Below are positions 1 to 64,000 of a stretch of DNA of 64,000 nucleotides, in pieces. The position numbers were made by a program, and so were the translations under genes. The notes beneath the pieces were generated by a model, which was given only the letters and a program-made list of their open reading frames with translations, was not told the DNA's origin and ran no database searches. Each line of letters opens with the position of its first letter. Within the stretch, counting starts at the first letter, position 1. The stretch comes from Propioniferax innocua. GTDB taxonomy: Bacteria; Actinomycetota; Actinomycetes; Propionibacteriales; Propionibacteriaceae. Where the stretch lies: NCBI RefSeq assembly GCF_006716235.1, contig NZ_VFOR01000001.1:310001-374000 (forward strand). Direction: 5' to 3'.

Positions 1-720
1 CCCCGAGATGTGGGAGCCGAGCCCCGGCGGGAGGCCGTGCACCACGACCTCGACCACACCACCGAGGGTGTCGCCGTCCTTGCGGCAGGCCTCGATCTCG
101 GTGATCATGCGGGCTGAGGTGTCCGGGTCGGCGCAGCGCACGGGGTCGGTGTCGATGCGTTCCAGATCGTCGGGGCCGGGCAGTGTGCCCTGCGGCACCG
201 CGATGGGGCCGAGTTCGACGACATGGGAGAGGATGCGCACGCCGAGGGCCTGTTCGAGGAAGTTCATGGCGACGCGGCCCACCGCCACACGGGCGGCGGT
301 CTCACGGGCCGAGGCCCGTTCCAGGATCGGGCGCGTCTCGTCCCACGCGTACTTCTGCATACCGACCAGGTCGGCGTGCCCGGGTCGGGGGCGCGTCAGC
401 TTCTCCCCGCGGGCCTGGGCGGCCACGACCTCGGGATCGACCGGATCGGGCGACATCACCGTCTCCCACTTGGGCCATTCGGTGTTCCCCACCTGGATCG
501 CCACCGGCGAACCGAGTGTGACGCCGTGCCGCACGCCCGCGATCATCGTGACCTCATCGGCCTCGAACTTCATGCGCGCCCCACGCCCGACGCCCAGCCG
601 CCGACGCCGCAGGGCCTCGGCGATCTGCTCCGAGGTCACCTCGACATGGGCCGGAAGCCCTTCGACCATCGCCACGAGGGCCTGACCGTGGGATTCCCCG
701 GCCGTCATCCAACGAAACAT
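1..720 (-). CDS. aroC: Chorismate synthase, C-terminus outside window
   Basis: Last enzyme of the shikimate pathway: it converts 5-enolpyruvylshikimate-3-phosphate to chorismate using reduced FMN. Translation of the minus strand begins [20 protein letters not shown], the hallmark N-terminus of the family, and contains the R-R-R-x-G-x-GRGARM stretch and the [10 protein letters not shown] region. ATG at 720 is preceded by AAAGGA about 10 bases upstream. The gene follows aroE by 13 bases and is probably co-transcribed with it. About 240 residues are visible, so roughly the C-terminal third lies beyond the left edge. Confidence 0.95.
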
Positions 721-733
721 GTCCGACATCCTT

Positions 734-1564
734 TCAGAGGCGGCCGCGCGCGGCGATCTCGTCTCGCGCCGCCGTCAACGCCAGCTCCAGCGAAACGCTG
801 CGGCCGGTGAACAACTCGATCTGGCCCAACGCCTGGGCCGCCAACAGGTCAAGTCCGTTGAGCACGGTCAGCCCTCGGGCTTCGGCGGCTCCGGCCAACG
901 GCGTCGGCCACGGGTCGTAGATCACGTCGAACACCGCAGCGGACGCGGCGGCGATGCGTTCGGCGTGCACGGCACCGGCTGCGGCGGGCACCGTCGAGAT
1001 CGCCAGGTCGTGGACGGTCCCCTCATCCGGCAGTGCGTCGAAGGCATGCACGCGGGTCACGACACCGAGCTCGCCGCCCAGCGTCCGAAGATCCTCGGCA
1101 CGTTCGGGGCGCCGGCACCAGATCTCCACCTCGGCCGCACCGAGCCGGGACCCGGCGATCAACGCCGACCGTGCGGTCGCGCCATTGCCGACGAGCAGCA
1201 ACCGCTCGATGCGCGCGATACCGCGGTCCGCCAGCGCGATCTCGAACCCGCTCACATCGGTGTTGTGGGCCATGGCGGAATCCGGACCGAACACCAGGGT
1301 GTTGGCGACGCCCCCGAGTGCCACGACCTCATCACCGACGCCGAGCCGTGCGGCGTCGACCTTGTGCGGCATGGTGACACTCAGCCCGCGCCACTCGTCC
1401 CTGTTCAGCCCGTTGACGAAACCGGGAAGATCTCCTTCGTCGATCTCGATGGCCTCATACGACCAGTCGAGCCCGAGATGGGCATAGGCGACCCGGTGGA
1501 TGGCCGGTGACAGCGAATGGGCCACCGGCTTGCCGACGACCGCGCACTGCATCGGCGTCAGCAC
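734..1564 (-). CDS. aroE: Shikimate dehydrogenase
   Basis: Catalyses NADPH-dependent reduction of 3-dehydroshikimate to shikimate. Visible motifs are the substrate-binding start [15 protein letters not shown], the catalytic lysine in SVTMPHK, the NTDVSGF aspartate region, and the G-x-G-x-x-A dinucleotide loop LLVGNGATA. At 276 residues it is normal for the family. The GTG at 1564 overlaps the end of mltG by 7 bases; an in-frame ATG at 1552 would start directly at MQCAVVGKP and is an equally good start. It lies in the alaS-ruvX-mltG-aroE-aroC order common in actinobacteria. Confidence 0.95.
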
Positions 1565-2649
1565 TTACCCGGGTTGTTCTGACACCACTGCTGGAACTTG
1601 CCGACGTTCTGCTGGTGCTCCTCGAACGTGTCGGCGAACGCCGTCTCACCGGTGTCCAGGTCGATGGCGACGAAGTACCTCCAGTTGCCATCGGCCGGGT
1701 TCGCCGCCGCTTCCAGAGCCTGGCGTCCCGGGGCGCTGATCGGCCCCGGAGGCAGGCCCGGGTGCACATAGGTGTTGTACGGCGAGGGGTTGGCGCGCTC
1801 CTCGTCGGTGGTGGTGGCGCCAGAACCGCGGGGCTTGTTGTTGGCGTACTCGACAGTGGTGTCGAGTTCGAGCTTCTGCCCGTCATCCAAACGGTTGTAG
1901 AGGACGCGCGCCACCTTGGGGCGGTCCTCGGGACGGCGCACCTCGGCCTCGATGATGCTGGCCACGGTGACGATCTCACGCGGACTGCGGCCGAGCTCGT
2001 TGGCCTTTTTCTCCAACTCGATGTCGGTGGCGACCTTGGTGAAGTGTTCGGCCATCAACGTCGCGGCCAGCTTGGGGTCGCCGCCGGTGACATCGTAGGT
2101 GTCGGGAAACAGGAAACCCTCCGGGTTGCCCTCGGCCCATGGACTGAGCTTGTAGCTCGCGGGATCCTCGAGCGCCGCCTTCACCTCATCCTCGGGCCGT
2201 TCGAGCTGCTCGGCGAGTGCGGCCACCTGCTCGTTGAGTCGCAGACCCTCCACGACGGTGAACTTCTTGGCGTCCTGCACACCGGCATCGATCAGAGCCT
2301 GCAGGGCGTCCGATGCCTTCATCTTGGTCTTGAGCTTGTACGTGCCCGCCTGAAGATTCTCCGACTTCGGGTTCTCCCGGGTCGCCTTGTCGAACGCTTC
2401 GGCGGAGGCGATCACGTCCTCCTCCTCGAGGATGCCGCCGATCTGCGACAGCGTCGATCCCATGGGGATCTCGACGGTGACGTCCTCCTCGCCCGGACCG
2501 GGGTAATCGTCGACGGCGAACGCGCCGGTGACCGCTTCACTCACCTTGGAGTAGGCATACCAGCCACCTCCGAACAGGATGGTCAATGCGACCAGCACCG
2601 CCAACCCGCTCTTCACCTGACGAGAGATATCGCCTGACTTCTCGCTCAC
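1558..2649 (-). CDS. mltG: Endolytic transglycosylase MltG
   Basis: Membrane-anchored lytic transglycosylase that cleaves nascent peptidoglycan strands and so terminates glycan elongation. One N-terminal membrane helix (about residues 13-35, GLAVLVALTILFGGGWYAY) is followed by a LysM-like segment (VTVEIPMGSTLSQIGGILEE) and the YceG domain. The catalytic glutamate lies in the ASIIEAE motif, followed by RPKVARVLYNRL. 363 residues. Its start overlaps the ruvX stop by 4 bases (GTGA), indicating translational coupling. Confidence 0.95.
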   Translation of the reverse strand: MSEKSGDISRQVKSGLAVLVALTILFGGGWYAYSKVSEAVTGAFAVDDYPGPGEEDVTVEIPMGSTLSQIGGILEEEDVIASAEAFDKATRENPKSENLQAGTYKLKTKMKASDALQALIDAGVQDAKKFTVVEGLRLNEQVAALAEQLERPEDEVKAALEDPASYKLSPWAEGNPEGFLFPDTYDVTGGDPKLAATLMAEHFTKVATDIELEKKANELGRSPREIVTVASIIEAEVRRPEDRPKVARVLYNRLDDGQKLELDTTVEYANNKPRGSGATTTDEERANPSPYNTYVHPGLPPGPISAPGRQALEAAANPADGNWRYFVAIDLDTGETAFADTFEEHQQNVGKFQQWCQNNPGKC

Positions 2650-3122
2650 GAGCGTTCCTCCTCGGTGACGAGTGGACCGGGCGGCCCACCAGTCTGTCGT
2701 TCGATCTCCAGCGCGTGCTCCAGGATCGTGACCGCGGCTACCTGATCGATCACCGATCGCTGGTTGCGTTCGGATCGACCCGACGCCCGCAGCACATTCG
2801 CCGCACTCACGGTCGTCAGGCGTTCGTCGACGAATCGTACCGGAACGTCCCCAACGGCCCGCGCGAACGACACAGCATGCGAACGGATCCGCTGCGCCGA
2901 CGGCCCCTCGCCGCCGCGTAGGGAACGGGGCAGCCCGATCACGATCTCGATCGGTTCGTACTCCTCGACCAGCGCCACCAGTTCATCGATGGAACGCGCA
3001 TTGCCGGGCACGGTGGTGACGGGCGTGGCGATGATGCCCTGCGGATCGCAGGACGCCACCCCGATGCGGACGCTGCCCCAGTCGATACCGAGACGGCGTC
3101 CGATCCGGAATCCGTCGCTCAC
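2646..3122 (-). CDS. ruvX: YqgF/RuvX-family Holliday junction resolvase-like nuclease
   Basis: RNase H-fold protein of the YqgF family, implicated in pre-16S rRNA 5' processing and proposed as a Holliday junction resolvase. The signature LGIDWGSVRIGVA carries the first metal-binding aspartate, and FVDERLTT carries the distal acidic residues. 158 residues, typical. GTG start at 3122 overlaps the alaS stop by 4 bases, and its own stop overlaps the mltG start, so the three genes form a tightly coupled unit. Confidence 0.94.
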   Translation of the reverse strand: MSDGFRIGRRLGIDWGSVRIGVASCDPQGIIATPVTTVPGNARSIDELVALVEEYEPIEIVIGLPRSLRGGEGPSAQRIRSHAVSFARAVGDVPVRFVDERLTTVSAANVLRASGRSERNQRSVIDQVAAVTILEHALEIERQTGGPPGPLVTEEERS

Positions 3123-5773
3123 GCGGCGTCCACCGCCGCTTCGACCGACGCCAGTGCCTTGTCAATACCGGTGGAATCGGACCCGCCGCCCTGGGCCAGG
3201 TCGTCCTTGCCGCCGCCGCGGCCGCCGAGTGCGGCGCAGGCGTCCTTCACCAGCGCGCCGGCGCGCAGTCCACGTTCACGGGCCCCCGTCGTGGTGGCCA
3301 CCACGACGGCCGGCTTCTCGTCGGTGCCGCCGACGAGGGCCACGACGCCGGGGCGATCGCCCAGTCGGCCACGGATCTCCTGCGCCAGTTGACGCAGGTC
3401 TCCGCCACCGACGCCGGCGACATGCTGGGCCACCACCGCGACACCGCCGCGATCCTGAGCGGATTCGACGAGACCGGCGGCGTTCCCGAGGATCTCCTTG
3501 CTGCGATGAGCCGCCAGCTGCTTCTCGGCGTCCTTCAGGTCGGCAACGAGCTTGCCGACGCGCTCGGTCAACTGATCGGGCTGGACCTTCAGCATCCCCG
3601 AGAGGTTGCTGACCAGCGCGCGTTCGGCCGCGAGGTGGCGGAAGGCGTCGGTGGAGACGAAAGCCTCGACGCGACGGACCCCGGACCCGATCGACTGCTC
3701 GTTGAGGAGCGTCAGGAGTCCGATCTGCGAGGAATGCCGCACATGCGTGCCGCCACACAGCTCCCGCGACCACGGCCCATTCATCTCGACCATGCGCACC
3801 ATGTCCGGGTACTTCTCACCGAACATCGCCATGGCCCCCATCTCCCTGGCCTCATTGAGGGGCAGCGTCTGGCTGGTGACCTCATGGTCGGCGGTGATCG
3901 CCTCATTGGAGCGCCCCTCGATCTCGGCACGCTGGTCGGCGTCGAGCCCGTGGGTGGACTGGAAGTCGAAACGCAGGTAGCCGGGCTTGTTGTACGAACC
4001 GGACTGCACCGCCGTCGGTCCGACGGTCTCCCGCAGCACGGCGTGCACGATGTGCGTGGCCGAGTGTGCACGGCAGGCTCCGGCGCGATGATCGGCATCC
4101 ACGCGGGCGTGCACCTGCTGATCGACGGTGACCTCGCCCGAGACCACCTCGACACGGTGGACGATCAGCCCCTGCACCGGCGATTGGACATCCACGATCT
4201 TGAGCTCCAGGCCGGGCGCGGTGATCGTGCCGCGGTCGGCGTCCTGGCCGCCGGATTCGGCGTAGAACGGGGTGGTGTCCAGCACGATCTCGACCACAGA
4301 ACCTGCGGATGCGGCCGGAACAGAGGACCCGGCGTCCACGATGCCCAGCACGCGGGCGTCGGTCTCGAGTTCGGTGTAACCGATGAACGTCGATTCCCCA
4401 CCATGACGCAGCTCGCGGTAGGCCTCGACGTTGGTGGCACCACCCTTCTTGGCCTTGGCATCGGCCTTGGCCCGTTCGCGCTGTTCGGTCATCAGACGTG
4501 AGAACTCGTCGCGATCGACCTTGAGCCCATGTTCGGCAGCCATCTCCATGGTCAGGTCGATGGGGAACCCGTAGGTGTCGTGCAACTGGAACGCCTGGGC
4601 TCCCGGCAGCACCGACGCCTGGGACTTCTTGGCGTCCGAGACGGCGACATCGAAGATCTGGGTACCGGCCTCGAGCGTGCGTCGGAAGGCATCCTCCTCG
4701 GCGTAGGCCACATCGCTGATCCGCTGCCACTGCTCGGCGATCTCGGTGTAGGAGTCGGCCATCACGTCACGGCTGAGCGGGAACAGCTCCGGCAGGACCG
4801 GGTCGGTCACCCCGAGCAGACGCATCGCCCGCACCGCGCGACGCAGCAGGCGACGCAGCACGTAGCCGCGTCCCTCATTGCCGGGGGTGACGCCGTCGTT
4901 GATGAGCATCATGCCCGAGCGCACGTGGTCGGCGACGACGCGCAGACGCACGTCCGAGGTGGCGTCGGCGCCGTACTCACGACCCGAGAGTTCGGCGGCG
5001 CGTGAGATGACCGGGAACACCTGGTCGATCTCGTACATGTTCTGCTTGCCCTGCATCAGGTAGGCGACGCGCTCCAGCCCCATGCCGGTGTCGATGTTGG
5101 GTCGCGGCAGGGGGCGGGCGACGTCGAAGTCGGTCTTGGAGCGGACGGTCGCGAGCTCCTCCTGCATGAACACCAGGTTCCAGAACTCCAGGAAGCGATC
5201 CTCATCGGCCTCGGGGCCGCCGTCGGGTCCGTACTCGGGGCCGCGATCGAAGTAGATCTCCGAGCAGGGGCCACCGGGGCCCGGCACACCCATGTTCCAG
5301 TAGTTGTCGGCGAGACCCCGATGCTGGATGCGATCGGCTGGCATACCCACCGACTTCCAGTACGCCTCGGCCTCCTCATCGCCGTCGAGCACCGTCACCC
5401 AGATGCGTTCGGGATCGAAACCGAGATTGCCGTCCTCCACCGCACCGGTGGAGAACTCCCACGCGTAGGCGATCGCCTCTTCCTTGAAGTAGTCGCCGAA
5501 GGAGAAGTTGCCGTTCATCTGGAAGAACGTGCCGTGACGGGTGGTCTTGCCCACCTCCTCGATGTCGAGCGTCCGCACACACTTCTGGACGCTCGTGGCC
5601 CGCGCGTACGGAGCGTCCTCGGCGCCGATGAAGTAGGGCTTGAACGGCACCATGCCGGCATTGACGAACAGCAGCGTCGGGTCGTGATGCATCAGCGACG
5701 CCGAGGGAACCTCTGTGTGATCGTTCCTGACGAAGAAGTCGAGGAAACGACGCCGGATCTCGGCTGTCTTCAT
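3119..5773 (-). CDS. alaS: Alanine--tRNA ligase
   Basis: Class II synthetase charging tRNA-Ala. 884 residues with the canonical order: aminoacylation domain starting MKTAEIRRRFLDFF and containing NAGMVPFKPYF, the editing domain with the zinc motif HSATH and CGGTH, and the C-terminal DHHA1 oligomerisation/tRNA-elbow domain rich in glycine (VAGVGGGDLRQ). ATG at 5773 is preceded by GAAAGGAC. A 63-base gap separates it from the upstream DUF6167 gene, a pairing common in actinobacteria. Confidence 0.97.
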   Translation of the reverse strand: MKTAEIRRRFLDFFVRNDHTEVPSASLMHHDPTLLFVNAGMVPFKPYFIGAEDAPYARATSVQKCVRTLDIEEVGKTTRHGTFFQMNGNFSFGDYFKEEAIAYAWEFSTGAVEDGNLGFDPERIWVTVLDGDEEAEAYWKSVGMPADRIQHRGLADNYWNMGVPGPGGPCSEIYFDRGPEYGPDGGPEADEDRFLEFWNLVFMQEELATVRSKTDFDVARPLPRPNIDTGMGLERVAYLMQGKQNMYEIDQVFPVISRAAELSGREYGADATSDVRLRVVADHVRSGMMLINDGVTPGNEGRGYVLRRLLRRAVRAMRLLGVTDPVLPELFPLSRDVMADSYTEIAEQWQRISDVAYAEEDAFRRTLEAGTQIFDVAVSDAKKSQASVLPGAQAFQLHDTYGFPIDLTMEMAAEHGLKVDRDEFSRLMTEQRERAKADAKAKKGGATNVEAYRELRHGGESTFIGYTELETDARVLGIVDAGSSVPAASAGSVVEIVLDTTPFYAESGGQDADRGTITAPGLELKIVDVQSPVQGLIVHRVEVVSGEVTVDQQVHARVDADHRAGACRAHSATHIVHAVLRETVGPTAVQSGSYNKPGYLRFDFQSTHGLDADQRAEIEGRSNEAITADHEVTSQTLPLNEAREMGAMAMFGEKYPDMVRMVEMNGPWSRELCGGTHVRHSSQIGLLTLLNEQSIGSGVRRVEAFVSTDAFRHLAAERALVSNLSGMLKVQPDQLTERVGKLVADLKDAEKQLAAHRSKEILGNAAGLVESAQDRGGVAVVAQHVAGVGGGDLRQLAQEIRGRLGDRPGVVALVGGTDEKPAVVVATTTGARERGLRAGALVKDACAALGGRGGGKDDLAQGGGSDSTGIDKALASVEAAVDAA

Positions 5774-5836
5774 GCTGGGTGTCCTTTCACGACGACCGAA
5801 TGCTGTGGGTGTGTTGTGGTGCTGGAAGGCCGCGGT

Positions 5837-6130
5837 TCAGTTGCGGACGCGTCGCGGTGCCCGTCCGAGAGGTTGACCGGCGTCGACCGCGGGTGTGTAC
5901 GGCTGGTGGATGGTGAGTTCGTCGAGGCGCCGTTTCTCGTCCAGTCGTTCGCCGACGCCGACACGCGCTCCCCGAACGAACCGGCCCATGCGCTCACGTG
6001 AATCGACGAGCTGACGTCCGACCATCACCCCGATGCGCTCGGGGGTGAGCTTCTTGAGTTCGCGTCGACCGCGGATCGTCGCATACACCCCGACACCCGC
6101 ACCCAGCACGAACCAGAGTCCTCGTCCCAT
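5837..6130 (-). CDS. DUF6167-type small membrane-anchored protein
   Basis: 97-residue protein beginning MGRGLWFVLGAGVGVYATIRGRREL: one N-terminal membrane helix, then a basic amphipathic tail. Small proteins of this type sit directly upstream of alaS in many actinobacteria; their function is unknown. A ribosome binding site GGGAGAGC precedes the ATG. The family name is from memory of the genomic position and general look, so the family assignment is less certain than the gene itself. Confidence 0.75.
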   Translation of the reverse strand: MGRGLWFVLGAGVGVYATIRGRRELKKLTPERIGVMVGRQLVDSRERMGRFVRGARVGVGERLDEKRRLDELTIHQPYTPAVDAGQPLGRAPRRVRN

Positions 6131-6194
6131 GCTCTCCCTCGGTCCTCATCGATTGGTCTGATCGAACGCCTTCACACTTTAGTGCACGCCTCCC

Positions 6195-6200
6195 TAGTCT
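6195..6200 (+). promoter_or_regulatory. -10 hexamer TAGTCT, probable leaderless promoter
   Basis: TAGTCT ends 6 bases before the GTG at 6207. This fits the TANNNT to start-codon spacing of leaderless actinobacterial genes, and no Shine-Dalgarno sequence is visible. Confidence 0.45.
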
Positions 6201-6206
6201 GTGACC

Positions 6207-7997
6207 GTGAAGCAAACCACCGGGCAGCACGGTCTGCGCCAAGCCGTCACGCTGGCGCTGCGCGGCGCCTTCGTGGACCCGGTGCGCACCGGACGTCCAC
6301 GCATCGAGGGGCTCCCGATGGTGGTCGGGGTCTCTTCGGCGGCAGCGCTGACGCTCATCGTGCTGACCCTGCTCTGGCGTCTGCTCTCGCCGATCCTGCC
6401 CGACCCCGTCACGTCGGTTGGCGACGCGACCTCCCAGATCGTGGCGATCCTCATCGTGTTCATCGGCGGGCATCTGGCGTCACACGGGCTGCGGTGGCGT
6501 TGGCGCATCCCCCTGTGGGGGTTCCTCGCCGTCCTGCATCTGGTGGCCGCCATCGCCTTGGTGTTTGGCCTGATCGACGCATCGGCAGGTGCAGTGGTGA
6601 CGTTGCTGGTCCTGGGTCTGGTGGGGAACGTGCTGCTGCTCATCGGGACGGTCTTGGGCGTCCGCCGCCCGGGCTCGCCGTGGTCGGTCACGCTGGTGCT
6701 GGTGGCGCTGGCCCTGAACCTCGCCCCCGCCTTGTTCACGAGCTTCACCACGACCAACCCTGGGGTGCGGGAGAGCGCACCCATGCTGTTCATGCTCCTG
6801 ATCCTTCTGCCCGCCCTCGCCCTGGCCCTGGCCGGATCGGTGTCCTTGGCGTCGCTGTCGGTGAACATCTCTCAATGGTCCACCTTGGGATTCCGCGACG
6901 TCCGGCGTCCACGTTCCACCCGCATCGCCTGGATGGCCACCGCCCTCATCGGCCTGGTCGGTGGAGGCCTCGCCTGGTGGCTCGAAGGCTTGGAAGTGCA
7001 GGCGGCGGCGTCGAATGGTGCGGTCCTGATGGCCGGGCTGGTGTTTGCGTGGCTGGCCCTGAAGCTGGCGAGCCGCAGGACTCCGCAGCGGCATGCCCAC
7101 CCGTCGGATCTGGCCGAGCATCTCGCCGAGATCGCCATGCCGCTGGGCGTCTTGCTGGGCATCGTGGGTGTGGTCGTTCCAGGAATCGCAAGCTTGGTGT
7201 GGATGTACCAGGAGGGCATCTTCGCCGACCAACTACAAGCCGTCCAGGAAACCGGGACCTACACCGTCCACGACCTCTCCGAATCGGACCTCGCCCAGAT
7301 CCCCTCGGTGGTCACGGCGGCCAACATCGCCCACATCGTCGCAGGCATCGTGATCACTGCGGTGATGCTCATCGCAGCCCGACGTGGACGCATGGTCACC
7401 ACTGCCATGCTGGGCCCGGTTGCCATCTGCTTCGTCGCCGCCGGGGTGATCGGCACGCACGAACGATGGGAGCTGTCCCAGACGGTCCTGGCGACGCTGC
7501 TCGGCGTCGTGGTCGCCGCAGCGGTCCTCGCGACGCGAAATCGCCTCGATGAACGCGGCTGGACCCTGGCTCTCATGGCCCAGAGCCTGTGTGCACTGTG
7601 GCCCTGGTACCCGATGTTGTTGGAACCGCTCGGCATCCTGTCCGACGGCCAGGGGCTCGTGGTCCTCATCGTCGGTCTGCTGTGGTTCCTGATCACCGAG
7701 GCCGAATACGTGAATGCGACAGGCGACCCGGCGACGCGAGGGTCTCGCCTCATGTTGTTCTGCGCCCACACCGGAACACTCGTCCTGTTCGCCTTCCTCG
7801 TCGACGACACCTTGGGCGCCTCCTATTGGGAGACGTTCGACATATCACTGTTGACGGTCGCGATTCCGCTCGCGGTCATCGCACTCCTCGGGCTCCTGGC
7901 CCGGCGTCATATCGACCCGGATCCACGGATCGCGGCCGCCGAGGCACGTTCCGACGGTTCAACCGTCACGCCCCAGGAGCTTCCGCACGATCGGTAG
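6207..7997 (+). CDS. Polytopic integral membrane protein of unknown function
   Basis: About 596 residues, dominated by at least a dozen hydrophobic segments (for example VVGVSSAAALTLIVLTLLW near the N-terminus and SLLTVAIPLAVIALLGLLA near the C-terminus), ending in a short hydrophilic tail with acidic and polar residues. No recognisable catalytic motif. GTG at 6207 is chosen because TAGTCT lies 6 bases upstream; a GTG at 6201 is also in frame. The 3' end overlaps the 3' end of the convergent rarA gene by 39 bases. The gene interrupts the usual alaS-rarA neighbourhood. Confidence 0.75.
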   Translation: MKQTTGQHGLRQAVTLALRGAFVDPVRTGRPRIEGLPMVVGVSSAAALTLIVLTLLWRLLSPILPDPVTSVGDATSQIVAILIVFIGGHLASHGLRWRWRIPLWGFLAVLHLVAAIALVFGLIDASAGAVVTLLVLGLVGNVLLLIGTVLGVRRPGSPWSVTLVLVALALNLAPALFTSFTTTNPGVRESAPMLFMLLILLPALALALAGSVSLASLSVNISQWSTLGFRDVRRPRSTRIAWMATALIGLVGGGLAWWLEGLEVQAAASNGAVLMAGLVFAWLALKLASRRTPQRHAHPSDLAEHLAEIAMPLGVLLGIVGVVVPGIASLVWMYQEGIFADQLQAVQETGTYTVHDLSESDLAQIPSVVTAANIAHIVAGIVITAVMLIAARRGRMVTTAMLGPVAICFVAAGVIGTHERWELSQTVLATLLGVVVAAAVLATRNRLDERGWTLALMAQSLCALWPWYPMLLEPLGILSDGQGLVVLIVGLLWFLITEAEYVNATGDPATRGSRLMLFCAHTGTLVLFAFLVDDTLGASYWETFDISLLTVAIPLAVIALLGLLARRHIDPDPRIAAAEARSDGSTVTPQELPHDR

Positions 7998-9344
7998 CCG
8001 CTGGGCGATCGCGGCCTCGTGGCCGTGTTCGGTGGGCTCGTAGTAGCGCGCGTCGGCGAGGTCCTCGGGCAGGTAGGTCTGCTTCGCGATGGCGTGCGGC
8101 TGGTTGTGGGCGTAGACGTAATCCTTGCCGTGCCCCAGTCCTTTCGCCCCCGGGTAGTGGGCATCCCGCAGATGCAGGGGCACCGCGCCGCCACGCCCGG
8201 CCTCCACATCGGCCACGGCCTTGTTCAGCCCCATGTACGCCGCATTCGATTTGGGAGCCATGGCGCACGCCACCGTCGCTTGGGCGAGGTTGATCCGCGC
8301 CTCGGGCATGCCGATGAGCTGGACCGCCTGCGCGGCGGCGACGCACGTCTGCAGACAGCTCGGGTCGGCCATGCCGATGTCCTCACTCGCGGAGATCACG
8401 AGCCGCCGCGCGATGAACCGTGGGTCCTCCCCGGCCACGACCATGCGTGCCAGATAGTGCAGTGCGGCATCGACATCGGAGCCGCGGATCGACTTGATGA
8501 ACGCACTGGTGACGTCGTAGTGCATGTCGCCGCCGGCGTCGTAGCGCACGCTCGCACGATCCACCGCCGCCTCCACATGCTCGGTGGTGATCGTCGTCTC
8601 CCCCGATGCTTCGGCTCCGGCGGCGGCCTCCTCCAGATAGGTGAGGACGCGACGGGCGTCCCCCGAGGCGAACTGGCGAATGGCTGTTCGCGCGTCGTCG
8701 CTGAGCTCGAAGCGCTCGGCGCCGGTGGGATGCAGGCCTCGCTCGTCGGTCAGGGCGCGGGTGATCAGGGTGTCGATGTCGTCATCGGTGAGCGGTTTGA
8801 GCGTCAGCAGCAATGACCGGGAGAGCAGCGGGGAGATCACCGAGAAACTCGGGTTCTCGGTGGTGGCGGCGATGAGCGTCACGATGCGGTTCTCCACCGC
8901 GGGAAGAAGTACGTCCTGCTGCGCCTTGGAGAAACGGTGCACCTCATCGACGAACAGCACCGTGCGCACCATCTTGGCCAGATCCTTTCGGGCGCGGTCG
9001 AGTACGGCCCGCACGTCCTTGACTCCGGCGGTGACGGCGGAGATTTCGACGAACTTCGCGTCGGTGGACTGCGACACGACCGAGGCGATGGTGGTCTTGC
9101 CGACGCCTGGCGGGCCCCACAGGAAGACCGACATGGCCGTGGTGCCCGACGCCAACCGCCGCAGGGGTGAGCCGGGGGCGAGCAGGTGCTGTTGGCCCAC
9201 GATCTCGTCGATGGTGCGGGGACGCAGCCGGACCGCCAAGGGGGCTCCGGCGTGCTCGGTGTCGGTCAGGCTTCCGCCGGTGCCGGGCATCCTGTCGCCC
9301 GAGGGCTTTCCCTCCACCGGGTTGCCGAAAAGGTCCTCTTCCAC
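7959..9344 (-). CDS. rarA: Replication-associated recombination protein A (MgsA/WRNIP1 AAA+ ATPase)
   Basis: AAA+ clamp-loader-like ATPase acting at stalled replication forks. Walker A is GPPGVGKTT (about residues 76-84) and Walker B is LFVDEVHRF; the IDEIVGQQHLL segment before Walker A and the C-terminal tetramerisation domain with YPGAKGLGHGKDYVYAHN are family hallmarks. 461 residues, normal length. The GTG start has TAGGCT 6 bases upstream and no ribosome binding site, suggesting a leaderless message. Its last 39 bases overlap the convergent membrane protein gene. Confidence 0.95.
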   Translation of the reverse strand: MEEDLFGNPVEGKPSGDRMPGTGGSLTDTEHAGAPLAVRLRPRTIDEIVGQQHLLAPGSPLRRLASGTTAMSVFLWGPPGVGKTTIASVVSQSTDAKFVEISAVTAGVKDVRAVLDRARKDLAKMVRTVLFVDEVHRFSKAQQDVLLPAVENRIVTLIAATTENPSFSVISPLLSRSLLLTLKPLTDDDIDTLITRALTDERGLHPTGAERFELSDDARTAIRQFASGDARRVLTYLEEAAAGAEASGETTITTEHVEAAVDRASVRYDAGGDMHYDVTSAFIKSIRGSDVDAALHYLARMVVAGEDPRFIARRLVISASEDIGMADPSCLQTCVAAAQAVQLIGMPEARINLAQATVACAMAPKSNAAYMGLNKAVADVEAGRGGAVPLHLRDAHYPGAKGLGHGKDYVYAHNQPHAIAKQTYLPEDLADARYYEPTEHGHEAAIAQRLPIVRKLLGRDG

Positions 9345-9350
9345 GTGTCG

Positions 9351-9356
9351 AGCCTA
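9351..9356 (-). promoter_or_regulatory. -10 hexamer TAGGCT of rarA, probable leaderless promoter
   Basis: On the minus strand TAGGCT lies exactly 6 bases before the rarA GTG at 9344. Confidence 0.5.
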
Positions 9357-9406
9357 GCCCCACCCACCACCCCTGTGAGCAGACTCACTCCGTTAGCCTT
9401 TATGTG

Positions 9407-9421
9407 CCTTGATTGTCAAGG
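9407..9421. promoter_or_regulatory. Inverted repeat CCTTGA-ttg-TCAAGG, putative operator
   Basis: Perfect 6-base arms separated by 3 bases, 33 bases upstream of the start of the GntP-type permease. Position and symmetry suggest a repressor site for the permease-asparaginase pair. No cognate regulator is adjacent. Confidence 0.4.
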
Positions 9422-9453
9422 GGTAAGCCAAAACATCTCACATGGAGAGATCG

Positions 9454-10731
9454 ATGTTGATCGCTGCGCAAATCATCATGGTCCTGACTCTTGTTCTCAT
9501 GGTCTGGGGCAAGACGCCGCTGTACTCCACCGCCGTGATCGGTTCGGCCCTGGCCGCACTGGTGGCGGGAATCCCCATCATCAGTTCCGATGAGGAGGCC
9601 ACCACCATCCGAACTCTGATCGGTGATGGCCTCAACCCGGTGATCGCCGACATGGCCGGTGTTCTGGTGTTCATCGGAATCATGGAAGCGGTCGGGTTCC
9701 TCGACGTTCTGGTGAAAGCGATCATCCGACTCGGCAACCGGTTCGGCGGCGGCCCCGGCGTGGCCAGCTCCGGCGGCATCGCCGCAGGTCTGATCGGCGC
9801 GTTCACCGGTTTCACCCAGCCGGCCATCACCGCCGTGGTCACGGGGCCAGCCTCCACCAAACTTGGCGTCAGCCCCAGCAAGTCGGCCGGTGTGCACGCC
9901 CATGCCGGGCACCTCGGAAATTTCGCAGGATTCACCCATCCGACGCTGTTGGCCGTGATCGCCACCGCCGGTATCAAGTTCGGCTGGATCAATGTCATCG
10001 GTCTGGCCACGGCACTGACGATCTTCGGAGTGTCGTTCCTGCGCATGCGCGGAGACCTCAAGGGCAAGGAGATCTCCGGGGAGGAACGTGACGAGGTGAT
10101 GAAGCAGTTCGCCCCCGAGGAGGGCGAACCTTCGGTCTGGTTGGCGCTCCTGCCGTTCGTCCTTCTCGTGATCGGTTTCGCGCTCGGCTACCCGGTCTTC
10201 GCCGTCGGCTTCGTCGTCTCGGTCATCGTCATGGCTCTGGGCCGCTACAACCCGCTCAAGGGCGAAGAAGAGATGCTGAAGTCCGTCCAGCGTGTCGCTG
10301 TTCCCCTGATCGCCACCGTCGGCTTCCTGTTCATGTCGGGGGTCATCGGTGAGATCGGCATCGTGCCGCTGATGGCGGGATTGTTCGAGCCGCTGCTGAC
10401 GAGCATGCCCATCCTGACTCTGGTGCTGGTGTCGGCGGTGGCCGGGCTGCTCACGCAGTCCAACTCTGCGTCGGCTGCCATCATCCTGCCCTTCCTCACC
10501 TTGGTCATGGCACAGGACGGCATCAATCCGCTCGCTGCTGCGGCTGCTGCGGCAGGCCCCACGGCCGTGATGCAGTACTTCCTGACCGGTGGCCCGGTCG
10601 CCGCCCTCGCGACGGCCATCCCGGTGATCCCCGGATCGGATCTCAAGACCGCGAACCGCTTCCAGCGCCCCTCGATCCTGGCCGGTCTGGGATTCGTGGG
10701 TGCTCTGGCCATCGTCCTCGGGTTCTTCTGA
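9454..10731 (+). CDS. GntP-family-like organic anion permease
   Basis: About 425-residue transporter with 11-13 hydrophobic segments, conserved-looking GAFTGFTQPAITAV and HLGNFAGFTHPT half-repeats, and the glycine/serine-rich loop LLTQSNSASAAIILPF typical of the GntP/ion-transporter superfamily. Substrate cannot be assigned; the asparaginase 33 bases downstream hints at amino or dicarboxylic acids such as asparagine, aspartate or a related acid. The start is placed at the ATG at 9454 because GGAGAGA lies 4-9 bases upstream; an ATG at 9442 is in frame but lacks a binding site. A perfect palindrome sits in the upstream region. Confidence 0.8.
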   Translation: MLIAAQIIMVLTLVLMVWGKTPLYSTAVIGSALAALVAGIPIISSDEEATTIRTLIGDGLNPVIADMAGVLVFIGIMEAVGFLDVLVKAIIRLGNRFGGGPGVASSGGIAAGLIGAFTGFTQPAITAVVTGPASTKLGVSPSKSAGVHAHAGHLGNFAGFTHPTLLAVIATAGIKFGWINVIGLATALTIFGVSFLRMRGDLKGKEISGEERDEVMKQFAPEEGEPSVWLALLPFVLLVIGFALGYPVFAVGFVVSVIVMALGRYNPLKGEEEMLKSVQRVAVPLIATVGFLFMSGVIGEIGIVPLMAGLFEPLLTSMPILTLVLVSAVAGLLTQSNSASAAIILPFLTLVMAQDGINPLAAAAAAAGPTAVMQYFLTGGPVAALATAIPVIPGSDLKTANRFQRPSILAGLGFVGALAIVLGFF

Positions 10732-10764
10732 TCCGCCCCACCTGAGCTGAAAGGAACATCAGAC

Positions 10765-11757
10765 ATGACACCCCGAATCGCTGTCGGTGCGCTGGGCGGC
10801 ACCATCGCCATGGCCGCCGACACTCCCGGAGGAGCGGTCTCCCCCAAGCTCGATGCAGACTCCCTCGTGACCGCCGTACCCGGGTTGGACGAGGTCGCCT
10901 CGATCGAGGCGAAGACCTTGGCCTCGCTCCCCTCTCCTTCGGTGGGCCCCGCCGAGGTGCGTGCAGCGCTTGAGTTCGCTGAAGCCTCCATCGCATGCGG
11001 AGCCGATGGAGTGGTCATCACCCATGGCACCGACACGCTCGAGGAGACCGCCTATCTGCTCGACCTGTGTTGGTCTCACCCCGAGCCGCTCGTCGTGACC
11101 GGGGCCATGCGGCATCCCGAAGCGATCTCTGCGGACGGACCGGCGAATCTCCTCGCAGCCGCCCTGACCGCATCGAGCCCGGCCGCACGAGACATGGGCG
11201 TGCTGGTCTGCCTCGACGACACGATCCTGGCGGCCCGGCATGTGACGAAGTCCGATTCCACGTCCTTGGCCACCTTCGTGGCACCGGGCTGGGGCCCTCT
11301 GGGGCGGATCGTGGAGGGGCAGGTGCGCATGGCCACCCGGCCCGTCGGACGTTTCGAGGCCCTGCCCATGCCCGGCACCGACGTCATCGACGTGGCGTAT
11401 CACGAGGCACTCCTGGGCGACGACGGCCGACAACTCACCGCGGTGATCGCGTCCGGCCCCCGTGGATTGGTGCTTTCGGGGGCAGGTGGCGGGCATGTCT
11501 CACAGACGGCGGCAGAGCCGCTGGTGAAGGCATTGGACGAGGGCCTCCCGGTGGTGTTCGGCACACGGACCGGTGGTGGTTCCAGCATGGTCTCCACCTA
11601 CGGCTACCCCGGATCCGAGGAGCACCTGATCGCACATGGCGCCATCGGTGCCGGTTTCCTGCATCCACGGAAGGCTCGGCTGCTCCTGCACGTGCTTCTC
11701 GAAGCAGGGTATGCCGTGCCCGAGATGCGGGAGGTGTTCTCTTCACGCGGAGCCTGA
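10765..11757 (+). CDS. L-asparaginase
   Basis: Hydrolyses L-asparagine to aspartate and ammonia. Both family signatures are present: GALGGTIAM (about residues 9-17) with the nucleophilic threonine and ITHGTDTLEETAYLL (about residues 88-102) with the second catalytic Thr-Asp pair. 330 residues. There is no obvious signal peptide, so it is probably cytoplasmic. AAAGGA precedes the ATG. It follows the permease by 33 bases and is likely co-transcribed, giving an uptake-plus-deamidation pair. Confidence 0.9.
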   Translation: MTPRIAVGALGGTIAMAADTPGGAVSPKLDADSLVTAVPGLDEVASIEAKTLASLPSPSVGPAEVRAALEFAEASIACGADGVVITHGTDTLEETAYLLDLCWSHPEPLVVTGAMRHPEAISADGPANLLAAALTASSPAARDMGVLVCLDDTILAARHVTKSDSTSLATFVAPGWGPLGRIVEGQVRMATRPVGRFEALPMPGTDVIDVAYHEALLGDDGRQLTAVIASGPRGLVLSGAGGGHVSQTAAEPLVKALDEGLPVVFGTRTGGGSSMVSTYGYPGSEEHLIAHGAIGAGFLHPRKARLLLHVLLEAGYAVPEMREVFSSRGA

Positions 11758-11765
11758 CCGGTCGC

Positions 11766-11771
11766 TACGGT
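11766..11771 (+). promoter_or_regulatory. -10 hexamer TACGGT, probable leaderless promoter
   Basis: TACGGT lies 6 bases before the ATG at 11778 (PEBP gene), right after the asparaginase stop. Confidence 0.4.
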
Positions 11772-11777
11772 GGAGCC

Positions 11778-12311
11778 ATGCCGAACAATCCGTTTGCCAA
11801 TCTGGATGATCTTCCGCTGTTCGAGCTCACCAGCCACGACATCGCCGATGAGGGTGAGATGCCCTTGGCCAACTGCTCGGGGCTCATGGGCGTCGAGGGC
11901 GGTGAGGATGTCTCCCCGCACCTGAGTTGGAAGGGCGCTCCCGACGAGACGAAGTCGTACGTCGTCACGTGCTTCGACCCCGATGCACCCACCCAGGCCG
12001 GGTTCTGGCACTGGGCCGTCGCCAATATACCGGCGTCGGTGACCGAGCTTCCGGCCAATGCCGGCGATCCGGACGCCGGGCTGCTCCCCGACGGCGCACT
12101 CACCGTGCCGAACGACCTTCGTCAGCCGCGTTACATCGGCGCGGCTCCGCCGGCCGGGCATGGGCCACACCGCTACTTCTTCGTGGTCCATGCCCTGGAC
12201 GTCGAGAGCCTCGAAGGAGTCGACGGCGATTCGACACCGACGTTCCTGGCGTTCAACGTGTTCAGCCACGCGATCGCCCGGGCCTATCTCGAGGTCACCT
12301 TCGAGCAGTGA
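11778..12311 (+). CDS. YbhB/YbcL family (Raf kinase inhibitor-like, PEBP) protein
   Basis: 177-residue phosphatidylethanolamine-binding-protein-fold protein. The ligand-pocket motifs are clear: DPDAPTQAGFWHWAVANIPA (the DPDAP and HW residues) and GPHRYFFVVHALD (the GPHRY motif). No signal peptide, so cytoplasmic. The bacterial family's physiological ligand is unknown. ATG at 11778 follows TACGGT by 6 bases with no ribosome binding site, so this gene may have its own leaderless promoter although it follows asparaginase closely. Confidence 0.92.
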   Translation: MPNNPFANLDDLPLFELTSHDIADEGEMPLANCSGLMGVEGGEDVSPHLSWKGAPDETKSYVVTCFDPDAPTQAGFWHWAVANIPASVTELPANAGDPDAGLLPDGALTVPNDLRQPRYIGAAPPAGHGPHRYFFVVHALDVESLEGVDGDSTPTFLAFNVFSHAIARAYLEVTFEQ

Positions 12312-12334
12312 TTCCCCACCGGCAGGTGATGTTC

Positions 12335-12340
12335 TAGCCT
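12335..12340 (+). promoter_or_regulatory. -10 hexamer TAGCCT, probable leaderless promoter
   Basis: TAGCCT lies 6 bases before the ATG at 12347 of the double-ACT protein. Confidence 0.45.
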
Positions 12341-12346
12341 GTCGAC

Positions 12347-12880
12347 ATGGCGAAACTCGTACTGACCGCAATCGGGCGCGATCGGGCCGGCCTGGTGCAG
12401 GCCCTGTCCAGTTCCTTGGATGCTCATGCCGGGAACTGGCTGGAAAGTGAATTCCTGCACCTGGCCGGGCATTTCGCCGGTATCGCCCTGGTCGATGTGC
12501 CCGACGCCGACGTGCAGGCCTTCACCTCATCGGTCTCGAAACTCGAGGATTCAGTGGGGCTGCGGGTGGAGGTCACCACAGGTGAGCCCAAGTCAGTGCC
12601 GACGCCCGAGCCGGCCGCCGGTGAGGCCGAGCGGTTGAAGCTCCATCTGCTCGGTCAGGACCGGCCCGGCATGGTGCGTCAGGTGACCTCAGCGCTCGTC
12701 TCACAGCAGGTGACCATCGAGGAGTTCAGCTCATGGACCCGCAGCGCCCCTGAAGGCGGCGGCACCCTGTTCGAGGCCGAGGCACTGATCCAGCTCGCCG
12801 AAGGCACCGAAGCCGCCAAGGTGCGTGACGCCCTCGAGCAGATCGCCAGCGAACTGATGGTCGACCTGGAACTCTCGTAA
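12347..12880 (+). CDS. Double ACT-domain protein, GcvR-like
   Basis: 177 residues made of two ACT domains: residues about 1-75 (LVLTAIGRDRAGLVQALSSS) and about 92-170 (LKLHLLGQDRPGMVRQVTSA). Both carry the D-R-x-G-x-V ligand-loop signature. This architecture matches GcvR, the accessory repressor of the glycine cleavage operon, though actinobacterial members are untested. gcvP and gcvH are elsewhere in this window (51169 and 58118), so a glycine-sensing role is possible. ATG follows TAGCCT by 6 bases. Confidence 0.85.
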   Translation: MAKLVLTAIGRDRAGLVQALSSSLDAHAGNWLESEFLHLAGHFAGIALVDVPDADVQAFTSSVSKLEDSVGLRVEVTTGEPKSVPTPEPAAGEAERLKLHLLGQDRPGMVRQVTSALVSQQVTIEEFSSWTRSAPEGGGTLFEAEALIQLAEGTEAAKVRDALEQIASELMVDLELS

Positions 12881-12894
12881 GTCATCCGTCACCA

Positions 12895-12930
12895 CCGTGC
12901 GGTGAACATCATGTGATGCTCACCGCACGG
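12895..12930. terminator. Bidirectional hairpin terminator
   Basis: Perfect 11-base arms (CCGTGCGGTGA and TCACCGCACGG) with a loop that can itself pair partly. It lies between two convergent genes (ACT protein and AGCS symporter), the right place for a shared terminator. Confidence 0.7.
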
Positions 12931-12945
12931 CACAGAGGACCCCCG

Positions 12946-14487
12946 TCAGACTCCGCGACTTGCGGGCTCGGGCTGCTCCGTCACCCGCTCGGCCACAGGC
13001 CTGCCGAAAATTGTTGACCTCTCCGCTTCTGGGACAGGATCGATCTCACCCGCTTGTACCTTTTCGCGATGACCATTGATCTCGCGGCGCAGGACATTGG
13101 ACAGGAAGTAGATCCCGACAAGATTTGGAATTGTCACCAAGAAGAAGAGCGCGTCAGAGAACCGCACCACCGTTTCGAGGGTCACCGCCGATCCGAGGAC
13201 AATCATCGTCAAGTAGACGACGTCATACACACGTTCGGCCACACGGCTTCGGTTGAACACAAAGCCAGCCGCCTTGCGTCCGTAGTACGAGAACGCCAGC
13301 ACCGTTGAGAATGCGAACAAGGCAATGCACACCGTTAAGAGCCACGGAAAGATGGCATGCACCGTGGCAAAGGCATCGGTGGTGAGTGCGACACCGTCGC
13401 TCTCGGATGACTTGTACTCCCCGGTGACGATGATCGCCAGTGCTGTCATCGTGCACACCACGACGGAGTCGATGAACGGTTCCCAGGAGGCCACCATGCC
13501 TTCCGCAGCAGGCCGACGATTCTTGGTCGCAGCATGAGCCATCCCTGCGGTTCCCACACCTGCGGCATTCGAGAACAGCGCCCGCTGGATTCCAACGACC
13601 ATGACCCCGACGACGCCACCGGTCACCCCTTCTCCGGTGAACGCGCCGCTGAAGATGAGACCGAGCGACTCGGGCACATGCTGAATGTTGACGCCCAATA
13701 CGACGAGGACACAGCCGATGTAGAGCACAGCCATGATGGGTGTGATGCGGCCGGTCCACTGTGCGATCTTCTTCAGACCACCGAGTATCACGATGCCGAC
13801 CACAGTAGCCAGCACCACTCCGATGAGCCAGCCTCGCTCGGCGAACCAACTCGCCTCGCCGCCAGTGGCCCCGATGATCTGGGCGGTCATCTGATTCGAC
13901 TGGAAGATATTGCCAGCTCCAGTGGCTGCAACCATCATGCAGGCCCCGAAAATCAATGCCAGGACTCGACCAAGCCGCGGGCGACCGATATCGGCAAGAC
14001 CATCGCGCAAGTAATACATGGGGCCCCCATCGATGGTTCCATCGATGTTGACGCGCCGGTACTTCTGGGCCAGCGTCGCCTCAGACATCTTCAGGGCCAT
14101 GCCGAACATCCCTGACACGATGATCCAAAACACTGCTCCCGGACCACCCACGGTGATGGCCACTGCAACACCTGCGATATTTCCCAAACCAACGGTTCCT
14201 GACAGCTCTGTGGCCAAGGCTTGGAAACTGGTTACCTCACCTTCGTCGTCATATCGGCTGAATCGGCCCCGAAGGATATCCAAGGTATGCCTCAGATCAC
14301 GCCAGGGCCTCATTCTCAGCCAAAGGGTCAGGAACAGTCCACCCGCAGTCAGCCAGATGACCAGCAAGGGCACCGAAAGTGCACCGAGCGTCAACTCGTA
14401 GAAGACGATCGCCTCCAGCACATCGACCACTGGGCCGAACCAACTCTGTATCCACGCATCGATCGAACTTCCTGTCAGGGGCATCAT
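12946..14487 (-). CDS. AGCS-family sodium:amino acid symporter
   Basis: About 513 residues with roughly ten membrane helices and family hallmarks: GTVGLGNIAGVAVAITVGGPGAVFW, GTIDGGPMYYLRDGL (split here to core motifs) and GVGTAGMAHAATKNRRPA. The family imports alanine or glycine with sodium. Located third in the minus-strand operon after the DUF1338 dioxygenase and the FAD oxidoreductase, it may instead bring in the amino acid that this island degrades. Start at the ATG at 14487 is chosen because AAAGGTGA lies about 8 bases upstream; tandem GTG codons at 14496 and 14493 are alternatives. Confidence 0.9.
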   Translation of the reverse strand: MMPLTGSSIDAWIQSWFGPVVDVLEAIVFYELTLGALSVPLLVIWLTAGGLFLTLWLRMRPWRDLRHTLDILRGRFSRYDDEGEVTSFQALATELSGTVGLGNIAGVAVAITVGGPGAVFWIIVSGMFGMALKMSEATLAQKYRRVNIDGTIDGGPMYYLRDGLADIGRPRLGRVLALIFGACMMVAATGAGNIFQSNQMTAQIIGATGGEASWFAERGWLIGVVLATVVGIVILGGLKKIAQWTGRITPIMAVLYIGCVLVVLGVNIQHVPESLGLIFSGAFTGEGVTGGVVGVMVVGIQRALFSNAAGVGTAGMAHAATKNRRPAAEGMVASWEPFIDSVVVCTMTALAIIVTGEYKSSESDGVALTTDAFATVHAIFPWLLTVCIALFAFSTVLAFSYYGRKAAGFVFNRSRVAERVYDVVYLTMIVLGSAVTLETVVRFSDALFFLVTIPNLVGIYFLSNVLRREINGHREKVQAGEIDPVPEAERSTIFGRPVAERVTEQPEPASRGV

Positions 14488-14565
14488 TGCCACCACTCAC
14501 CTTTCGATTCTTCACAGTTGTGCACCGCGGCGACCCGCTTCATTGCAGTACCCACGGCTGCATGA

Positions 14566-15720
14566 TCAAACGATGTTCAGTTCAGGCCGCCATGTATTTC
14601 CAGCAAAACGGTCGGCATTAAAGGACGAGACATCAACGAAGGGCTGCTCACCGCGAACAAGATCACGCATCACTTCGCCGATCGCTGGACCCTGAAGGAA
14701 GCCATGTCCTGAAAAACCAGCCGCATAGAAGAATCCGGGCACCGCACTGGATTGCCCGATCAGGGCGTTATGGTCAGGCGTGTTCTCATACAGGCCCGCC
14801 CAGCCGGAGCAGAAACCCACATCTTGAAGATGAGGGATCCGCCTTTCCATGGCGCCACACAGGTCCTCCAGCCAATCGTCGCTCATGGACGTACAGAATC
14901 CGGGCTCCTCTCCCCGGTATGACATCCCCATCAGCAACCCAGGCCCTTCGTTGTGAAAGTAAAGCCCGGTGCGATGATCGATCGTGAATGGCGTGTCGGC
15001 GGCCAGGCCTTCAATGGGCTCGGTGATGAGAATCTGACGCCGGAGCGGTTCGATCGGGAGTGTGACACCGGCCCATTCCCCCACCTCCTTGGACCAAGCA
15101 CCTGCGGCGCAGATGACCGTATCGGTGGCGATCGGGCCGGCTACCGTCTGCACTCCGGCAATTCGCCCGTCGACGATGTCGATGTCTGTGGCCGCGCAAC
15201 CGCTGATGAGTCTCGCTCCGGCTTTCCTGGCGGCACGGACATATCCGACAACCACTGATTCGGGAGTGCAATGGCCATCGCGTGGCGTCCATGCCGCAGC
15301 GACCAAGTCACCGGTGACCGCCTGGGGGGAGAGCTTCTTTGCCTCGGCAGGAGAGATTATGTGCGATTCAAGCCCCAATCGCGTCTGAAGCTCTGCATTC
15401 GCGGTGAACATGTCGACTGCTTCATCATCGTCGAGCAGAAAAAGGTAGCCGACCTGATGCAAGTCGATAGCCTGATCGAAGAGCGTCTCGAAGTTCTCGA
15501 AGATCTCAAGGCTTCGTGCCCCGAGTTGGACGTTCACCTCATCGGAGAATTGAGCACGGATACCTCCTGCAGCTCTGCACGTGGAAGCTTCGCCGAACCC
15601 TCCCTTGTCCAAAAGCACCACGTCACGGATCCCGGCAGCCGCAAGCTCATAGGCAGTGGCCACCCCCATGATGCCTCCGCCGATTATCACCACGGATGCC
15701 TGCTTCGGAATGGTGGTCAT
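14566..15720 (-). CDS. DAO-family FAD-dependent amine/amino acid oxidoreductase
   Basis: 384 residues. The N-terminus has the FAD Rossmann motif VVIIGGGIMGVATAYELA, followed by the STCRAAGGIRAQF flavin-contact region, and the C-terminal GFFYAAGFSGHGFLQGPAIG typical of sarcosine oxidase beta / glycine oxidase relatives. It oxidises an amine or imino acid, probably a secondary amine. Next to the 2-oxoadipate dioxygenase and an AmaB-like aldehyde dehydrogenase, the attractive substrate is L-pipecolate (the AmaA role). ATG at 15720 has AAAGGA upstream; the longer upstream reading lacks support. It follows the DUF1338 gene by 11 bases. Confidence 0.88.
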   Translation of the reverse strand: MTTIPKQASVVIIGGGIMGVATAYELAAAGIRDVVLLDKGGFGEASTCRAAGGIRAQFSDEVNVQLGARSLEIFENFETLFDQAIDLHQVGYLFLLDDDEAVDMFTANAELQTRLGLESHIISPAEAKKLSPQAVTGDLVAAAWTPRDGHCTPESVVVGYVRAARKAGARLISGCAATDIDIVDGRIAGVQTVAGPIATDTVICAAGAWSKEVGEWAGVTLPIEPLRRQILITEPIEGLAADTPFTIDHRTGLYFHNEGPGLLMGMSYRGEEPGFCTSMSDDWLEDLCGAMERRIPHLQDVGFCSGWAGLYENTPDHNALIGQSSAVPGFFYAAGFSGHGFLQGPAIGEVMRDLVRGEQPFVDVSSFNADRFAGNTWRPELNIV

Positions 15721-15731
15721 GGTCGTTCCTT

Positions 15732-17129
15732 TCAGGCCGCCAGATGTGACACGCCGAGTTTCTCCATCGCGGCCTCGAGCGATGCACGCGATTGCGCGGC
15801 GTAGAGATCGTGAGGGTCGGTGATGGCTCGCCCCATGGCGCGGGCCAGCCACTCTTCATCACGTTCGATGGCGTTCTGGGACTCGTCCTTGGAGCCACGA
15901 TCAGTGAGATTGGAATCGAAGATTCCTGCCGCCGAACGCGGTAGGAAGTCCTCATAGACGATGGGCGTGGCAGTGATGTGGCCACTGTCCAACAAGGCGG
16001 AAAAGGTCCCCGGCAGCGGCCCCTTCTGATCAGGGTGTGCGGTGTAGGTGAAGTAAGCCAGTTCTCTCCTGCAGAGCTCCTCCTCACTGGGGCACCGTTC
16101 CTCCCATACTTCGCGCGCCACGTCGACGCGAGTCACCCGAGGATCGACTCTGCGGCGATCCACCAGCCGACGGTCGGTTTCGGCCACCATCTCGTCATAG
16201 AGATCACGACCCGCCGGCGTGAGCGCTATGCCCCGTTGCTCCACCTCCCCGAACCGAACACGTAATTCACCAGTCGACAGGCTTCCATCCGTTTCGCGAA
16301 AGGTACGCTTCTCGGCCAACGCGCGGAACGAGGTCTGGCGCAACAGCAAGTCGGGAAAATCACCACCGGGCGGCCCCTGCACCTCGGCGATCATTTCGAA
16401 GCCACGCTCCTGCATCGAGGCGTACAGGTCATCGATATCCAGCACGCGGGGCGTCAGGTGATTGATATGAGTCGATTCCACCCCTCCGATGTCGGCCGCG
16501 ACCCCGGAGACCCTGCCCAATTCTTCGTACCATGCCCGGTCTACCGGAATATCGGACAGCTCGAAAGCACCGACCGCGAGATCCAAGAAACGGTCAGCGT
16601 CGGCAGAAGCCAGCCCCCCGTCAACCTCAGCACGGTCTGCCAGCTCGAGCAGTTCGTCGTCGAAGAGAGTTCGCGCCGCCAGAAATTCCTTGAGCCGAGA
16701 CTCCTGATCCTCTGAGAAGAACCGTCGATCTTCGGGGATCAGCATCGAAGTGAACACCCGGAAGGGGTTGCGCGCTAGCTCCTCAGGGGCATGCGGGCGA
16801 AACGCAGTGGATACCACAGGTACCGGCTGCGGGTAAGCGTCTCGAAGATCGTAAAAGCCCGTCGGGTACATACCGCAGGCACCGAAGATGCGCGCTGCCT
16901 GCGACAGCTCTTCGGGGGAGCCGACGCGAATGGCACCATGCCGCTCTGCCGTCACCCGGTCAATGGTGCCGAGGCGCTCGGCAGAGGCCTTTTGGGTATC
17001 CATCACACGTTGATTGACTTCTGCCGAGACGTCCACAAGGGCGTTGTAGGCCGGCACCTCAGAACCGTAAAGCTCCGACAGTCGAACGGCGAAGCGAGCG
17101 CGTAGCTCCACAGGAAGGATGAAGGACAT
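15732..17129 (-). CDS. hglS: DUF1338 (HglS/YdcJ-type) 2-oxoadipate dioxygenase/decarboxylase
   Basis: 465 residues. In Pseudomonas putida the DUF1338 enzyme HglS converts 2-oxoadipate to D-2-hydroxyglutarate with loss of CO2, using Fe(II) and O2. Likely metal ligands are visible in the expected order: His in ERHGAIRVGS, His in ESTHINHLTPRVLDID, and Glu in RFGEVEQRGIALT. ATG at 17129 follows GGAGG at ideal spacing; upstream readings to 17177 lack this. First gene of an operon with the flavoprotein and the AGCS symporter. A T-N11-A dyad lies about 100 bases upstream. Family identity is strong, while the exact substrate is by analogy. Confidence 0.87.
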   Translation of the reverse strand: MSFILPVELRARFAVRLSELYGSEVPAYNALVDVSAEVNQRVMDTQKASAERLGTIDRVTAERHGAIRVGSPEELSQAARIFGACGMYPTGFYDLRDAYPQPVPVVSTAFRPHAPEELARNPFRVFTSMLIPEDRRFFSEDQESRLKEFLAARTLFDDELLELADRAEVDGGLASADADRFLDLAVGAFELSDIPVDRAWYEELGRVSGVAADIGGVESTHINHLTPRVLDIDDLYASMQERGFEMIAEVQGPPGGDFPDLLLRQTSFRALAEKRTFRETDGSLSTGELRVRFGEVEQRGIALTPAGRDLYDEMVAETDRRLVDRRRVDPRVTRVDVAREVWEERCPSEEELCRRELAYFTYTAHPDQKGPLPGTFSALLDSGHITATPIVYEDFLPRSAAGIFDSNLTDRGSKDESQNAIERDEEWLARAMGRAITDPHDLYAAQSRASLEAAMEKLGVSHLAA

Positions 17130-17232
17130 CTGTGCCTCCAGAACGACGATGTACTGGCTGACTGTGACCAGCATCACTAGGAGTGGAGGCTCATGCCAAG
17201 GCCTTCAAGCCATGCCATTCGTGATGGTGGCG

Positions 17233-17245
17233 TAAGCGCTGCTTA
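17233..17245. promoter_or_regulatory. LysR-type box TAAGC-gct-GCTTA
   Basis: A T-N11-A dyad with perfect 5-base arms in the 139-base gap between the LysR gene and hglS, about 104 bases upstream of the hglS start. This is a typical position for an LTTR activation site. Confidence 0.45.
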
Positions 17246-17268
17246 TGCTGACAGGCCGCAACAGTGGC

Positions 17269-18198
17269 TCAGCCCTCTGGAAGGCTGATGCCGGGAATAT
17301 CCTCAGCCAGCTCACCCGCGGCCACGAGAAGTCCTCTGATCGCTTCAGGGACAGCCGCATTGGTCATTGTTCGACGGTGCACGATATCGATCCGGCGATA
17401 GATCGGCGCGGCCAATGGACGAGAAACAGCCCCCTGCCCCTCCCGAACTGCAAGTGATGGCATCAGAGCTATCCCGAGATCAACCGAAACCAGTCCCCGG
17501 ATGACCGCATAGTTGTTCGAACGGTAATCCACCTTCGGAATAAAGCCATGTTGCGCGGCCAATGCTTGAAGACACTGCGTCCCATCCGCAGAGTCAGAGG
17601 TGTTAATCCACATCTCTTCGCTCAATGTCGCCATGTCGAGCACCTCGCGTTTGGCCAAGGGGTTCCCCTCGGCAACCATCACCACGACCTCGTCGATGAG
17701 CAGCGGGATCGCGGTGAGGGTCCGCGGATAGGCACGCGGAACGAGGTCGTAGCGGTAGACCAGCCCGAGGTCCAGCTCACCATCGGCGAGGAGTGTCAAA
17801 ATCATCTCCGGCTCACCCTCGTCCAGCTGCAATGCGAGCTCCGGATACAGCTCACGGCGCGCGGAAAGCCATCGCGGGAGCAGTCGGGAATTGATCGTCG
17901 GAAACGACCCGACACGCAACAGCCCCGCAGACCCGCCCACCATCTCGGCCACTTTGTTCTCCAGGTCTTCCATGTCTGCCAGCACAGCGCGAGCATGTGT
18001 AGCCAGCACCATCGCTGCGGGCGTGGGGGTCACACTATGAGCTTCACGCTCAAACAGCGTGAGGCGACTGGCCCGTTCCAAGGCGGCCATCTGCTGGGAA
18101 ATCGCTGAAGCCGTGAAGTTCAACGATCGAGCGGCATCGGCGAACGACCCTGTTCGCAGAACCGTGACCAGTGTATGAAGGTGCACAGGGTTCAACAC
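17269..18198 (-). CDS. LysR-family transcriptional regulator
   Basis: About 309 residues. The winged-helix domain opens LNPVHLHTLVTVLRTGSFAD and contains the recognition helix region FTASAISQQMAALE; the effector-binding domain follows (LLRVGSFPTINSRLLPRWL). The start is set at GTG 18198, which places the HTH at the usual distance; an ATG at 18234 or 18291 is possible. Directly upstream of hglS on the same strand, it probably activates the hglS-flavoprotein-symporter operon in response to a pathway intermediate, through the T-N11-A site at 17233. Confidence 0.9.
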   Translation of the reverse strand: MLNPVHLHTLVTVLRTGSFADAARSLNFTASAISQQMAALERASRLTLFEREAHSVTPTPAAMVLATHARAVLADMEDLENKVAEMVGGSAGLLRVGSFPTINSRLLPRWLSARRELYPELALQLDEGEPEMILTLLADGELDLGLVYRYDLVPRAYPRTLTAIPLLIDEVVVMVAEGNPLAKREVLDMATLSEEMWINTSDSADGTQCLQALAAQHGFIPKVDYRSNNYAVIRGLVSVDLGIALMPSLAVREGQGAVSRPLAAPIYRRIDIVHRRTMTNAAVPEAIRGLLVAAGELAEDIPGISLPEG

Positions 18199-18309
18199 GA
18201 CTGCAGGGTAACCGTCAGCAGGTGCGCCGTGCATACGGCCTTGGCCCGAATGGATCAATGGGCCAGACTGCCATTGTCGACAACCGATCATCGCAGGCGG
18301 ACAATCACC

Positions 18310-18966
18310 ATGACGAACCAGACATCCCGTCCCCAGACCCTCACGCGGATGACCCTCAAGGACTCCGCAGAGGAGTTGGTGCGTGGCGCGCTTCTCGACG
18401 GGTCCATGCAGCCCGGAGAGATCTACTCAGCCAACGCACTTGCGCGTCGCCTGGGCGTCTCCAACAGCCCGGTCCGCGAGGCCATGATGGCCTTGGCTGC
18501 GCGTGGCCTGCTCGACCCCGTTCGCAACCGTGGATTCCGAGTCGTTCGCTTCACTGAACAGGACAAACAGGAGGTGTACGACCTCCGATGCCATATCGAA
18601 GTTGAAGCCGTGCGCCGGGTGGCTGCGCAGAGAATCGACCCTGAAGATGCCTCAGCTCTTCGAGATCACGCGAGGCAGACACTCCACTTGGCGAAGAACG
18701 CCGATCTCACAACGTACCTGAACGCTGATCATGCTTTTCACCTCGATATCGTCGGGCGTCTGGGCAACAATCGCTGGCTTGAATTCGTCGCCACTTTGCG
18801 TGACCAGGCCCGCATCAACGGCGCATACGCCTATCTACAGGACCATGCCGGACTCATGCAGAGCGCACGAGAACACATCGAGATGGCCGAAGCGATAGCA
18901 GACGGCCAACCCGACCGCGCTGCCGAAGTGATGCTGAAGCACCTGGAGTACGCGCGCCCCACCTGA
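18310..18966 (+). CDS. GntR-family (FCD domain) transcriptional regulator
   Basis: 218 residues. The N-terminal winged helix contains SANALARRLGVSNSPVREAMMALAARG (here cited by its core RLGVSNSPVREAM), followed by a C-terminal FCD ligand-binding domain with the metal-binding pattern D..H (NADHAFHLDIV) and a later histidine (AREHIEMAEAI). Divergent from LysR and upstream of the aldehyde dehydrogenase; a palindrome at 19016 in the next promoter is its likely operator. ATG at 18310 is chosen to put the HTH at a normal distance; there is no clear ribosome binding site. Confidence 0.9.
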   Translation: MTNQTSRPQTLTRMTLKDSAEELVRGALLDGSMQPGEIYSANALARRLGVSNSPVREAMMALAARGLLDPVRNRGFRVVRFTEQDKQEVYDLRCHIEVEAVRRVAAQRIDPEDASALRDHARQTLHLAKNADLTTYLNADHAFHLDIVGRLGNNRWLEFVATLRDQARINGAYAYLQDHAGLMQSAREHIEMAEAIADGQPDRAAEVMLKHLEYARPT

Positions 18967-19008
18967 GCACAGATCTGCTTGACTCTTGACAGTCGGCATC
19001 TGCCCCGC

Positions 19009-19038
19009 AATGGTGGTTATCGATAACTGGCTACCATT
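19009..19038. promoter_or_regulatory. Palindromic operator GTTATCGATAAC overlapping an ALDH promoter
   Basis: A perfect 12-base palindrome (19016-19027) is flanked by outer arms AATGGT and ACCATT. TTGACA at 18986-18991, followed 17 bases later by AATGGT at 19009, gives a plausible promoter whose -10 is covered by the dyad. The adjacent GntR protein is the obvious candidate binder. Confidence 0.55.
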
Positions 19039-19104
19039 CGAGCGTCGAGGACGACGCCATGCATGTTGGTCAGTGATCGACAGCATCGAAACGAAGGAGT
19101 CTCC

Positions 19105-20628
19105 ATGCCCATCACCGCCGACCCCGCCCTCGACGAATCCGTGCAGACAGCCCTCACCGCCTGCGGCGTCACCCCTTCCATGCTGGGCGGCGATCACGAA
19201 GTAACCACTCCCCTCACCGGGCAAACGGTCGCGTCGGTCAACATGGCGTCCGTCGACGACGTGAGCGCAGCGATTGAGAGAGCCGACGTAGCCTTCCGCA
19301 CATGGCGGGACGTACCCGCCCCCGAACGCGGGCAGGTGGTCAAGCGTTGGGGCGAGCTACTGACCGAGCACAAAGTCGATCTTGCTGTTCTGGTTCAGGC
19401 GGAGGCAGGAAAGGTCACCTCCGAGGCCCTTGGTGAAGTGCAGGAGATGATCGACATCTGCGACTTCGCGCTCGGCCAATCGCGCATGCTGTATGGCCGC
19501 ACGATGCCGTCTGAACGGCCTGGGCATCGGCTGATGGAAACGTGGCACCCCATCGGCGTGGTGGGTGTGATCTCCGCCTTCAACTTTCCGGTCGCGGTCT
19601 ACTCGTGGAACACTGCGCTGGCCCTGGTGGCCGGCAACACCGTCGTGTGGAAGCCTTCCCCCGCCACTGCGCTGTGCTCTTTGGCCACCGATGCCCTATT
19701 GGCACGGGCCATCGCCGAATGTGGCGCCCCCAGCGACATCCACCAACTTGTCATCACCAACCCCGAATCAGCAGCACCGATCTTGGATGATCCCCGCGTC
19801 GCGTTGGTCTCAGCCACCGGATCCACACGCATGGGCAAGGAGGTCTCCCCACGCGTCGCTGCCCGTTTCGGTCGTTACCTCCTCGAGCTCGGTGGCAACA
19901 ACGCCGCAATCGTCACGCCCAGTGCAGATCTGGATCTGGCCCTGCGCGGAATCGCATTCGCGGCGGTGGGTACAGCAGGTCAGCGCTGCACCACCATGCG
20001 TCGTCTGATCGTCCACGAGTCCATCGCGGACGATCTGGTCGAACGTCTGATCTCCGCCTACGGAACCTTGACCATAGGCGACCCCCGCGACGAGAAGACA
20101 CTGGTTGGGCCATTGATCAACGAAGCAAGTTTCACTGCCATGCAGGATTCGTTGGACCAAGCACGGGCCGAAGGCGGCAAAGTGATCACCGGTGGTAGAA
20201 GAGTACTCGCCGATGAGAATCCGGGAGCCTACTTCGTGGAGCCCGCCATCGTGCGCATGCCCAGGCAGAGCCAGGTGGTGCACACCGAAACGTTCGCACC
20301 GATCCTCTACGTGATGACCTACTCCTCGCTCGACGAAGCATTGGAGATGCACAACGCCGTGCCTCAAGGGCTATCGGCATCGATCTTCACTCAGGACATC
20401 ACCGAGGCGGAGATTTTCTTGTCGGCACGGGGTTCCGATTGTGGGATCTCAAACGTCAACATCGGCACCTCTGGCGCGGAGATCGGCGGTGCCTTCGGAG
20501 GCGAGAAAGAGACCGGCGGTGGACGCGAATCGGGCTCGGACGCTTGGAAGGCCTACATGCGGCGTGCCACCAACACCATCAACTACTCCGGCGAGCTTCC
20601 GCTGGCACAGGGAGTGGAGTTTCTCTGA
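19105..20628 (+). CDS. amaB: ALDH7/AmaB-like aldehyde dehydrogenase (2-aminoadipate semialdehyde type)
   Basis: 507 residues. Catalytic residues are visible: the general-base Glu in LLELGGNNAAIV and the nucleophilic Cys in GTAGQRCTTMRRL, both in the form characteristic of the ALDH7 (antiquitin/AmaB) group, which oxidises 2-aminoadipate 6-semialdehyde/piperideine-6-carboxylate to 2-aminoadipate. ATG at 19105 has AAGGAG 6 bases upstream, better than an upstream ATG at 19063. Its stop overlaps the start of the next gene (TGATG), so the two proteins are translationally coupled. Probably controlled by the GntR protein through the palindrome at 19016. The gene symbol reflects inferred role. Confidence 0.85.
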   Translation: MPITADPALDESVQTALTACGVTPSMLGGDHEVTTPLTGQTVASVNMASVDDVSAAIERADVAFRTWRDVPAPERGQVVKRWGELLTEHKVDLAVLVQAEAGKVTSEALGEVQEMIDICDFALGQSRMLYGRTMPSERPGHRLMETWHPIGVVGVISAFNFPVAVYSWNTALALVAGNTVVWKPSPATALCSLATDALLARAIAECGAPSDIHQLVITNPESAAPILDDPRVALVSATGSTRMGKEVSPRVAARFGRYLLELGGNNAAIVTPSADLDLALRGIAFAAVGTAGQRCTTMRRLIVHESIADDLVERLISAYGTLTIGDPRDEKTLVGPLINEASFTAMQDSLDQARAEGGKVITGGRRVLADENPGAYFVEPAIVRMPRQSQVVHTETFAPILYVMTYSSLDEALEMHNAVPQGLSASIFTQDITEAEIFLSARGSDCGISNVNIGTSGAEIGGAFGGEKETGGGRESGSDAWKAYMRRATNTINYSGELPLAQGVEFL

Positions 20629-21752
20629 TGTTCGATCTGATGGATGAATGGGGGCCCGAGAAGATCGTGGCGGTCAGCGACGTCCGCACCGGCATGCGCG
20701 GCGTACTCGTCATCGACAACACCGCACGCGGCATGGGCAAGGGCGGCACCCGCATGCAGCCGAGCGTCAGCGTCACCGAGGTCGCCCGACTGGCTCGGGT
20801 CATGACGTGGAAATGGGCCGCGACCGACCTGTTCTATGGGGGCGCCAAGGCTGGCATCGCTGCAGACCCCAATTCTCCTCACAAGGAGGAGATTCTTCGG
20901 TCCTTCGTGCGCGCGCTGCGCAACGAAGTTCCCGAGGAGTATGTGTTCGGGTTGGACATGGGCCTCACCGAGAACGACGCTGCAGTCATCAACGACGAAC
21001 TCGGTCGCGGCAGCGCCGTGGGGACACCCTACGAACTCGGCGGTATGCCCTACGACCAGCTGGGCGTGACCGGCTACGGAGTGGCCGAGTCGATCGACGC
21101 GACGGTGTCGCGTCTGGGAATCAAGCAGGCTGGTGTCGCGATTCAGGGTTTCGGGGCTGTGGGACACGCTGTGGCTCGCCGACTGCAGGACCTTGGCCAT
21201 CACGTCGTGGCGATCTCCACTGCAGAGGGGGCCCTAGCCGATCCGAACGGCCTGGACGTCGATGCGCTTCTTGCGGCACGCAACCTGCATGGGGATGCCT
21301 TGGTCCATGAGTTCGCAGACCGATCGATCCCTGTCGGCGATGAGTTGTTCGTCGACGCCGATGTGCTTGTTCCGGCAGCGATGCAGGATGTCCTCAGCGT
21401 CGATGACATCGAGCGTGTCCAGGCAAAAGCCTTGGTGGAGGGGGCAAACCTGCCCACAAGCCCCGAGGCACAGGCGGCCTTACTGGAGCGAGGCATCACG
21501 GTGGTTCCCGACTTCATTGCCAATGCCGGTGGCGTGGTCGCTGCAGCCTTCGCGATGGATGCCCGAACCTCCGCGTTCCGACCCGACACCGACAAGGTGA
21601 TGGCCACGGTCGCCGAACGGATTCGAGAAAATACCGAGACGGTTTTACAAGCCAGCACGGATCGAGGCATAACGTCCCACGAAGCAGCCCGCACGCTGGC
21701 ACAGGAAAGGGTACGCAAGGCGATGGACCTGCGAGGTCGTTCTCTCACCTGA
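20628..21752 (+). CDS. Glu/Leu/Phe/Val-type amino acid dehydrogenase
   Basis: 374 residues. Substrate-binding Lys (MTWKWAATDLFYGGAKAGIA), catalytic Lys in GGAKAGI, catalytic Asp in FGLDMG, and the NAD loop GFGAVG are all present. The family oxidatively deaminates amino acids to 2-oxo acids. It is coupled to the AmaB-like dehydrogenase by an overlapping TGATG, and 2-oxoadipate is the substrate of the nearby DUF1338 enzyme. A plausible role is therefore 2-aminoadipate to 2-oxoadipate, replacing the usual aminotransferase. That substrate is inference; glutamate or leucine cannot be excluded. A strong hairpin terminator follows. Confidence 0.87.
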   Translation: MFDLMDEWGPEKIVAVSDVRTGMRGVLVIDNTARGMGKGGTRMQPSVSVTEVARLARVMTWKWAATDLFYGGAKAGIAADPNSPHKEEILRSFVRALRNEVPEEYVFGLDMGLTENDAAVINDELGRGSAVGTPYELGGMPYDQLGVTGYGVAESIDATVSRLGIKQAGVAIQGFGAVGHAVARRLQDLGHHVVAISTAEGALADPNGLDVDALLAARNLHGDALVHEFADRSIPVGDELFVDADVLVPAAMQDVLSVDDIERVQAKALVEGANLPTSPEAQAALLERGITVVPDFIANAGGVVAAAFAMDARTSAFRPDTDKVMATVAERIRENTETVLQASTDRGITSHEAARTLAQERVRKAMDLRGRSLT

Positions 21753-21774
21753 GCAACGGTCATCTGCAATGACG

Positions 21775-21808
21775 ACGGTCGGGACGCGAATCTTCGCGTC
21801 CCGACCGT
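21775..21808. terminator. Bidirectional hairpin terminator
   Basis: Perfect inverted repeat with 16-base arms (ACGGTCGGGACGCGAA and its complement) around a 2-base centre, between the convergent amino acid dehydrogenase and aspS. The terminal 1-2 pairs must open to form the loop. Confidence 0.85.
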
Positions 21809-21830
21809 TCATCATGTATGTGTCCTGAGG

Positions 21831-23636
21831 TCAGTTGTTCCTATCTTGATCCTGTTTGGCCTCATCGCGCTTCGGCTTCGCATCGACGCCGGCTTCCTTG
21901 CGCTGCTGCGCGGTGATGGGCGCGGGGGCGTCGGTGAGGGGGTCGTAGCCACCACCGGACTTCGGGAAGGCGATGACGTCGCGGATCGACTCGGCCTTCG
22001 ACAGCAGGGCCACGATCCGGTCCCATCCGAACGCGATGCCACCGTGCGGCGGTGCGCCGTAGGCGAAGGCGTCGAGGAGGAAGCCGAACTTCTCCTGCGC
22101 GGTCTCGGCGTCCAGACCCATGACCTTGAACACGCGTTCCTGCACATCGCGGCGATGGATACGGATGGAACCGCCACCGATCTCGTTGCCGTTGCAGACC
22201 ATGTCGTAGGCGTAGGCCAAGGCGTTGCCCGGGTCGGTGTCGAAGGAGTCGATCCACTCGGGCTTCGGAGAGGTGAAGGCGTGGTGGACGGCGGTCCATG
22301 CGCCTGCACCCACCGCGACGTCACCGGCCGCGACGGCGTCGGATGCCGGCTCGAACAGCGGGGCGTCGACCACCCAGCAGAACGCCCACGCGTCGTCGTC
22401 GATCATGCCGGTGCGCTGCGCGATCTCCAGGCGTGCCGCACCCAGGAGTTCCTGGGACGCCTTGCGCTTGCCCGCGGCGAAGAAGATGCAGTCACCGGGC
22501 TTGGCGCCGGTCCATTCGGGAAGCCCGGCCCGCTCGGCCTCGGAGATGTTCTTGGCCACGGGGCCACCGAGCTCGCCTTCGGCGTTGATCGTCACGTAGG
22601 CCAGTCCCTTGGCGCCGCGCTGCTTGGCCCATTCCTGCCAGGCGTCGAACTGGCGACGCGGCTGATCGGCCCCGCCGGGCATCACGACGGCACCGACGTA
22701 TTCGTTCTGGAAGACGCGGAAGGGCGTCTCGGCGAAGTGTTCGGTGACCTCCACGATCGGGTTGTCGAAGCGCAGGTCGGGCTTGTCGGAGCCGTACTTG
22801 GCCATGGCGTCGGCGTAGGTGATGCGCGGGAACGGCGTCGGGAGGTCGACGCCGATCAGTGACCAGATCTCCTTGGCCAGCGACTCACCGAGTTCGATGA
22901 CGTCTTCCTGATCGACGAAGCTCATCTCGATGTCGAGCTGGGTGAACTCCGGCTGCCGGTCGGCGCGGAAGTCCTCGTCCCGGTAGCAGCGCGCGATCTG
23001 GTAATAGCGCTCCATGCCACCGACCATCAGCAGCTGCTTGAACAACTGCGGCGACTGCGGCAGGGCGTACCACGAGCCGGGCGCCAGACGCGCCGGCACC
23101 AGGAAGTCGCGGGCGCCCTCGGGCGTCGAGCGGGTCAGCGTCGGTGTCTCGATCTCCACGAAGTCGCGCTCCCCCAGCACCTTGCGGGCAGCGGCGTTGA
23201 CCTTCGAACGCAGACGGATCCGGTCGCCACTCACCTGGCGACGCAGATCGAGGTAGCGGTACTTCAGCCGGGCTTCCTCACCGACGTCGGTGCGGTCATC
23301 CAACTGGAACGGCAGCGGCGCTGCGGCGTTGAGCACCTCGAGTTCGCTGATCGCCACCTCGATGTCGCCGGAGGGAAGGTCGGGGTTGGCGTTCCCCTCG
23401 GGGCGCACCTCCACGACGCCGATCACCTTGATGCAGAACTCGTTGCGCAGATCGTGAGCACCCGAGGCCTCGAGGATCTCGTCACGGATCACCACCTGAC
23501 ACACACCGCTCGCGTCACGCAGGTCGATGAAGGCGACGCCGCCGTGATCTCGGCGACGACCCACCCATCCGGCGAGGGTCACGGTCTGGCCAGCGTGCTC
23601 GGCGCGCAGCGTGCCGGCGTCATGGGTACGGATCAC
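21831..23636 (-). CDS. aspS: Aspartate--tRNA ligase
   Basis: 601-residue class IIb synthetase. N-terminal OB-fold anticodon domain ([20 protein letters not shown]), motif 2 region [18 protein letters not shown], the bacterial GAD insertion, and the motif 3 arginine in [14 protein letters not shown] at 23636 has GAGGAG upstream. In many actinobacteria aspS lies close to hisS and rarA; here catabolic islands separate them. Confidence 0.97.
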
Positions 23637-23738
23637 GGAAATCTGTCTCCTCGGGTCGTGGCGTGCCCAAGAATCCTAGCCCGTGTGACCGTTCGGCACA
23701 TGCCGCATGCGATCGCGCATGCTCTAGTGTGGCGCCAC

Positions 23739-24434
23739 ATGTGGTGCGTGACGTTTCCTGCTGGCCCTTGGCACACCAACTGCTACCTCGTGGCGGCTCG
23801 CGAAGGGACGCCCGACGAGCGCGTCCCGTGCGTCATCATCGACCCGGGCGTCGGCGCGGCGGAGCCCGTTCGCAAGCTTCTCGACGCCCACCACCTCGAG
23901 GCGGTGGGCGTCCTGGCCACACACGGGCATATCGACCACGTCTACACCGCCGAGGAGTTGAGCCGCGATCTCGACATCCCGGTCTGGATCCACCCCGACG
24001 ATGAACATCTGCTCTCCGACCCGCTGGCCGGTTTGGGCGCCGACGCCGAGCCGCTCCTGCAGAGTTTCCACGGCTCCACCGAGTTGACGCCTCCGTCGGA
24101 TGTGCGACACATCGCACCGGGCACCGACATCGAACTCGCCGGGTTCACCTTCACCACCCGCCACGCCCCCGGTCATACCCGCGGCAGCATCCTGTTCTCC
24201 CTCGACGCCGCGCAGACCGGGCAGGTCCCGGTCACCTTCACCGGCGATGTCGTCTTCGCCGGATCCATCGGCCGTACCGATCTGCCCGGCGGCGACACCG
24301 ACACCCTCATGGCGTCACTGCGCGATCAGGTGCTGACCCTTCCACCCGACTCCGCGCTGCTTCCCGGGCACGGGCCCGCAACCACCCTTGCGCAGGAGAA
24401 GTCGCAGAACCCGTGGCTCACCGACATCCGCTGA
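23739..24434 (+). CDS. Metallo-beta-lactamase-fold hydrolase (glyoxalase II-like)
   Basis: 231 residues. The metal-binding signature is THGHIDH, followed by the second-shell histidine in HAPGHTRGS, the aspartate in FTGDVVFAGSIGRTD and the final His in LLPGHGP. This group is often annotated hydroxyacylglutathione hydrolase, though mycothiol organisms lack glutathione, so the natural thioester is unknown. It commonly precedes hisS in actinobacteria. ATG at 23739 follows TAGTGT by 8 bases with no ribosome binding site, so it may be leaderless; the frame is open further upstream but that stretch is antisense to aspS. Confidence 0.92.
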   Translation: MWCVTFPAGPWHTNCYLVAAREGTPDERVPCVIIDPGVGAAEPVRKLLDAHHLEAVGVLATHGHIDHVYTAEELSRDLDIPVWIHPDDEHLLSDPLAGLGADAEPLLQSFHGSTELTPPSDVRHIAPGTDIELAGFTFTTRHAPGHTRGSILFSLDAAQTGQVPVTFTGDVVFAGSIGRTDLPGGDTDTLMASLRDQVLTLPPDSALLPGHGPATTLAQEKSQNPWLTDIR

Positions 24435-24464
24435 TCCGGCGGTAACGCTCCACCGACCAACCCT

Positions 24465-24482
24465 CTTGAGCATCCACTCAAG
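24465..24482. promoter_or_regulatory. Operator-like dyad CTTGAG-N6-CTCAAG with downstream -10
   Basis: Perfect 6-base arms spaced by 6 bases, overlapping where the -35 should lie relative to a TATGGT hexamer at 24490-24495. Upstream of the mhpCB-like pair by 48 bases. No regulator gene is adjacent. Confidence 0.45.
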
Positions 24483-24530
24483 TGCGCCATATGGTGGAGC
24501 GAACAACCGCGAGAGCAAGGATGTCTCCGA

Positions 24531-25382
24531 ATGACTCAGATCCCCGATTTCACGACCCCCGACTTCTTCGGTCTTGAGGACAAGTGGCTCGAGACCGCGC
24601 CCGGTGAGATCACCCACTACCACGACCTCGGCGAAGGCACCCCGATCCTCTTCCTCCACGGTTCGGGTACCGGCGTCACCGCTGCGGCGAACTGGTGGCT
24701 GACGCTGCCGGACATGGCCGAGGTGGGACGCTGCATCGCGATCGACTCCATCGGGTACGGCCAGAGTGTCGTGGCCGAGGGCACCGAGTACGGCATCCGC
24801 GCCTGGGTGGAGCACGCCATCCGCGTTCTCGACGCCCTGGGCATCGAGAAGACGTGGATCGTCGGCAACTCCCTCGGTGGCTGGGTCGGCCTGCAGCTCG
24901 CCATCGACCACCCCGAGCGTCTCCACGGCGTCGTCTCGATGGGCACCGGCGGTGCGCAGCTCACCGGAGCGCTCAAGTCGCACTCCAATCCCGTGCTGAC
25001 GCCCGAGGGCATCCGCGAGACCTTGGAGAAGTTCGTCGTCGACAAGTCCCTGATCACCGACGAGTTGGTGCGTCTGCGCTTCGAGTCGGCGCAGAACGAC
25101 ACCGCGTCGGACCGTCTCAAGCAGGTCGTCGCAGCGCGTGACCGGGACCGCAACGAGTTCCCGCTCGATTTCGACGCCCTCGCCAAGCTGGAGATGCCGG
25201 TGCTGCTGATCCATGGCATGCAGGACGTCGTCATCACACCGTCGCGCACCTGGGATCTGCTCCAGACCATCCCCCATGCCGATGCGCACATCTTCAACCA
25301 GTGCGGTCACTGGTCGCAGGTGGAGAAGGCCGAGGAGTTCAACAAGGTCGTCGGTCTGTACCTGAAGGAACGGGGTGCCTGA
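24531..25382 (+). CDS. mhpC: Alpha/beta hydrolase, MhpC-like meta-cleavage product hydrolase
   Basis: 283 residues. Nucleophile elbow GNSLGGW (Ser), catalytic Asp in IHGMQDVVITP, catalytic His in QCGHWSQVE, and oxyanion region LHGSGTGV. These fit 2-hydroxy-6-oxonona-2,4-dienedioate hydrolase, which cleaves the ring-fission product made by MhpB. AAGGA precedes the ATG. The stop overlaps the start of the dioxygenase gene (TGATG), so the two enzymes are coupled and probably act in sequence on an aromatic acid ring-cleavage product. Confidence 0.9.
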   Translation: MTQIPDFTTPDFFGLEDKWLETAPGEITHYHDLGEGTPILFLHGSGTGVTAAANWWLTLPDMAEVGRCIAIDSIGYGQSVVAEGTEYGIRAWVEHAIRVLDALGIEKTWIVGNSLGGWVGLQLAIDHPERLHGVVSMGTGGAQLTGALKSHSNPVLTPEGIRETLEKFVVDKSLITDELVRLRFESAQNDTASDRLKQVVAARDRDRNEFPLDFDALAKLEMPVLLIHGMQDVVITPSRTWDLLQTIPHADAHIFNQCGHWSQVEKAEEFNKVVGLYLKERGA

Positions 25383-26332
25383 TGCCGCAGGCCCTGGTGT
25401 GCATGTCGCACAGCCCCCTGCTGGAGCATGTGGAGCCGCCGGCCGATGTGAAGGCGTCGGTACAAGAGGCGTTCACCGCCGCGAGGGAGTTCGTGCATGA
25501 TTTCGCGCCCGATCTGGTGGTGAACTTCGGCCCGGACCACTACAACGGCTTCTTCTACGACCTCATGCCGCCGTACTGCATCGGGTTCACCGCCACCGGG
25601 ACCGGTGACTACGACTCGTGGGCCGGTCCGCTCAACGTTCCCACCGAGGTGGCCGAACGTCTGGCCCAGTTCGTGATCGACCGTGACATCGACGTGGCCA
25701 TCTCGCGGGCCATGGAGGTCGATCACGGCGCGGTGCAGCCCATGGAACTGCTCTACGGCGATCTCACCGACAGGCCGATCATCCCGGTGTTCGTGAACTC
25801 GGTGGCGCGGCCGTTCGTGAAGATGGAGCGCGTGCGGCGCTTCGGCGCGGCCGTGGGCGAGTTCTTCGCGACCGATGCGGAGTTCGCCGACGCCAAGGTG
25901 CTCTTCCTGGGCTCTGGTGGCCTCTCGCACGATCCACCGGTCCCCCAGTGGGCGACGGCCACCGACGCCCAGCGCAAGTTCCTCACCGACGGACGCAACC
26001 CCACCCCCGAGGCCCGTGCCGCGCGTCAGCAGCGGACGATCGACACCGCCAAGGCGTTCGCCGCGGGCACCGCGTCGGTCCAGGACCTCAACCCCGAGTG
26101 GGACCGGGCTTTCTTGGAGATCTGCCGTACCGGGGAACTCGAACGTTTCGACGCGCTCGACGCCGACGAGATGGACGCCGCCGCGGGGCACTCCTCGCAC
26201 GAGGTCCGCACGTGGGTCAGCGCCTACTCCGCGCTCGCCGCGGCCGGTGCGTACGACGTGACCTACGAGTTCTACCGCCCGATCAAGGAGTACATCGCCG
26301 GGTTCGCGGTCACCACCGCCACCCTGCGCTGA
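25382..26332 (+). CDS. mhpB: MhpB-like extradiol catechol 2,3-dioxygenase
   Basis: 316 residues, collinear with E. coli 3-carboxyethylcatechol 2,3-dioxygenase: start LVCMSHSPLLEHVEPPADV, FGPDHYNGFFYDLMPPYC, VDHGAVQPMELLYG, LGSGGLSHDPPVP, and end YYRP-like EFYRPIKEYIAGF. The His pair in SHSPL and PDHYNG and the VDHG histidine are the expected Fe(II) and acid/base residues. The start is the ATG in TGATG at 25382. A terminator follows directly, so the transcript carries only mhpC and mhpB; the hydroxylase and lower-pathway genes are not in this window. Confidence 0.92.
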   Translation: MPQALVCMSHSPLLEHVEPPADVKASVQEAFTAAREFVHDFAPDLVVNFGPDHYNGFFYDLMPPYCIGFTATGTGDYDSWAGPLNVPTEVAERLAQFVIDRDIDVAISRAMEVDHGAVQPMELLYGDLTDRPIIPVFVNSVARPFVKMERVRRFGAAVGEFFATDAEFADAKVLFLGSGGLSHDPPVPQWATATDAQRKFLTDGRNPTPEARAARQQRTIDTAKAFAAGTASVQDLNPEWDRAFLEICRTGELERFDALDADEMDAAAGHSSHEVRTWVSAYSALAAAGAYDVTYEFYRPIKEYIAGFAVTTATLR

Positions 26333-26348
26333 CGCCTCACGACACGGC

Positions 26349-26387
26349 CAAGGGCCTGACGCGATACGCCCTCGCGTCAGGCCCTTG
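26349..26387. terminator. Bidirectional hairpin terminator
   Basis: Perfect 16-base arms (CAAGGGCCTGACGCGA and complement) with a 7-base loop, between convergent mhpB and the GH16/LGFP gene. Confidence 0.85.
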
Positions 26388-26408
26388 ACGTCTGCTCACA
26401 GCGGTGGA

Positions 26409-28781
26409 TCACTCGGCTCCGGTCAGCCGGTTCCATCCGATGGTGCGGTAGTCCTCGAACATCTGGCTGCAGAGGCGTCCGTAGCCCTCCTCGCGAATAC
26501 AGTGTTCAGCCTGCGTCGGGTATCCATATTTGCTCCGTTCCCACCCCTGCGCAGCCCAGTGCTCGAAGATCTTCCCCTGCACAGGCCAGGCTCCTGTCTT
26601 CGGCGACCAGTAGATATGACCCTTCTCGTGCTGGAAACGCTGGTAGCAGCCACCATCACGCAGGCCACAGATCTCATCGGTCACGGGAAACCCGAACCGG
26701 CCTTTCTCCCAGCCAGTGCTGCCGTAGCGGGCGTGGATCATCCCACGGGTGAAGTGCGCTCCGGTCGCAGGAGACCAGTAGATGTGGGTGTCCTCCTTCT
26801 CGAACCGCTGGAAGCAGCCACCATCACGCAGGCCACAGATCTCATCGGTCGTGGGGAAGCCGAGCCGCGGGTTGGCCTCGTATCCGAGCTGGCCGTACTT
26901 CCCATGGATCTTGCCACGCGTGAAGTGGGCTCCCGTCTCCGGCGACCAGTAGATGTGCCCGCCGTGGTGCTGGAAGCGCTGGAAACAACCACCACTGATG
27001 CTGCAGTCCTCGTCGGTGACCGGATAGCCCAGAGCGTGGTTCTCCCAGCCCATGGACGCGTACTTGCGCAGGATCTCGCCCTTGGCGAAATGTGCCCCGG
27101 TGGCCGGGGACCAGAACATGGTGCCGCCGGTGAAGCGTTGGCTGGCGCCGCCGTCGCGCAGGCCGGTGGCCTCACCCGTCGTGGGCAGGCCGAGAGTCCG
27201 GTCCCCACCCATCTCGACATACCGCTCACCGATCGCACCAACGACCGCGTGAGTTCCGGTTGCGGGCGACCAGTACACGCGTCCGTTCTCGAACACCTGG
27301 ACGCGTGCGCCCGGCGTGAACGTATCGGATTCACAGCTCTGCGGCGCGCCCAGTTCTGGATGTTCGGCGGCGTACTTGCCGATCTCGCCATATGGCTGGC
27401 ACTCGGAGAGGTCGAACGGTTCGACGCGGATGTAGTCGATCTGGTCGTTGTGCTCGGCGAAAGGCTGCGAGTCATCCACGGCGGGAGCCCAGCCGCCACT
27501 CTCGGGGAACTTCACACCGACCACCGACTGCCATGCGTAGTCGTTCATCACGTGGCTGAACTTCTCCTGGGTGAGCCCGATCGTCTCGGGCGTCACATGC
27601 GGTCCCTTGTCACCGTCCAGAGGTTCACCGTCGAGGTAGTAACGGATGGCGTACCCGTCGTACTCGACGCGCCATGTGTGCCACTCGCCCGGGAGATCCT
27701 TCTTCGTGCCGACGCTGTAGCGCGGGAATCCCGAGGGGCCGCAGTCCATGTGCGTCGTGGCCACCGATCCGTCGGTTCCCCAGACCTCGAGCACGTCCAT
27801 CTCGGCGATGTTGGTGTCCGGGTATTCTTCCCGGCAGAACTGCTGATCGTTGTGCGTCCAGGCAGCCAGCGTCAGGCCCTCGTGCGGGGTGTCCATCTTC
27901 GCGCGGATCTCCATCACCTTGGGAGTTCCGTGCACGTGTCGGCTGAGCATCCGCGAGCCCGAGTAGATCGTCTGCTTCCCGTCGGGGCAGACCCTTTCAG
28001 TGGCGTTCGCGTCGGTCAGCGGCTCATCGGCGTTGTCCACGCAATGGCGACGCGACCGCAGGTTGAGCACTCCGTCACCCTCATCATTGGTGATGACGCT
28101 GACGTTCTCGGCGACATTCCGGCTCTTGCCCTTCCCGCCGCTGTCGTAGACGTACCAGCTCTTCGACAGCCCGTTCTCGTTGAACTCGTCGCCGCGATCG
28201 AGCGGATAATCCGGGTGAACGGTGAACCGGTGTTCCCACGAGGTCTGCCCGATGAGCAGCAGGCTGTTCCCGTTGGGACGAGCTTCGATCGTCAGCGGAT
28301 CGCCCCCGTACTCGGACAGGTCGTTCCAACTGTTCGGGGTGAGGCGCCGCTCCTGGCCCTCGTGGATCACGAGGTAGTGCATGCCCCATTGCCCGGGGGC
28401 GTGTACGCGTTGCTCCTTGTCGTGGAAGCGGGGAGCCGTAGGCTCGAACACGAAGGGGAACTCGTGTCGCCACGTCTTGGTGCTGCCGTCACTCGCGGTT
28501 GCGACGAACTCGATCCACTGGGAGCGTTCCGGCTGGGCGAACTCGACCTCGTGAGTGCCCGGTGTCACATCGGTGCCGTCGGCGGAGTACACGACACCGT
28601 CGATGTCCGGGATCGTGAAGGTGGATGCACGGTCGTCGTAGGTCGGCTGGGTGAGAGCTGCACGTTGGTGAACGGTCGGGCTGGGCGGCTCGGCGGGTTC
28701 GGCGTGCGCCACAACGCCACCGGACAACGCCACGGAGGCCGCGACGGCCAGTGCGGCCGCGCCACGGACAAGGCGGTTCAT
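26409..28781 (-). CDS. Secreted GH16-like glycoside hydrolase with C-terminal LGFP repeats
   Basis: 790 residues. ATG at 28781 with GGAG upstream gives a Sec signal peptide (RGAAALAVAASVALSGGVVAHA). An N-terminal beta-rich region is followed by a GH16-like lectin/laminarinase fold (about residues 185-430) with the catalytic pattern E-M-D-V-L-E inside NIAEMDVLEVWG. The last 330 or so residues form about six LGFP-type repeats, each with YWSPATGAH and GFPTTDE-like cores; such repeats anchor corynebacterial proteins to the envelope. Likely an extracellular polysaccharide hydrolase held at the cell surface. Two neighbouring repeats are nearly identical at DNA level (26640-26690 and 26811-26860). 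Confidence 0.87.
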   Translation of the reverse strand: MNRLVRGAAALAVAASVALSGGVVAHAEPAEPPSPTVHQRAALTQPTYDDRASTFTIPDIDGVVYSADGTDVTPGTHEVEFAQPERSQWIEFVATASDGSTKTWRHEFPFVFEPTAPRFHDKEQRVHAPGQWGMHYLVIHEGQERRLTPNSWNDLSEYGGDPLTIEARPNGNSLLLIGQTSWEHRFTVHPDYPLDRGDEFNENGLSKSWYVYDSGGKGKSRNVAENVSVITNDEGDGVLNLRSRRHCVDNADEPLTDANATERVCPDGKQTIYSGSRMLSRHVHGTPKVMEIRAKMDTPHEGLTLAAWTHNDQQFCREEYPDTNIAEMDVLEVWGTDGSVATTHMDCGPSGFPRYSVGTKKDLPGEWHTWRVEYDGYAIRYYLDGEPLDGDKGPHVTPETIGLTQEKFSHVMNDYAWQSVVGVKFPESGGWAPAVDDSQPFAEHNDQIDYIRVEPFDLSECQPYGEIGKYAAEHPELGAPQSCESDTFTPGARVQVFENGRVYWSPATGTHAVVGAIGERYVEMGGDRTLGLPTTGEATGLRDGGASQRFTGGTMFWSPATGAHFAKGEILRKYASMGWENHALGYPVTDEDCSISGGCFQRFQHHGGHIYWSPETGAHFTRGKIHGKYGQLGYEANPRLGFPTTDEICGLRDGGCFQRFEKEDTHIYWSPATGAHFTRGMIHARYGSTGWEKGRFGFPVTDEICGLRDGGCYQRFQHEKGHIYWSPKTGAWPVQGKIFEHWAAQGWERSKYGYPTQAEHCIREEGYGRLCSQMFEDYRTIGWNRLTGAE

Positions 28782-28867
28782 GGAAACTCCTATGAAGGAT
28801 GCAGGGGAAGTGTCACCATGTGAACACCCCTCGCCCCTCATATTCTGAGGACACTCTCACCTTTACC

Positions 28868-28886
28868 AACCTGTGACGCACAGGTT
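28868..28886. promoter_or_regulatory. Inverted repeat AACCTGTG-acg-CACAGGTT upstream of hisS
   Basis: Perfect 8-base arms spaced 3 bases, in the divergent region between the GH16 gene and hisS. May be an operator or the leader hairpin of hisS; TAGGCT follows at 28895-28900. Confidence 0.35.
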
Positions 28887-28932
28887 CGCCGCGATAGGCT
28901 CGTCCGGCACGTTCACGTCCGAGGAGAGTTCC

Positions 28933-30240
28933 ATGAGCCGTCCGCGTCCCATCTCCGGTTACCCCGAGTTCCTGCCCGCCGGGTACGCCGTCGAGCAGAA
29001 GGTGCTCGATGCGTTGCGGCATGTGTTCGAGCTCCATGGTTTCGCCGGGATCGAGACGCGGGCCGTCGAGCCCCTCGAGGTGCTGCTGCGCAAGGGGGAG
29101 ATCGACAAGGAGGTCTTCACCGTGCGTCGGCTGCACGCCGAGGCCGATGCCGCCGATGAGATGGCCCTGCACTTCGACCTCACCGTGCCGTTCGCCCGTT
29201 ACGTCCTCGAGAACGCCGGGCACCTGGCGTTCCCGTTCCGCCGCTATCAGATGCAGAAGGTGTGGCGCGGTGAACGTCCGCAGGAGGGCCGTTACCGCGA
29301 GTTCCGTCAGGCCGACATCGACATCGTCGGCGACGGCCAACTCGCCCCGCACCACGACACCGAGATCGCGCTGGTCGCCGTCGAAGGGTTCGAGCGCCTG
29401 CACACCGATGTGGGCACGCCACCGGTGCGTCTGCACGTGAACAACCGCAAACTCGCCCAGGGCTTCTACGAGGGTCTCGGCATCGACGACACCGCCGCGG
29501 TGCTGCAGCGCGTCGACAAGTACGACAAGATCGGCCCCGAGAAGGTCACCGAACTGCTCACCACCGAACTCGGCCTGTCCGACGCCGTGGCCCGCCAGTG
29601 CGTCGCTCTCGCCGACATCCAGACCACCGACGCTTCATTCGTCGATCAGGTACGGGCGCTGGGGGTCACCTCGGAACTGCTCGAGACCGGCTTGGAGGAG
29701 CTGGTCGCCCTGGTGGAGACCGCCGGTGCTGCGGCTCCCGACCGCATCGTCGCCGATCTGAAGATCGCGCGTGGCCTCGACTACTACACCGGCACGGTCT
29801 ACGAGACCGAACTGGTCGGTTTCGAGCACATCGGCTCGGTCGGTTCGGGCGGCCGCTATGATTCGCTCGCCTCCGACGGCAAACGCACCTACCCCGGCGT
29901 CGGGTTCTCCTTCGGCGTGAGCCGACTGCTGGTGCCACTGATCACCAAGGGCGAGCTGCAGGCGTCCCGCCCGGTGCCCACGTGCGTGCTGGTGGCAGTC
30001 GATTCGGAGGACACCCGCGCCGAAGCCACCGCCATCGCCCAGAAACTGCGATCCCGCGGTGTCCCCTGCGAGGTGGCTCCCAAGGCCGACAAGTTCGGCA
30101 AGCAGATCCGGTACGCCGACCGGCGTCAGATCCCCTACGTGTGGTTCGGCACCGACCAGGTCAAGGACATCCGCTCGGGCGAACAGGTGCAGGCCGACGC
30201 CGCGTCATGGATGCCCGCCGCCAAGGACCTCACGCGCTGA
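28933..30240 (+). CDS. hisS: Histidine--tRNA ligase
   Basis: 435-residue class II synthetase. Motif 2 region WRGERPQEGRYREFRQADI, the histidine-specific loop RGLDYYTGTVYE, motif 3 SVGSGGRYDSL and GVGFSFGVSRL, and the C-terminal anticodon domain are present. ATG at 28933 has GAGGAG upstream; the open frame to 28873 is not needed. Part of the conserved hisS/aspS/alaS neighbourhood. Confidence 0.97.
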   Translation: MSRPRPISGYPEFLPAGYAVEQKVLDALRHVFELHGFAGIETRAVEPLEVLLRKGEIDKEVFTVRRLHAEADAADEMALHFDLTVPFARYVLENAGHLAFPFRRYQMQKVWRGERPQEGRYREFRQADIDIVGDGQLAPHHDTEIALVAVEGFERLHTDVGTPPVRLHVNNRKLAQGFYEGLGIDDTAAVLQRVDKYDKIGPEKVTELLTTELGLSDAVARQCVALADIQTTDASFVDQVRALGVTSELLETGLEELVALVETAGAAAPDRIVADLKIARGLDYYTGTVYETELVGFEHIGSVGSGGRYDSLASDGKRTYPGVGFSFGVSRLLVPLITKGELQASRPVPTCVLVAVDSEDTRAEATAIAQKLRSRGVPCEVAPKADKFGKQIRYADRRQIPYVWFGTDQVKDIRSGEQVQADAASWMPAAKDLTR

Positions 30241-30566
30241 GGGGCTCGAACGACCCAGGGATGGGCTGACTCGCGCGGAGAATCTGTCCAAATACCTTCT
30301 GGCCTTTGCGCTCTTAACTTTCGATCCCTTTTTGCAAGAACTTCTTGCAGCGAGTCTGACGATGTGAGACCTTGAGGCCACTCGATCACACGATAATGGA
30401 ACTCGGGAGGATCTGCTGTGACCAGAGCGTTCACAAAGGAACCGTCGACGGTGTCGGCCCAAAATGGCAGCGTTGCTGGGCATCGCACCTTCTCGTTCGA
30501 TGGAGTGCCGAACGTTTCCTCCAGTCCCGTCTGGACTGACGGGGCTCTTCACTCGGAACGCCGCAA
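30241..30566. other. Intergenic region with 17-bp perfect palindrome
   Basis: 326 bases without a credible gene; short open frames here have no ribosome binding site or recognisable product. The one clear feature is the palindrome at 30333-30349, listed separately. No terminator hairpin with a T-run was found after hisS. Confidence 0.6.
30333..30349. promoter_or_regulatory. Perfect palindrome TGCAAGAA-C-TTCTTGCA, putative operator
   Basis: Two 8-base arms around one central base, about 220 bases upstream of the lipoprotein that heads the export operon. Such odd-centred perfect dyads are typical of TetR/MarR-type sites. It lacks a following T-run on the plus strand, so it is less likely a terminator. 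Confidence 0.5.
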
Positions 30567-31256
30567 ATGCAGATGATGACGCACAATCGCAATCACACCA
30601 GATACGGCTGTCTCCTCATCGCAACGGCCGCGCTTGGTTCGGTGGTTCTGGCTGGTTGCTCTTCCCCGGCTCCTGATCCCGACCCCACCCCCATTTCTGG
30701 CGCGAGCCAAGCGGAGCAGTCGGACGCTGAAATTCTGAAGCAGCAGCTCGATGCGGCATGGGAGCGCGCCAAACAGCGAGCCCCGAATCTCACGGATGAG
30801 GATCGACCTGAGGTGCAACAGGTGCGGTCCATCACGCTCGATGAGCACCCGCAGGTGATCGTGGATTGTCTCCATAAAGCAGGTTTCCCTGAGGTAACCG
30901 CGGAGGAGGGTGCAGTTACCTACTCGGTTGCTGACGAGGCGCAGGGCGCGGCACTGGCGTTGGCCCACTACACGTGCGTCGCGGAATATCCGCTGGACCC
31001 GAAGTTCGAGCGTCCGCTGACCGATGAACAGTTACGCAAACTGTATGACCATTACACCGGTCCCCTGCGTGAATGTGTCGAGACCGAAGGCCACGAGGTA
31101 TCCGAACCTCCCACGTTCGAGAAATTTGTGGAAGATCACCGCAGCGAGACGGGCACGTGGGATCCGATCTCGGAGGCTTCGGCAAACCTGAACGGGTCAC
31201 AAGTACAGGCGCTCATGGACAAGTGTCCGGACACACCACCGGACTTGTACGACTGA
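30567..31256 (+). CDS. Lipoprotein of unknown function
   Basis: 229 residues with a lipoprotein signal: basic n-region (HNRNHTRYGC), hydrophobic LLIATAALGSVVLAGC and lipobox LAGC, then a low-complexity P/D/S linker. The mature part has several cysteines (VDCLHKAGF, HYTCVAEY, LRECVETEG, MDKCPDTP) that could form disulfides. No recognised family. The gene ends 22 bases before the membrane fusion protein gene and probably belongs to the same export operon. Any of the three ATG codons in MQMM could be the start. Confidence 0.8.
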   Translation: MQMMTHNRNHTRYGCLLIATAALGSVVLAGCSSPAPDPDPTPISGASQAEQSDAEILKQQLDAAWERAKQRAPNLTDEDRPEVQQVRSITLDEHPQVIVDCLHKAGFPEVTAEEGAVTYSVADEAQGAALALAHYTCVAEYPLDPKFERPLTDEQLRKLYDHYTGPLRECVETEGHEVSEPPTFEKFVEDHRSETGTWDPISEASANLNGSQVQALMDKCPDTPPDLYD

Positions 31257-31277
31257 CCTCCACAACGGACTGATCTG

Positions 31278-32327
31278 ATGCAAAGAACCCTCGGCTGGCT
31301 GGTGACGCTGGCGCTGGTGGCGATCGCCGCTTTTGCTGGCGGCTGGGCGGTGCGCACCTTGAACACACCGGTGGCAGCACCGCCTCCTGAGCCACCCACC
31401 ACCGTCACCGTCACCGAGGGTGAGGTCGCCGATACCCTCACGCTCGGGGCCACGGTCACATGGCGTACCGAACCGTTGGGTTTCAACCATGCCGAAGGCA
31501 CCCTGACAGCCCTGCCGCGCTCCGGCCAGACGGTCAACGCCGGACAGGTGCTCTACGAGGTCGATGCCCGGCCGGTGATTCTCGCCCGTGGCGAGGTCCC
31601 CATGTACCGCGATTTGGCTCGGGGCGACAAGGGCGACGATGTTCAACAGCTCCAAGAATTCCTGTCCGATCTCGGATATTTGTGGGCAGCCCCCATCGGT
31701 AAGTTCGGACCCGCCACAGAGACTGCGGTCAAGCAGTGGCAGCGCGACCTTGGCCTTCACGACGATGCCCGGGTACGCCGCGGCGATGTGATGTTCCTCC
31801 CCCGCGTCCCGGCCACTGTCACCCCCACATCGGAAGCAGCCGTCGGCCGGGGTGTGTCCGGTGGCGATGTGGTGCTGTCGCGCCTGGCCGATGACCCTTC
31901 GGTGTCGCTGTCGCTGACCGAGGGCCAGCGTGCTCTGGTCACCGAGGACATGACCGTGCACGCCCGCTCGCCCAAGGGCACCGAGCTACGTGGGCACATC
32001 GGCGGATTCCGCAACAGTGAGCAAGGTTTCACCGCTGACCTGCGAACAAAGGGTGACCGCCCGTTGTGCGCCGACGTGTGCAAGGAGTTCGAGCAGGGTG
32101 ACACGCTCATGGTCACCGTCGAACAGGTCACCGCGACCAAGGGTTTGTTGGTGCCGGTCACCGCGATCGAAACCGATGCCGCCGGGGCCACGTGGGTCCG
32201 TCCCGCCGGTAGCACCGGAGGCGACCGTGACCGGGTCGAAGTGCAGGTCCTCGCCGTGGCCGACGGCCAGGCCGCTGTGGAAGGCGATATCGCCAGCGGT
32301 GACGAACTCATCGTCGGTGGCGCCTGA
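31278..32327 (+). CDS. Periplasmic adaptor-like protein with peptidoglycan-binding domain
   Basis: 349 residues: N-terminal membrane helix (LVTLALVAIAAFAGGWAV), a short beta-barrel/lipoyl-like half with SGQTVNAGQVLYEVDARPV, a PG_binding_1 domain (about residues 110-170; GDKGDDVQQLQEFLSDLGYL), and further barrel domains. This arrangement resembles HlyD/MacA adaptors adapted to Gram-positive walls. The stop overlaps the ATPase start by one base (TGATG), so the three following genes form one transporter: adaptor, ATPase and FtsX/MacB-like permease. Substrate unknown, possibly an antimicrobial peptide. Confidence 0.86.
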   Translation: MQRTLGWLVTLALVAIAAFAGGWAVRTLNTPVAAPPPEPPTTVTVTEGEVADTLTLGATVTWRTEPLGFNHAEGTLTALPRSGQTVNAGQVLYEVDARPVILARGEVPMYRDLARGDKGDDVQQLQEFLSDLGYLWAAPIGKFGPATETAVKQWQRDLGLHDDARVRRGDVMFLPRVPATVTPTSEAAVGRGVSGGDVVLSRLADDPSVSLSLTEGQRALVTEDMTVHARSPKGTELRGHIGGFRNSEQGFTADLRTKGDRPLCADVCKEFEQGDTLMVTVEQVTATKGLLVPVTAIETDAAGATWVRPAGSTGGDRDRVEVQVLAVADGQAAVEGDIASGDELIVGGA

Positions 32328-32974
32328 TGGGCGCGGTTCTGACCACCGACGAGCTCACCTTCACCTATCCCCGCGCTCGGGAGCCGGTGATCTCTGACTG
32401 GACCGGGTCATTCGATGCCGGCACCATGACCGCGCTGGTCGGTGCCAGCGGATCGGGCAAGTCCACGCTGCTGTTCCTGCTGGGGTTGATGATGAAGCCC
32501 ACCTCGGGAACCGTCACCGTCCAGGGCATCGATGCCACTGCCAGCCATGATGCCCATCGCTCTCACCTGCGGGCCCACCGCTATGGCTTCATCTTCCAGG
32601 ACGCCTGTCTTGATCCACGTCGCAGCGTCATCGCCAATATCCTGCAGCCTGCGACACTGCGCGGTACTTCGCACAAGACCCTGCGCTCTTGCGCCGAGGA
32701 GATGATGCAGGAGATGGGCGTCACCGTGCCGCCGCAGCGGCGCCCCGGACAGATCTCCGGTGGGCAGGCTCAGCGCATCGCACTGTGCCGCGCTCTGCTG
32801 CACGATCCGCCGATCATCCTGGCCGATGAACCCACCGGAAACCTCGACCCCGCATCTGCCGAAGTCGTCGTCGCCGAGCTGCGTCGCCGCGCCGACAAAG
32901 GAGCATGCGTCCTCATCGTCACTCACACTCCCGCCGTCGCCGAGGCCTGCGATGAGACCATCGAACTGGGCTGA
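32327..32974 (+). CDS. MacB/LolD-type ABC transporter ATP-binding protein
   Basis: 215 residues. Walker A GASGSGKST, Q-loop IFQDACLD, signature ISGGQAQRIAL, Walker B ILADEPTGNLD and H-loop IVTHTP are all intact. The sequence type groups with LolD/MacB/FtsE ATPases that energise mechanotransmission rather than translocation. Overlaps the adaptor gene and lies 2 bases before the permease gene. Confidence 0.95.
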   Translation: MGAVLTTDELTFTYPRAREPVISDWTGSFDAGTMTALVGASGSGKSTLLFLLGLMMKPTSGTVTVQGIDATASHDAHRSHLRAHRYGFIFQDACLDPRRSVIANILQPATLRGTSHKTLRSCAEEMMQEMGVTVPPQRRPGQISGGQAQRIALCRALLHDPPIILADEPTGNLDPASAEVVVAELRRRADKGACVLIVTHTPAVAEACDETIELG

Positions 32975-32976
32975 TC

Positions 32977-34104
32977 GTGATGAAACATCTGCCGCACCTG
33001 TTCGTTGAAGCTCTCCGAGAGATTCGCGCCCACGGATCCCAGTCGGTGATCGGGATCTGCATCATTGCAGCCACGGTCGTCGCGGTGGCGGTCACCTACG
33101 GGCGGGCGGTCAGCACCGCAGAAGAGGCCATTGCCTCGATCGACACCGCAGCCGCACGCACGATCACCGTCCGGTTCGGGCCCAATGCCGACGTCACCGT
33201 CGCTGACATCGAGCCCTTCAGCCGCGTCACCACCGTCCATGACCTGACCGTGCTGGGGCCTGCCCGTGACACCCACAACAGCTTCGTGCCCGGAGACGAA
33301 GTGACGCTGCGCGACTGCTACTCCTCCGAACGCTCGAGCCTGTGTCCGACCCCTCGCACAGCCCCGCCCTACCCTGCGCGGGCCACCGAGCCGACCATGC
33401 GTGTCCTCGGGTTCAGCGACGATGTCGGCGCGGTCACCGACACCCATCGAACCCTCACCCTCACCGCGACGGCACACGATCACATGACCATGCCGGAATC
33501 CGCTCTCACCCAGACCGTCGTGACCCCGGCCATGCCCCATTCTGATGCGCCAGAGCCAGAAGCCCAGGAAGCAGACGACAGTGTGAGCCTCATGCTCGTG
33601 ACCGCCTCTTCCCCTGGATCCGTCGCCGATCTGGTCGACATGATCACCAAATCGTTCGGGCATCTTGACCCGGGTGATCTGGTGGTTGATCACCACCTCG
33701 ACCTCATCGAATTGCGCGACCAGCTCGACGACACGCTGCTGGCCGGAACACGAGCCCAAGCCCTGGGAGCGCTGGCCGTGGCCGGGACCATGCTGGCCCT
33801 CGCAGAGTTCTCGGCAGCCCGCTCCAGGCGTCGTTTCGCCGGACTCCAACGAGCCCTCGGGGCCAGCCGCATCCAGATCATCACCATCGCAGTGTGTCGG
33901 TCGGTGATCGTCGGCTGCCTCGGAGCCCTGACCGGCGTCGCCGCCTCGGTGGGCATCACCGCAATATGGTTCGACGCAACACCACCGTGGCGATTCCTCG
34001 CGGCATTGGCCATCACCGCAGAACTGGTGGTCGTCATCGCCTCAGTCGCCCCCGCCTGGTACTCAGCAACCCGAGACCCCATGGCAGAACTCCGCGTCCC
34101 CTGA
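32977..34104 (+). CDS. FtsX/MacB-like ABC transporter permease
   Basis: 375 residues: N-terminal helix (GICIIAATVVAVAVTYGRAV), a large extracytoplasmic domain of about 200 residues, and three C-terminal helices with AQALGALAVAGTMLALAEFSA, RSVIVGCLGALTGVAASVGI and LAALAITAELVVVIASVAP. The topology matches MacB/FtsX permeases. ATG at 32977 comes after an ATCGTG stretch; GTG at 32974 is an alternative. Last gene of the 30567-34104 unit. Confidence 0.9.
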   Translation: MMKHLPHLFVEALREIRAHGSQSVIGICIIAATVVAVAVTYGRAVSTAEEAIASIDTAAARTITVRFGPNADVTVADIEPFSRVTTVHDLTVLGPARDTHNSFVPGDEVTLRDCYSSERSSLCPTPRTAPPYPARATEPTMRVLGFSDDVGAVTDTHRTLTLTATAHDHMTMPESALTQTVVTPAMPHSDAPEPEAQEADDSVSLMLVTASSPGSVADLVDMITKSFGHLDPGDLVVDHHLDLIELRDQLDDTLLAGTRAQALGALAVAGTMLALAEFSAARSRRRFAGLQRALGASRIQIITIAVCRSVIVGCLGALTGVAASVGITAIWFDATPPWRFLAALAITAELVVVIASVAPAWYSATRDPMAELRVP

Positions 34105-34217
34105 ACACATGGTCTTTCCCATCAGCGGAGTCCTGAATTGGCGCTCCCACAGTCACGATATGGATAACGTTCAGGGCCGTGAAGAATGAAGGCCGCATTG
34201 CAGGTGTGGTGCAGGGA

Positions 34218-34580
34218 TCAGGTCTGTGGAGGCGTATTTCTGCGAGCCCACATGGGACGACCATCCTCATGCAGGGGCACGAATCCTGAGTTTCCCACAG
34301 CGATCACGCGGGCCGACCCTTCGAAGGACGCCGAGGCGATTGTCTCGTCAAGATGGACGAAGAACAGTCCTTCAACATCATCGTCATACCCGTCGGCGAG
34401 ATCCTGCCAATCCTGCACGGACCCTCGAATCTGGATGGGTGGGTCCAACGGCCCAAGCCCCGGGCTGTAACGGATCTCGACCACCGAGTCAGAAATCAGG
34501 TATGCGTCATCTCCATCTTCCACCAGACGCTCCTGAATACGCCGAGGAAGCCCCATTGCGACTGACCCAGAGTTCTTCAT
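34218..34580 (-). CDS. Hypothetical protein
   Basis: 120 residues, acidic in the middle (LADGYDDDVEGLFFVHLDE), no signal peptide or membrane segment, and no family recognised. Amino acid composition and wobble-position GC look coding. There is no clear ribosome binding site; ATG at 34556 is an internal alternative. It stands alone between the export operon and the IS-bounded region. Confidence 0.5.
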   Translation of the reverse strand: MKNSGSVAMGLPRRIQERLVEDGDDAYLISDSVVEIRYSPGLGPLDPPIQIRGSVQDWQDLADGYDDDVEGLFFVHLDETIASASFEGSARVIAVGNSGFVPLHEDGRPMWARRNTPPQT

Positions 34581-34598
34581 ACGGGCTTCACATCACAG

Positions 34599-34850
34599 TT
34601 GTTGACCGGGAACATGGTGATCACCTTATTCAAGCGTCACAACGACGCTCTGCTCGACGGGGGCTCCGAGATGGCCTGCGGCTGGGTGACCGACCGGTTC
34701 GGAGTCGCCTGGCAGGTCTCTCCACTCGAGCTCCTCACCCTGGTGAACGACCCCGACCCGGACCGCGCGCTGGCGGTCAACCGCGCCATGCAACAGCAGA
34801 GGAGCATCGACATGGACCCCATCCGGGACGCGGTGGCCGCCTGCGGGTGA
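34599..34850 (+). pseudogene. C-terminal remnant of a VOC/PhnB-like protein
   Basis: The last 75 or so residues match the C-terminal half of PhnB-type VOC proteins: ALLDGGSEMACGWVTDRFGV, then AWQVSP and the terminal ID-x-D-P-I-R-D-A pattern. Residues before about position 8 are not family-like, and the first VOC half is missing. It stops 12 bases before the target duplication of the left IS copy, so a deletion near the IS probably removed the start. TTG at 34599 would only make a truncated, non-functional fold. Confidence 0.65.
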
Positions 34851-34866
34851 CATACGAGATGACTAG

Positions 34867-35788
34867 GGCGTGTTGCTAAATGGTGTTCCGGGGTGCGCGG
34901 GTGATGCTGGAGTCATGTCGAGAGGTGTCATCACCGACGAGGTCTGGGAGCTGATCGGGGACGTGTTCCCTGCGGTGAACACGAGGGGCCGCCCGCCGGT
35001 GGACCGGCGCACGGTGGTCGAGGCGACCGCGTGGCGGTTCCGGACGGGGTCAGCATGGAGGGACCTGCCCGAGCGCTTCGGGAACTGGAACACGATCTAC
35101 AAGAACTTCCGCCGATGGGCGACCGAGGGTGTCTGGGAGGACCTGCTCACCCATGTCCAGCGGCGGGCCTCGCTCGCGGGCGAGGTCGACTGGGTCGTGT
35201 CGGTGGATTCATCGATCGCGCGTGTGCATCAACACGGTGCGACCCTGCCCCGGGACACAGGGGGCTCGATCGAACTACAAGAGATCCGGGCCGGAGCCGT
35301 GTGACCACGCGATCAGCCGGTCACGAGGTGGTGTGACAACGAAGATCCACCTCGTCTGCGATGGGCGAGCCCGCCCGCTGGCGTTCGTGCTGACCGGTGG
35401 ACAGATCGCGGACACGAGCATGTTCACCTGCGTGCTCGATGAGATCCCCGTCCCCGGGCGAAGCCGGGCGCGCACGAGGCCGGACCGGGTGCTCGCGGAC
35501 AAGGGATACCCGTCGAAGAAGAACCGTGCCTGGCTGCGCGAGCGCGGCATCAAGGCCACGATCCCCGAGCGCGCTGACCAGATCGAGAAGCGTCGGAAGA
35601 GACCGGGCCGGCCGATCGACTTCGGCAACGAGCAGCAGGAACGCTACACAGGGAGCAACGTCGTCGAACGATGCTTCAACGCAGTGAAGCAGTGGCGAGG
35701 GCTCGCTTCCCGATTCGACAAGACCGCCCGCTCCTACGCGGCCGGAATCTACCTCTCCGCCACCCTCCAATGGATTTAGCAACACGGC
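34867..35788 (+). mobile_element. IS5-family insertion sequence, copy 1
   Basis: 922 bases with terminal inverted repeats GGCGTGTTGCTAAAT and, at the right, the complement of GCCGTGTTGCTAAAT (14 of 15 match). CTAG target duplications lie at 34863-34866 and 35789-35792. The right CTAG supplies the TAG stop of the resolvase remnant. Translations and sampled DNA are identical to copy 2 at 40441. Confidence 0.93.
34915..35779 (+). CDS. IS5-family transposase in two frames (copy 1)
   Basis: OrfA (34915-35304) carries a DUF4096-like N-terminus (VITDEVWELIGDVFP, AWRDLPERFGNW) and the first catalytic Asp in VVSVDSSIARVHQH. OrfB continues in the +1 frame to 35779 with GRSRGG-like SRSRGGVTTKIHL, the second Asp in VLADKGYPS and the Glu in NVVERCFNAVKQW. 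Family-like continuity is restored by skipping one A at 35284, giving ELQE then SGPEPCDHAI. ATG at 34915 follows GGAG closely. Whether a +1 shift is programmed or a fixed mutation is unclear; both copies share it. Confidence 0.85.
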
Positions 35789-36265
35789 CTAGCTGGCGGG
35801 GTGGGCGCGGTTGTCATCGTGGCGCGCGAGGGCGCGGTGGACGGTGGACTTGCCGACCTCGAGCACATCCGCGATCTGCGAGAGGGTCTTACCGTCGTCT
35901 CGCATCCGTGCAGCGGCCTCGGTCCGCTCGGGAGACATGACGCTGGGCCGTCCGCCGACGCGGCCGGCGGCGCGCGCGTGCTCGAGCCCGCGCAGGGTGT
36001 TGTCGCGGATGGTGTCGACACGGAGCTGCGCGAAGACGGCGACGATGCCGAACAGCGCGCGCCCCATGGGCGTGGTCGTGTCTATCTCGGGCTCCGTGAG
36101 AGACCGAATGTCGACCCCTCGGTCGTTGAGTTCGGAGAGCGTGTCGATGGCCATGCGTTCGGACCCGGCGACGCGATCGAGCCGGCGGACAAGGAGCGTG
36201 TCGCCGGGCTCAAGGCGCTCGAGGCACGCGACCCACTGCGGGCGGCTGCTGACGGCCAGAGCGCC
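35789..36265 (-). pseudogene. Serine recombinase (resolvase) remnant lacking the catalytic N-terminus
   Basis: The open minus-strand frame reads RPQWVACLERLEPGDTLLVR, then RRLDRVAGSERM, SLTEPEIDTTTPMGRALFG and a C-terminal HTH with GKTLSQIADVLEVGKSTVHR. This is the Tn3-type resolvase/invertase family from about residue 50 on. The YxRVS segment with the catalytic serine is absent; the frame closes with a stop at 36266-36268. A shorter reading from ATG at 36154 makes 121 residues. The stop codon TAG lies in the CTAG duplicated by the IS insertion. Confidence 0.8.
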
Positions 36266-36311
36266 TCAGCCCCAGGGTGAACGCATGGTCGGAGGCGCGC
36301 CCGCGTGTGTA

Positions 36312-36317
36312 TAGACT
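36312..36317 (+). promoter_or_regulatory. -10 hexamer TAGACT, probable leaderless promoter
   Basis: TAGACT lies 6 bases before the ATG at 36324 of the substrate-binding lipoprotein, with no ribosome binding site. No DtxR/IdeR-type iron box was recognised nearby. Confidence 0.45.
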
Positions 36318-36323
36318 GACACC

Positions 36324-37328
36324 ATGCGAACGATTCCTATTACCAGTATGGCTGCGGTGGCATCTGTCGTGATGCTCGCAGCGTGCAGTTCCCCTTCCTC
36401 TGCACCCGCCCCTGATGACTCCGGAGCATCGGCTCAGCTGAGCAGCTGCGGGCTAGATCTGACGTTCGATCAAGTCCCCACGCGTGCGGTCACGCTGGAG
36501 CAGGGTGCGACGGAGATGATGCTGGCACTTGGGCTCGGTGACTCGATGGTGGGTACCAGCTACTTGACCGATGCCGTCGCACCAGAGTTCGCAGGTGCCT
36601 ACGAGCAGGTCCCTGTGCTCGCCGACCAGTACCCCACGGCGGAGCAGCTTCGCGGGGCGGATCCGGACTTCGTCTACTCCATGCGAGCATCGGCGTTTGC
36701 CCCGGATGCGGTGGGGGAACGCAGCGAACTGCGTGACCTAGAGGTTCCGGCGTATCTGTCGTCGAACGACTGCGAGGATCCGAGTTCGGTCTCTGCCGAG
36801 GGTGGCTTCGAGCAGATCTTCGCTGAGGTCACCGATATCGCGACGATCTTCGATGTGGCCGACCGGGGCGAGGATCTGATCGCCGAACAGGAGCAGGTCC
36901 TGGATCAGGTGACGTCCTCGGCGCAAGATCTGGACGGGGTGGAGGTGGTCTGGATCTACTCCACGATCAACGGCGCACCCATCGTGGCCGGGAACGCCGG
37001 CCTTCCGCAGACCATGACTGAGCTTGCCGGCTCCGAGAACGCCTTTGACGACTTGGACGCGCAGTGGACCGAGACGACCTGGGATCAGATCTCCCAGCGT
37101 GACCCTGAAGTGCTGGTGCTGGCCGACCTTTCCCGCGGCATGGACGGCGACAGCGCTCAGGACAAGATCGAGACGCTGCGTGCCGACCCGGTCACTTCGC
37201 AGCTGGCTGCGGTGCGGGAGGACCGGATGGTCGCGATCCCCGCCACCGAGATGGATCCGTCCGTGCGAAGCATCGATGCGCTGTCGACGCTGTCGGACGC
37301 CCTGGTCGAGTTCGAGGGGGCGCGATGA
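36324..37328 (+). CDS. Metal-chelate ABC transporter substrate-binding lipoprotein
   Basis: 334 residues. Lipoprotein signal MRTIPITSMAAVASVVMLAAC (cut at LAAC), an S/A/P linker, then a FhuD/BtuF-type periplasmic fold with TRAVTLEQGATEMMLALGLG, GADPDFVYS and RDPEVLVLADLS. Such proteins capture ferric siderophores, heme or cobalamin at the membrane surface. Its stop overlaps the methyltransferase start by 4 bases (ATGA). With the FecCD permease (38070) and ATPase (39104) it makes a complete importer. Ligand cannot be read from sequence. Confidence 0.9.
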   Translation: MRTIPITSMAAVASVVMLAACSSPSSAPAPDDSGASAQLSSCGLDLTFDQVPTRAVTLEQGATEMMLALGLGDSMVGTSYLTDAVAPEFAGAYEQVPVLADQYPTAEQLRGADPDFVYSMRASAFAPDAVGERSELRDLEVPAYLSSNDCEDPSSVSAEGGFEQIFAEVTDIATIFDVADRGEDLIAEQEQVLDQVTSSAQDLDGVEVVWIYSTINGAPIVAGNAGLPQTMTELAGSENAFDDLDAQWTETTWDQISQRDPEVLVLADLSRGMDGDSAQDKIETLRADPVTSQLAAVREDRMVAIPATEMDPSVRSIDALSTLSDALVEFEGAR

Positions 37329-38098
37329 ACGAGATGGTCGAAGGTGTGGAGACGTGGGCGCGCGAGCATCTGGAGAACTGGGATCGGCAGCAGGCCTCGT
37401 ACATCAACCGTCGTGAGGACCGTTTCGCGGTGATGCTCGACGTGCTTGCCGAAGCAGTTCCCGAGGATGCCCTGGTCGTCGACCTCGCCTGTGGCCCGGG
37501 GTCAATCTCAGACCGTGTGCTTCGCCGATTCCCACGGATGAGGTGTATCGCCGTCGATTACGACCCGATGCTGCTCGAGCTCGGTCGGCTCGCCTTGGCC
37601 GAGCACGGCGACCGGGTGACCTTCCACGAGGCGGACCTCTGGGACCCGACGTGGATCGAGGCCCTGGATGGTCGTCGGCCACATGCGGTGCTCTCCTCGA
37701 CCGCGCTGCACTGGTTGCCGGCTGATGTGCTGAGTCGGGTCTACCGCGACGTCGGCGACCTCCTTCTCCCGGGCGGCGTGCTGATGAACGCCGACCATCT
37801 GCGCCAGCTCGAGGGGCGCCCGCTGTTCGAAGAGCTCAGCCGCCAGGACGACCAGGCGACTCAGGCCCGCGACCAGGCATCCGGCGCGATGACCTGGGAC
37901 ACCTGGTTCTCTCGAATCGCAGACCACCACCATTTCGCCCCCTTGCGCGCCGAACGAGAGCGCCGCTTCGCGAACCGGCCGCCGAATCCGGACCTCAGCG
38001 TCGCGTTCCACGTCGCTGCGATGCGTGCCGCGCAGTTCCGTGAGGCCGGCTCGATCTGGCAGCACCTCGATGACTTCGTCATCCTCGCCCAGCGCTGA
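37325..38098 (+). CDS. Class I SAM-dependent methyltransferase within the importer operon
   Basis: 257 residues. SAM motif I VVDLACGPGSISDRVLRRF, motif II acidic IAVDYDPMLLELG, and AVLSSTALHWLPADVLSRVY as motif IV/post-I region. Small-molecule class I fold; substrate unknown. Coupled by 4-base overlap to the substrate-binding lipoprotein and overlapping the permease start, so it is an integral part of the operon. It may methylate the imported chelator, ligand or a co-imported compound. The start codon is the ATG in the ATGA overlap. Confidence 0.88.
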   Translation: MNEMVEGVETWAREHLENWDRQQASYINRREDRFAVMLDVLAEAVPEDALVVDLACGPGSISDRVLRRFPRMRCIAVDYDPMLLELGRLALAEHGDRVTFHEADLWDPTWIEALDGRRPHAVLSSTALHWLPADVLSRVYRDVGDLLLPGGVLMNADHLRQLEGRPLFEELSRQDDQATQARDQASGAMTWDTWFSRIADHHHFAPLRAERERRFANRPPNPDLSVAFHVAAMRAAQFREAGSIWQHLDDFVILAQR

Positions 38099-39107
38099 GC
38101 GGCTACGCCCGATAGGGGCGACGCTCGTCGCCTGGCTGCTGCTCGTCGCAGGCGTTCTCGTGTCGATCGCGGTCGGAGGCGGCGAGATCGGCTGGTCAGA
38201 GACTCTGCGCTCGCTAGGGAGTCGAGTGGGCCTGCCGGTGGAACCGTTATCGGCCTTGGCCGATTCGGTGGTCTGGCAACTTCGCGCCCCTCGTGCCCTT
38301 CTGGCCGCGGTCGCCGGTGCTGGTCTGGCCACCAGCGGCGCGATCTTGCAGGCGGTCACCCGGAATGCGCTGGCGGAGCCGTACCTCCTGGGCATTTCCT
38401 CGGGCGCCTCGACCGGCGCTGTCTTGGTGATGGTCGCCGGGCTCGGCGCGGGAGCAGTCTCCTTGGCGGCGGGCGCACTGGTCGGTGGCTTGGTGGCTTT
38501 CGGACTGGTCCTCGTCCTGCTCGGGCGGCACGCCTCGAATACGGGACGGCTGGTGCTGACCGGGGTCGTGGTCGGGCAGCTCTTCACAGCGATGACATCG
38601 TTGGTCCTGCTCGGGTGGGGCGATGCGGACGCCGCGCGCGGGTTGACGTACTGGCTGACCGGGTCACTCGCAGCCGCGCGTTGGCCCGCAGTCGCGCTGT
38701 GCGTCGGCGTGACCAGCATCGCCCTGGTGGCGGCACGGCTCATCGCCTCCGACCTCGACGCCTTCGCCTTCGGCGCGGTGGCTTCCGCGTCACTCGGTGT
38801 GCCGGTGGCCGCGGTGCGGAGCGTCGCGCTGATCGCCACCGCAGCGGTTACGGCGGTCGTGGTGTCCGCCGTCGGAGCGATCGGTTTCGTGGGTCTGATC
38901 GTCCCGCACGCAGTCCGCGCCCTGGTCGGCCCTCAGCATCGGCGGCTGCTGCCCGCCAGCGCGTTCGGTGGCGCCGTCTTCCTCCTGCTGGCGGACCTGG
39001 TGGGGCGGATAGTTCTCGCGCCGCGGGAGCTGCCTGTCGGCGTGATCACCGCACTGATCGGCGTTCCGGCCTTTCTGATCATCCTGCGCCGGAAGGAGCG
39101 GTCATGA
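38070..39107 (+). CDS. FecCD-family metal-chelate ABC transporter permease
   Basis: About 345 residues with eight to ten helices and family landmarks: LRAPRALLAAVAGAGLATSG, AILQAVTRNALAEPYLLGIS, and the coupling-helix region GAIGFVGLIVPHAVRALVGP. The start is tentative: ATG 38070 gives 29 bases of overlap with the methyltransferase gene; ATG 38025 is an alternative and a start nearer 38100 is possible. The stop overlaps the ATPase gene by 4 bases. Confidence 0.9.
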   Translation: MTSSSSPSAERLRPIGATLVAWLLLVAGVLVSIAVGGGEIGWSETLRSLGSRVGLPVEPLSALADSVVWQLRAPRALLAAVAGAGLATSGAILQAVTRNALAEPYLLGISSGASTGAVLVMVAGLGAGAVSLAAGALVGGLVAFGLVLVLLGRHASNTGRLVLTGVVVGQLFTAMTSLVLLGWGDADAARGLTYWLTGSLAAARWPAVALCVGVTSIALVAARLIASDLDAFAFGAVASASLGVPVAAVRSVALIATAAVTAVVVSAVGAIGFVGLIVPHAVRALVGPQHRRLLPASAFGGAVFLLLADLVGRIVLAPRELPVGVITALIGVPAFLIILRRKERS

Positions 39108-39952
39108 CGCTGTCGCTGCGCGGCGAGCACCTCATGTACTCGGTGCGAGGGCGGCCTCTGCCGATCCTGGACGACATCGAGTTCACGGCCGTTCCAGGTC
39201 AGGTCACCGCACTGCTGGGCCCGAACGGCTCCGGTAAGTCGACGCTGCTCCATATCCTGGCGGGCGTGGCCTCCCCCACGTCCGGACAGGTCAGGCTCGG
39301 AGATCGACCGCTGCAGGACGTCCCTCGCAGAGAACGAGCTCGCCACCTGGCCATGATGGAGCAAGCCAGCGACACCGATACCGACCTCGCGGTCGCAGAT
39401 GTCGTCGCCCTCGGAAGGCTGCCCCACCGAGCACGGCTGGATCTCGAGAGCCCGCGCGACGTCGCCGCCTGCACCCGGGGTCTGAGCTCGGTAGGGATGA
39501 CAGGAACCGAGCATCGGCGCTGGCAGACCCTGTCCGGCGGGGAACGGCAACGAGTCCATGCAGCTCGCGCGCTGGCGCAAGAACCCTCCGTATTACTCCT
39601 GGACGAGCCGACGAATCACCTGGACATCAGGCACCAGCACCAGCTGCTCTCACTGTTGAACCAACTGGCCGGGGATGGGCTGACGGTGGTCGTCGTCCTG
39701 CACGATCTGTCCTTGGCAGCCCAGTACTGCGACCGAGCGATGGTCCTGGACAGCGGCCGCGTGCACGCTGCCGGTGAGATCGCCGACGTCTTGACTCCCA
39801 CCGCTCTGCGCCAGGTCTTCGGTGTCGACGCGCAGATCACGCGTGCGGACGGACGCCTTGCGGTCCAGATCCTCGGGGTCACGGCGCCGCAACCCACCGC
39901 CCTACCGGCGCTGCGTGATAGTTCGCCCGCGAGCCATGCCGCCCACCGCTGA
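39104..39952 (+). CDS. FecE/FhuC-type ABC transporter ATP-binding protein
   Basis: 282 residues. Walker A GPNGSGKST, signature TLSGGERQRVHAARAL, Walker B VLLLDEPTNHLD and H-loop VVLHDLSLAAQYCDRA match siderophore/cobalamin importers. Overlaps the permease by 4 bases. A second methyltransferase gene begins 42 bases downstream with its own ribosome binding site. Confidence 0.94.
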   Translation: MTLSLRGEHLMYSVRGRPLPILDDIEFTAVPGQVTALLGPNGSGKSTLLHILAGVASPTSGQVRLGDRPLQDVPRRERARHLAMMEQASDTDTDLAVADVVALGRLPHRARLDLESPRDVAACTRGLSSVGMTGTEHRRWQTLSGGERQRVHAARALAQEPSVLLLDEPTNHLDIRHQHQLLSLLNQLAGDGLTVVVVLHDLSLAAQYCDRAMVLDSGRVHAAGEIADVLTPTALRQVFGVDAQITRADGRLAVQILGVTAPQPTALPALRDSSPASHAAHR

Positions 39953-39994
39953 GCCGACGCCGGTCGCCAGCCACCGCTTTCGGAGAGGAACGAG

Positions 39995-40440
39995 ATGAAC
40001 GAGGACAGCTACGTCGCGAACGCCGAGTGGTACGCCGCCCTGGTCGCCGGGCAGAGCGGTCTGGCCCGCGACGCGGTACGGACTTTGCTGGGCACGGTGC
40101 GCGGAGGAGATGTGGTGGATCTGGGCTCGGGGATCGGGTCCGGACTCGGAGTGCTTCGAGATCTCGGCGCGGATCGGGTCTTCGCCGTCGAGCCGTCCCG
40201 AGCGATGCGAGCAGGTCTGATGACCACTATCACCGCCGATCCAGACCTCATGGACCGCACCACAGTGATCCCCCGCAGCATGCCAGACGCCTTCGCCGAG
40301 CTGCCGCGCAGGTGGTCCGGAGCCACGATGCTGAACGTCATCGGCCATCTGGATGACGAGGCCCGACGAGCTCTCTGGCTGACGCTGAGGGAGCGTCTCC
40401 TGCCCGGCGCGACGTTGGTTCTCTCCCTCCAACCTCCTAG
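39995..40440 (+). pseudogene. Second SAM methyltransferase, truncated by the right IS copy
   Basis: ATG at 39995 with GGAGAGGAA upstream. The fragment has SAM motif I VVDLGSGIGSGLGVLRDLG, acidic VFAVEPSRAMRAG and the motif IV region GATMLNVIGHLDDEARRALW, then runs into the IS after SLQPP; the hybrid frame ends at 40453. About 148 residues remain of a usual 230-260. DNA beyond the IS (from 41367) does not continue the family pattern, so the 3' part was lost or left at the donor site rather than simply split. Confidence 0.8.
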
Positions 40441-41362
40441 GGCGTGTTGCTAAATGGTGTTCCGGGGTGCGCGGGTGATGCTGGAGTCATGTCGAGAGGT
40501 GTCATCACCGACGAGGTCTGGGAGCTGATCGGGGACGTGTTCCCTGCGGTGAACACGAGGGGCCGCCCGCCGGTGGACCGGCGCACGGTGGTCGAGGCGA
40601 CCGCGTGGCGGTTCCGGACGGGGTCAGCATGGAGGGACCTGCCCGAGCGCTTCGGGAACTGGAACACGATCTACAAGAACTTCCGCCGATGGGCGACCGA
40701 GGGTGTCTGGGAGGACCTGCTCACCCATGTCCAGCGGCGGGCCTCGCTCGCGGGCGAGGTCGACTGGGTCGTGTCGGTGGATTCATCGATCGCGCGTGTG
40801 CATCAACACGGTGCGACCCTGCCCCGGGACACAGGGGGCTCGATCGAACTACAAGAGATCCGGGCCGGAGCCGTGTGACCACGCGATCAGCCGGTCACGA
40901 GGTGGTGTGACAACGAAGATCCACCTCGTCTGCGATGGGCGAGCCCGCCCGCTGGCGTTCGTGCTGACCGGTGGACAGATCGCGGACACGAGCATGTTCA
41001 CCTGCGTGCTCGATGAGATCCCCGTCCCCGGGCGAAGCCGGGCGCGCACGAGGCCGGACCGGGTGCTCGCGGACAAGGGATACCCGTCGAAGAAGAACCG
41101 TGCCTGGCTGCGCGAGCGCGGCATCAAGGCCACGATCCCCGAGCGCGCTGACCAGATCGAGAAGCGTCGGAAGAGACCGGGCCGGCCGATCGACTTCGGC
41201 AACGAGCAGCAGGAACGCTACACAGGGAGCAACGTCGTCGAACGATGCTTCAACGCAGTGAAGCAGTGGCGAGGGCTCGCTTCCCGATTCGACAAGACCG
41301 CCCGCTCCTACGCGGCCGGAATCTACCTCTCCGCCACCCTCCAATGGATTTAGCAACACGGC
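40441..41362 (+). mobile_element. IS5-family insertion sequence, copy 2
   Basis: Same 922-base element and orientation as copy 1, with the same near-perfect terminal repeats and CTAG at 40437-40440 and 41363-41366. It truncates the second methyltransferase gene of the importer operon. Confidence 0.93.
40489..41353 (+). CDS. IS5-family transposase in two frames (copy 2)
   Basis: Identical in translation to copy 1: OrfA 40489-40878 with the first catalytic Asp, OrfB in the +1 frame ending at 41353 with the second Asp (VLADKGYPS) and Glu (NVVERCF). The same single-base skip (A at 40858) would join them. Identity of both copies implies recent transposition, so the two-frame layout did not prevent movement, unless another copy acted in trans. 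Confidence 0.85.
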
Positions 41363-41533
41363 CTAGTCCGATGGGGTTGATTGGAGGGTTCCCCAGACAA
41401 TTTGCTGGGAAAGGCTCTACCCGCTCATGAACGTGCTCGCCGCCGACAGAACAGGCTTCGACGGTTGATCCCCGTCGAGTCCGAGACGGTCATGAGACCG
41501 ATAGCCGCTCAGGCTGTGTAACCGCTGTTACCT

Positions 41534-41568
41534 ATGATCCATGCAGCAGACCCTTGCGATTGGATCAT
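41534..41568. other. Inverted repeat ATGATCCA-N19-TGGATCAT
   Basis: 8-base perfect arms overlapping the stop codon of the orphan gene that ends at 41565. Could act as its terminator, but there is no T-run on the minus strand. The rest of 41367-41564 shows nothing recognisable. Confidence 0.3.
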
Positions 41569-42308
41569 GATTCCTCCGTGATGATGGTCGGCTGACCAGC
41601 GTCATCAGCTGCGATTATCAGGCGGGTCGTTCCCGATGGCACGACCGTTGCGGTCATGGCTTCAGCGATGGACACGCCCAGGCGCCACGGCGGCAAGTCG
41701 TCGTCAGGGAAATTGGAGTAGCGCCACACCTCCCCATCGACCAAGTCGAACTGCCGGAAATCTGCGATCGCCACCGGAACCAGCCGATCCCCCACCGGCA
41801 CCACCAGATGCCCCTCGCGCCATACCTCGCCAAGACGCCACATCGCATGGGGTAACGACAACATGGTCAACGACCCTCTCCGGTCATAGTCCGGACCCGC
41901 GGCATAGGTGTAGTACGCAAGGTCCCAATCGTCGCCCTCCGGCGGCCCCGACCGAGGCACCTGCATCGGCGGAGGCGAGAACTCCTCAATGTCCAAGCCA
42001 GGCTGACCGTTCGGATGAAACCACGAAATCCCCGGCGGCAACGGTTTGCCACGGCAAGCGTAACCTTCCCAGACGTTCGAGGTAAACAGACTGGTCGCCG
42101 CCATCAACGTCGGAGGGCCTGGGGTGACCAGCTCGGTCGCGAACAGCAACTCAGGATCCAAACGCTCGGTGTCGACGACCGTGGCGTGACCACCATCAGA
42201 AACGGTCGCCCACGAGTACTCCGACACCTGCAAGGACGGCTTGTACATCCACGACAGGAACGACCGGAAAATCTCCAGATGCATCTCCGGAGTCAAGGCT
42301 TGCGACAT
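41565..42308 (-). CDS. Hypothetical protein, family not recognised
   Basis: 247 residues from ATG 42308, which has GGGGGAA upstream. No signal peptide or membrane helix; rich in Trp, Pro and acidic residues (WHPN-like SWFHPNGQPGLDIEEF, YSNFPDDDLPPWRLG). It reads like a soluble cytoplasmic protein. Located just beyond the right IS copy and 128 bases downstream of the end of the NatAB-like permease gene on the same strand. No function can be assigned. Confidence 0.65.
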   Translation of the reverse strand: MSQALTPEMHLEIFRSFLSWMYKPSLQVSEYSWATVSDGGHATVVDTERLDPELLFATELVTPGPPTLMAATSLFTSNVWEGYACRGKPLPPGISWFHPNGQPGLDIEEFSPPPMQVPRSGPPEGDDWDLAYYTYAAGPDYDRRGSLTMLSLPHAMWRLGEVWREGHLVVPVGDRLVPVAIADFRQFDLVDGEVWRYSNFPDDDLPPWRLGVSIAEAMTATVVPSGTTRLIIAADDAGQPTIITEES

Positions 42309-42435
42309 GCGTTCCCCCGGAAACACAGTGATGATTTCCCTTCCTCTGTCTGAACCGCGCTGGGTTTCGTTCCAGCCTACTTCTTCAAGGAGGACCGGAA
42401 CATGCCCCAGAAGTACAGCCCCGGAAGCCCCAGCG

Positions 42436-43560
42436 TCAGCGCAGCACCTCACGCCAGGTCAGTGCCTTGCCGGTGCGCAGGATCGAACGCTCGTACACCA
42501 TGGCGGCGAACCACAACGCGACCACGACCGAGGCGGCGAGGATCAGCACCGACACCGAGTTCTGCCACCACGTGGCGTCCCCGGTGAACACCCGCATGGG
42601 TACCGAGACCGGTGCTGAGAACGGGATGTAGGAGAGCACGTGCAGTGCCGTGGGGTTGCTGCTCAACGCGATGATCGCGAAGTACGGGAACATCACCATC
42701 ATCGTGACCGGCGTGGTGGAGGTACCGATGTCCTCCTGACGCGAGACCAGCGATGCCGCTGCACCGTAGAGGGCCGCGATCATGACGAACCCGAGCAGGA
42801 ACAGGCCCACGAACCACACGATGGGAAGCCCCAGACCGTCAAGGTTGAGCCGTCCACCGTTGACCGCCAGACCGATCAGGGCCACCGCCGCGTAGGCGAC
42901 CACCTGGGCGAACGCCAGCACCGTGTTCCCGAGGATCTTGCCGGTGAGCAGTGCACGGGTCGAGATGGTGGAGAGCAGGATCTCCACGATCCGCGTCTGC
43001 TTCTCCTCCACCACCGACTGCGCCATCGTCATGCCGAACATCATCGCCGACATGAAGAACACCAGGCCGAACCCCAGGCCGATGAAATACAGGGCCATCG
43101 GGTCGGCGGCATCGGTGCCGATCAACTCCACTTCCGGAGACACCGACAACCCCTGGATCAGCGAGGTCGGCGCTTCACGTTCACCGATCACGGTGAGTCC
43201 CAGGGGTGCGGGGCCGGGGATCAACCCCGCCTCGGCGTCCCCGGCGAGCACCGCGTCACGGACCTCCTGCTCCGACCCCACCACCATCGGCTCGTATCCG
43301 TCCTCCGGCAGCGCGTCCTGCGTCTGGACGGTCACCGCGATCGTGTCATCGGATCCGGCGATCATCGACGCCACGCTCGGCCCGACCACCGCGAGCAACA
43401 GCAGGATGCCCAGCATGATCAGGGTCGGGACGAGAAAGCCCTTGGAGCGCACCCGGGTGACGATCTCCCGTCGTGCGACCACCCCGACGGCGTGGGCGAA
43501 GGAGACGCGTCGATGATCGTCGGTGCCGACATGCGTCGACGTGTTGGTGGTGGTGCTCAT
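42436..43560 (-). CDS. ABC-2 type permease (NatB-like)
   Basis: 374 residues. First helix FLVPTLIMLGILLLLAVVG, an extracytoplasmic domain of about 120 residues, then five or six helices (YFIGLGFGLVFFMSAMMFGM; VVEEKQTRIVEILLSTIS is the cytoplasmic loop typical of NatB). Exports sodium, drugs or peptides in relatives. ATG at 43560 overlaps the ATPase stop (ATGA). The longer reading to 43767 runs inside the ATPase gene and is not supported. Confidence 0.92.
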   Translation of the reverse strand: MSTTTNTSTHVGTDDHRRVSFAHAVGVVARREIVTRVRSKGFLVPTLIMLGILLLLAVVGPSVASMIAGSDDTIAVTVQTQDALPEDGYEPMVVGSEQEVRDAVLAGDAEAGLIPGPAPLGLTVIGEREAPTSLIQGLSVSPEVELIGTDAADPMALYFIGLGFGLVFFMSAMMFGMTMAQSVVEEKQTRIVEILLSTISTRALLTGKILGNTVLAFAQVVAYAAVALIGLAVNGGRLNLDGLGLPIVWFVGLFLLGFVMIAALYGAAASLVSRQEDIGTSTTPVTMMVMFPYFAIIALSSNPTALHVLSYIPFSAPVSVPMRVFTGDATWWQNSVSVLILAASVVVALWFAAMVYERSILRTGKALTWREVLR

Positions 43561-44435
43561 GCGAGGGTCTCCTTGAAGATGTCGTGCAGCGAGTGGGTGA
43601 CCGGGCCGAAGCGATGTACGACGCCGCGGGTCATGGCCTCGGCCAGGACGGCCTGGGCCTGTTCCTCGGAATCGGCCCCGAAGCGAACATGTCCGCCGTC
43701 GAACTCCTCGACGCGGACCCCCATTCCGCGGACCCAGCCGGTGTCGGCGTCGGCCTCGAGTTCCCACACCGGGTCGGCCGTGGCGAGCAGTTCGGCCCGC
43801 GTGCCCGACGCCCGCACCTCACCGGCGGCGATGATCACCAGCTCGTCGCAGAGCCGCTCGACCAGATCCAACTGATGCGAGGAGAACAACACCGGCGCGC
43901 CCGCGTCGGCCACATCCCGCAGAACCTCCAGCGTCACGTCCACCGCCACCGGATCGAGCCCAGAGAACGGCTCGTCGAGGATGAGGGCCACCGGGTCATG
44001 GATCAGCGCGGCCGCGATCTGGGCGCGCTGCTGATTGCCCAGGGAGAGTTCCTCCACCGGGGAGGTCGCGCGCTCGGCCAGCCCGAGGCGTTCCAGCAGC
44101 TCCATGCCTCGCGTCCGCGTCTCCCGGCGATCCCGGCCGTGGAGGTCACCGAGGAACACGAGCTGGTCGATGGTGCTCATCTTCGGATACAGGCCACGCT
44201 CCTCGGGCATGTAGCCGATGTGCGCGCGGTATCCGGCGGTGATCGGTTTCCCGTCGTGCAGCACCTGCCCCGAATCGGCCTCCAGCACCCCGAGGATGAT
44301 GCGCATCGTCGTCGTCTTGCCCGCTCCGTTGCCACCGACGAAGCCGGTCATCCGTCCTGGGGCGATGTCGAAACTGAGGTCTTTCAGCACGTGCGCGGTG
44401 CCGAACGACCTGTTGAGGTCCACTACCGAGATCAT
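43557..44435 (-). CDS. NatA-like ABC transporter ATP-binding protein
   Basis: 292 residues. Walker A GGNGAGKTTT, signature LSLGNQQRAQIAAAL (a diverged LSLGN in place of LSGGQ, common in this subfamily), Walker B LILDEPFSGLDP, and the C-terminal DUF4162 domain of drug/sodium exporters. The ATG follows TAGCGT by 7 bases, so it may have a leaderless promoter separate from the two-component genes upstream. Confidence 0.94.
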   Translation of the reverse strand: MISVVDLNRSFGTAHVLKDLSFDIAPGRMTGFVGGNGAGKTTTMRIILGVLEADSGQVLHDGKPITAGYRAHIGYMPEERGLYPKMSTIDQLVFLGDLHGRDRRETRTRGMELLERLGLAERATSPVEELSLGNQQRAQIAAALIHDPVALILDEPFSGLDPVAVDVTLEVLRDVADAGAPVLFSSHQLDLVERLCDELVIIAAGEVRASGTRAELLATADPVWELEADADTGWVRGMGVRVEEFDGGHVRFGADSEEQAQAVLAEAMTRGVVHRFGPVTHSLHDIFKETLA

Positions 44436-44442
44436 GGCGCCG

Positions 44443-44448
44443 ACGCTA
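44443..44448 (-). promoter_or_regulatory. -10 hexamer TAGCGT, probable leaderless promoter
   Basis: On the minus strand TAGCGT lies 7 bases before the ATG at 44435. Confidence 0.4.
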
Positions 44449-44469
44449 CGGGTGGGACGCCGACGCCAC

Positions 44470-44528
44470 CTCCCCCCGCAGGGGGAGATCCGGGTCCAGA
44501 TTCTTCCTGAACGGTCTCCCCCGTTCAG
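44470..44528. terminator. Two adjacent hairpins after the response regulator gene
   Basis: CTCCCCC-cgca-GGGGGAG (44470-44487) and CTGAACGG-N6-CCGTTCAG (44507-44528). They lie between the response regulator stop and the NatA-like start and could terminate the two-component transcript. Neither has a long T-run. Confidence 0.45.
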
Positions 44529-44570
44529 CCGAACCCGTGCCAGCCGAACCAGCGTCAGCCGAACCCGTGC
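44526..44570. repeat. Three 15-bp tandem units spanning the 3' end of the response regulator gene
   Basis: Units start at 44526, 44541 and 44556. The first and third are CAGCCGAACCCGTGC, the middle differs at its last bases. The third lies in the gene end (coding HGFG and stop) and the other two lie beyond the stop. Confidence 0.8.
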
Positions 44571-45232
44571 CGATGTGCCCAGATAACCGCCTGGATCCGG
44601 TCGCGGGCGTCCAACTTCATCAAGATGTTCGACACATGCGTCTTGATGGTGGACTCCCCCACCACCAGTTCTGCCGCGATCTCGGCATTGTTCGCCCCCG
44701 ACGCCATGTGTCCGAGGATCTCCCTCTCCCGTGGGGTGAGATGCACGGTCGGCTGAGGCGCGTTCCCGCCCATGGCCGTTCCGGCATCGTCGACGCGTTC
44801 TCTGGGCTGCTGCGTGGCGGCGAAGCGCTGGATGACCCGCCGTGTGACCGTCGGTGCCAGGAGTGCATCACCGCGTCCCAGCGTCTGCACCGCCGCGATC
44901 AGTTCCTCGGCGCCCGCCGACTTCAACAGGAACCCGCTGGCTCCCGCAGCCAGGGTGCGGAACAGGAAGTCATCGTCATCGAACGTGGTCAGGATCAGCA
45001 CCGCCGACGGCGACCCCGATTCCACGATCCGGCGGGTAGCCTCGATGCCGTCCATCACCGGCATCTGTACATCCATGCAGATCACGTCAGGGGTCAGCTC
45101 TGCGGCGAGCCGCACCGCCTGCTCACCGTTCTCGGCCTCGCCCACCACATCGAGCCCCGGTTCGGTGTCGAGGATGGTGTGGAACCCCGTGCGCACCAGA
45201 CGCTGATCGTCCACCAGCAGAACCGTCGTCAT
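44555..45232 (-). CDS. NarL/LuxR-type response regulator
   Basis: 225 residues. Receiver domain with acidic pocket LLVDDQ, phospho-acceptor Asp54 in [13 protein letters not shown], Thr in ILTTFDDDD, Lys in FLLKSAG; the C-terminal LuxR HTH shows [20 protein letters not shown] and [13 protein letters not shown]. Start overlaps the kinase stop by 4 bases. The next genes downstream encode a NatAB-like transporter, a likely target. Tandem repeats of its own 3' end follow the stop. Confidence 0.95.
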
Positions 45233-46485
45233 CTGTGACCCACCTCACTGCGTCCGGCCGATTCCACGCGTGCATTCTCGCTGCTCCCCGGCAGTGTCGC
45301 GCGCACCAACCAGCCTCCGCGTGCCTTGGGCCCTGCTTCAAGGGTTCCGCCGACTGCCTCGGCGCGCTCCTTCATCCCCGTGATGCCGACGCCCATGCCG
45401 CGCGCACCCACGCGTCGGGCTCCGCGTCCGTCGTCGCTGACCTCGACCTCCAGCCGCCCTTCGAAGAAGCGCAGACGCACGGTCACCTCCGCCGTCGGCC
45501 CTGCATGTTTGCGCGCATTGGTGAGCCCCTCCTGCACGATGCGATAGGCGCTCAACCCCACCGTGGGACTCACCTCGACAGGCGCCCCGATGTATTCGAA
45601 GCGAGCATCCTGCCCCAGGTCCCGGGCGTGGGTGACCAGGTTCTCGACGTCCTCGATCCCGGGCAGTGGCTCGGTGCCATCGTCTCGTCCCCGCAGCGTG
45701 CGCACCACCTGATGGAGCTCACCGATCGCGTCCCGCGAGGATTCCTCCACCAGCCCTAGCTGGTGTGCAGCCGCCTCCCGGTCCCGGTCCAGCAGACGCC
45801 GCGCGGCCCCCGCCTGAATCCCCATGGCCGTCACATGATGCGCCACAACGTCATGGAGTTCGCGGGCGATGCGCAGCCGTTCCAGATCGACGGCATTGCG
45901 AGCCAGTTCATCCTGCTGATCGATGATCTCCCGTTGCTGCCGCAGGAGTTGTTGCCGATCCTCCTCGCGCTGCCATGCACGGTCACCGAACAACCACGCG
46001 GCCCCGAAGAAGGCGATGTTGACGCCCCACTGGATCAGCAGCCAGCTGTAGTAAGCGGTGACGCCCCGCTCACCGGTCTCGGGATCCCAGAAACCCTGCA
46101 CCGAGACCACGAGCAGCCACAGGGCCATGCCCACCACGGTGAGTACACGGACCCAGTGGGCCCGGCGACGGTCTGGTTCAGATGCCCCCACGGTGTAGAA
46201 GCTCAGGAACAGCACCACCTGGGAGACGTACATCTCGATCCCGAACACCGTCGCCAGAACGCCGTAGAGCACCGCGACCACGAGGAGCACCACGATCGGC
46301 CACCGGCGGCGGAAGGCCAACGGAGCCGCAAGAATCACCGATCCCAGCGCCGACCACGTGGGTCCGTGCTCGAACCAGCCGATCCCCAACCCATCGACCA
46401 GGAACGTCGACGCCGCGCCGACCACGGCCAGCACCGCGGCGAGCGCAGCATCGCCCCGGACCAGTCCTCCAGCTCGCGCATGCAT
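45229..46485 (-). CDS. Sensor histidine kinase (HisKA_3 type)
   Basis: 418 residues. Five or six N-terminal membrane helices without a sizeable external domain, a coiled linker (REEDRQQLLRQQREIIDQQ), the dimerisation/phospho-acceptor His in RIARELHDVVAHHVTAMG, and an HATPase_c domain with LTNARKHAG (N box) and VSDDGRGAR, GITGMKERAEAVGG (G boxes). Intramembrane-sensing kinases of this type respond to envelope stress or antibiotics. ATG at 46485 follows TAGGTT by 7 bases, suggesting a leaderless transcript for the kinase-regulator pair. Confidence 0.94.
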   Translation of the reverse strand: MHARAGGLVRGDAALAAVLAVVGAASTFLVDGLGIGWFEHGPTWSALGSVILAAPLAFRRRWPIVVLLVVAVLYGVLATVFGIEMYVSQVVLFLSFYTVGASEPDRRRAHWVRVLTVVGMALWLLVVSVQGFWDPETGERGVTAYYSWLLIQWGVNIAFFGAAWLFGDRAWQREEDRQQLLRQQREIIDQQDELARNAVDLERLRIARELHDVVAHHVTAMGIQAGAARRLLDRDREAAAHQLGLVEESSRDAIGELHQVVRTLRGRDDGTEPLPGIEDVENLVTHARDLGQDARFEYIGAPVEVSPTVGLSAYRIVQEGLTNARKHAGPTAEVTVRLRFFEGRLEVEVSDDGRGARRVGARGMGVGITGMKERAEAVGGTLEAGPKARGGWLVRATLPGSSENARVESAGRSEVGHR

Positions 46486-46492
46486 GCGCCCG

Positions 46493-46498
46493 AACCTA
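46493..46498 (-). promoter_or_regulatory. -10 hexamer TAGGTT, probable leaderless promoter
   Basis: On the minus strand TAGGTT lies 7 bases before the kinase ATG at 46485. Confidence 0.4.
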
Positions 46499-46657
46499 TC
46501 GCGCGACCAGCGTCATCGGCCCCACGCATCCCACGTCGCTCTCATGGGCGCCTTCAGGTTCACCCTGACAGGGCCTCCCCCTCAGGTCGGCTTGGTCGAG
46601 TGCTCATATGCTGGCTCCCGTCATCTCCGCGATACGTCCTCAGTGAAGGGAAAACCC

Positions 46658-47878
46658 ATGGTGAAGAAGGTTGCACTGCTCACGGCCGGAGGATTCGCCC
46701 CGTGTCTGTCGTCCGCGATCGGCGGGCTCATCGAGAAGTACACGCGCGTCTCGCCCGACACCGAGATCATCGCCTACCGGCACGGCTACCAGGGTCTGCT
46801 GCAGGGCGACTCGATCACCATCACCCCCGAGGTCCGTGAGAAGGCATCCGTTCTGCACGAGTTCGGCGGTTCCCCGATCGGCAACTCCCGCGTGAAGCTC
46901 ACCAACGTCGCCGACTGTGTCAAGCGTGGCTTCGTCGCCGAGGGCGATGATCCGCTCAAGGTGGCCGCCGACCAGCTCGAGGCCGACGGCGTCGACGTCC
47001 TGCACACCATCGGTGGCGACGACACCAACACCACCGCAGCCGATCTCGCGGCCTTCCTCGCCGAGCACGACTACGGCCTGACCGTCGTCGGTCTGCCGAA
47101 GACCATCGACAACGATGTGGTGCCGATCAAGCAGTCCCTGGGCGCATGGACCGCCGCCGACATGGGCGCACGTTTCGCCGCCAACATCGTCGCCGAACAC
47201 AATTCGGCCAGCCGCATGCTCATCGTTCACGAGGTCATGGGACGCCACTGCGGCTGGCTCACCGCCGCCACGGCCCAGAAGTACCGCGAATGGCTCGACA
47301 CCCGCACCTGGCTGCCCGAGATCGGGCTCAGTCGTGAGGCCTGGGAGATCCACGGTGTCTACGTCCCCGAGGGCCACATCGACATCGACGCCGAGTCCGA
47401 GCGGCTGAAGCAGACCATGGACACCGTCGGCAATGTCACCATCTTCCTCTCCGAGGGAGCCGGGCTGGATTCCATCGTGGAGCAGATGGAGAAGAACGGC
47501 GAAGACGTGCCCCGTGACGCCTTCGGCCACGTCAAGCTCGACAAGATCAACCCCGGCAAGTGGTTCGCCGACCAGTTCGCCAAGGGCCTCGGCGCCGAGA
47601 AGGTCATGGTGCAGAAGTCGGGTTACTACTCGCGTTCGGCCGCCGCGAACGACGCCGACCTCGAACTGATCCGCCAGTGCACCGAGCTCGCCGTCGACGA
47701 GGCCATGGCCGGCAACTCCGGCGTCATCGGCCAGGACGAGGAGGCCGGCGACGTGCTGTCGTGCATCGCCTTCGACCGCATCGCCGGCGGCAAGGCCTTC
47801 GACATCACGGTGCCGTGGTTCCGTGAACTGCTCGACGGCATCGGGCAGGCCCAGCCGACCCGCATCGAAGCCCACTGA
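46658..47878 (+). CDS. pfp: Pyrophosphate-dependent 6-phosphofructokinase
   Basis: 406 residues. Interconverts fructose-6-phosphate and fructose-1,6-bisphosphate using PPi. The PPi-type signatures are GGDDTNT (Asp where ATP enzymes have Gly) and LPKTIDND (Lys where ATP enzymes have Gly). Also visible are VMGRHCGWL and EGAG. The N-terminus MVKKVALLTAGGFAPCLSSA closely matches, from memory, the Propionibacterium enzyme. ATG at 46658 has AAGGGA upstream. Its stop overlaps the apparent CTG start of the next gene. PPi dependence makes the step reversible and spares ATP. Confidence 0.93.
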   Translation: MVKKVALLTAGGFAPCLSSAIGGLIEKYTRVSPDTEIIAYRHGYQGLLQGDSITITPEVREKASVLHEFGGSPIGNSRVKLTNVADCVKRGFVAEGDDPLKVAADQLEADGVDVLHTIGGDDTNTTAADLAAFLAEHDYGLTVVGLPKTIDNDVVPIKQSLGAWTAADMGARFAANIVAEHNSASRMLIVHEVMGRHCGWLTAATAQKYREWLDTRTWLPEIGLSREAWEIHGVYVPEGHIDIDAESERLKQTMDTVGNVTIFLSEGAGLDSIVEQMEKNGEDVPRDAFGHVKLDKINPGKWFADQFAKGLGAEKVMVQKSGYYSRSAAANDADLELIRQCTELAVDEAMAGNSGVIGQDEEAGDVLSCIAFDRIAGGKAFDITVPWFRELLDGIGQAQPTRIEAH

Positions 47879-49992
47879 GAACTCCACGCCGCTCGATCGG
47901 CTTCTTCCTGACCCTGGTGATCTGCATGCTTGCCGCCTGCTCTCCGCGTCCCCCGATCGAGAACACCGAGGACGGACTGGTCGACCCCGCCGTGTGGCGG
48001 GGTCGCCAGGTGGAGTACCTCGAACGTTCCACCTCCAAGCTGCATCCGGTGGTCCCCGAGTCCCTCATGGCCCACCTCATGCGTGCCGAGGCCGACCCCG
48101 ATTTCCGATTCGACGCCACCAGCATCGGCGTCGATGACTGGGCCGACACGTTCGCGAAACTCGACGAGCACCGCGACACCTCAGACTTCGACCTGATGCG
48201 TCTGTGGGTGATCTGGCACGATCACCGCGATCAGCTCGATCCCGAGCTGGCGTCGGCCATGCGTCAGCGTCTGCTGGATTTCCGCTACTGGTACACCGAC
48301 CCGGCGCCGAAGAGCGGCCCGGATCACAAGTGGTTCTGGAGCGAGAACCACAAGCTGATCATCCACACGATGGAGTACCTGGCCGGTCGTGATCTGGCGC
48401 AGGAGAAGTTCACCATCACCGGTTGGGACGGCGGCCAGCACGCCGACCGGGGACGACGCTTCGTCACCGAGTGGCTCGATGAGAAGGCCCGACACGGCTT
48501 CACCGAATGGCACTCGGACGTGTACTACCCCGAGGACATCCAGTCGTTGTTGCTGCTGGCCGAACATGCCGAGCCCGATATCGCCGATCGTGCCCGCACG
48601 ATGCTCGATGTCATGTTCCTCGATCTGGCGATCCACCAGCTCGACGGCAACAACGGCGTCACGCACGGCCGCTCCTACATGAAGGACAAGCACCGGGCGT
48701 CGGAGCAGAACGTCCACGACATCGTGCACTTCCTCTACGGTTCACCCGGTGACTACCGGCCCTGGGCCGACTTCACCACGCTCCTGCTCGCCGGAACCGA
48801 CGGTTACCGGCTTCCGGTGGTGCACGACCGCATCGCACACTCACCGCGTACCTTCACCGACGTCGAGCGGATGAACGTCCCACTCGACCCATCCGCGGAG
48901 GTGACCGACGCCCCATCCGCCCCGCCGGGCACCTCGTTCGATGACCTGGACAGCATTCCCTTCTGGTGGGAACGCGGAGCCATGGGCGCCTGGCAGGTGG
49001 CACCACTGACCCTCCGGGCGGTCAAGGAACACGACCTCACCAACACCGACTTGTTCGCCCCATACGGCCAGTTGACCTCACTGGGCGCGACGCCGGCCGC
49101 CACCCAGCACGTGGCCCGTGCCCTGCAGTGCCAGCTCAACCCCGGCCTCATGGTGCAGGTGGACACCGTCACCCACCGCACGCCCCACGCGATGCTCTCC
49201 AGCGCTCAGGACTACCGGGCAGGTTGCCTGGCATACCAGGTGCATGCCTGGCAGGCGACGCTCGGCCCCGACGCGGTGGTGTTCACCACCCATCCGCAGA
49301 ACGAGGACCGTGGCCATTGGGAGGACGCCGACCGGTACTGGAACGGTTCGGCATCCCTGCCCCGCGTCGCACAGCACGACAGCACGTTGATCTCGGTGTA
49401 CTCCCCCGGCTACCCGAACGGGGAGAACGACACCAACTATCTGCCGATGACGCATGCCTTCTTCCCGACCGAACACTTCGATGAAGTGGAGCGTCACGAA
49501 GGGTGGACGCTGGCCCGCAAGGGCGATGGCTACGTGGCGCTGTGGTCCTGGCGTCCCACGACGTGGGCTCCCGTGGCCAAGAACCCCGCCGGACTCACCG
49601 AGCCCTACGACCTGATCGCCGAGGGCGGCGCGACCAATGTGTGGGTGACCGAGATCGGCGACGCCGACACCTACGACGGTTTCGACGACTTCAAGAACAA
49701 GGTCACCGCGCGCACCCCACAGGTCTCCGAGACCCCGTCCGAAGGAGAAACCTCCGAAAACGGCGTCTCCGAGTTCGAGGTGGACTACGTCTCACCACGC
49801 GGCGGAACCCTGTCGTGGGGAACCGTCCCCAAGAAGTTCACCATCGACGGCGAGCCCCGGACCCTGCCGGGCTCACGCATGACCAACCCGTTCGTCACCG
49901 TCGAATCGGGCGATGATGTCTGGCGCATCTCCGAGGCCGGGGCGTCCCTGGAACTCGATCTGATGACCGGACGCCGGGAACCAGCCAGCTGA
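47875..49992 (+). CDS. Large lipoprotein of unknown function, apparent CTG start
   Basis: From CTG at 47875 the product is 705 residues with a complete lipoprotein signal: basic RTPRRS, hydrophobic IGFFLTLVICMLAAC, Cys at position 22. The first standard start, GTG 47917, leaves only seven residues before the Cys, too short for export. The frame closes upstream at 47824 with no ATG, GTG or TTG between. The N-terminal 350 or so residues are helix-rich with WFWSENHKLIIHTMEYLAG and HGFTEWHSDVYYPEDIQ, resembling the alpha/alpha-toroid domains of polysaccharide lyases; the C-terminal part is beta-rich. A glycan-active role is possible but unproven. A sequence error upstream could also explain the missing start. 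Confidence 0.72.
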   Translation: MRTPRRSIGFFLTLVICMLAACSPRPPIENTEDGLVDPAVWRGRQVEYLERSTSKLHPVVPESLMAHLMRAEADPDFRFDATSIGVDDWADTFAKLDEHRDTSDFDLMRLWVIWHDHRDQLDPELASAMRQRLLDFRYWYTDPAPKSGPDHKWFWSENHKLIIHTMEYLAGRDLAQEKFTITGWDGGQHADRGRRFVTEWLDEKARHGFTEWHSDVYYPEDIQSLLLLAEHAEPDIADRARTMLDVMFLDLAIHQLDGNNGVTHGRSYMKDKHRASEQNVHDIVHFLYGSPGDYRPWADFTTLLLAGTDGYRLPVVHDRIAHSPRTFTDVERMNVPLDPSAEVTDAPSAPPGTSFDDLDSIPFWWERGAMGAWQVAPLTLRAVKEHDLTNTDLFAPYGQLTSLGATPAATQHVARALQCQLNPGLMVQVDTVTHRTPHAMLSSAQDYRAGCLAYQVHAWQATLGPDAVVFTTHPQNEDRGHWEDADRYWNGSASLPRVAQHDSTLISVYSPGYPNGENDTNYLPMTHAFFPTEHFDEVERHEGWTLARKGDGYVALWSWRPTTWAPVAKNPAGLTEPYDLIAEGGATNVWVTEIGDADTYDGFDDFKNKVTARTPQVSETPSEGETSENGVSEFEVDYVSPRGGTLSWGTVPKKFTIDGEPRTLPGSRMTNPFVTVESGDDVWRISEAGASLELDLMTGRREPAS

Positions 49993-50010
49993 GGCCTGAT
50001 TCCCGGCGTC
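49970..50010. terminator. Hairpin spanning the stop codon of the lipoprotein gene
   Basis: Perfect 11-base arms (GACGCCGGGAA and TTCCCGGCGTC) separated by 19 bases, between convergent genes ending at 49992 and 50044. Confidence 0.55.
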
Positions 50011-50014
50011 GACC

Positions 50015-50049
50015 GAGGAGAGTCAGTCGTCGGCTGAGGAGGGTCAGTC
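50015..50049. repeat. Two 14-bp near-copies at the 3' end of the YihY gene
   Basis: GAGGAGAGTCAGTC (50015-50028) and GAGGAGGGTCAGTC (50036-50049), period 21 bases, one mismatch. The second copy covers the stop codon of the YihY gene, and the first lies past it. Confidence 0.65.
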
Positions 50050-51090
50050 CTTGCCCACCAGGTTTTTGGCCTTCTCGAGGGCTTCCTTGCGCTGCTCCTC
50101 GGCCTTGGCCTGCTCCTCCTCCTGCTCCACCTTGTCCTTCTGGGCTTCCTCCCAGTGGTCGGGCACCGCTTCGGTCTCCTCATCCTGACGCAGGAGCTCG
50201 TCCGCAGCAAGGTACTTGCGGGCCACCGCGGGCTGGGTCGCGGTGGCGATCCATGCCGCGACGAACAGGATGAGGCGCGCAAACAGGTTGAAGAACAGCA
50301 TCAGGATGATCACCGGGCCAAACAGTGCTGCGGCCGGATTGCCGGAGAACGACCCCATGAGTATCCCGGTGAGGTACTGCAGGATGGCCAGACCGACCGA
50401 GCCGATCAACGCACCCTTCATCCGTGCAGGCCACGGCAGCTTGCCGTCGGAGAGCACCGAGTACAGGAACAGGAACAGGAACCAGCCGGCGATGATCGAT
50501 GCGACCGGGGGAACAAACCGCATGAGGAATCCGATTCCCGGCACCCCGTCGAGCCCGGTCAGACTCACGATCGTCCCGGTCAAGGAGGTGGCCGCCGAGG
50601 AGATCGCGAAGGTCACCGCGATCATGAGCAGCAGCATGACGAGCGTGCCCATGTCCTTCAACTTCTCGACCACGAAGTTGGCCGGCGGCGTCTTGTCTTC
50701 GAAGTCGACGCGCAACTGCGCCCGCACCGAGGCCTTGAGGTTACCGACCCAGCCGGCTCCCGAGTACAGGAACGACAGAAGACCGAAGAAACCGACGCCC
50801 GCCCAGTTCTTCAGAGCCTCCTCGATGACCTTGCTGACCTCCTGCCCCGGCCCCTGAAGCCGCTGCTGCACGGTGTTGAGAACCACGTCCAACAGATCGG
50901 GCCGCAGAAGAGTGAGGAACGCGCCCGTCAGAGCGAAGGCGAACATCAAGATCGGCACCATGGCGAGCACCGAGAAGTACGTGATCGCAGCGCTGAACTG
51001 ATTGCCCAAACGGTTGTTGAACCGGGCGTTGGCACGCAGCACATGCGCGACACCGGGTTTCGACATCACTTTGTCGATGAATTCCTTCAT
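50044..51090 (-). CDS. YihY/BrkB-family membrane protein
   Basis: 348 residues. Core of five to six helices with family landmarks: ANARFNNRLGNQFSAAITYF near the start (polar N-terminal helix), SFLYSGAGWVGNLKASVRAQ, and the LFFNLFARLILFVAAWIATA region. The last 60 residues are highly charged and predicted coiled coil (KDKVEQEEEQAKAEEQRKEA). The family was once annotated ribonuclease BN, which is wrong; function is unknown. ATG at 51090 has AGGGAG upstream. Confidence 0.92.
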   Translation of the reverse strand: MKEFIDKVMSKPGVAHVLRANARFNNRLGNQFSAAITYFSVLAMVPILMFAFALTGAFLTLLRPDLLDVVLNTVQQRLQGPGQEVSKVIEEALKNWAGVGFFGLLSFLYSGAGWVGNLKASVRAQLRVDFEDKTPPANFVVEKLKDMGTLVMLLLMIAVTFAISSAATSLTGTIVSLTGLDGVPGIGFLMRFVPPVASIIAGWFLFLFLYSVLSDGKLPWPARMKGALIGSVGLAILQYLTGILMGSFSGNPAAALFGPVIILMLFFNLFARLILFVAAWIATATQPAVARKYLAADELLRQDEETEAVPDHWEEAQKDKVEQEEEQAKAEEQRKEALEKAKNLVGKD

Positions 51091-51127
51091 GGCCTTCTCC
51101 CTTCCGACGCGCAGCCTAGCGGTCCGA

Positions 51128-51160
51128 TGCCGGGTACCCCCACAGCGTGGGTACCCGGCA
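51128..51160. terminator. Hairpin terminator after gcvP
   Basis: Perfect 12-base arms (TGCCGGGTACCC and complement) around a 9-base loop, 8 bases after the gcvP stop on the minus strand and upstream of the YihY gene. Confidence 0.75.
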
Positions 51161-51168
51161 CCACCGGC

Positions 51169-54024
<2,856 letters not shown>

Positions 54025-54096
54025 GTCAGCGACTCACTTCCCACGGATGCATACTCAAGGCGTCAGCCTAGCGACATGGGCTTAGGGTGTGGACAC

Positions 54097-55362
54097 GTGA
54101 TGCAACTCGCCCGCCGTCTCGGCACCCTCGACGCTGTTGTGATCGGACTCGGAGCCATGATCGGCGCCGGGGTCTTCACAGCTTTCGCCCCCGCTGCCGC
54201 AGCTGCCGGCCCCGCCCTTCTGGTCGGCCTGGCCCTTGCTGGAATCGTCGCCTACTGCAACGCCACCAGTTCCGCCCAACTCGCCGCCAAGTACCCGACC
54301 TCCGGCGGCACCTACGCCTACGGCCGCGCCGAGCTCAACGACTGGTGGGGCTTCCTCGCCGGCTGGGGATTCGTCATCGGCAAGACCGCGTCGGCCTCAG
54401 CGATGTCGCTGACCTTCGCCGCCTATGTCCTCCCCGATGGCGGTATGTGGCAACGTCTCCTGGCCGTGGCCGGCATCTGGGCCCTGACGATGGTGAATTA
54501 CCGCGGCATCACCAAGACCGCCGGTCTCGCCCGAATCCTGCTGGCCATCGTGTCCGTGGTGCTGCTCGCGGTGATCATCAACAACGTCCTCGTTCCCGTT
54601 GAATCCACCCTCACCATCAGCACCGAACCGCCTGCGCTGTTTCCCGATGTGAGCCTCTACGGGGTCTTCCAGTCCGCGGGGCTCATGTTCTTCGCCTTCG
54701 CCGGCTACGCACGCATCGCCACCCTCGGGGAGGAAGTGCGCGACCCCACCCGCACCATCCCACGGGCCATCGGCATCGCCCTGTTCATCGCCCTCGCCCT
54801 GTACGCGATCATCGGTGTGACGCTGCTGTGGGCCCTCGGCTCCGAAGGAATCGCCGCCACCCCCACACCCCTGCGGGCCGCCGCCGAAGCAGGGCCCTGG
54901 GCATCGTGGCTCGTTCCTCTCGTCGCCATCGGCGGTGCCGTCGCCGCCCTCGGCGCTCTCCTGGCCCTCGTCGCCGGCATCGGACGCACCAGTCTGGCCA
55001 TGGCTCGAGAAGGGGATCTCCCTGGCTTCCTCGCCGCTGTCCACCCGCGCTTCCAGGTGCCCCACCGGGCCGAAATCACCCTGGCCGTGATCGTCACGAT
55101 CATCGTCCTGCTCGTGGACCTGCGCGGCGTCATCGGCTTCTCGAGCTTCGGCGTCCTGCTCTACTACTTCGTCGCCAACCTCGCCGCGTTCAAACAGACC
55201 GATCAGCGACGCCACCCACGCTTCATCCAGGTGCTCGGCATGATCCTCTGCATCCTTCTTGTGGCAACACTGCCCGTCTGGAGCATCGCGGCCGGTATCA
55301 CCGTCTTCGTCGTGGGAGCACTCGGCCGAATGATCGCCTCACGCCACCGACCAGCAGGCTGA
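54097..55362 (+). CDS. APC-family amino acid permease
   Basis: About 421 residues with 12 helices. Helix 1 has VIGLGAMIGAGVFTAFAPAA, the APC signature for the unwound substrate-binding segment, and FFAFAGYARIATLGEEVRDP is the conserved helix 6-loop motif. Substrate is probably an amino acid or amine. GTG 54097 and ATG 54100 are adjacent candidates; TAGGGT lies 8 bases before the GTG, and no ribosome binding site is seen, so it may be leaderless. Divergent from gcvP with a 72-base gap; a strong terminator follows. Confidence 0.9.
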   Translation: MMQLARRLGTLDAVVIGLGAMIGAGVFTAFAPAAAAAGPALLVGLALAGIVAYCNATSSAQLAAKYPTSGGTYAYGRAELNDWWGFLAGWGFVIGKTASASAMSLTFAAYVLPDGGMWQRLLAVAGIWALTMVNYRGITKTAGLARILLAIVSVVLLAVIINNVLVPVESTLTISTEPPALFPDVSLYGVFQSAGLMFFAFAGYARIATLGEEVRDPTRTIPRAIGIALFIALALYAIIGVTLLWALGSEGIAATPTPLRAAAEAGPWASWLVPLVAIGGAVAALGALLALVAGIGRTSLAMAREGDLPGFLAAVHPRFQVPHRAEITLAVIVTIIVLLVDLRGVIGFSSFGVLLYYFVANLAAFKQTDQRRHPRFIQVLGMILCILLVATLPVWSIAAGITVFVVGALGRMIASRHRPAG

Positions 55363-55407
55363 TCGCCTCACGCGGCCTCTACACGTCCACATCGACGCGC
55401 CACCTTG

Positions 55408-55437
55408 ACGTTGTGCCGGGACTGCCCGGCACAACGT
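55408..55437. terminator. Bidirectional hairpin terminator
   Basis: Perfect 13-base arms (ACGTTGTGCCGGG and complement) with a 4-base loop ACTG, between the convergent APC permease and the MerR gene. Confidence 0.85.
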
Positions 55438-55456
55438 AGAGATGGACCGAAGAAAT

Positions 55457-55560
55457 CAACCAGCCGCGCGCTTCACACACATCAACCAGCCGCGCGCTTC
55501 GCGCACATCAACCAGCCGCGCGCTTCGCGCACATCAACCAGCCGCGCGCTTCGCGCGACG
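55457..55560. repeat. Four 26-bp tandem repeats at the 3' end of the MerR gene
   Basis: Units begin at 55457, 55483, 55509 and 55535, each opening CAACCAGCCGCGCGCTTC and ending in CACAT or, in the last, GCGACG. The last unit encodes the gene's C-terminus RRAKRAAG and its stop, and the other three lie past the stop. Each unit contains a GCGCG-ctt-CGCGC mini-hairpin (weaker in the first). Confidence 0.9.
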
Positions 55561-56109
55561 CTTCTTCGAAAGCTCATCCTCCACCGGCTCGGCAGCCTCG
55601 GTGTGCTCACCTGGAAGATCCACCAAGCTGCCTTCGAGATCACGGCACACACTGCCAAGAGCAATACCGAACATGCCCTGACCACCGCTGAGCAGGTCGA
55701 TGACCTCATCGTTCGAATTGCACTCGAACACGCTCGTGCCATCACTCATCAGCGTCACCGACGTCAGATCTTCAACGCCACGGGCACGCAGATGATCGAT
55801 CGCCTTGCGGATCTGCTGCAACGAGATACCCGCGTCGATCAGTCGCTTGATGACCTTCAGCAGCAGGATGTCGCGGAACGAGTACAGACGCTGACTGCCC
55901 GATCCCTTGGCCCCACGAACACTGGGCGTGACGAGCCCGGTACGAGCCCAGTAGTCGAGCTGACGGTAGGTGATCGCGGCAGCGCTGCAGGCAACCGGAC
56001 CCCGGTACCCCACATCATTGGGCACGGGAGCGAAATCGCCATCGAAAAGCAGATCCTGTGCAGGCGCAACATCTTGTTCCGATGTCGCGTTCTCGGGCCT
56101 TGAACTCAC
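55534..56109 (-). CDS. MerR-family transcriptional regulator (Rv1830/ResR-like)
   Basis: 191 residues. The winged helix begins with ITYRQLDYWARTGLVTPSVR and continues QRLYSFRDILLLKVIKRLID; a C-terminal effector/dimerisation part includes SVTLMSDGTSVFECNS. By position (gcvH-garA-MerR-DUF151-MerR) it corresponds to mycobacterial Rv1830 (ResR). GTG at 56109. The basic tail KKRRAKRAAG is encoded by the last unit of a 26-bp tandem repeat. The 236-base gap to DUF151 upstream shows no gene. Confidence 0.9.
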   Translation of the reverse strand: MSSRPENATSEQDVAPAQDLLFDGDFAPVPNDVGYRGPVACSAAAITYRQLDYWARTGLVTPSVRGAKGSGSQRLYSFRDILLLKVIKRLIDAGISLQQIRKAIDHLRARGVEDLTSVTLMSDGTSVFECNSNDEVIDLLSGGQGMFGIALGSVCRDLEGSLVDLPGEHTEAAEPVEDELSKKRRAKRAAG

Positions 56110-56345
56110 GGATGCCTCACTTCATGCTGGGGAAGAATTTCAGCGGTGTCGTTCCGAACACGCATCACGCTAAGCGTCCCCCCATCGGGCGGTCAACGAC
56201 CCTCAGAACCGTGTTGGTCACGAAACGGGAACAACCAGCGCCAAACGTTGATCCAATGGGCTTCAACGTACCTCGTGGATCACTTGAGGGTTGGACACGA
56301 ACCATCAACCATCGCTTGAGACACCACACGCCCAGATCCCGTCAC

Positions 56346-56846
56346 TCAACCCGCACCACCGGGGCTGTCCGGCGAACCGGGCTCCTCACCGGTGAAGTCA
56401 TCGGGCGACACATGGTCCAAGAACTCGCGGAACCTCTCGACCTCGTCATCGGCCTGCTGCGGCACCTCGACGCCCGCGGCGTCCATCACCGACTCGGCGC
56501 AACGGATGTCCGCACCAGCACGCAAGGCCAATGCCACCGCATCCGAGGGGCGAGCCGGAATCGTGTGATCGTCCACCGAGATCTCGGCGATGAAGGTGCC
56601 CTCGTCCACCGACGTGATCGTCACCTGTGAGATCCGATGCCCCAGCTCACCCAACACCTCCACGAACAGATCGTGCGTCAATGGCTTGGGTGGCACCAGA
56701 CCCTCCTGGACCTGCGAGATCGCACTGGCCTCCGCCGCGCCGATCCAGATCGGGAGCACTCGGTGCCCGGCGACCTCACGCAGGATCAACACCGGGGCGT
56801 TCTCCGGCCTCTCGATCCGCACACCGACCACATCCAACTCCAGCAT
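56346..56846 (-). CDS. DUF151 bifunctional nuclease-domain protein
   Basis: 166 residues with the BFN domain: LRIWIGAAEASAI-like VLPIWIGAAEASAISQVQEG, RPLTHDLF-like KPLTHDLFVEVLGELG, and ARPSDAVALALRAGADI. Homologues (Rv1829; plant BBD proteins) are reported as nucleases or defence-linked proteins; role in actinobacteria is unknown. ATG follows TAGGCT by 6 bases, so a leaderless transcript is likely. Sits between the two MerR genes as in mycobacteria. Confidence 0.93.
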   Translation of the reverse strand: MLELDVVGVRIERPENAPVLILREVAGHRVLPIWIGAAEASAISQVQEGLVPPKPLTHDLFVEVLGELGHRISQVTITSVDEGTFIAEISVDDHTIPARPSDAVALALRAGADIRCAESVMDAAGVEVPQQADDEVERFREFLDHVSPDDFTGEEPGSPDSPGGAG

Positions 56847-56852
56847 GCGTCC

Positions 56853-56858
56853 AGCCTA
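56853..56858 (-). promoter_or_regulatory. -10 hexamer TAGGCT of the DUF151 gene, probable leaderless promoter
   Basis: On the minus strand TAGGCT lies exactly 6 bases before the ATG at 56846, identical in sequence and spacing to the rarA promoter. Confidence 0.5.
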
Positions 56859-56877
56859 CCGATCCTCGGCAAGGCTC

Positions 56878-57579
56878 TCAGCGTTCGTTGGCCATCAGCA
56901 CCATGGCCGCGTGCACATGCACCAGAAGCTGCGTCACCTCGGCACTGACATCCCTGCTGGGCCCACGTCGTCGCTGATACGGCGCGATCGCCTGCTCGAT
57001 GATCCCGTACTCGCGGTTGGCGAGCGACTTCACCTGCCGCAGATGCCGGGCATCCACCCCGTAGGGCGCCAGACGCCTGGCCGCGATCGCGATCGTGACA
57101 GCCTCGCGACCATAGTGCTTCGTCCCCCGGCGTGGCTGCACCACCATCGCCCGCTCCAGCTCGTGAAGCTGTGGTTCGGTCAAACCACTCGCCTCGAGCA
57201 GCTCGGTACGGGTCATCCGGATCGGCGGTTTGCGCGTCGCCCCCTTCTCATTCGACGACGCCTGCGCGGTCGCCTCGACCGGCGGCTCCGGTACCGGTGT
57301 GGGCGCCTCCGGCGTGGGCGGCGTCACACCACGATCCATCATGTCCAAGTGCTCACGGATCACCTTCAACGGAAGGTAATTATCACGCTGCACCCGCAGG
57401 ATGTACCGCAGACGTTCGATGTCAGCCTCGGAGTACCGCCGATAACCCGAGGGAGCACGCACCGGCGAGATCAGGCCCTCGGCCTCGAGGAACCGGATCT
57501 TCGAGATGGAGATGTCGGAGAAGTCACTCTTCAGAACGTTGAGGACCTGCCCGATGCTTCGCGTCGATTCGGCCATCAA
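56878..57579 (-). CDS. MerR-family regulator (FtsR/Rv1828-like)
   Basis: 233 residues. The N-terminal winged helix reads IGQVLNVLKSDFSDISISKI, then RFLEAEGLISPVRAPSGYRR and a second helix region; a proline-rich linker (PPTPEAPTPVPEPPVEA) precedes a C-terminal domain with TRTELLEASGLTEPQLHELE. Orthologues include Corynebacterium FtsR, an activator of ftsZ, and Rv1828. ATG overlaps the FHA gene stop by 4 bases, so it is co-translated with the GarA-like protein. Confidence 0.92.
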   Translation of the reverse strand: MMAESTRSIGQVLNVLKSDFSDISISKIRFLEAEGLISPVRAPSGYRRYSEADIERLRYILRVQRDNYLPLKVIREHLDMMDRGVTPPTPEAPTPVPEPPVEATAQASSNEKGATRKPPIRMTRTELLEASGLTEPQLHELERAMVVQPRRGTKHYGREAVTIAIAARRLAPYGVDARHLRQVKSLANREYGIIEQAIAPYQRRRGPSRDVSAEVTQLLVHVHAAMVLMANER

Positions 57580-58100
57580 TCCCTGTCGGCACCCGCGAAG
57601 AACATCATGCGGAACTTGCCGATCTGCACCTCATCGCCGGTCCTCAACGCAACCTCGCCATCGATCAATGCTCGGTTCACGTACGTGCCATTCAGGCTCC
57701 CGTTGTCGCTCACCACGAACCGGCCCTCCCCATCGGGATGAAAAGTCGAATGATGACGCGACACCGTGATGTCATCCAGGAAGATGTCGGAGCCCGGATG
57801 GCGCCCGGCCGAATTCTCCCGCCCGTCCAACAGGAACCGATTTCCAGCAGCCGGCCCACGATGGACGATCAGCAGACCACGACCCGGCGGCAGGGCATCG
57901 ATCGCTCGCTGCTCCTCGTCGGAGAGCTTGCGTTGCGGCCCCGATTCATCACCCATGATCGGGATGGCCTTGGTGGTCTCCCCCGTGGTGGTCGCCACGG
58001 AGTCGTCTCGACGCTCCGTCACTTCCATGCGGTGACCACACTGCGAGCAGAAGTTGCTACCCGCAGGATTCTGGTGACCGCAGTTGTTGCAGTAGGGCAT
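57576..58100 (-). CDS. garA: GarA/OdhI-like FHA protein with N-terminal zinc ribbon
   Basis: 174 residues. Residues 1-22 form a zinc ribbon (CNNCGH and CSQCGH). Residues 41-47 are ETTKAIP, resembling the ETTSVF phospho-threonine motif of GarA/OdhI. The FHA domain (about 75-165) has SAGRHPGSDIFLDD, VSRHHSTF and NGSLNGTYVN. GarA binds and inhibits 2-oxoglutarate dehydrogenase and regulates glutamate metabolism when unphosphorylated. Next to gcvH and the FtsR-like gene as in mycobacteria. The ribbon is not present in mycobacterial GarA. Confidence 0.9.
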   Translation of the reverse strand: MPYCNNCGHQNPAGSNFCSQCGHRMEVTERRDDSVATTTGETTKAIPIMGDESGPQRKLSDEEQRAIDALPPGRGLLIVHRGPAAGNRFLLDGRENSAGRHPGSDIFLDDITVSRHHSTFHPDGEGRFVVSDNGSLNGTYVNRALIDGEVALRTGDEVQIGKFRMMFFAGADRD

Positions 58101-58117
58101 GAATGACTTCCCGACCC

Positions 58118-58501
58118 TCAGGCCTCTACCTGCTCGGCGTAAGCGTCGGCTTCCATCAGATCATCGAGGTCGGCGTCATCAGCCAACTGCACATCGAACA
58201 ACCACCCGTCACCGTACTGGTCGCTGTTGACCATCTCAGGCGAATCGATGACGAGTTGGTTCACGCCCGTCACCACGCCGGTGACCGGGCTGACGAGATC
58301 CTCGACCGTCTTGGTGGACTCGAGCTCACCGCAGGGCTCACCCGCGGTCACCTCGGCGCCCTCCTCGGGGAGAGTGACGAACACGATGTCGCCAAGCTGC
58401 TCGGTGGCATACTCCGTGACGCCCACTCGGGCGCTCTGCTCATTGGCGGTCCGAACCCATTCGTGGTCCGAGCTGTACCGAAGATCCTCGGGAAACTCCA
58501 T
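58118..58501 (-). CDS. gcvH: Glycine cleavage system H protein
   Basis: 127 residues. Start MEFPEDLRYSSDHEWVRTA and the lipoyl-lysine motif GELESTKTVEDLVSPVTG are canonical. It shuttles the aminomethyl group from GcvP (51169) to the T protein. ATG at 58501 has GGAGGAGGG upstream, which favours it over the longer reading to 58594. 17 bases separate it from the FHA gene. A hairpin lies upstream at 58568. Confidence 0.96.
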   Translation of the reverse strand: MEFPEDLRYSSDHEWVRTANEQSARVGVTEYATEQLGDIVFVTLPEEGAEVTAGEPCGELESTKTVEDLVSPVTGVVTGVNQLVIDSPEMVNSDQYGDGWLFDVQLADDADLDDLMEADAYAEQVEA

Positions 58502-58567
58502 CTCCACCCTCCTCCTCGTGTGTGGCTTTCTGCTTGCCCATATGTGTTTGCCGGTATGTGGTTCCGT

Positions 58568-58599
58568 GGTGCGTGGCCCGTGATGTTCCATCACGCACC
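58568..58599. terminator. Hairpin between the DUF881 gene and gcvH
   Basis: Two alternative stems share this site: GGTGCGTG with CACGCACC (outer), or CGTGATG-ttc-CATCACG (inner, 58579-58595). It may terminate the pim/DUF881 transcript or act in the gcvH leader; mutually exclusive pairing makes a switch conceivable but unproven. Confidence 0.4.
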
Positions 58600-58647
58600 C
58601 GAATCATGCCGGATACCGGGACAGCACCTGCCCAGCACCCTATCGGT

Positions 58648-59490
58648 TCAGCCAACCGGCCGTGCATGCTCCGGTGGCTGCCGTTGATACACCGAGGCCA
58701 CGGTGAGGTCATCGACCTCCGACATCATCAGTGTGGCACCGACTTCGGTCGACGTCACCTGACTCTCCACACCACCCCGGAAACGTACGGCTTCGGACAG
58801 GGCCTCGGGTGATCCGATGGCATCGATCACGATCGTGTGGCCCAGCGGAACATCGTCGACCACCAGCGACCCCGAACCACCACCGAACCATGTGGACTCC
58901 ACCACCCGGATCGAATCATTGATCTCGATGGCCTCTGCACCGGCGTCACGCAACTCCTGCACCGCGCTGAGCACCATCTGGGCCTCCACCGCGCCGTTCG
59001 TGTCCTTGATCGTGATCCGCACACCCGGGCCATAGGCGGGAGACTCACCGCTCAGGATCGCCAAGGCGTCCTCACGACGCTCCGCCTCGGCACGAGCAAC
59101 CTCCCGAGCATCACCGCCGTATTCGAGCTCGGCCTTCGTCCGCTCCAACTCGGCGATCTCGTTCTCCAGGCGCCTGCTCTCATGGTTCAGGCCATCGAGC
59201 AACTGCACCAGATCCTCACGGCGGGTGTTGGCGTACGTCTGATCCTCATTGGTGGTGCGCACCTGCATGACCACCATCGTCGCCAGTACGCACAACATCG
59301 CAGCGATCATGAACTGCCCACGACCCGGATGCCACATCGCATACCAGAGCCGCTGAAGACCGGGCCTCTCCGGGTCGTCCGACACCCGTGTCACGCCACC
59401 GGAGATCTCCTCAGCATCGGGCTGCACCTTCGGAACACGACCCGTCTGGTCATCCACATGTCCCTCGTCAAGAGTGTTCTCATCAGGCAT
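58648..59490 (-). CDS. DUF881-family membrane-anchored protein
   Basis: 280 residues: acidic cytoplasmic N-terminus, one membrane helix (GQFMIAAMLCVLATMVVMQV), a coiled coil (LNHESRRLENEIAELERTKA), then the DUF881 domain (GPGVRITIKDT; VQELRDAGAEAIEINDSIRV; AIGSPEALSEAVRFRGGV). YlxW/YlxX-like proteins of this type neighbour small basic protein genes in many Gram-positives, near division genes. ATG at 59490 overlaps the sbp gene by 8 bases. Corresponds to Rv1825 by context. Confidence 0.88.
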   Translation of the reverse strand: MPDENTLDEGHVDDQTGRVPKVQPDAEEISGGVTRVSDDPERPGLQRLWYAMWHPGRGQFMIAAMLCVLATMVVMQVRTTNEDQTYANTRREDLVQLLDGLNHESRRLENEIAELERTKAELEYGGDAREVARAEAERREDALAILSGESPAYGPGVRITIKDTNGAVEAQMVLSAVQELRDAGAEAIEINDSIRVVESTWFGGGSGSLVVDDVPLGHTIVIDAIGSPEALSEAVRFRGGVESQVTSTEVGATLMMSEVDDLTVASVYQRQPPEHARPVG

Positions 59491-59815
59491 GGAACAGACC
59501 TCGCCGGATGGCTGCTGCGTTGGTGAAGATACGAATTCCAAGCACGACGACCACGGCCGTGGAGAGCTGGGAGCCGACTCCGATCTTGTCGCCGACCCAG
59601 ACGATGAGGGCTGCGATCAGAACGTTCGAGATGAAGGACACCACGAACACCCGGTCGGTGAACTGGCCCTGCAGCCATGCGCGCACACCACCGAAGACCG
59701 CGTCCATCGCGGCCACGATCGCGATCGGCAGGTACGGCTGGAGTCCGGTCGGCAGACTCGGTTCCATGAAGACGCCGATGAGAATGCCGATGACGAGCCC
59801 AAGGATGGGAATCAC
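59483..59815 (-). CDS. sbp: Small basic protein (DUF1290, Sbp)
   Basis: 110 residues with three to four hydrophobic helices and the family start MIPILGLVIGILIGVFMEPS; also YLPIAIVAAMDAVFGGVRAW. Always found between or beside DUF881 genes, as here and at Rv1824. Function unknown, with a suspected link to envelope or division. Overlaps both neighbours, so the three are one translational unit. Confidence 0.92.
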   Translation of the reverse strand: MIPILGLVIGILIGVFMEPSLPTGLQPYLPIAIVAAMDAVFGGVRAWLQGQFTDRVFVVSFISNVLIAALIVWVGDKIGVGSQLSTAVVVVLGIRIFTNAAAIRRGLFHA

Positions 59816-60648
59816 GGCGTCCTCCTTGCATGTCGCACCGTCAACGATGGATCGCCCGGCACCACCAGATCATCGCGGGCCTGGACGTCGAAACGAAAAG
59901 CATAGTCGTCCCGCAACGACTCCCACAGACGGCCTTCAGGAGTGGACGCGAACGCCTCGGCGAACTCGTCGGGCGAGCCGATCGCGGTGATCGTGTACGG
60001 GCGGGTCAGGGACCGATAGTTCACGGTGACGGCATCACCGGCCGACCGGATCGCCGAAAGCGACGTGATCCGATGTCCATTGATCGCCACCGCTTCGGCA
60101 CCGGCCCGCCACAGTCCATTGACGAGCACCTGGATGTCACCATCCAGCACCTGATCGAGCTCGTCACCGCTGCCCTCGGGCGCATCGTCGACGACGATCT
60201 CCAGCCCGGGCCCGGAGACATCCACCGAACCGGCCACGGGGGCGAGCTCGGCGATGTGCTCCTGCCGGAACGACGCCTCCTCGTCACCATCCAGCAAGGC
60301 TTCCCGATGGACGTCATTGGCGTTCTGCAGCTCCTCAACCCGAGCACGCTGCTGCGTCACACGCTCATTGCCCTCACGGACCGAGTCGATCAAAGCCTCA
60401 CGCTGCTCGGCCACCACCGGCGCAGCACGAAAACTCTGCACCGCGGACATCGCCACGAGCATGCCGGTGACAACCATGACCGAGGCCAACGCGAGACGAT
60501 TCCGACGTCGGGGCCCTTTACGTGCACTCACCACCGCATAGTCCGGATCGATGGGCGCTCGGGTGATCTCCCGCAGGAGGTCCATCGACGCATCCTTGCG
60601 CTCGGGGGCCGGTAACCTCCATGCCTCCCGAAGGTTCAACCGCTTCAA
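59812..60648 (-). CDS. DUF881-family membrane-anchored protein, TTG start
   Basis: 278 residues. TTG at 60648 overlaps the pimA stop (TTGA), with GGAGG 5 bases upstream inside the end of pimA, so it is the best start despite an upstream open frame. One membrane helix (LALASVMVVTGMLVAMSAVQ), a coiled-coil stretch, then a DUF881 domain (GPGLEIVVDDAPEG; WRAGAEAVAINGHRITSLSA; AIGSPDEFAEAF). Paralogue of the gene at 58648; the pair flank sbp. Corresponds to Rv1823 by context. Confidence 0.87.
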   Translation of the reverse strand: MKRLNLREAWRLPAPERKDASMDLLREITRAPIDPDYAVVSARKGPRRRNRLALASVMVVTGMLVAMSAVQSFRAAPVVAEQREALIDSVREGNERVTQQRARVEELQNANDVHREALLDGDEEASFRQEHIAELAPVAGSVDVSGPGLEIVVDDAPEGSGDELDQVLDGDIQVLVNGLWRAGAEAVAINGHRITSLSAIRSAGDAVTVNYRSLTRPYTITAIGSPDEFAEAFASTPEGRLWESLRDDYAFRFDVQARDDLVVPGDPSLTVRHARRTP

Positions 60649-61706
60649 CGCGTCCCTCCCATCGCTCGCTCGTAACGCTCCATGATCTGCGGCAGCACTG
60701 CGTCCCAAGAGTACGTGCGCGCATGCATCCGACGCCGTGTCCTGGCGTCAACAGTGTCAGGTGTGGCCAATGTCGCCCGCACCGCCGCACTCAACGAGGC
60801 GACGTCCCCGGCCCGGTGCAGACGCCCCACCAGGCCATCGTCGGCGTCAAGCACATCGACGAAGGCCGGCAGGTCGGCGGCAACCACCTGCGCACCGGCA
60901 GCGAGCGCCTCGACCAGAACCAGCCCGAAGCTCTCCCCCCGTGTGTTGGGAGCCACCACCACTGCGGCCTCCCCCACGCGCTCCCGCAGCCGTGCCACGC
61001 TCAGCGGCCCCGGCCCGTCGGGTTCGATGATCGGTGGACGAACATCCCCACCCGGCCCCAGCGCCCACCAGTCGATATCCGGGTGATCGCGGTACATCGA
61101 ACACGCCATCTCCTCGAAGAGGCCGAACCCCTTGCGCGGGTCCCCCCGACGCCCCACGAACGCCACGACCCGCCGTTTCGGCTCGGACGCCGCGTCGGCC
61201 CATCCCTCGAAATCGAAACCGTTGCCGATGATCGTCGGATCGGGCAGACACAACGGCGCAGCCGCCTCCAACGCTGCACGGGACACACAGATCGCAGCCC
61301 CCAACCGGCCCAGCGAACCACGCAACCCCTTCCGAGCCACGGTCAGCGCCCACGCGGGCGTCCCAGCCTGGTGGAAGGTCGCCACCGTCGGCCAGCGGCC
61401 ATCGGCCGCACGCAGAGCGTGCCACCCGACCGATGGCGCAGTGGGCTCATGGACATGCACAAGATCAGGATCCACGCATCGCAACCAGCGTCGCACCGCG
61501 TTCGCCGTCCGCGGCCCCCACACGACCGGAGCCACCGAACCATTCCAACGAACACTGACGCCACCGGAGATCTGCTGCCCAACACCGGGAGCAAGCACCC
61601 GAGCGTCATGCCCAGCGGCTCGCAGGGCTGCGGCCAGACCGAGCACATGGTTCTGCACTCCCCCCGGCCGAGCGAGGTCATAGGGACAGACGAGAGCGAC
61701 GCGCAT
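60645..61706 (-). CDS. pimA: GT4 glycosyltransferase, phosphatidylinositol mannosyltransferase PimA
   Basis: 353 residues. GT-B fold: N-terminal MRVALVCPYDLARPGGVQNH with the PGGVQ loop, and the C-terminal GDP-mannose site with ANTRGESFGLVLVEALAAG-like RGESFGLVLVEAL. PimA adds the first mannose to phosphatidyl-myo-inositol at the inner membrane face. Order pgsA-acyltransferase-pimA matches mycobacterial Rv2612c-Rv2610c. ATG shares its A with the upstream stop (TGATG). Confidence 0.92.
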   Translation of the reverse strand: MRVALVCPYDLARPGGVQNHVLGLAAALRAAGHDARVLAPGVGQQISGGVSVRWNGSVAPVVWGPRTANAVRRWLRCVDPDLVHVHEPTAPSVGWHALRAADGRWPTVATFHQAGTPAWALTVARKGLRGSLGRLGAAICVSRAALEAAAPLCLPDPTIIGNGFDFEGWADAASEPKRRVVAFVGRRGDPRKGFGLFEEMACSMYRDHPDIDWWALGPGGDVRPPIIEPDGPGPLSVARLRERVGEAAVVVAPNTRGESFGLVLVEALAAGAQVVAADLPAFVDVLDADDGLVGRLHRAGDVASLSAAVRATLATPDTVDARTRRRMHARTYSWDAVLPQIMERYERAMGGTR

Positions 61707-62578
61707 CAGTCGTTCTCGAAGAAGGGCTGCATGACCTGCCAGTCACTCGGGTGCCTGCGGATCTGGGAGACGAAGAAATCCGCAACCTGCTGCGTCGCCT
61801 CCTGCAGGCCCGCCCGGCCCGGCCCCGGGTGCAGGGACTGGCCGAACATCAACGCCATGCCCGTGGACGTGTAATGCGGGACCATGGGGATCAGGGCAGC
61901 ACCGGAGCGTCGAGCCACGAGGGCTGGGCCGGCGGGCAGTCGCGCCGGGTGACCACCGAAATCGACGCGGAGTCCCGCGCCGGTCATGTCCCGGTCTGCC
62001 ATCAGGCACACCACACGCCCGGAACGCACCGCGGCGATCATGCCCGCCACCGCACCGGGATCGTCATGCGCGAACACCTCCATACCGAGGCGCCCACGCA
62101 GCTTCACGTAGGCAGCGAACTCCCGCTCACCGAGATGCTCGGCCACGGTCGTGACAGGAAGACCGCTCGCACAGGCCCATGCACCGGCGAGATCCCAGTT
62201 GGCCATGTGCGGCAGCGCCACGACCGCCCCGATGCCCGCCTGCGCCGCCCTGAGCCGGGCCAACCCCTCCGGTTCGGCATCCACCAGTGCGCGCAGCGTC
62301 CGAGCATCCCAACCGGGCACCGCCAGTGTCTCCATGAACATCCGTGCCCACGACCGCACCGACGCGGCCCGTTCAAGCTCGCTGGGCATGCGCCCGATCA
62401 CCTTGGCCACATTGCGATGGCCCTGATCGATGTGCTCGGTCCCGATCGCCGACGCCACCGTGCCCAAGAGCCCGGACCAGCCACGGACGCTCCCCGGACT
62501 CAACCGCGGCAGCACCGATCCCCCCAGCCGGAACAGCGCACGATTCACCGCATCACGGAACTCCTCCTGCGAACTCAC
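61706..62578 (-). CDS. Phosphatidylinositol mannoside acyltransferase (LpxL/HtrB fold)
   Basis: 290 residues. Catalytic H-x4-D motif in LPHMANWDLAGAWA, substrate region VVCLMADRDMTGAGLRVDFG, and LVARRSGAALIPMVPHYT match lysophospholipid acyltransferases of the PIM pathway (Rv2611c/PatA role: acylating the mannose added by PimA). GTG at 62578 overlaps the PIP synthase stop (GTGA) and has GGGGGG upstream; longer readings are antisense shadows. Confidence 0.9.
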   Translation of the reverse strand: MSSQEEFRDAVNRALFRLGGSVLPRLSPGSVRGWSGLLGTVASAIGTEHIDQGHRNVAKVIGRMPSELERAASVRSWARMFMETLAVPGWDARTLRALVDAEPEGLARLRAAQAGIGAVVALPHMANWDLAGAWACASGLPVTTVAEHLGEREFAAYVKLRGRLGMEVFAHDDPGAVAGMIAAVRSGRVVCLMADRDMTGAGLRVDFGGHPARLPAGPALVARRSGAALIPMVPHYTSTGMALMFGQSLHPGPGRAGLQEATQQVADFFVSQIRRHPSDWQVMQPFFEND

Positions 62579-63204
62579 ACGTCCCCCCTTGCCGCATGCA
62601 GACGCTGGGCCACCGTGATGGTGCCCATCACTGCGAGCACCACCGCCGCGGCCGGGAGGGCCCACGCCACTCCGACCCCGGCCAGCAGCGTTCCCACACC
62701 CGCCATGAAGAGCCGGTCCGCTCGCGTGGCCAGCCCGGGAACCGTGGGTAGGCCCGACGCCTCGGCGCGTGCATTCACATAGGGGATCGTCACCGCACAG
62801 ATCAACGCCCACACCATGACGCCACTCCAGACCGGCTCGTCTGCCGTCACCGCCAGATACAACACCAGCCCACCGAGGATGGCACCGTCAGCAAGGCGAT
62901 CACAGCTCGCGTCGAGCACGGCCCCCCACCGACTGACACGCCCACCCCGACGTGCCATGGCACCATCGATCACATCGAGGCTCGCGAAGAACCCCGCAAT
63001 CAAGGCACCCGACACCAGCCACCCGCGCGGAAGGCAGAGCAACGAGGTCACCACCACCCCACCGGTTCCCACGATCGTCACCACATCCGGGCTGACACCG
63101 ATCCGGTTCAGCCCATCGGCCAACGGCCCCACAAGACGGCCCACCGGATGGCGGAGTCGGTGCAGCACCGGCTCACCACGCCTCGACCAGGCGGCGTCGC
63201 GCAT
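62575..63204 (-). CDS. pgsA: CDP-alcohol phosphatidyltransferase, probable PIP synthase
   Basis: 209 residues with five to six helices and the complete motif D-x2-DG-x2-AR-x8-G-x3-D-x3-D in DVIDGAMARRGGRVSRWGAV and LDASCD. In this operon the product should be phosphatidylinositol-phosphate from CDP-diacylglycerol and inositol phosphate, feeding PimA. ATG at 63204 overlaps the HIT gene by 32 bases; GTG at 63168 avoids overlap and gives the usual N-terminal length, so the start is uncertain. Confidence 0.92.
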   Translation of the reverse strand: MRDAAWSRRGEPVLHRLRHPVGRLVGPLADGLNRIGVSPDVVTIVGTGGVVVTSLLCLPRGWLVSGALIAGFFASLDVIDGAMARRGGRVSRWGAVLDASCDRLADGAILGGLVLYLAVTADEPVWSGVMVWALICAVTIPYVNARAEASGLPTVPGLATRADRLFMAGVGTLLAGVGVAWALPAAAVVLAVMGTITVAQRLHAARGDV

Positions 63205-63715
63205 CTTCGATCAGCTCGGGAACCGCGCGCGTCTGCCCGATGATCGGCAGGAAATTCATGTCGCCGCCCCACCGGGGAACAATGTGTTGATGCAGGTGCG
63301 CGGCGATCCCAGCACCAGCGATCGCCCCCTGATTCATTCCGAGGTTGAAACCGTGGGGATTGGAGGCCCGGCGCAGGGTCCGCATCGCGTGCTGCGTCAG
63401 CTCGGCGACCTCCTTCGTCTCCTCGGCAGTCAGCTCCGGATAGTCGGCCACATGCCGGTAGGGACAGACCATGATGTGCCCCGGCGAGTACGGGTAGAGA
63501 TTCATCACGACGAACGCCAGTTCCCCGCGGTGCACGATCAGCCCCTCGGCGTCAGATCGCTGTGGCGACCGACAGAACGGGCACTCACCCACACTGGAAT
63601 CCTTGGGTTTGTTCTCCCCACCCACGTAGACCATCCGATGAGGGGTCCACAGGCGGCCGAACCCATCCGGCTCGCCGGGCAGGTCAGTGGCGTCCTCCGC
63701 ATCCACCGGCCCCAC
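63173..63715 (-). CDS. HIT-domain protein (Ap4A phosphorylase/hydrolase-like)
   Basis: 180 residues. Zinc-type pair CPFCRS, the histidine triad HLHQHIVPRW (H-x-H-x-H-x2), and NLYPYSPGHIMVCPYRHVAD. Nucleotide-phosphate hydrolase or transferase; the Mycobacterium orthologue Rv2613c acts on Ap4A. GTG at 63715 shares one base with the thrS stop TAG. Always placed between thrS and PIP synthase in this block. Confidence 0.93.
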   Translation of the reverse strand: MGPVDAEDATDLPGEPDGFGRLWTPHRMVYVGGENKPKDSSVGECPFCRSPQRSDAEGLIVHRGELAFVVMNLYPYSPGHIMVCPYRHVADYPELTAEETKEVAELTQHAMRTLRRASNPHGFNLGMNQGAIAGAGIAAHLHQHIVPRWGGDMNFLPIIGQTRAVPELIEDARRRLVEAW

Positions 63716-64000
63716 TACCCCTGCGTCTCATCCGACGCCGGGGCGACCGGGTCGTGATTGTCACGGCGGACGACATGCTCCAAGATCTGCTGCACGGCGT
63801 CAGCCACGGGCACTTGATTCTGCTGCGAGCCATCGCGGTAGCGGAACGAAACCGCTCCGGCGTCGCGATCCTCACCACCGGCGATGAGGATGAACGGCGC
63901 ACGTGATTTGGACGCGTTGCGGATCTTCTTCCCGAAGCGGTCATCGGAGAAGTCCTCCTCGACGCGGACGCCGGCCTCCCGCAACTGATCGATGACGCCT
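63715..64000 (-). CDS. thrS: Threonine--tRNA ligase, C-terminal end only
   Basis: The last 95 or so residues of the class II synthetase: the HGTP anticodon-binding domain with [40 protein letters not shown] and VRRDNHDP near the C-terminus. The gene enters from the right edge. It is followed by HIT, PIP synthase, acyltransferase and pimA, the same order as in mycobacteria. Confidence 0.93.

Follow-up and report, generated by a model that had tools for sequence, protein, structure and literature searches.

The gene at 20628-21752 of the window (the whole 64,000-nucleotide stretch of Propioniferax innocua DNA that was analysed) probably encodes a dedicated NAD(P)-dependent L-2-aminoadipate dehydrogenase, which would act in a lysine/pipecolate breakdown pathway through a widened substrate pocket; from comparisons of sequence and gene context, we give this reading a probability of roughly 70%. 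Deamination of 2-aminoadipate is normally drawn as an aminotransferase step. With slightly less assurance, the reading extends to an unnamed family of actinobacterial amino acid dehydrogenases dedicated to L-2-aminoadipate, which would permit aminotransferase-free breakdown of lysine/pipecolate, release ammonia and feed either HglS or glutaryl-CoA dehydrogenase (GCDH). No report of a 2-aminoadipate dehydrogenase was found among the matches listed by a literature search, as far as their available text extends. The features of the region are as follows.

12946-14496, minus strand: sodium:alanine symporter family transporter (AgcS; TIGR00835, 364.4 bits, cut-off 272.65), true start uncertain; possibly for substrate uptake
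14566-15720, minus strand: FAD-dependent oxidoreductase of the DAO/sarcosine-oxidase-beta kind (PF01266, 249.3 bits)
15732-17129, minus strand: 2-oxoadipate dioxygenase/decarboxylase HglS, which uses up 2-oxoadipate (NF050083); start codon at 17129 our choice
17269-18291, minus strand: LysR-type regulator, a long ORF whose true start is uncertain
18310-18966, plus strand: GntR/FCD regulator
19105-20628, plus strand: piperideine-6-carboxylate / 2-aminoadipate semialdehyde dehydrogenase of the Pcd/AmaB type (NF050084); start codon at 19105 our choice within a longer ORF from 19063
20626-20630, plus strand: TGATG stop-start overlap of the aldehyde dehydrogenase and ELFV genes
20628-21752, plus strand: ELFV (Glu/Leu/Phe/Val) dehydrogenase-like protein of 374 aa, candidate L-2-aminoadipate dehydrogenase

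The neighbors supply the metabolic setting. The aldehyde dehydrogenase reaches 804 bits with NF050084 (L-piperidine-6-carboxylate dehydrogenase; cut-off 730), and its nearest solved structure is 6rtr, "Semialdehyde dehydrogenase Pcd" (E = 2.3e-214); by these matches it is AmaB-like in function, as the original prediction held, and is predicted to make 2-aminoadipate. HglS scores 664.8 bits against a cut-off of 600 for NF050083 ("Myco_VOC_HglS") and matches the hydroxyglutarate synthase 6w1g (E = 1.9e-84). Since Pcd and, on the opposite strand, HglS both exceed their cut-offs, neighbors of the ELFV gene would make 2-aminoadipate and consume 2-oxoadipate. The FAD enzyme, whose nearest solved relative is 1y56_B, is a candidate oxidase or dehydrogenase of L-pipecolate or a similar compound; it falls far short of the AmaA model NF050086 (58.4 bits, cut-off 600), and as another DAO subfamily it may still be an L-pipecolate oxidase.

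In the proposed pathway, the FAD enzyme would convert pipecolate (or another source) to piperideine-6-carboxylate, the open form of which would be oxidized to 2-aminoadipate by the aldehyde dehydrogenase, a step assigned by enzyme family. Oxidative deamination by the ELFV enzyme would then yield 2-oxoadipate and ammonia, HglS (again assigned by family) would form D-2-hydroxyglutarate, and conversion to 2-oxoglutarate would presumably be completed by a YdiJ-like dehydrogenase whose gene lies elsewhere in the genome.

The ELFV gene had been described as translationally fused to its AmaB-like neighbor. The overlap is indeed present, with the upstream TGA at 20626-20628 and the ATG start at 20628-20630, and translational coupling through it is likely; the two genes overlap, however, and are not fused. 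Among 22 loci in which Pcd and the ELFV gene are adjacent on the same strand, the identical TGATG occurs once (L048), an ATGA overlap is possible in five (L022, L027, L042, L051 and L066), and the remaining 16 pairs either leave a gap or have starts that are unclear. Deep conservation of the overlap is thus not seen.

Membership in the ELFV superfamily is evident from both Pfam domains (PF00208 ELFV_dehydrog, 185.9 bits with a cut-off of 23.4; PF02812 ELFV_dehydrog_N, 75.6 bits with a cut-off of 25.3) and from the catalytic Lys and Asp of Glu/Leu dehydrogenases, retained as originally claimed: K74 is present in 67 of 68 family members and D110 in all 68, as is the substrate-loop Asn, N299. These residue counts take one ORF per locus, leaving out second copies in L024 and L039. 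None of the seven NCBIfam models matched by the window protein is reached at its equivalog cut-off, the glutamate dehydrogenase (GDH) equivalogs giving 194.8, 194.2 and 108.3 bits against cut-offs of 620, 750 and 536, respectively. All 44 members of set A1 match the same kind of NCBIfam models, scores being compared with cut-offs for the window protein only. In a tree built without three duplicate rows, the ELFV proteins form a single clade (support 99/95). The window protein has Thr where two GDH rows have Asp following strand 2 of the nucleotide domain, a difference compatible with either NAD or NADP as cofactor.

The pocket was compared with 26 GDH rows representing 25 distinct genes (the genome's own GDH appears twice, as L070 and L132); these come from the loci of best matches only, which favors canonical GDHs, and hits were kept above 30 bits and 230 residues. 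In leucine, phenylalanine and valine dehydrogenases a hydrophobic residue replaces the carboxylate-binding Lys. That Lys, K38, is retained in 68 of 68 members, placing them outside that group. Position 108 is Gly in all 68 members and Ala in the 26 GDH rows, position 306 is Ala in all 68 and Ser in the 26 lysine-bearing GDH rows, and position 131 is mostly Val where GDH has Thr. At position 144, Arg in every GDH row, 29 of the 55 linked members have Gln, 19 have Glu and 5 have Arg. Arg313 is found in 55/55 linked members and in the 10/10 unlinked members with a letter there, at a position where GDH rows have Asn, Asp or Ala. Pseudomonas putida GDH has Lys93, Ala167, Arg208 and Ser381 in its pocket (PMC9902596, in the text available); matched to these by our own alignment, the family keeps the Lys, has Gly for Ala and Ala for Ser in all 68 members, and mostly has Gln or Glu for Arg, and so does not show the GDH pocket.

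These substitutions suggest that the pocket is naturally enlarged by Gly108 and Ala306. Catalysis would be GDH-like, with K74 and D110 as catalytic residues, K62 and N299 retained and K38 holding the distal carboxylate, while Gly108 and Ala306, themselves observed, would make room for one extra CH2. In P. putida GDH, the Ala-to-Gly change that matches position 108 made the enzyme 123-fold more active on a bulkier acid; in the study reviewed, Ser381, matched to position 306, was also mutated to Ala, a change not among the two named strongly helpful in the accessible portion of the review (PMC9902596). Against 2-aminoadipate counts the predominant loss of Arg144, which would be a second carboxylate-binding Arg, as our alignment matches it to the Arg that binds the distal carboxylate in Clostridioides difficile GDH (same source and portion). 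Pocket residues were rejected as sufficient proof of substrate, since unlinked members, and likewise all ten carriers without Pcd or HglS, have the same K38, G108 and A306.

The ELFV gene is part of a conserved actinobacterial lysine/pipecolate breakdown cluster. At least one of Pcd, HglS, FAD oxidase, GCDH and a YdiJ-like gene lies nearby in 54 of 67 homologous loci: Pcd in 48, HglS and the FAD oxidase in 41 each, and the YdiJ-like dehydrogenase (its representative scoring below the YdiJ cut-off) in 29. The window's LysR groups with a LysR of 28 of the 67 loci. Strand and gene order vary, and the link of Pcd and HglS with the ELFV gene holds in most loci, surviving rearrangement. GCDH occurs in four loci without HglS nearby (L030, L033, L044, where it matches 3sf6 at E = 2e-181, and L067), and HglS and GCDH are found together in none of the 67; in G129, too, GCDH is at the locus and HglS is lacking from the genome. 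Because HglS is encoded elsewhere in the L033 genome, which also has GCDH, one does not strictly substitute for the other.

Counted over whole genomes, 55 of the 67 carriers have Pcd (near the gene in 48, elsewhere in 7 of the remaining 19) against 52 of 294 genomes of the class without the ELFV gene, and 43 of the 67 have HglS (41 nearby, plus 2 of 26) against 24 of 294 (Fisher 1.6e-23 and 1.2e-21, respectively, with sampling that differs between the groups and kinship uncorrected). The ELFV gene itself occurs in only 2 of 296 genomes of an even class sample and is absent from 24 of 25 sampled HglS genomes, so other solutions to the deamination step are commoner.

Pathway genes are lacking nearby in 13 of 67 loci, and both Pcd and HglS are absent genome-wide from ten carriers (L014, L017, L025, L036, L045, L047, L055, L057, L059 and L067). 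Four of these, L045, L055, L057 and L059, are MAGs, while L067 does have GCDH and the FAD oxidase beside it, along with a Pcd-like gene at 39%. Contexts of the unlinked loci vary. The neighbors in L014 can be read either way, for 2-aminoadipate or for glutamate: they are an L-2-hydroxyglutarate oxidase (528 against a cut-off of 299), an enzyme dependent on thiamine and a gene resembling semialdehyde dehydrogenases. In L059 the ELFV gene adjoins 5-oxoprolinase genes, namely PxpA (384 bits against a cut-off of 226) and one that is PxpC-like, which suggests glutamate as the substrate there.

An aminotransferase hidden in the cluster was considered and rejected. Thirteen aminotransferase-like proteins from the genome that holds the window served as queries in a tblastn screen of the 67 loci (threshold 1e-8), which distant enzymes may escape; it found matches in nine loci, and in four of the 36 with both Pcd and HglS. 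Those of L035 look biotin-type (our reading of L072/L079), those of L027 and L058 lie about 7 kb away, and that of L049 is within the cluster, adjoining a piperideine-2-carboxylate-reductase-like gene; L019, L033, L046, L051 and L063 have class III types, LAT not being among the 25 of 55 families listed for L019. In the 24 HglS genomes without the ELFV gene, an aminotransferase was expected in its place. The eight that belong to genus g9 carry a class III aminotransferase (27-30% identical to L073) no more than a few kb from HglS, G237 carries one some 7 kb away and G118 one at a separate Pcd locus; none was seen in the other 14, a mixed outcome.

Elsewhere the window's genome does have ten aminotransferase matches to PF00155 that score over 50 bits, and an unlinked enzyme might transfer the amino group from 2-aminoadipate to 2-oxoglutarate, leaving the ELFV enzyme to re-oxidize glutamate as a second GDH. 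The closest solved and named relatives are GDHs, and the 5-oxoprolinase neighbors in L059 point the same way. We nevertheless consider this unlikely: the genome already encodes a canonical NADP-GDH (770.2 bits, cut-off 536), so that there is no obvious need for another enzyme acting on glutamate, the GDH equivalog cut-offs are missed by far, positions 108 and 306 set all 68 members apart from the GDH rows, and few loci have an aminotransferase near. About equally doubtful is a broad dehydrogenase for medium-sized side chains that are acidic or polar; 2-aminoadipate would then be one substrate among several, and the main one would vary by lineage. The pocket common to linked and unlinked members, the varied contexts of the latter and the documented promiscuity of such enzymes (Thermoactinomyces PheDH and Bacillus subtilis GDH act on 2-ketoadipate at 0.125 and 0.008 µmol/min/mg, according to the accessible text of PMC8967036) would fit it, but the persistent link to Pcd and HglS would not.

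Much less probable still is that the ELFV enzyme acts elsewhere, e.g., as a lysine α-dehydrogenase forming piperideine-2-carboxylate, while either the FAD oxidase or some unlinked aminotransferase deaminates 2-aminoadipate. Piperideine-2-carboxylate-reductase-like genes do occur in 15 of 67 loci (the representative is below its curated cut-off). K38 would then meet a positively charged side chain, however, no such reductase is among the window genes named around the ELFV gene, and the FAD oxidase was not found in 26 of the 67 loci. A separate point against the main reading is that the cluster's FAD enzyme might be a deaminating oxidase in its own right. A dehydrogenase for the 2-aminoadipate step, as first proposed, agrees with neighbors, conservation and pocket, while the other contexts and the genomic aminotransferases continue to tell against it. 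If it is correct, an amino acid dehydrogenase would gain a name and the deamination step of the actinobacterial pathway would be filled; Lys, Gly and Ala at three pocket positions, together with Pcd/HglS context, would serve as an annotation signature; and a natural biocatalyst would be at hand for converting 2-oxoadipate to 2-aminoadipate, on which enzymes tested so far are slow (PMC8967036, in the same text).

Among known systems, fold searches return GDHs among the 50 matches listed, one of them named phosphinothricin dehydrogenase; leucine-type enzymes, which may lie beyond those 50, turn up in the sequence comparison. The window protein is 31-35% identical to the GDHs 1b3b (Thermotoga), 1v9l (Pyrobaculum) and 8i83 (phosphinothricin dehydrogenase; Z 48.8, rmsd 2.2 over 366 residues) and has in common with them the fold, the catalytic Lys/Asp and the carboxylate-binding Lys, but with 374 residues it is some 40 shorter (1b3b has 415) and differs at positions 108, 306, 131 and 144 as described. 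The Leu/Phe dehydrogenases 6acf, 8hpe and 1leh are of similar length and align from residue 1-2 of the window protein, and 6acf also has its GGTRM motif; here the difference is Lys in the window protein against Phe in the genome's own LeuDH-like protein and Leu in 6acf, and the best score to the leucine/phenylalanine type is 102.2 bits against 181.8 to GDH.

As a pathway, the closest counterpart is the P. putida D-lysine/pipecolate route, which comprises AmaA, AmaB, a 2-aminoadipate aminotransferase, HglS and YdiJ. The window cluster has a dehydrogenase in place of the aminotransferase, and its FAD oxidase is not AmaA by model; Pcd/AmaB and HglS (for the latter step see PMC7286885, available in part) are common to both, and 29 of the 67 relatives also have a YdiJ-like gene close to that for the dehydrogenase. 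The original prediction's naming of AmaC as that aminotransferase looks mistaken, as AmaC (PP_3590) is annotated as a D-lysine aminotransferase and its re-annotation as an L-tyrosine aminotransferase has been proposed (PMC10949508, in the portion available). In the mycobacterial route, lysine enters via Lat (lysine ε-aminotransferase) and then Pcd (PMC6746716, likewise in part). The window's genome, 99% complete, differs in having no LAT above the TIGR03251 cut-off (best 129 against 520.8 bits), but has in common with that route Pcd and, by NCBIfam naming, the HglS subfamily.

A gene of the Glu/Leu/Phe/Val dehydrogenase kind (the ELFV gene) in Propioniferax innocua is a candidate for an NAD(P)-dependent L-2-aminoadipate dehydrogenase, an assignment to which we give a probability of about 0.7. 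A Pfam profile search finds both domains of such dehydrogenases in its protein, and its cluster includes the following:

20628-21752, plus strand: ELFV gene, intact, 374 codons
19105-20628, plus strand: Pcd, piperideine-6-carboxylate dehydrogenase (NCBIfam L-piperidine-6-carboxylate dehydrogenase, 804 bits, cut-off 730)
15732-17129, minus strand: HglS, 2-oxoadipate dioxygenase/decarboxylase (664.8 bits, cut-off 600; hydroxyglutarate synthase 6w1g, E 1.9e-84)
14566-15720, minus strand: FAD oxidase of the sarcosine-oxidase-beta kind (AmaA model, 58.4 of 600 bits; nearest solved structure 1y56_B)

The original prediction described translational fusion to an AmaB-like dehydrogenase gene by a TGATG overlap. 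The genes overlap and are not fused, and the AmaB-like neighbour holds: the ELFV ATG shares bases with the TGA of the preceding gene, whose product passes the NCBIfam cut-off and has the semialdehyde dehydrogenase Pcd (6rtr) as its closest solved structure. HglS, the FAD amine oxidase and a LysR regulator are divergent to the Pcd-ELFV pair; a GntR regulator lies on the plus strand of the cluster, and a sodium:alanine symporter is found farther away. In known chemistry Pcd catalyses the step that yields 2-aminoadipate and HglS the one that consumes 2-oxoadipate; what is lacking between them is therefore removal of the amino group, for which the ELFV dehydrogenase is the cluster's candidate and the FAD enzyme a less likely one. 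The latter is itself a candidate for a new type of pipecolate oxidase; 1y56_B is part of an archaeal proline dehydrogenase. Curated models show to which enzyme families Pcd and HglS belong; the substrates throughout are those that we infer. Separate from the ELFV gene, an aromatic meta-cleavage pair (alpha/beta hydrolase and adjoining LigB-type extradiol ring-cleavage dioxygenase) occupies 24531-26332 (plus strand), and 26409-28841 (minus strand) encodes a probably secreted 810-residue protein with five LGFP repeat matches.

In the proposed pathway, pipecolate would be taken up, perhaps by the sodium:alanine symporter, and oxidized by the FAD enzyme to piperideine-6-carboxylate, from which Pcd would form 2-aminoadipate. 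The ELFV enzyme would deaminate 2-aminoadipate, setting ammonia free and reducing NAD(P)+, HglS would then yield D-2-hydroxyglutarate, and a YdiJ-like enzyme would convert this to 2-oxoglutarate. The YdiJ-like homologue lies about 480 kb from the cluster (813019-815775 of the same contig, C1) and is 53% identical to an Arthrobacter cluster protein, with one TGA counted within the match. A profile search of the genome gave no lysine 6-aminotransferase over cut-off, which fits entry via pipecolate.

A scan of genome contigs recovered 67 loci encoding relatives of the ELFV protein (40-73% identity). Neighbours were counted mostly within 8 kb on each side, and since contig ends cut some loci the counts are lower bounds. 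Of the 67 loci, 48 have Pcd near the ELFV homologue and 41 have HglS; the FAD oxidase likewise occurs in 41. Less frequent are genes for a YdiJ-like D-2-hydroxyglutarate dehydrogenase (29 loci) and a lysine/arginine-type ABC binding protein (19), and a piperideine-2-carboxylate-reductase-like gene (15); names are NCBIfam matches, and representatives of these last three groups fall below curated cut-offs. In 54 loci the neighbourhood includes one or more of Pcd, HglS, FAD oxidase, YdiJ-like enzyme and glutaryl-CoA dehydrogenase (GCDH). Strand and order vary: Pcd may precede the ELFV gene (L001), HglS may follow it (L020), or both may lie on the opposite strand (L016). An alternative layout, with the ELFV gene before HglS and FAD oxidase and Pcd a few kb beyond, occurs in L020 (8001-15588), L021, L024, L043, L050 and L054. 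Nocardioides acrostichi (L024, 6662-9119) has two tandem ELFV copies, 59% and 62% identical to that of P. innocua, both with Lys 38 and Ala 306.

GCDH is present in four loci that have no HglS nearby (L030, L033, L044 and L067), and the two occur together in 0 of 67. The L044 protein matches 3sf6 (E 2e-181) and is below the NCBIfam cut-offs shown for it. One carrier genome (G129) has GCDH at the locus and no HglS match anywhere; that of L033 has HglS elsewhere, and the exchange therefore holds within clusters, not as a strict genome rule. 2-Oxoadipate can proceed to D-2-hydroxyglutarate or to glutaryl-CoA, and such an exchange is therefore a prediction for an enzyme that produces 2-oxoadipate. 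Genome-wide, HglS is encoded elsewhere in 2 of the 26 carriers lacking it nearby (total 43/67), and Pcd in 7 of 19, six of these over cut-off (total 55/67). Among 296 genomes sampled evenly across the class, HglS occurs in 25, Pcd in 54 (E <= 1e-180) and the ELFV gene in two (E <= 1e-80), both with Pcd directly before it. Carriers are strongly enriched relative to the 294 non-carriers, of which 52 have Pcd and 24 HglS (Fisher 1.6e-23 and 1.2e-21, respectively, with samples drawn differently, slightly different thresholds and kinship ignored). The ELFV gene is missing from 24 of the 25 HglS genomes in the class sample, and is therefore one of several solutions.

The 68 family sequences (67 loci plus P. 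innocua) and the second L024 copy group in a single clade (support 99/95), separate from the canonical glutamate dehydrogenases (GDHs) and leucine-type enzymes that were sampled. The basal branches of this clade are L059, L060 and L063, and the tree has some very long outgroup branches. The GDH models of NCBIfam matched by the P. innocua protein are all far below cut-off, and no model there names it. Its AlphaFold model (mean pLDDT 92.3) has a predicted GDH fold (8i83, Z 48.8; 3aoe, Foldseek E 2.7e-33). The genome also encodes a canonical NADP-GDH (770.2 bits, cut-off 536) and, at C1:272528, a leucine-dehydrogenase-like protein whose best solved matches are leucine dehydrogenases.

Pocket residues were compared with 26 lysine-bearing GDH rows (25 distinct genes). 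Position 38 is Lys in all 68 members, as in GDHs, and Phe in the genome's leucine-dehydrogenase-like protein; the Lys of C. difficile GDH aligned with it here binds the distal carboxylate of the substrate, according to PMC9902596. Position 306 is Ala in 68/68 members versus Ser in 26/26 GDHs, position 108 Gly (68/68) versus Ala (26/26), and position 131 Val (54/68) versus Thr (26/26). Our alignment equates these with Ser381, Ala167 and Thr196 of P. putida GDH, listed as pocket residues in that source, where A167G made the enzyme 123-fold more active on a bulkier phosphinyl analogue; Ser381Ala and Thr196Ala were also made, and neither is among the two changes named there as strongly helpful. 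By sequence, the natural pocket thus combines one of the engineers' enlarging substitutions with removal of a second side chain and retention of the acid-binding Lys, as expected for a substrate one CH2 longer than glutamate. Two cautions apply: at position 144 most family members have Gln or Glu in place of the Arg seen in the 26 GDH rows, and members outside the pathway context have the same pocket residues.

Such members argue against one dedicated substrate. In 13 of 67 loci no pathway gene is nearby, and ten carrier genomes, four of them MAGs, have neither Pcd nor HglS genome-wide. In one of the ten (L067) the ELFV homologue lies next to GCDH, the FAD oxidase and a Pcd-like gene of 39% identity. 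In a deltaproteobacterial MAG (L059, 4642-8079) the homologue is followed by the 5-oxoprolinase subunit PxpA and a PxpC-like gene, which would make glutamate, so that glutamate metabolism is a possible role there; more speculatively, these genes could serve a route from 6-oxopipecolate to 2-aminoadipate. The L060 homologue adjoins an FAD oxidase and a subunit resembling those of 2-oxoacid:acceptor oxidoreductases (394 of 411 bits), and Streptomyces sulphureus (L014, 4928-11970) has a thiamine-dependent enzyme, a transporter-like ORF, the ELFV dehydrogenase, a succinate-semialdehyde-dehydrogenase-like gene and an L-2-hydroxyglutarate oxidase. Both contexts are compatible with either 2-oxoadipate or 2-oxoglutarate, and the S. 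sulphureus cluster possibly represents a third fate of 2-oxoadipate, via glutarate. A 2-aminoadipate aminotransferase could also be among the ten PF00155 matches above 50 bits in the P. innocua genome.

Among the papers listed in literature searches, with subscription journals mostly outside their reach, none names a 2-aminoadipate dehydrogenase of the ELFV family; the nearest example, in PMC8967036, is a phenylalanine dehydrogenase engineered for homoglutamate. The fold and chemistry of the candidate 2-aminoadipate dehydrogenase are known; the substrate assigned to it is apparently new, and the family can be recognised by its pocket signature and gene context.
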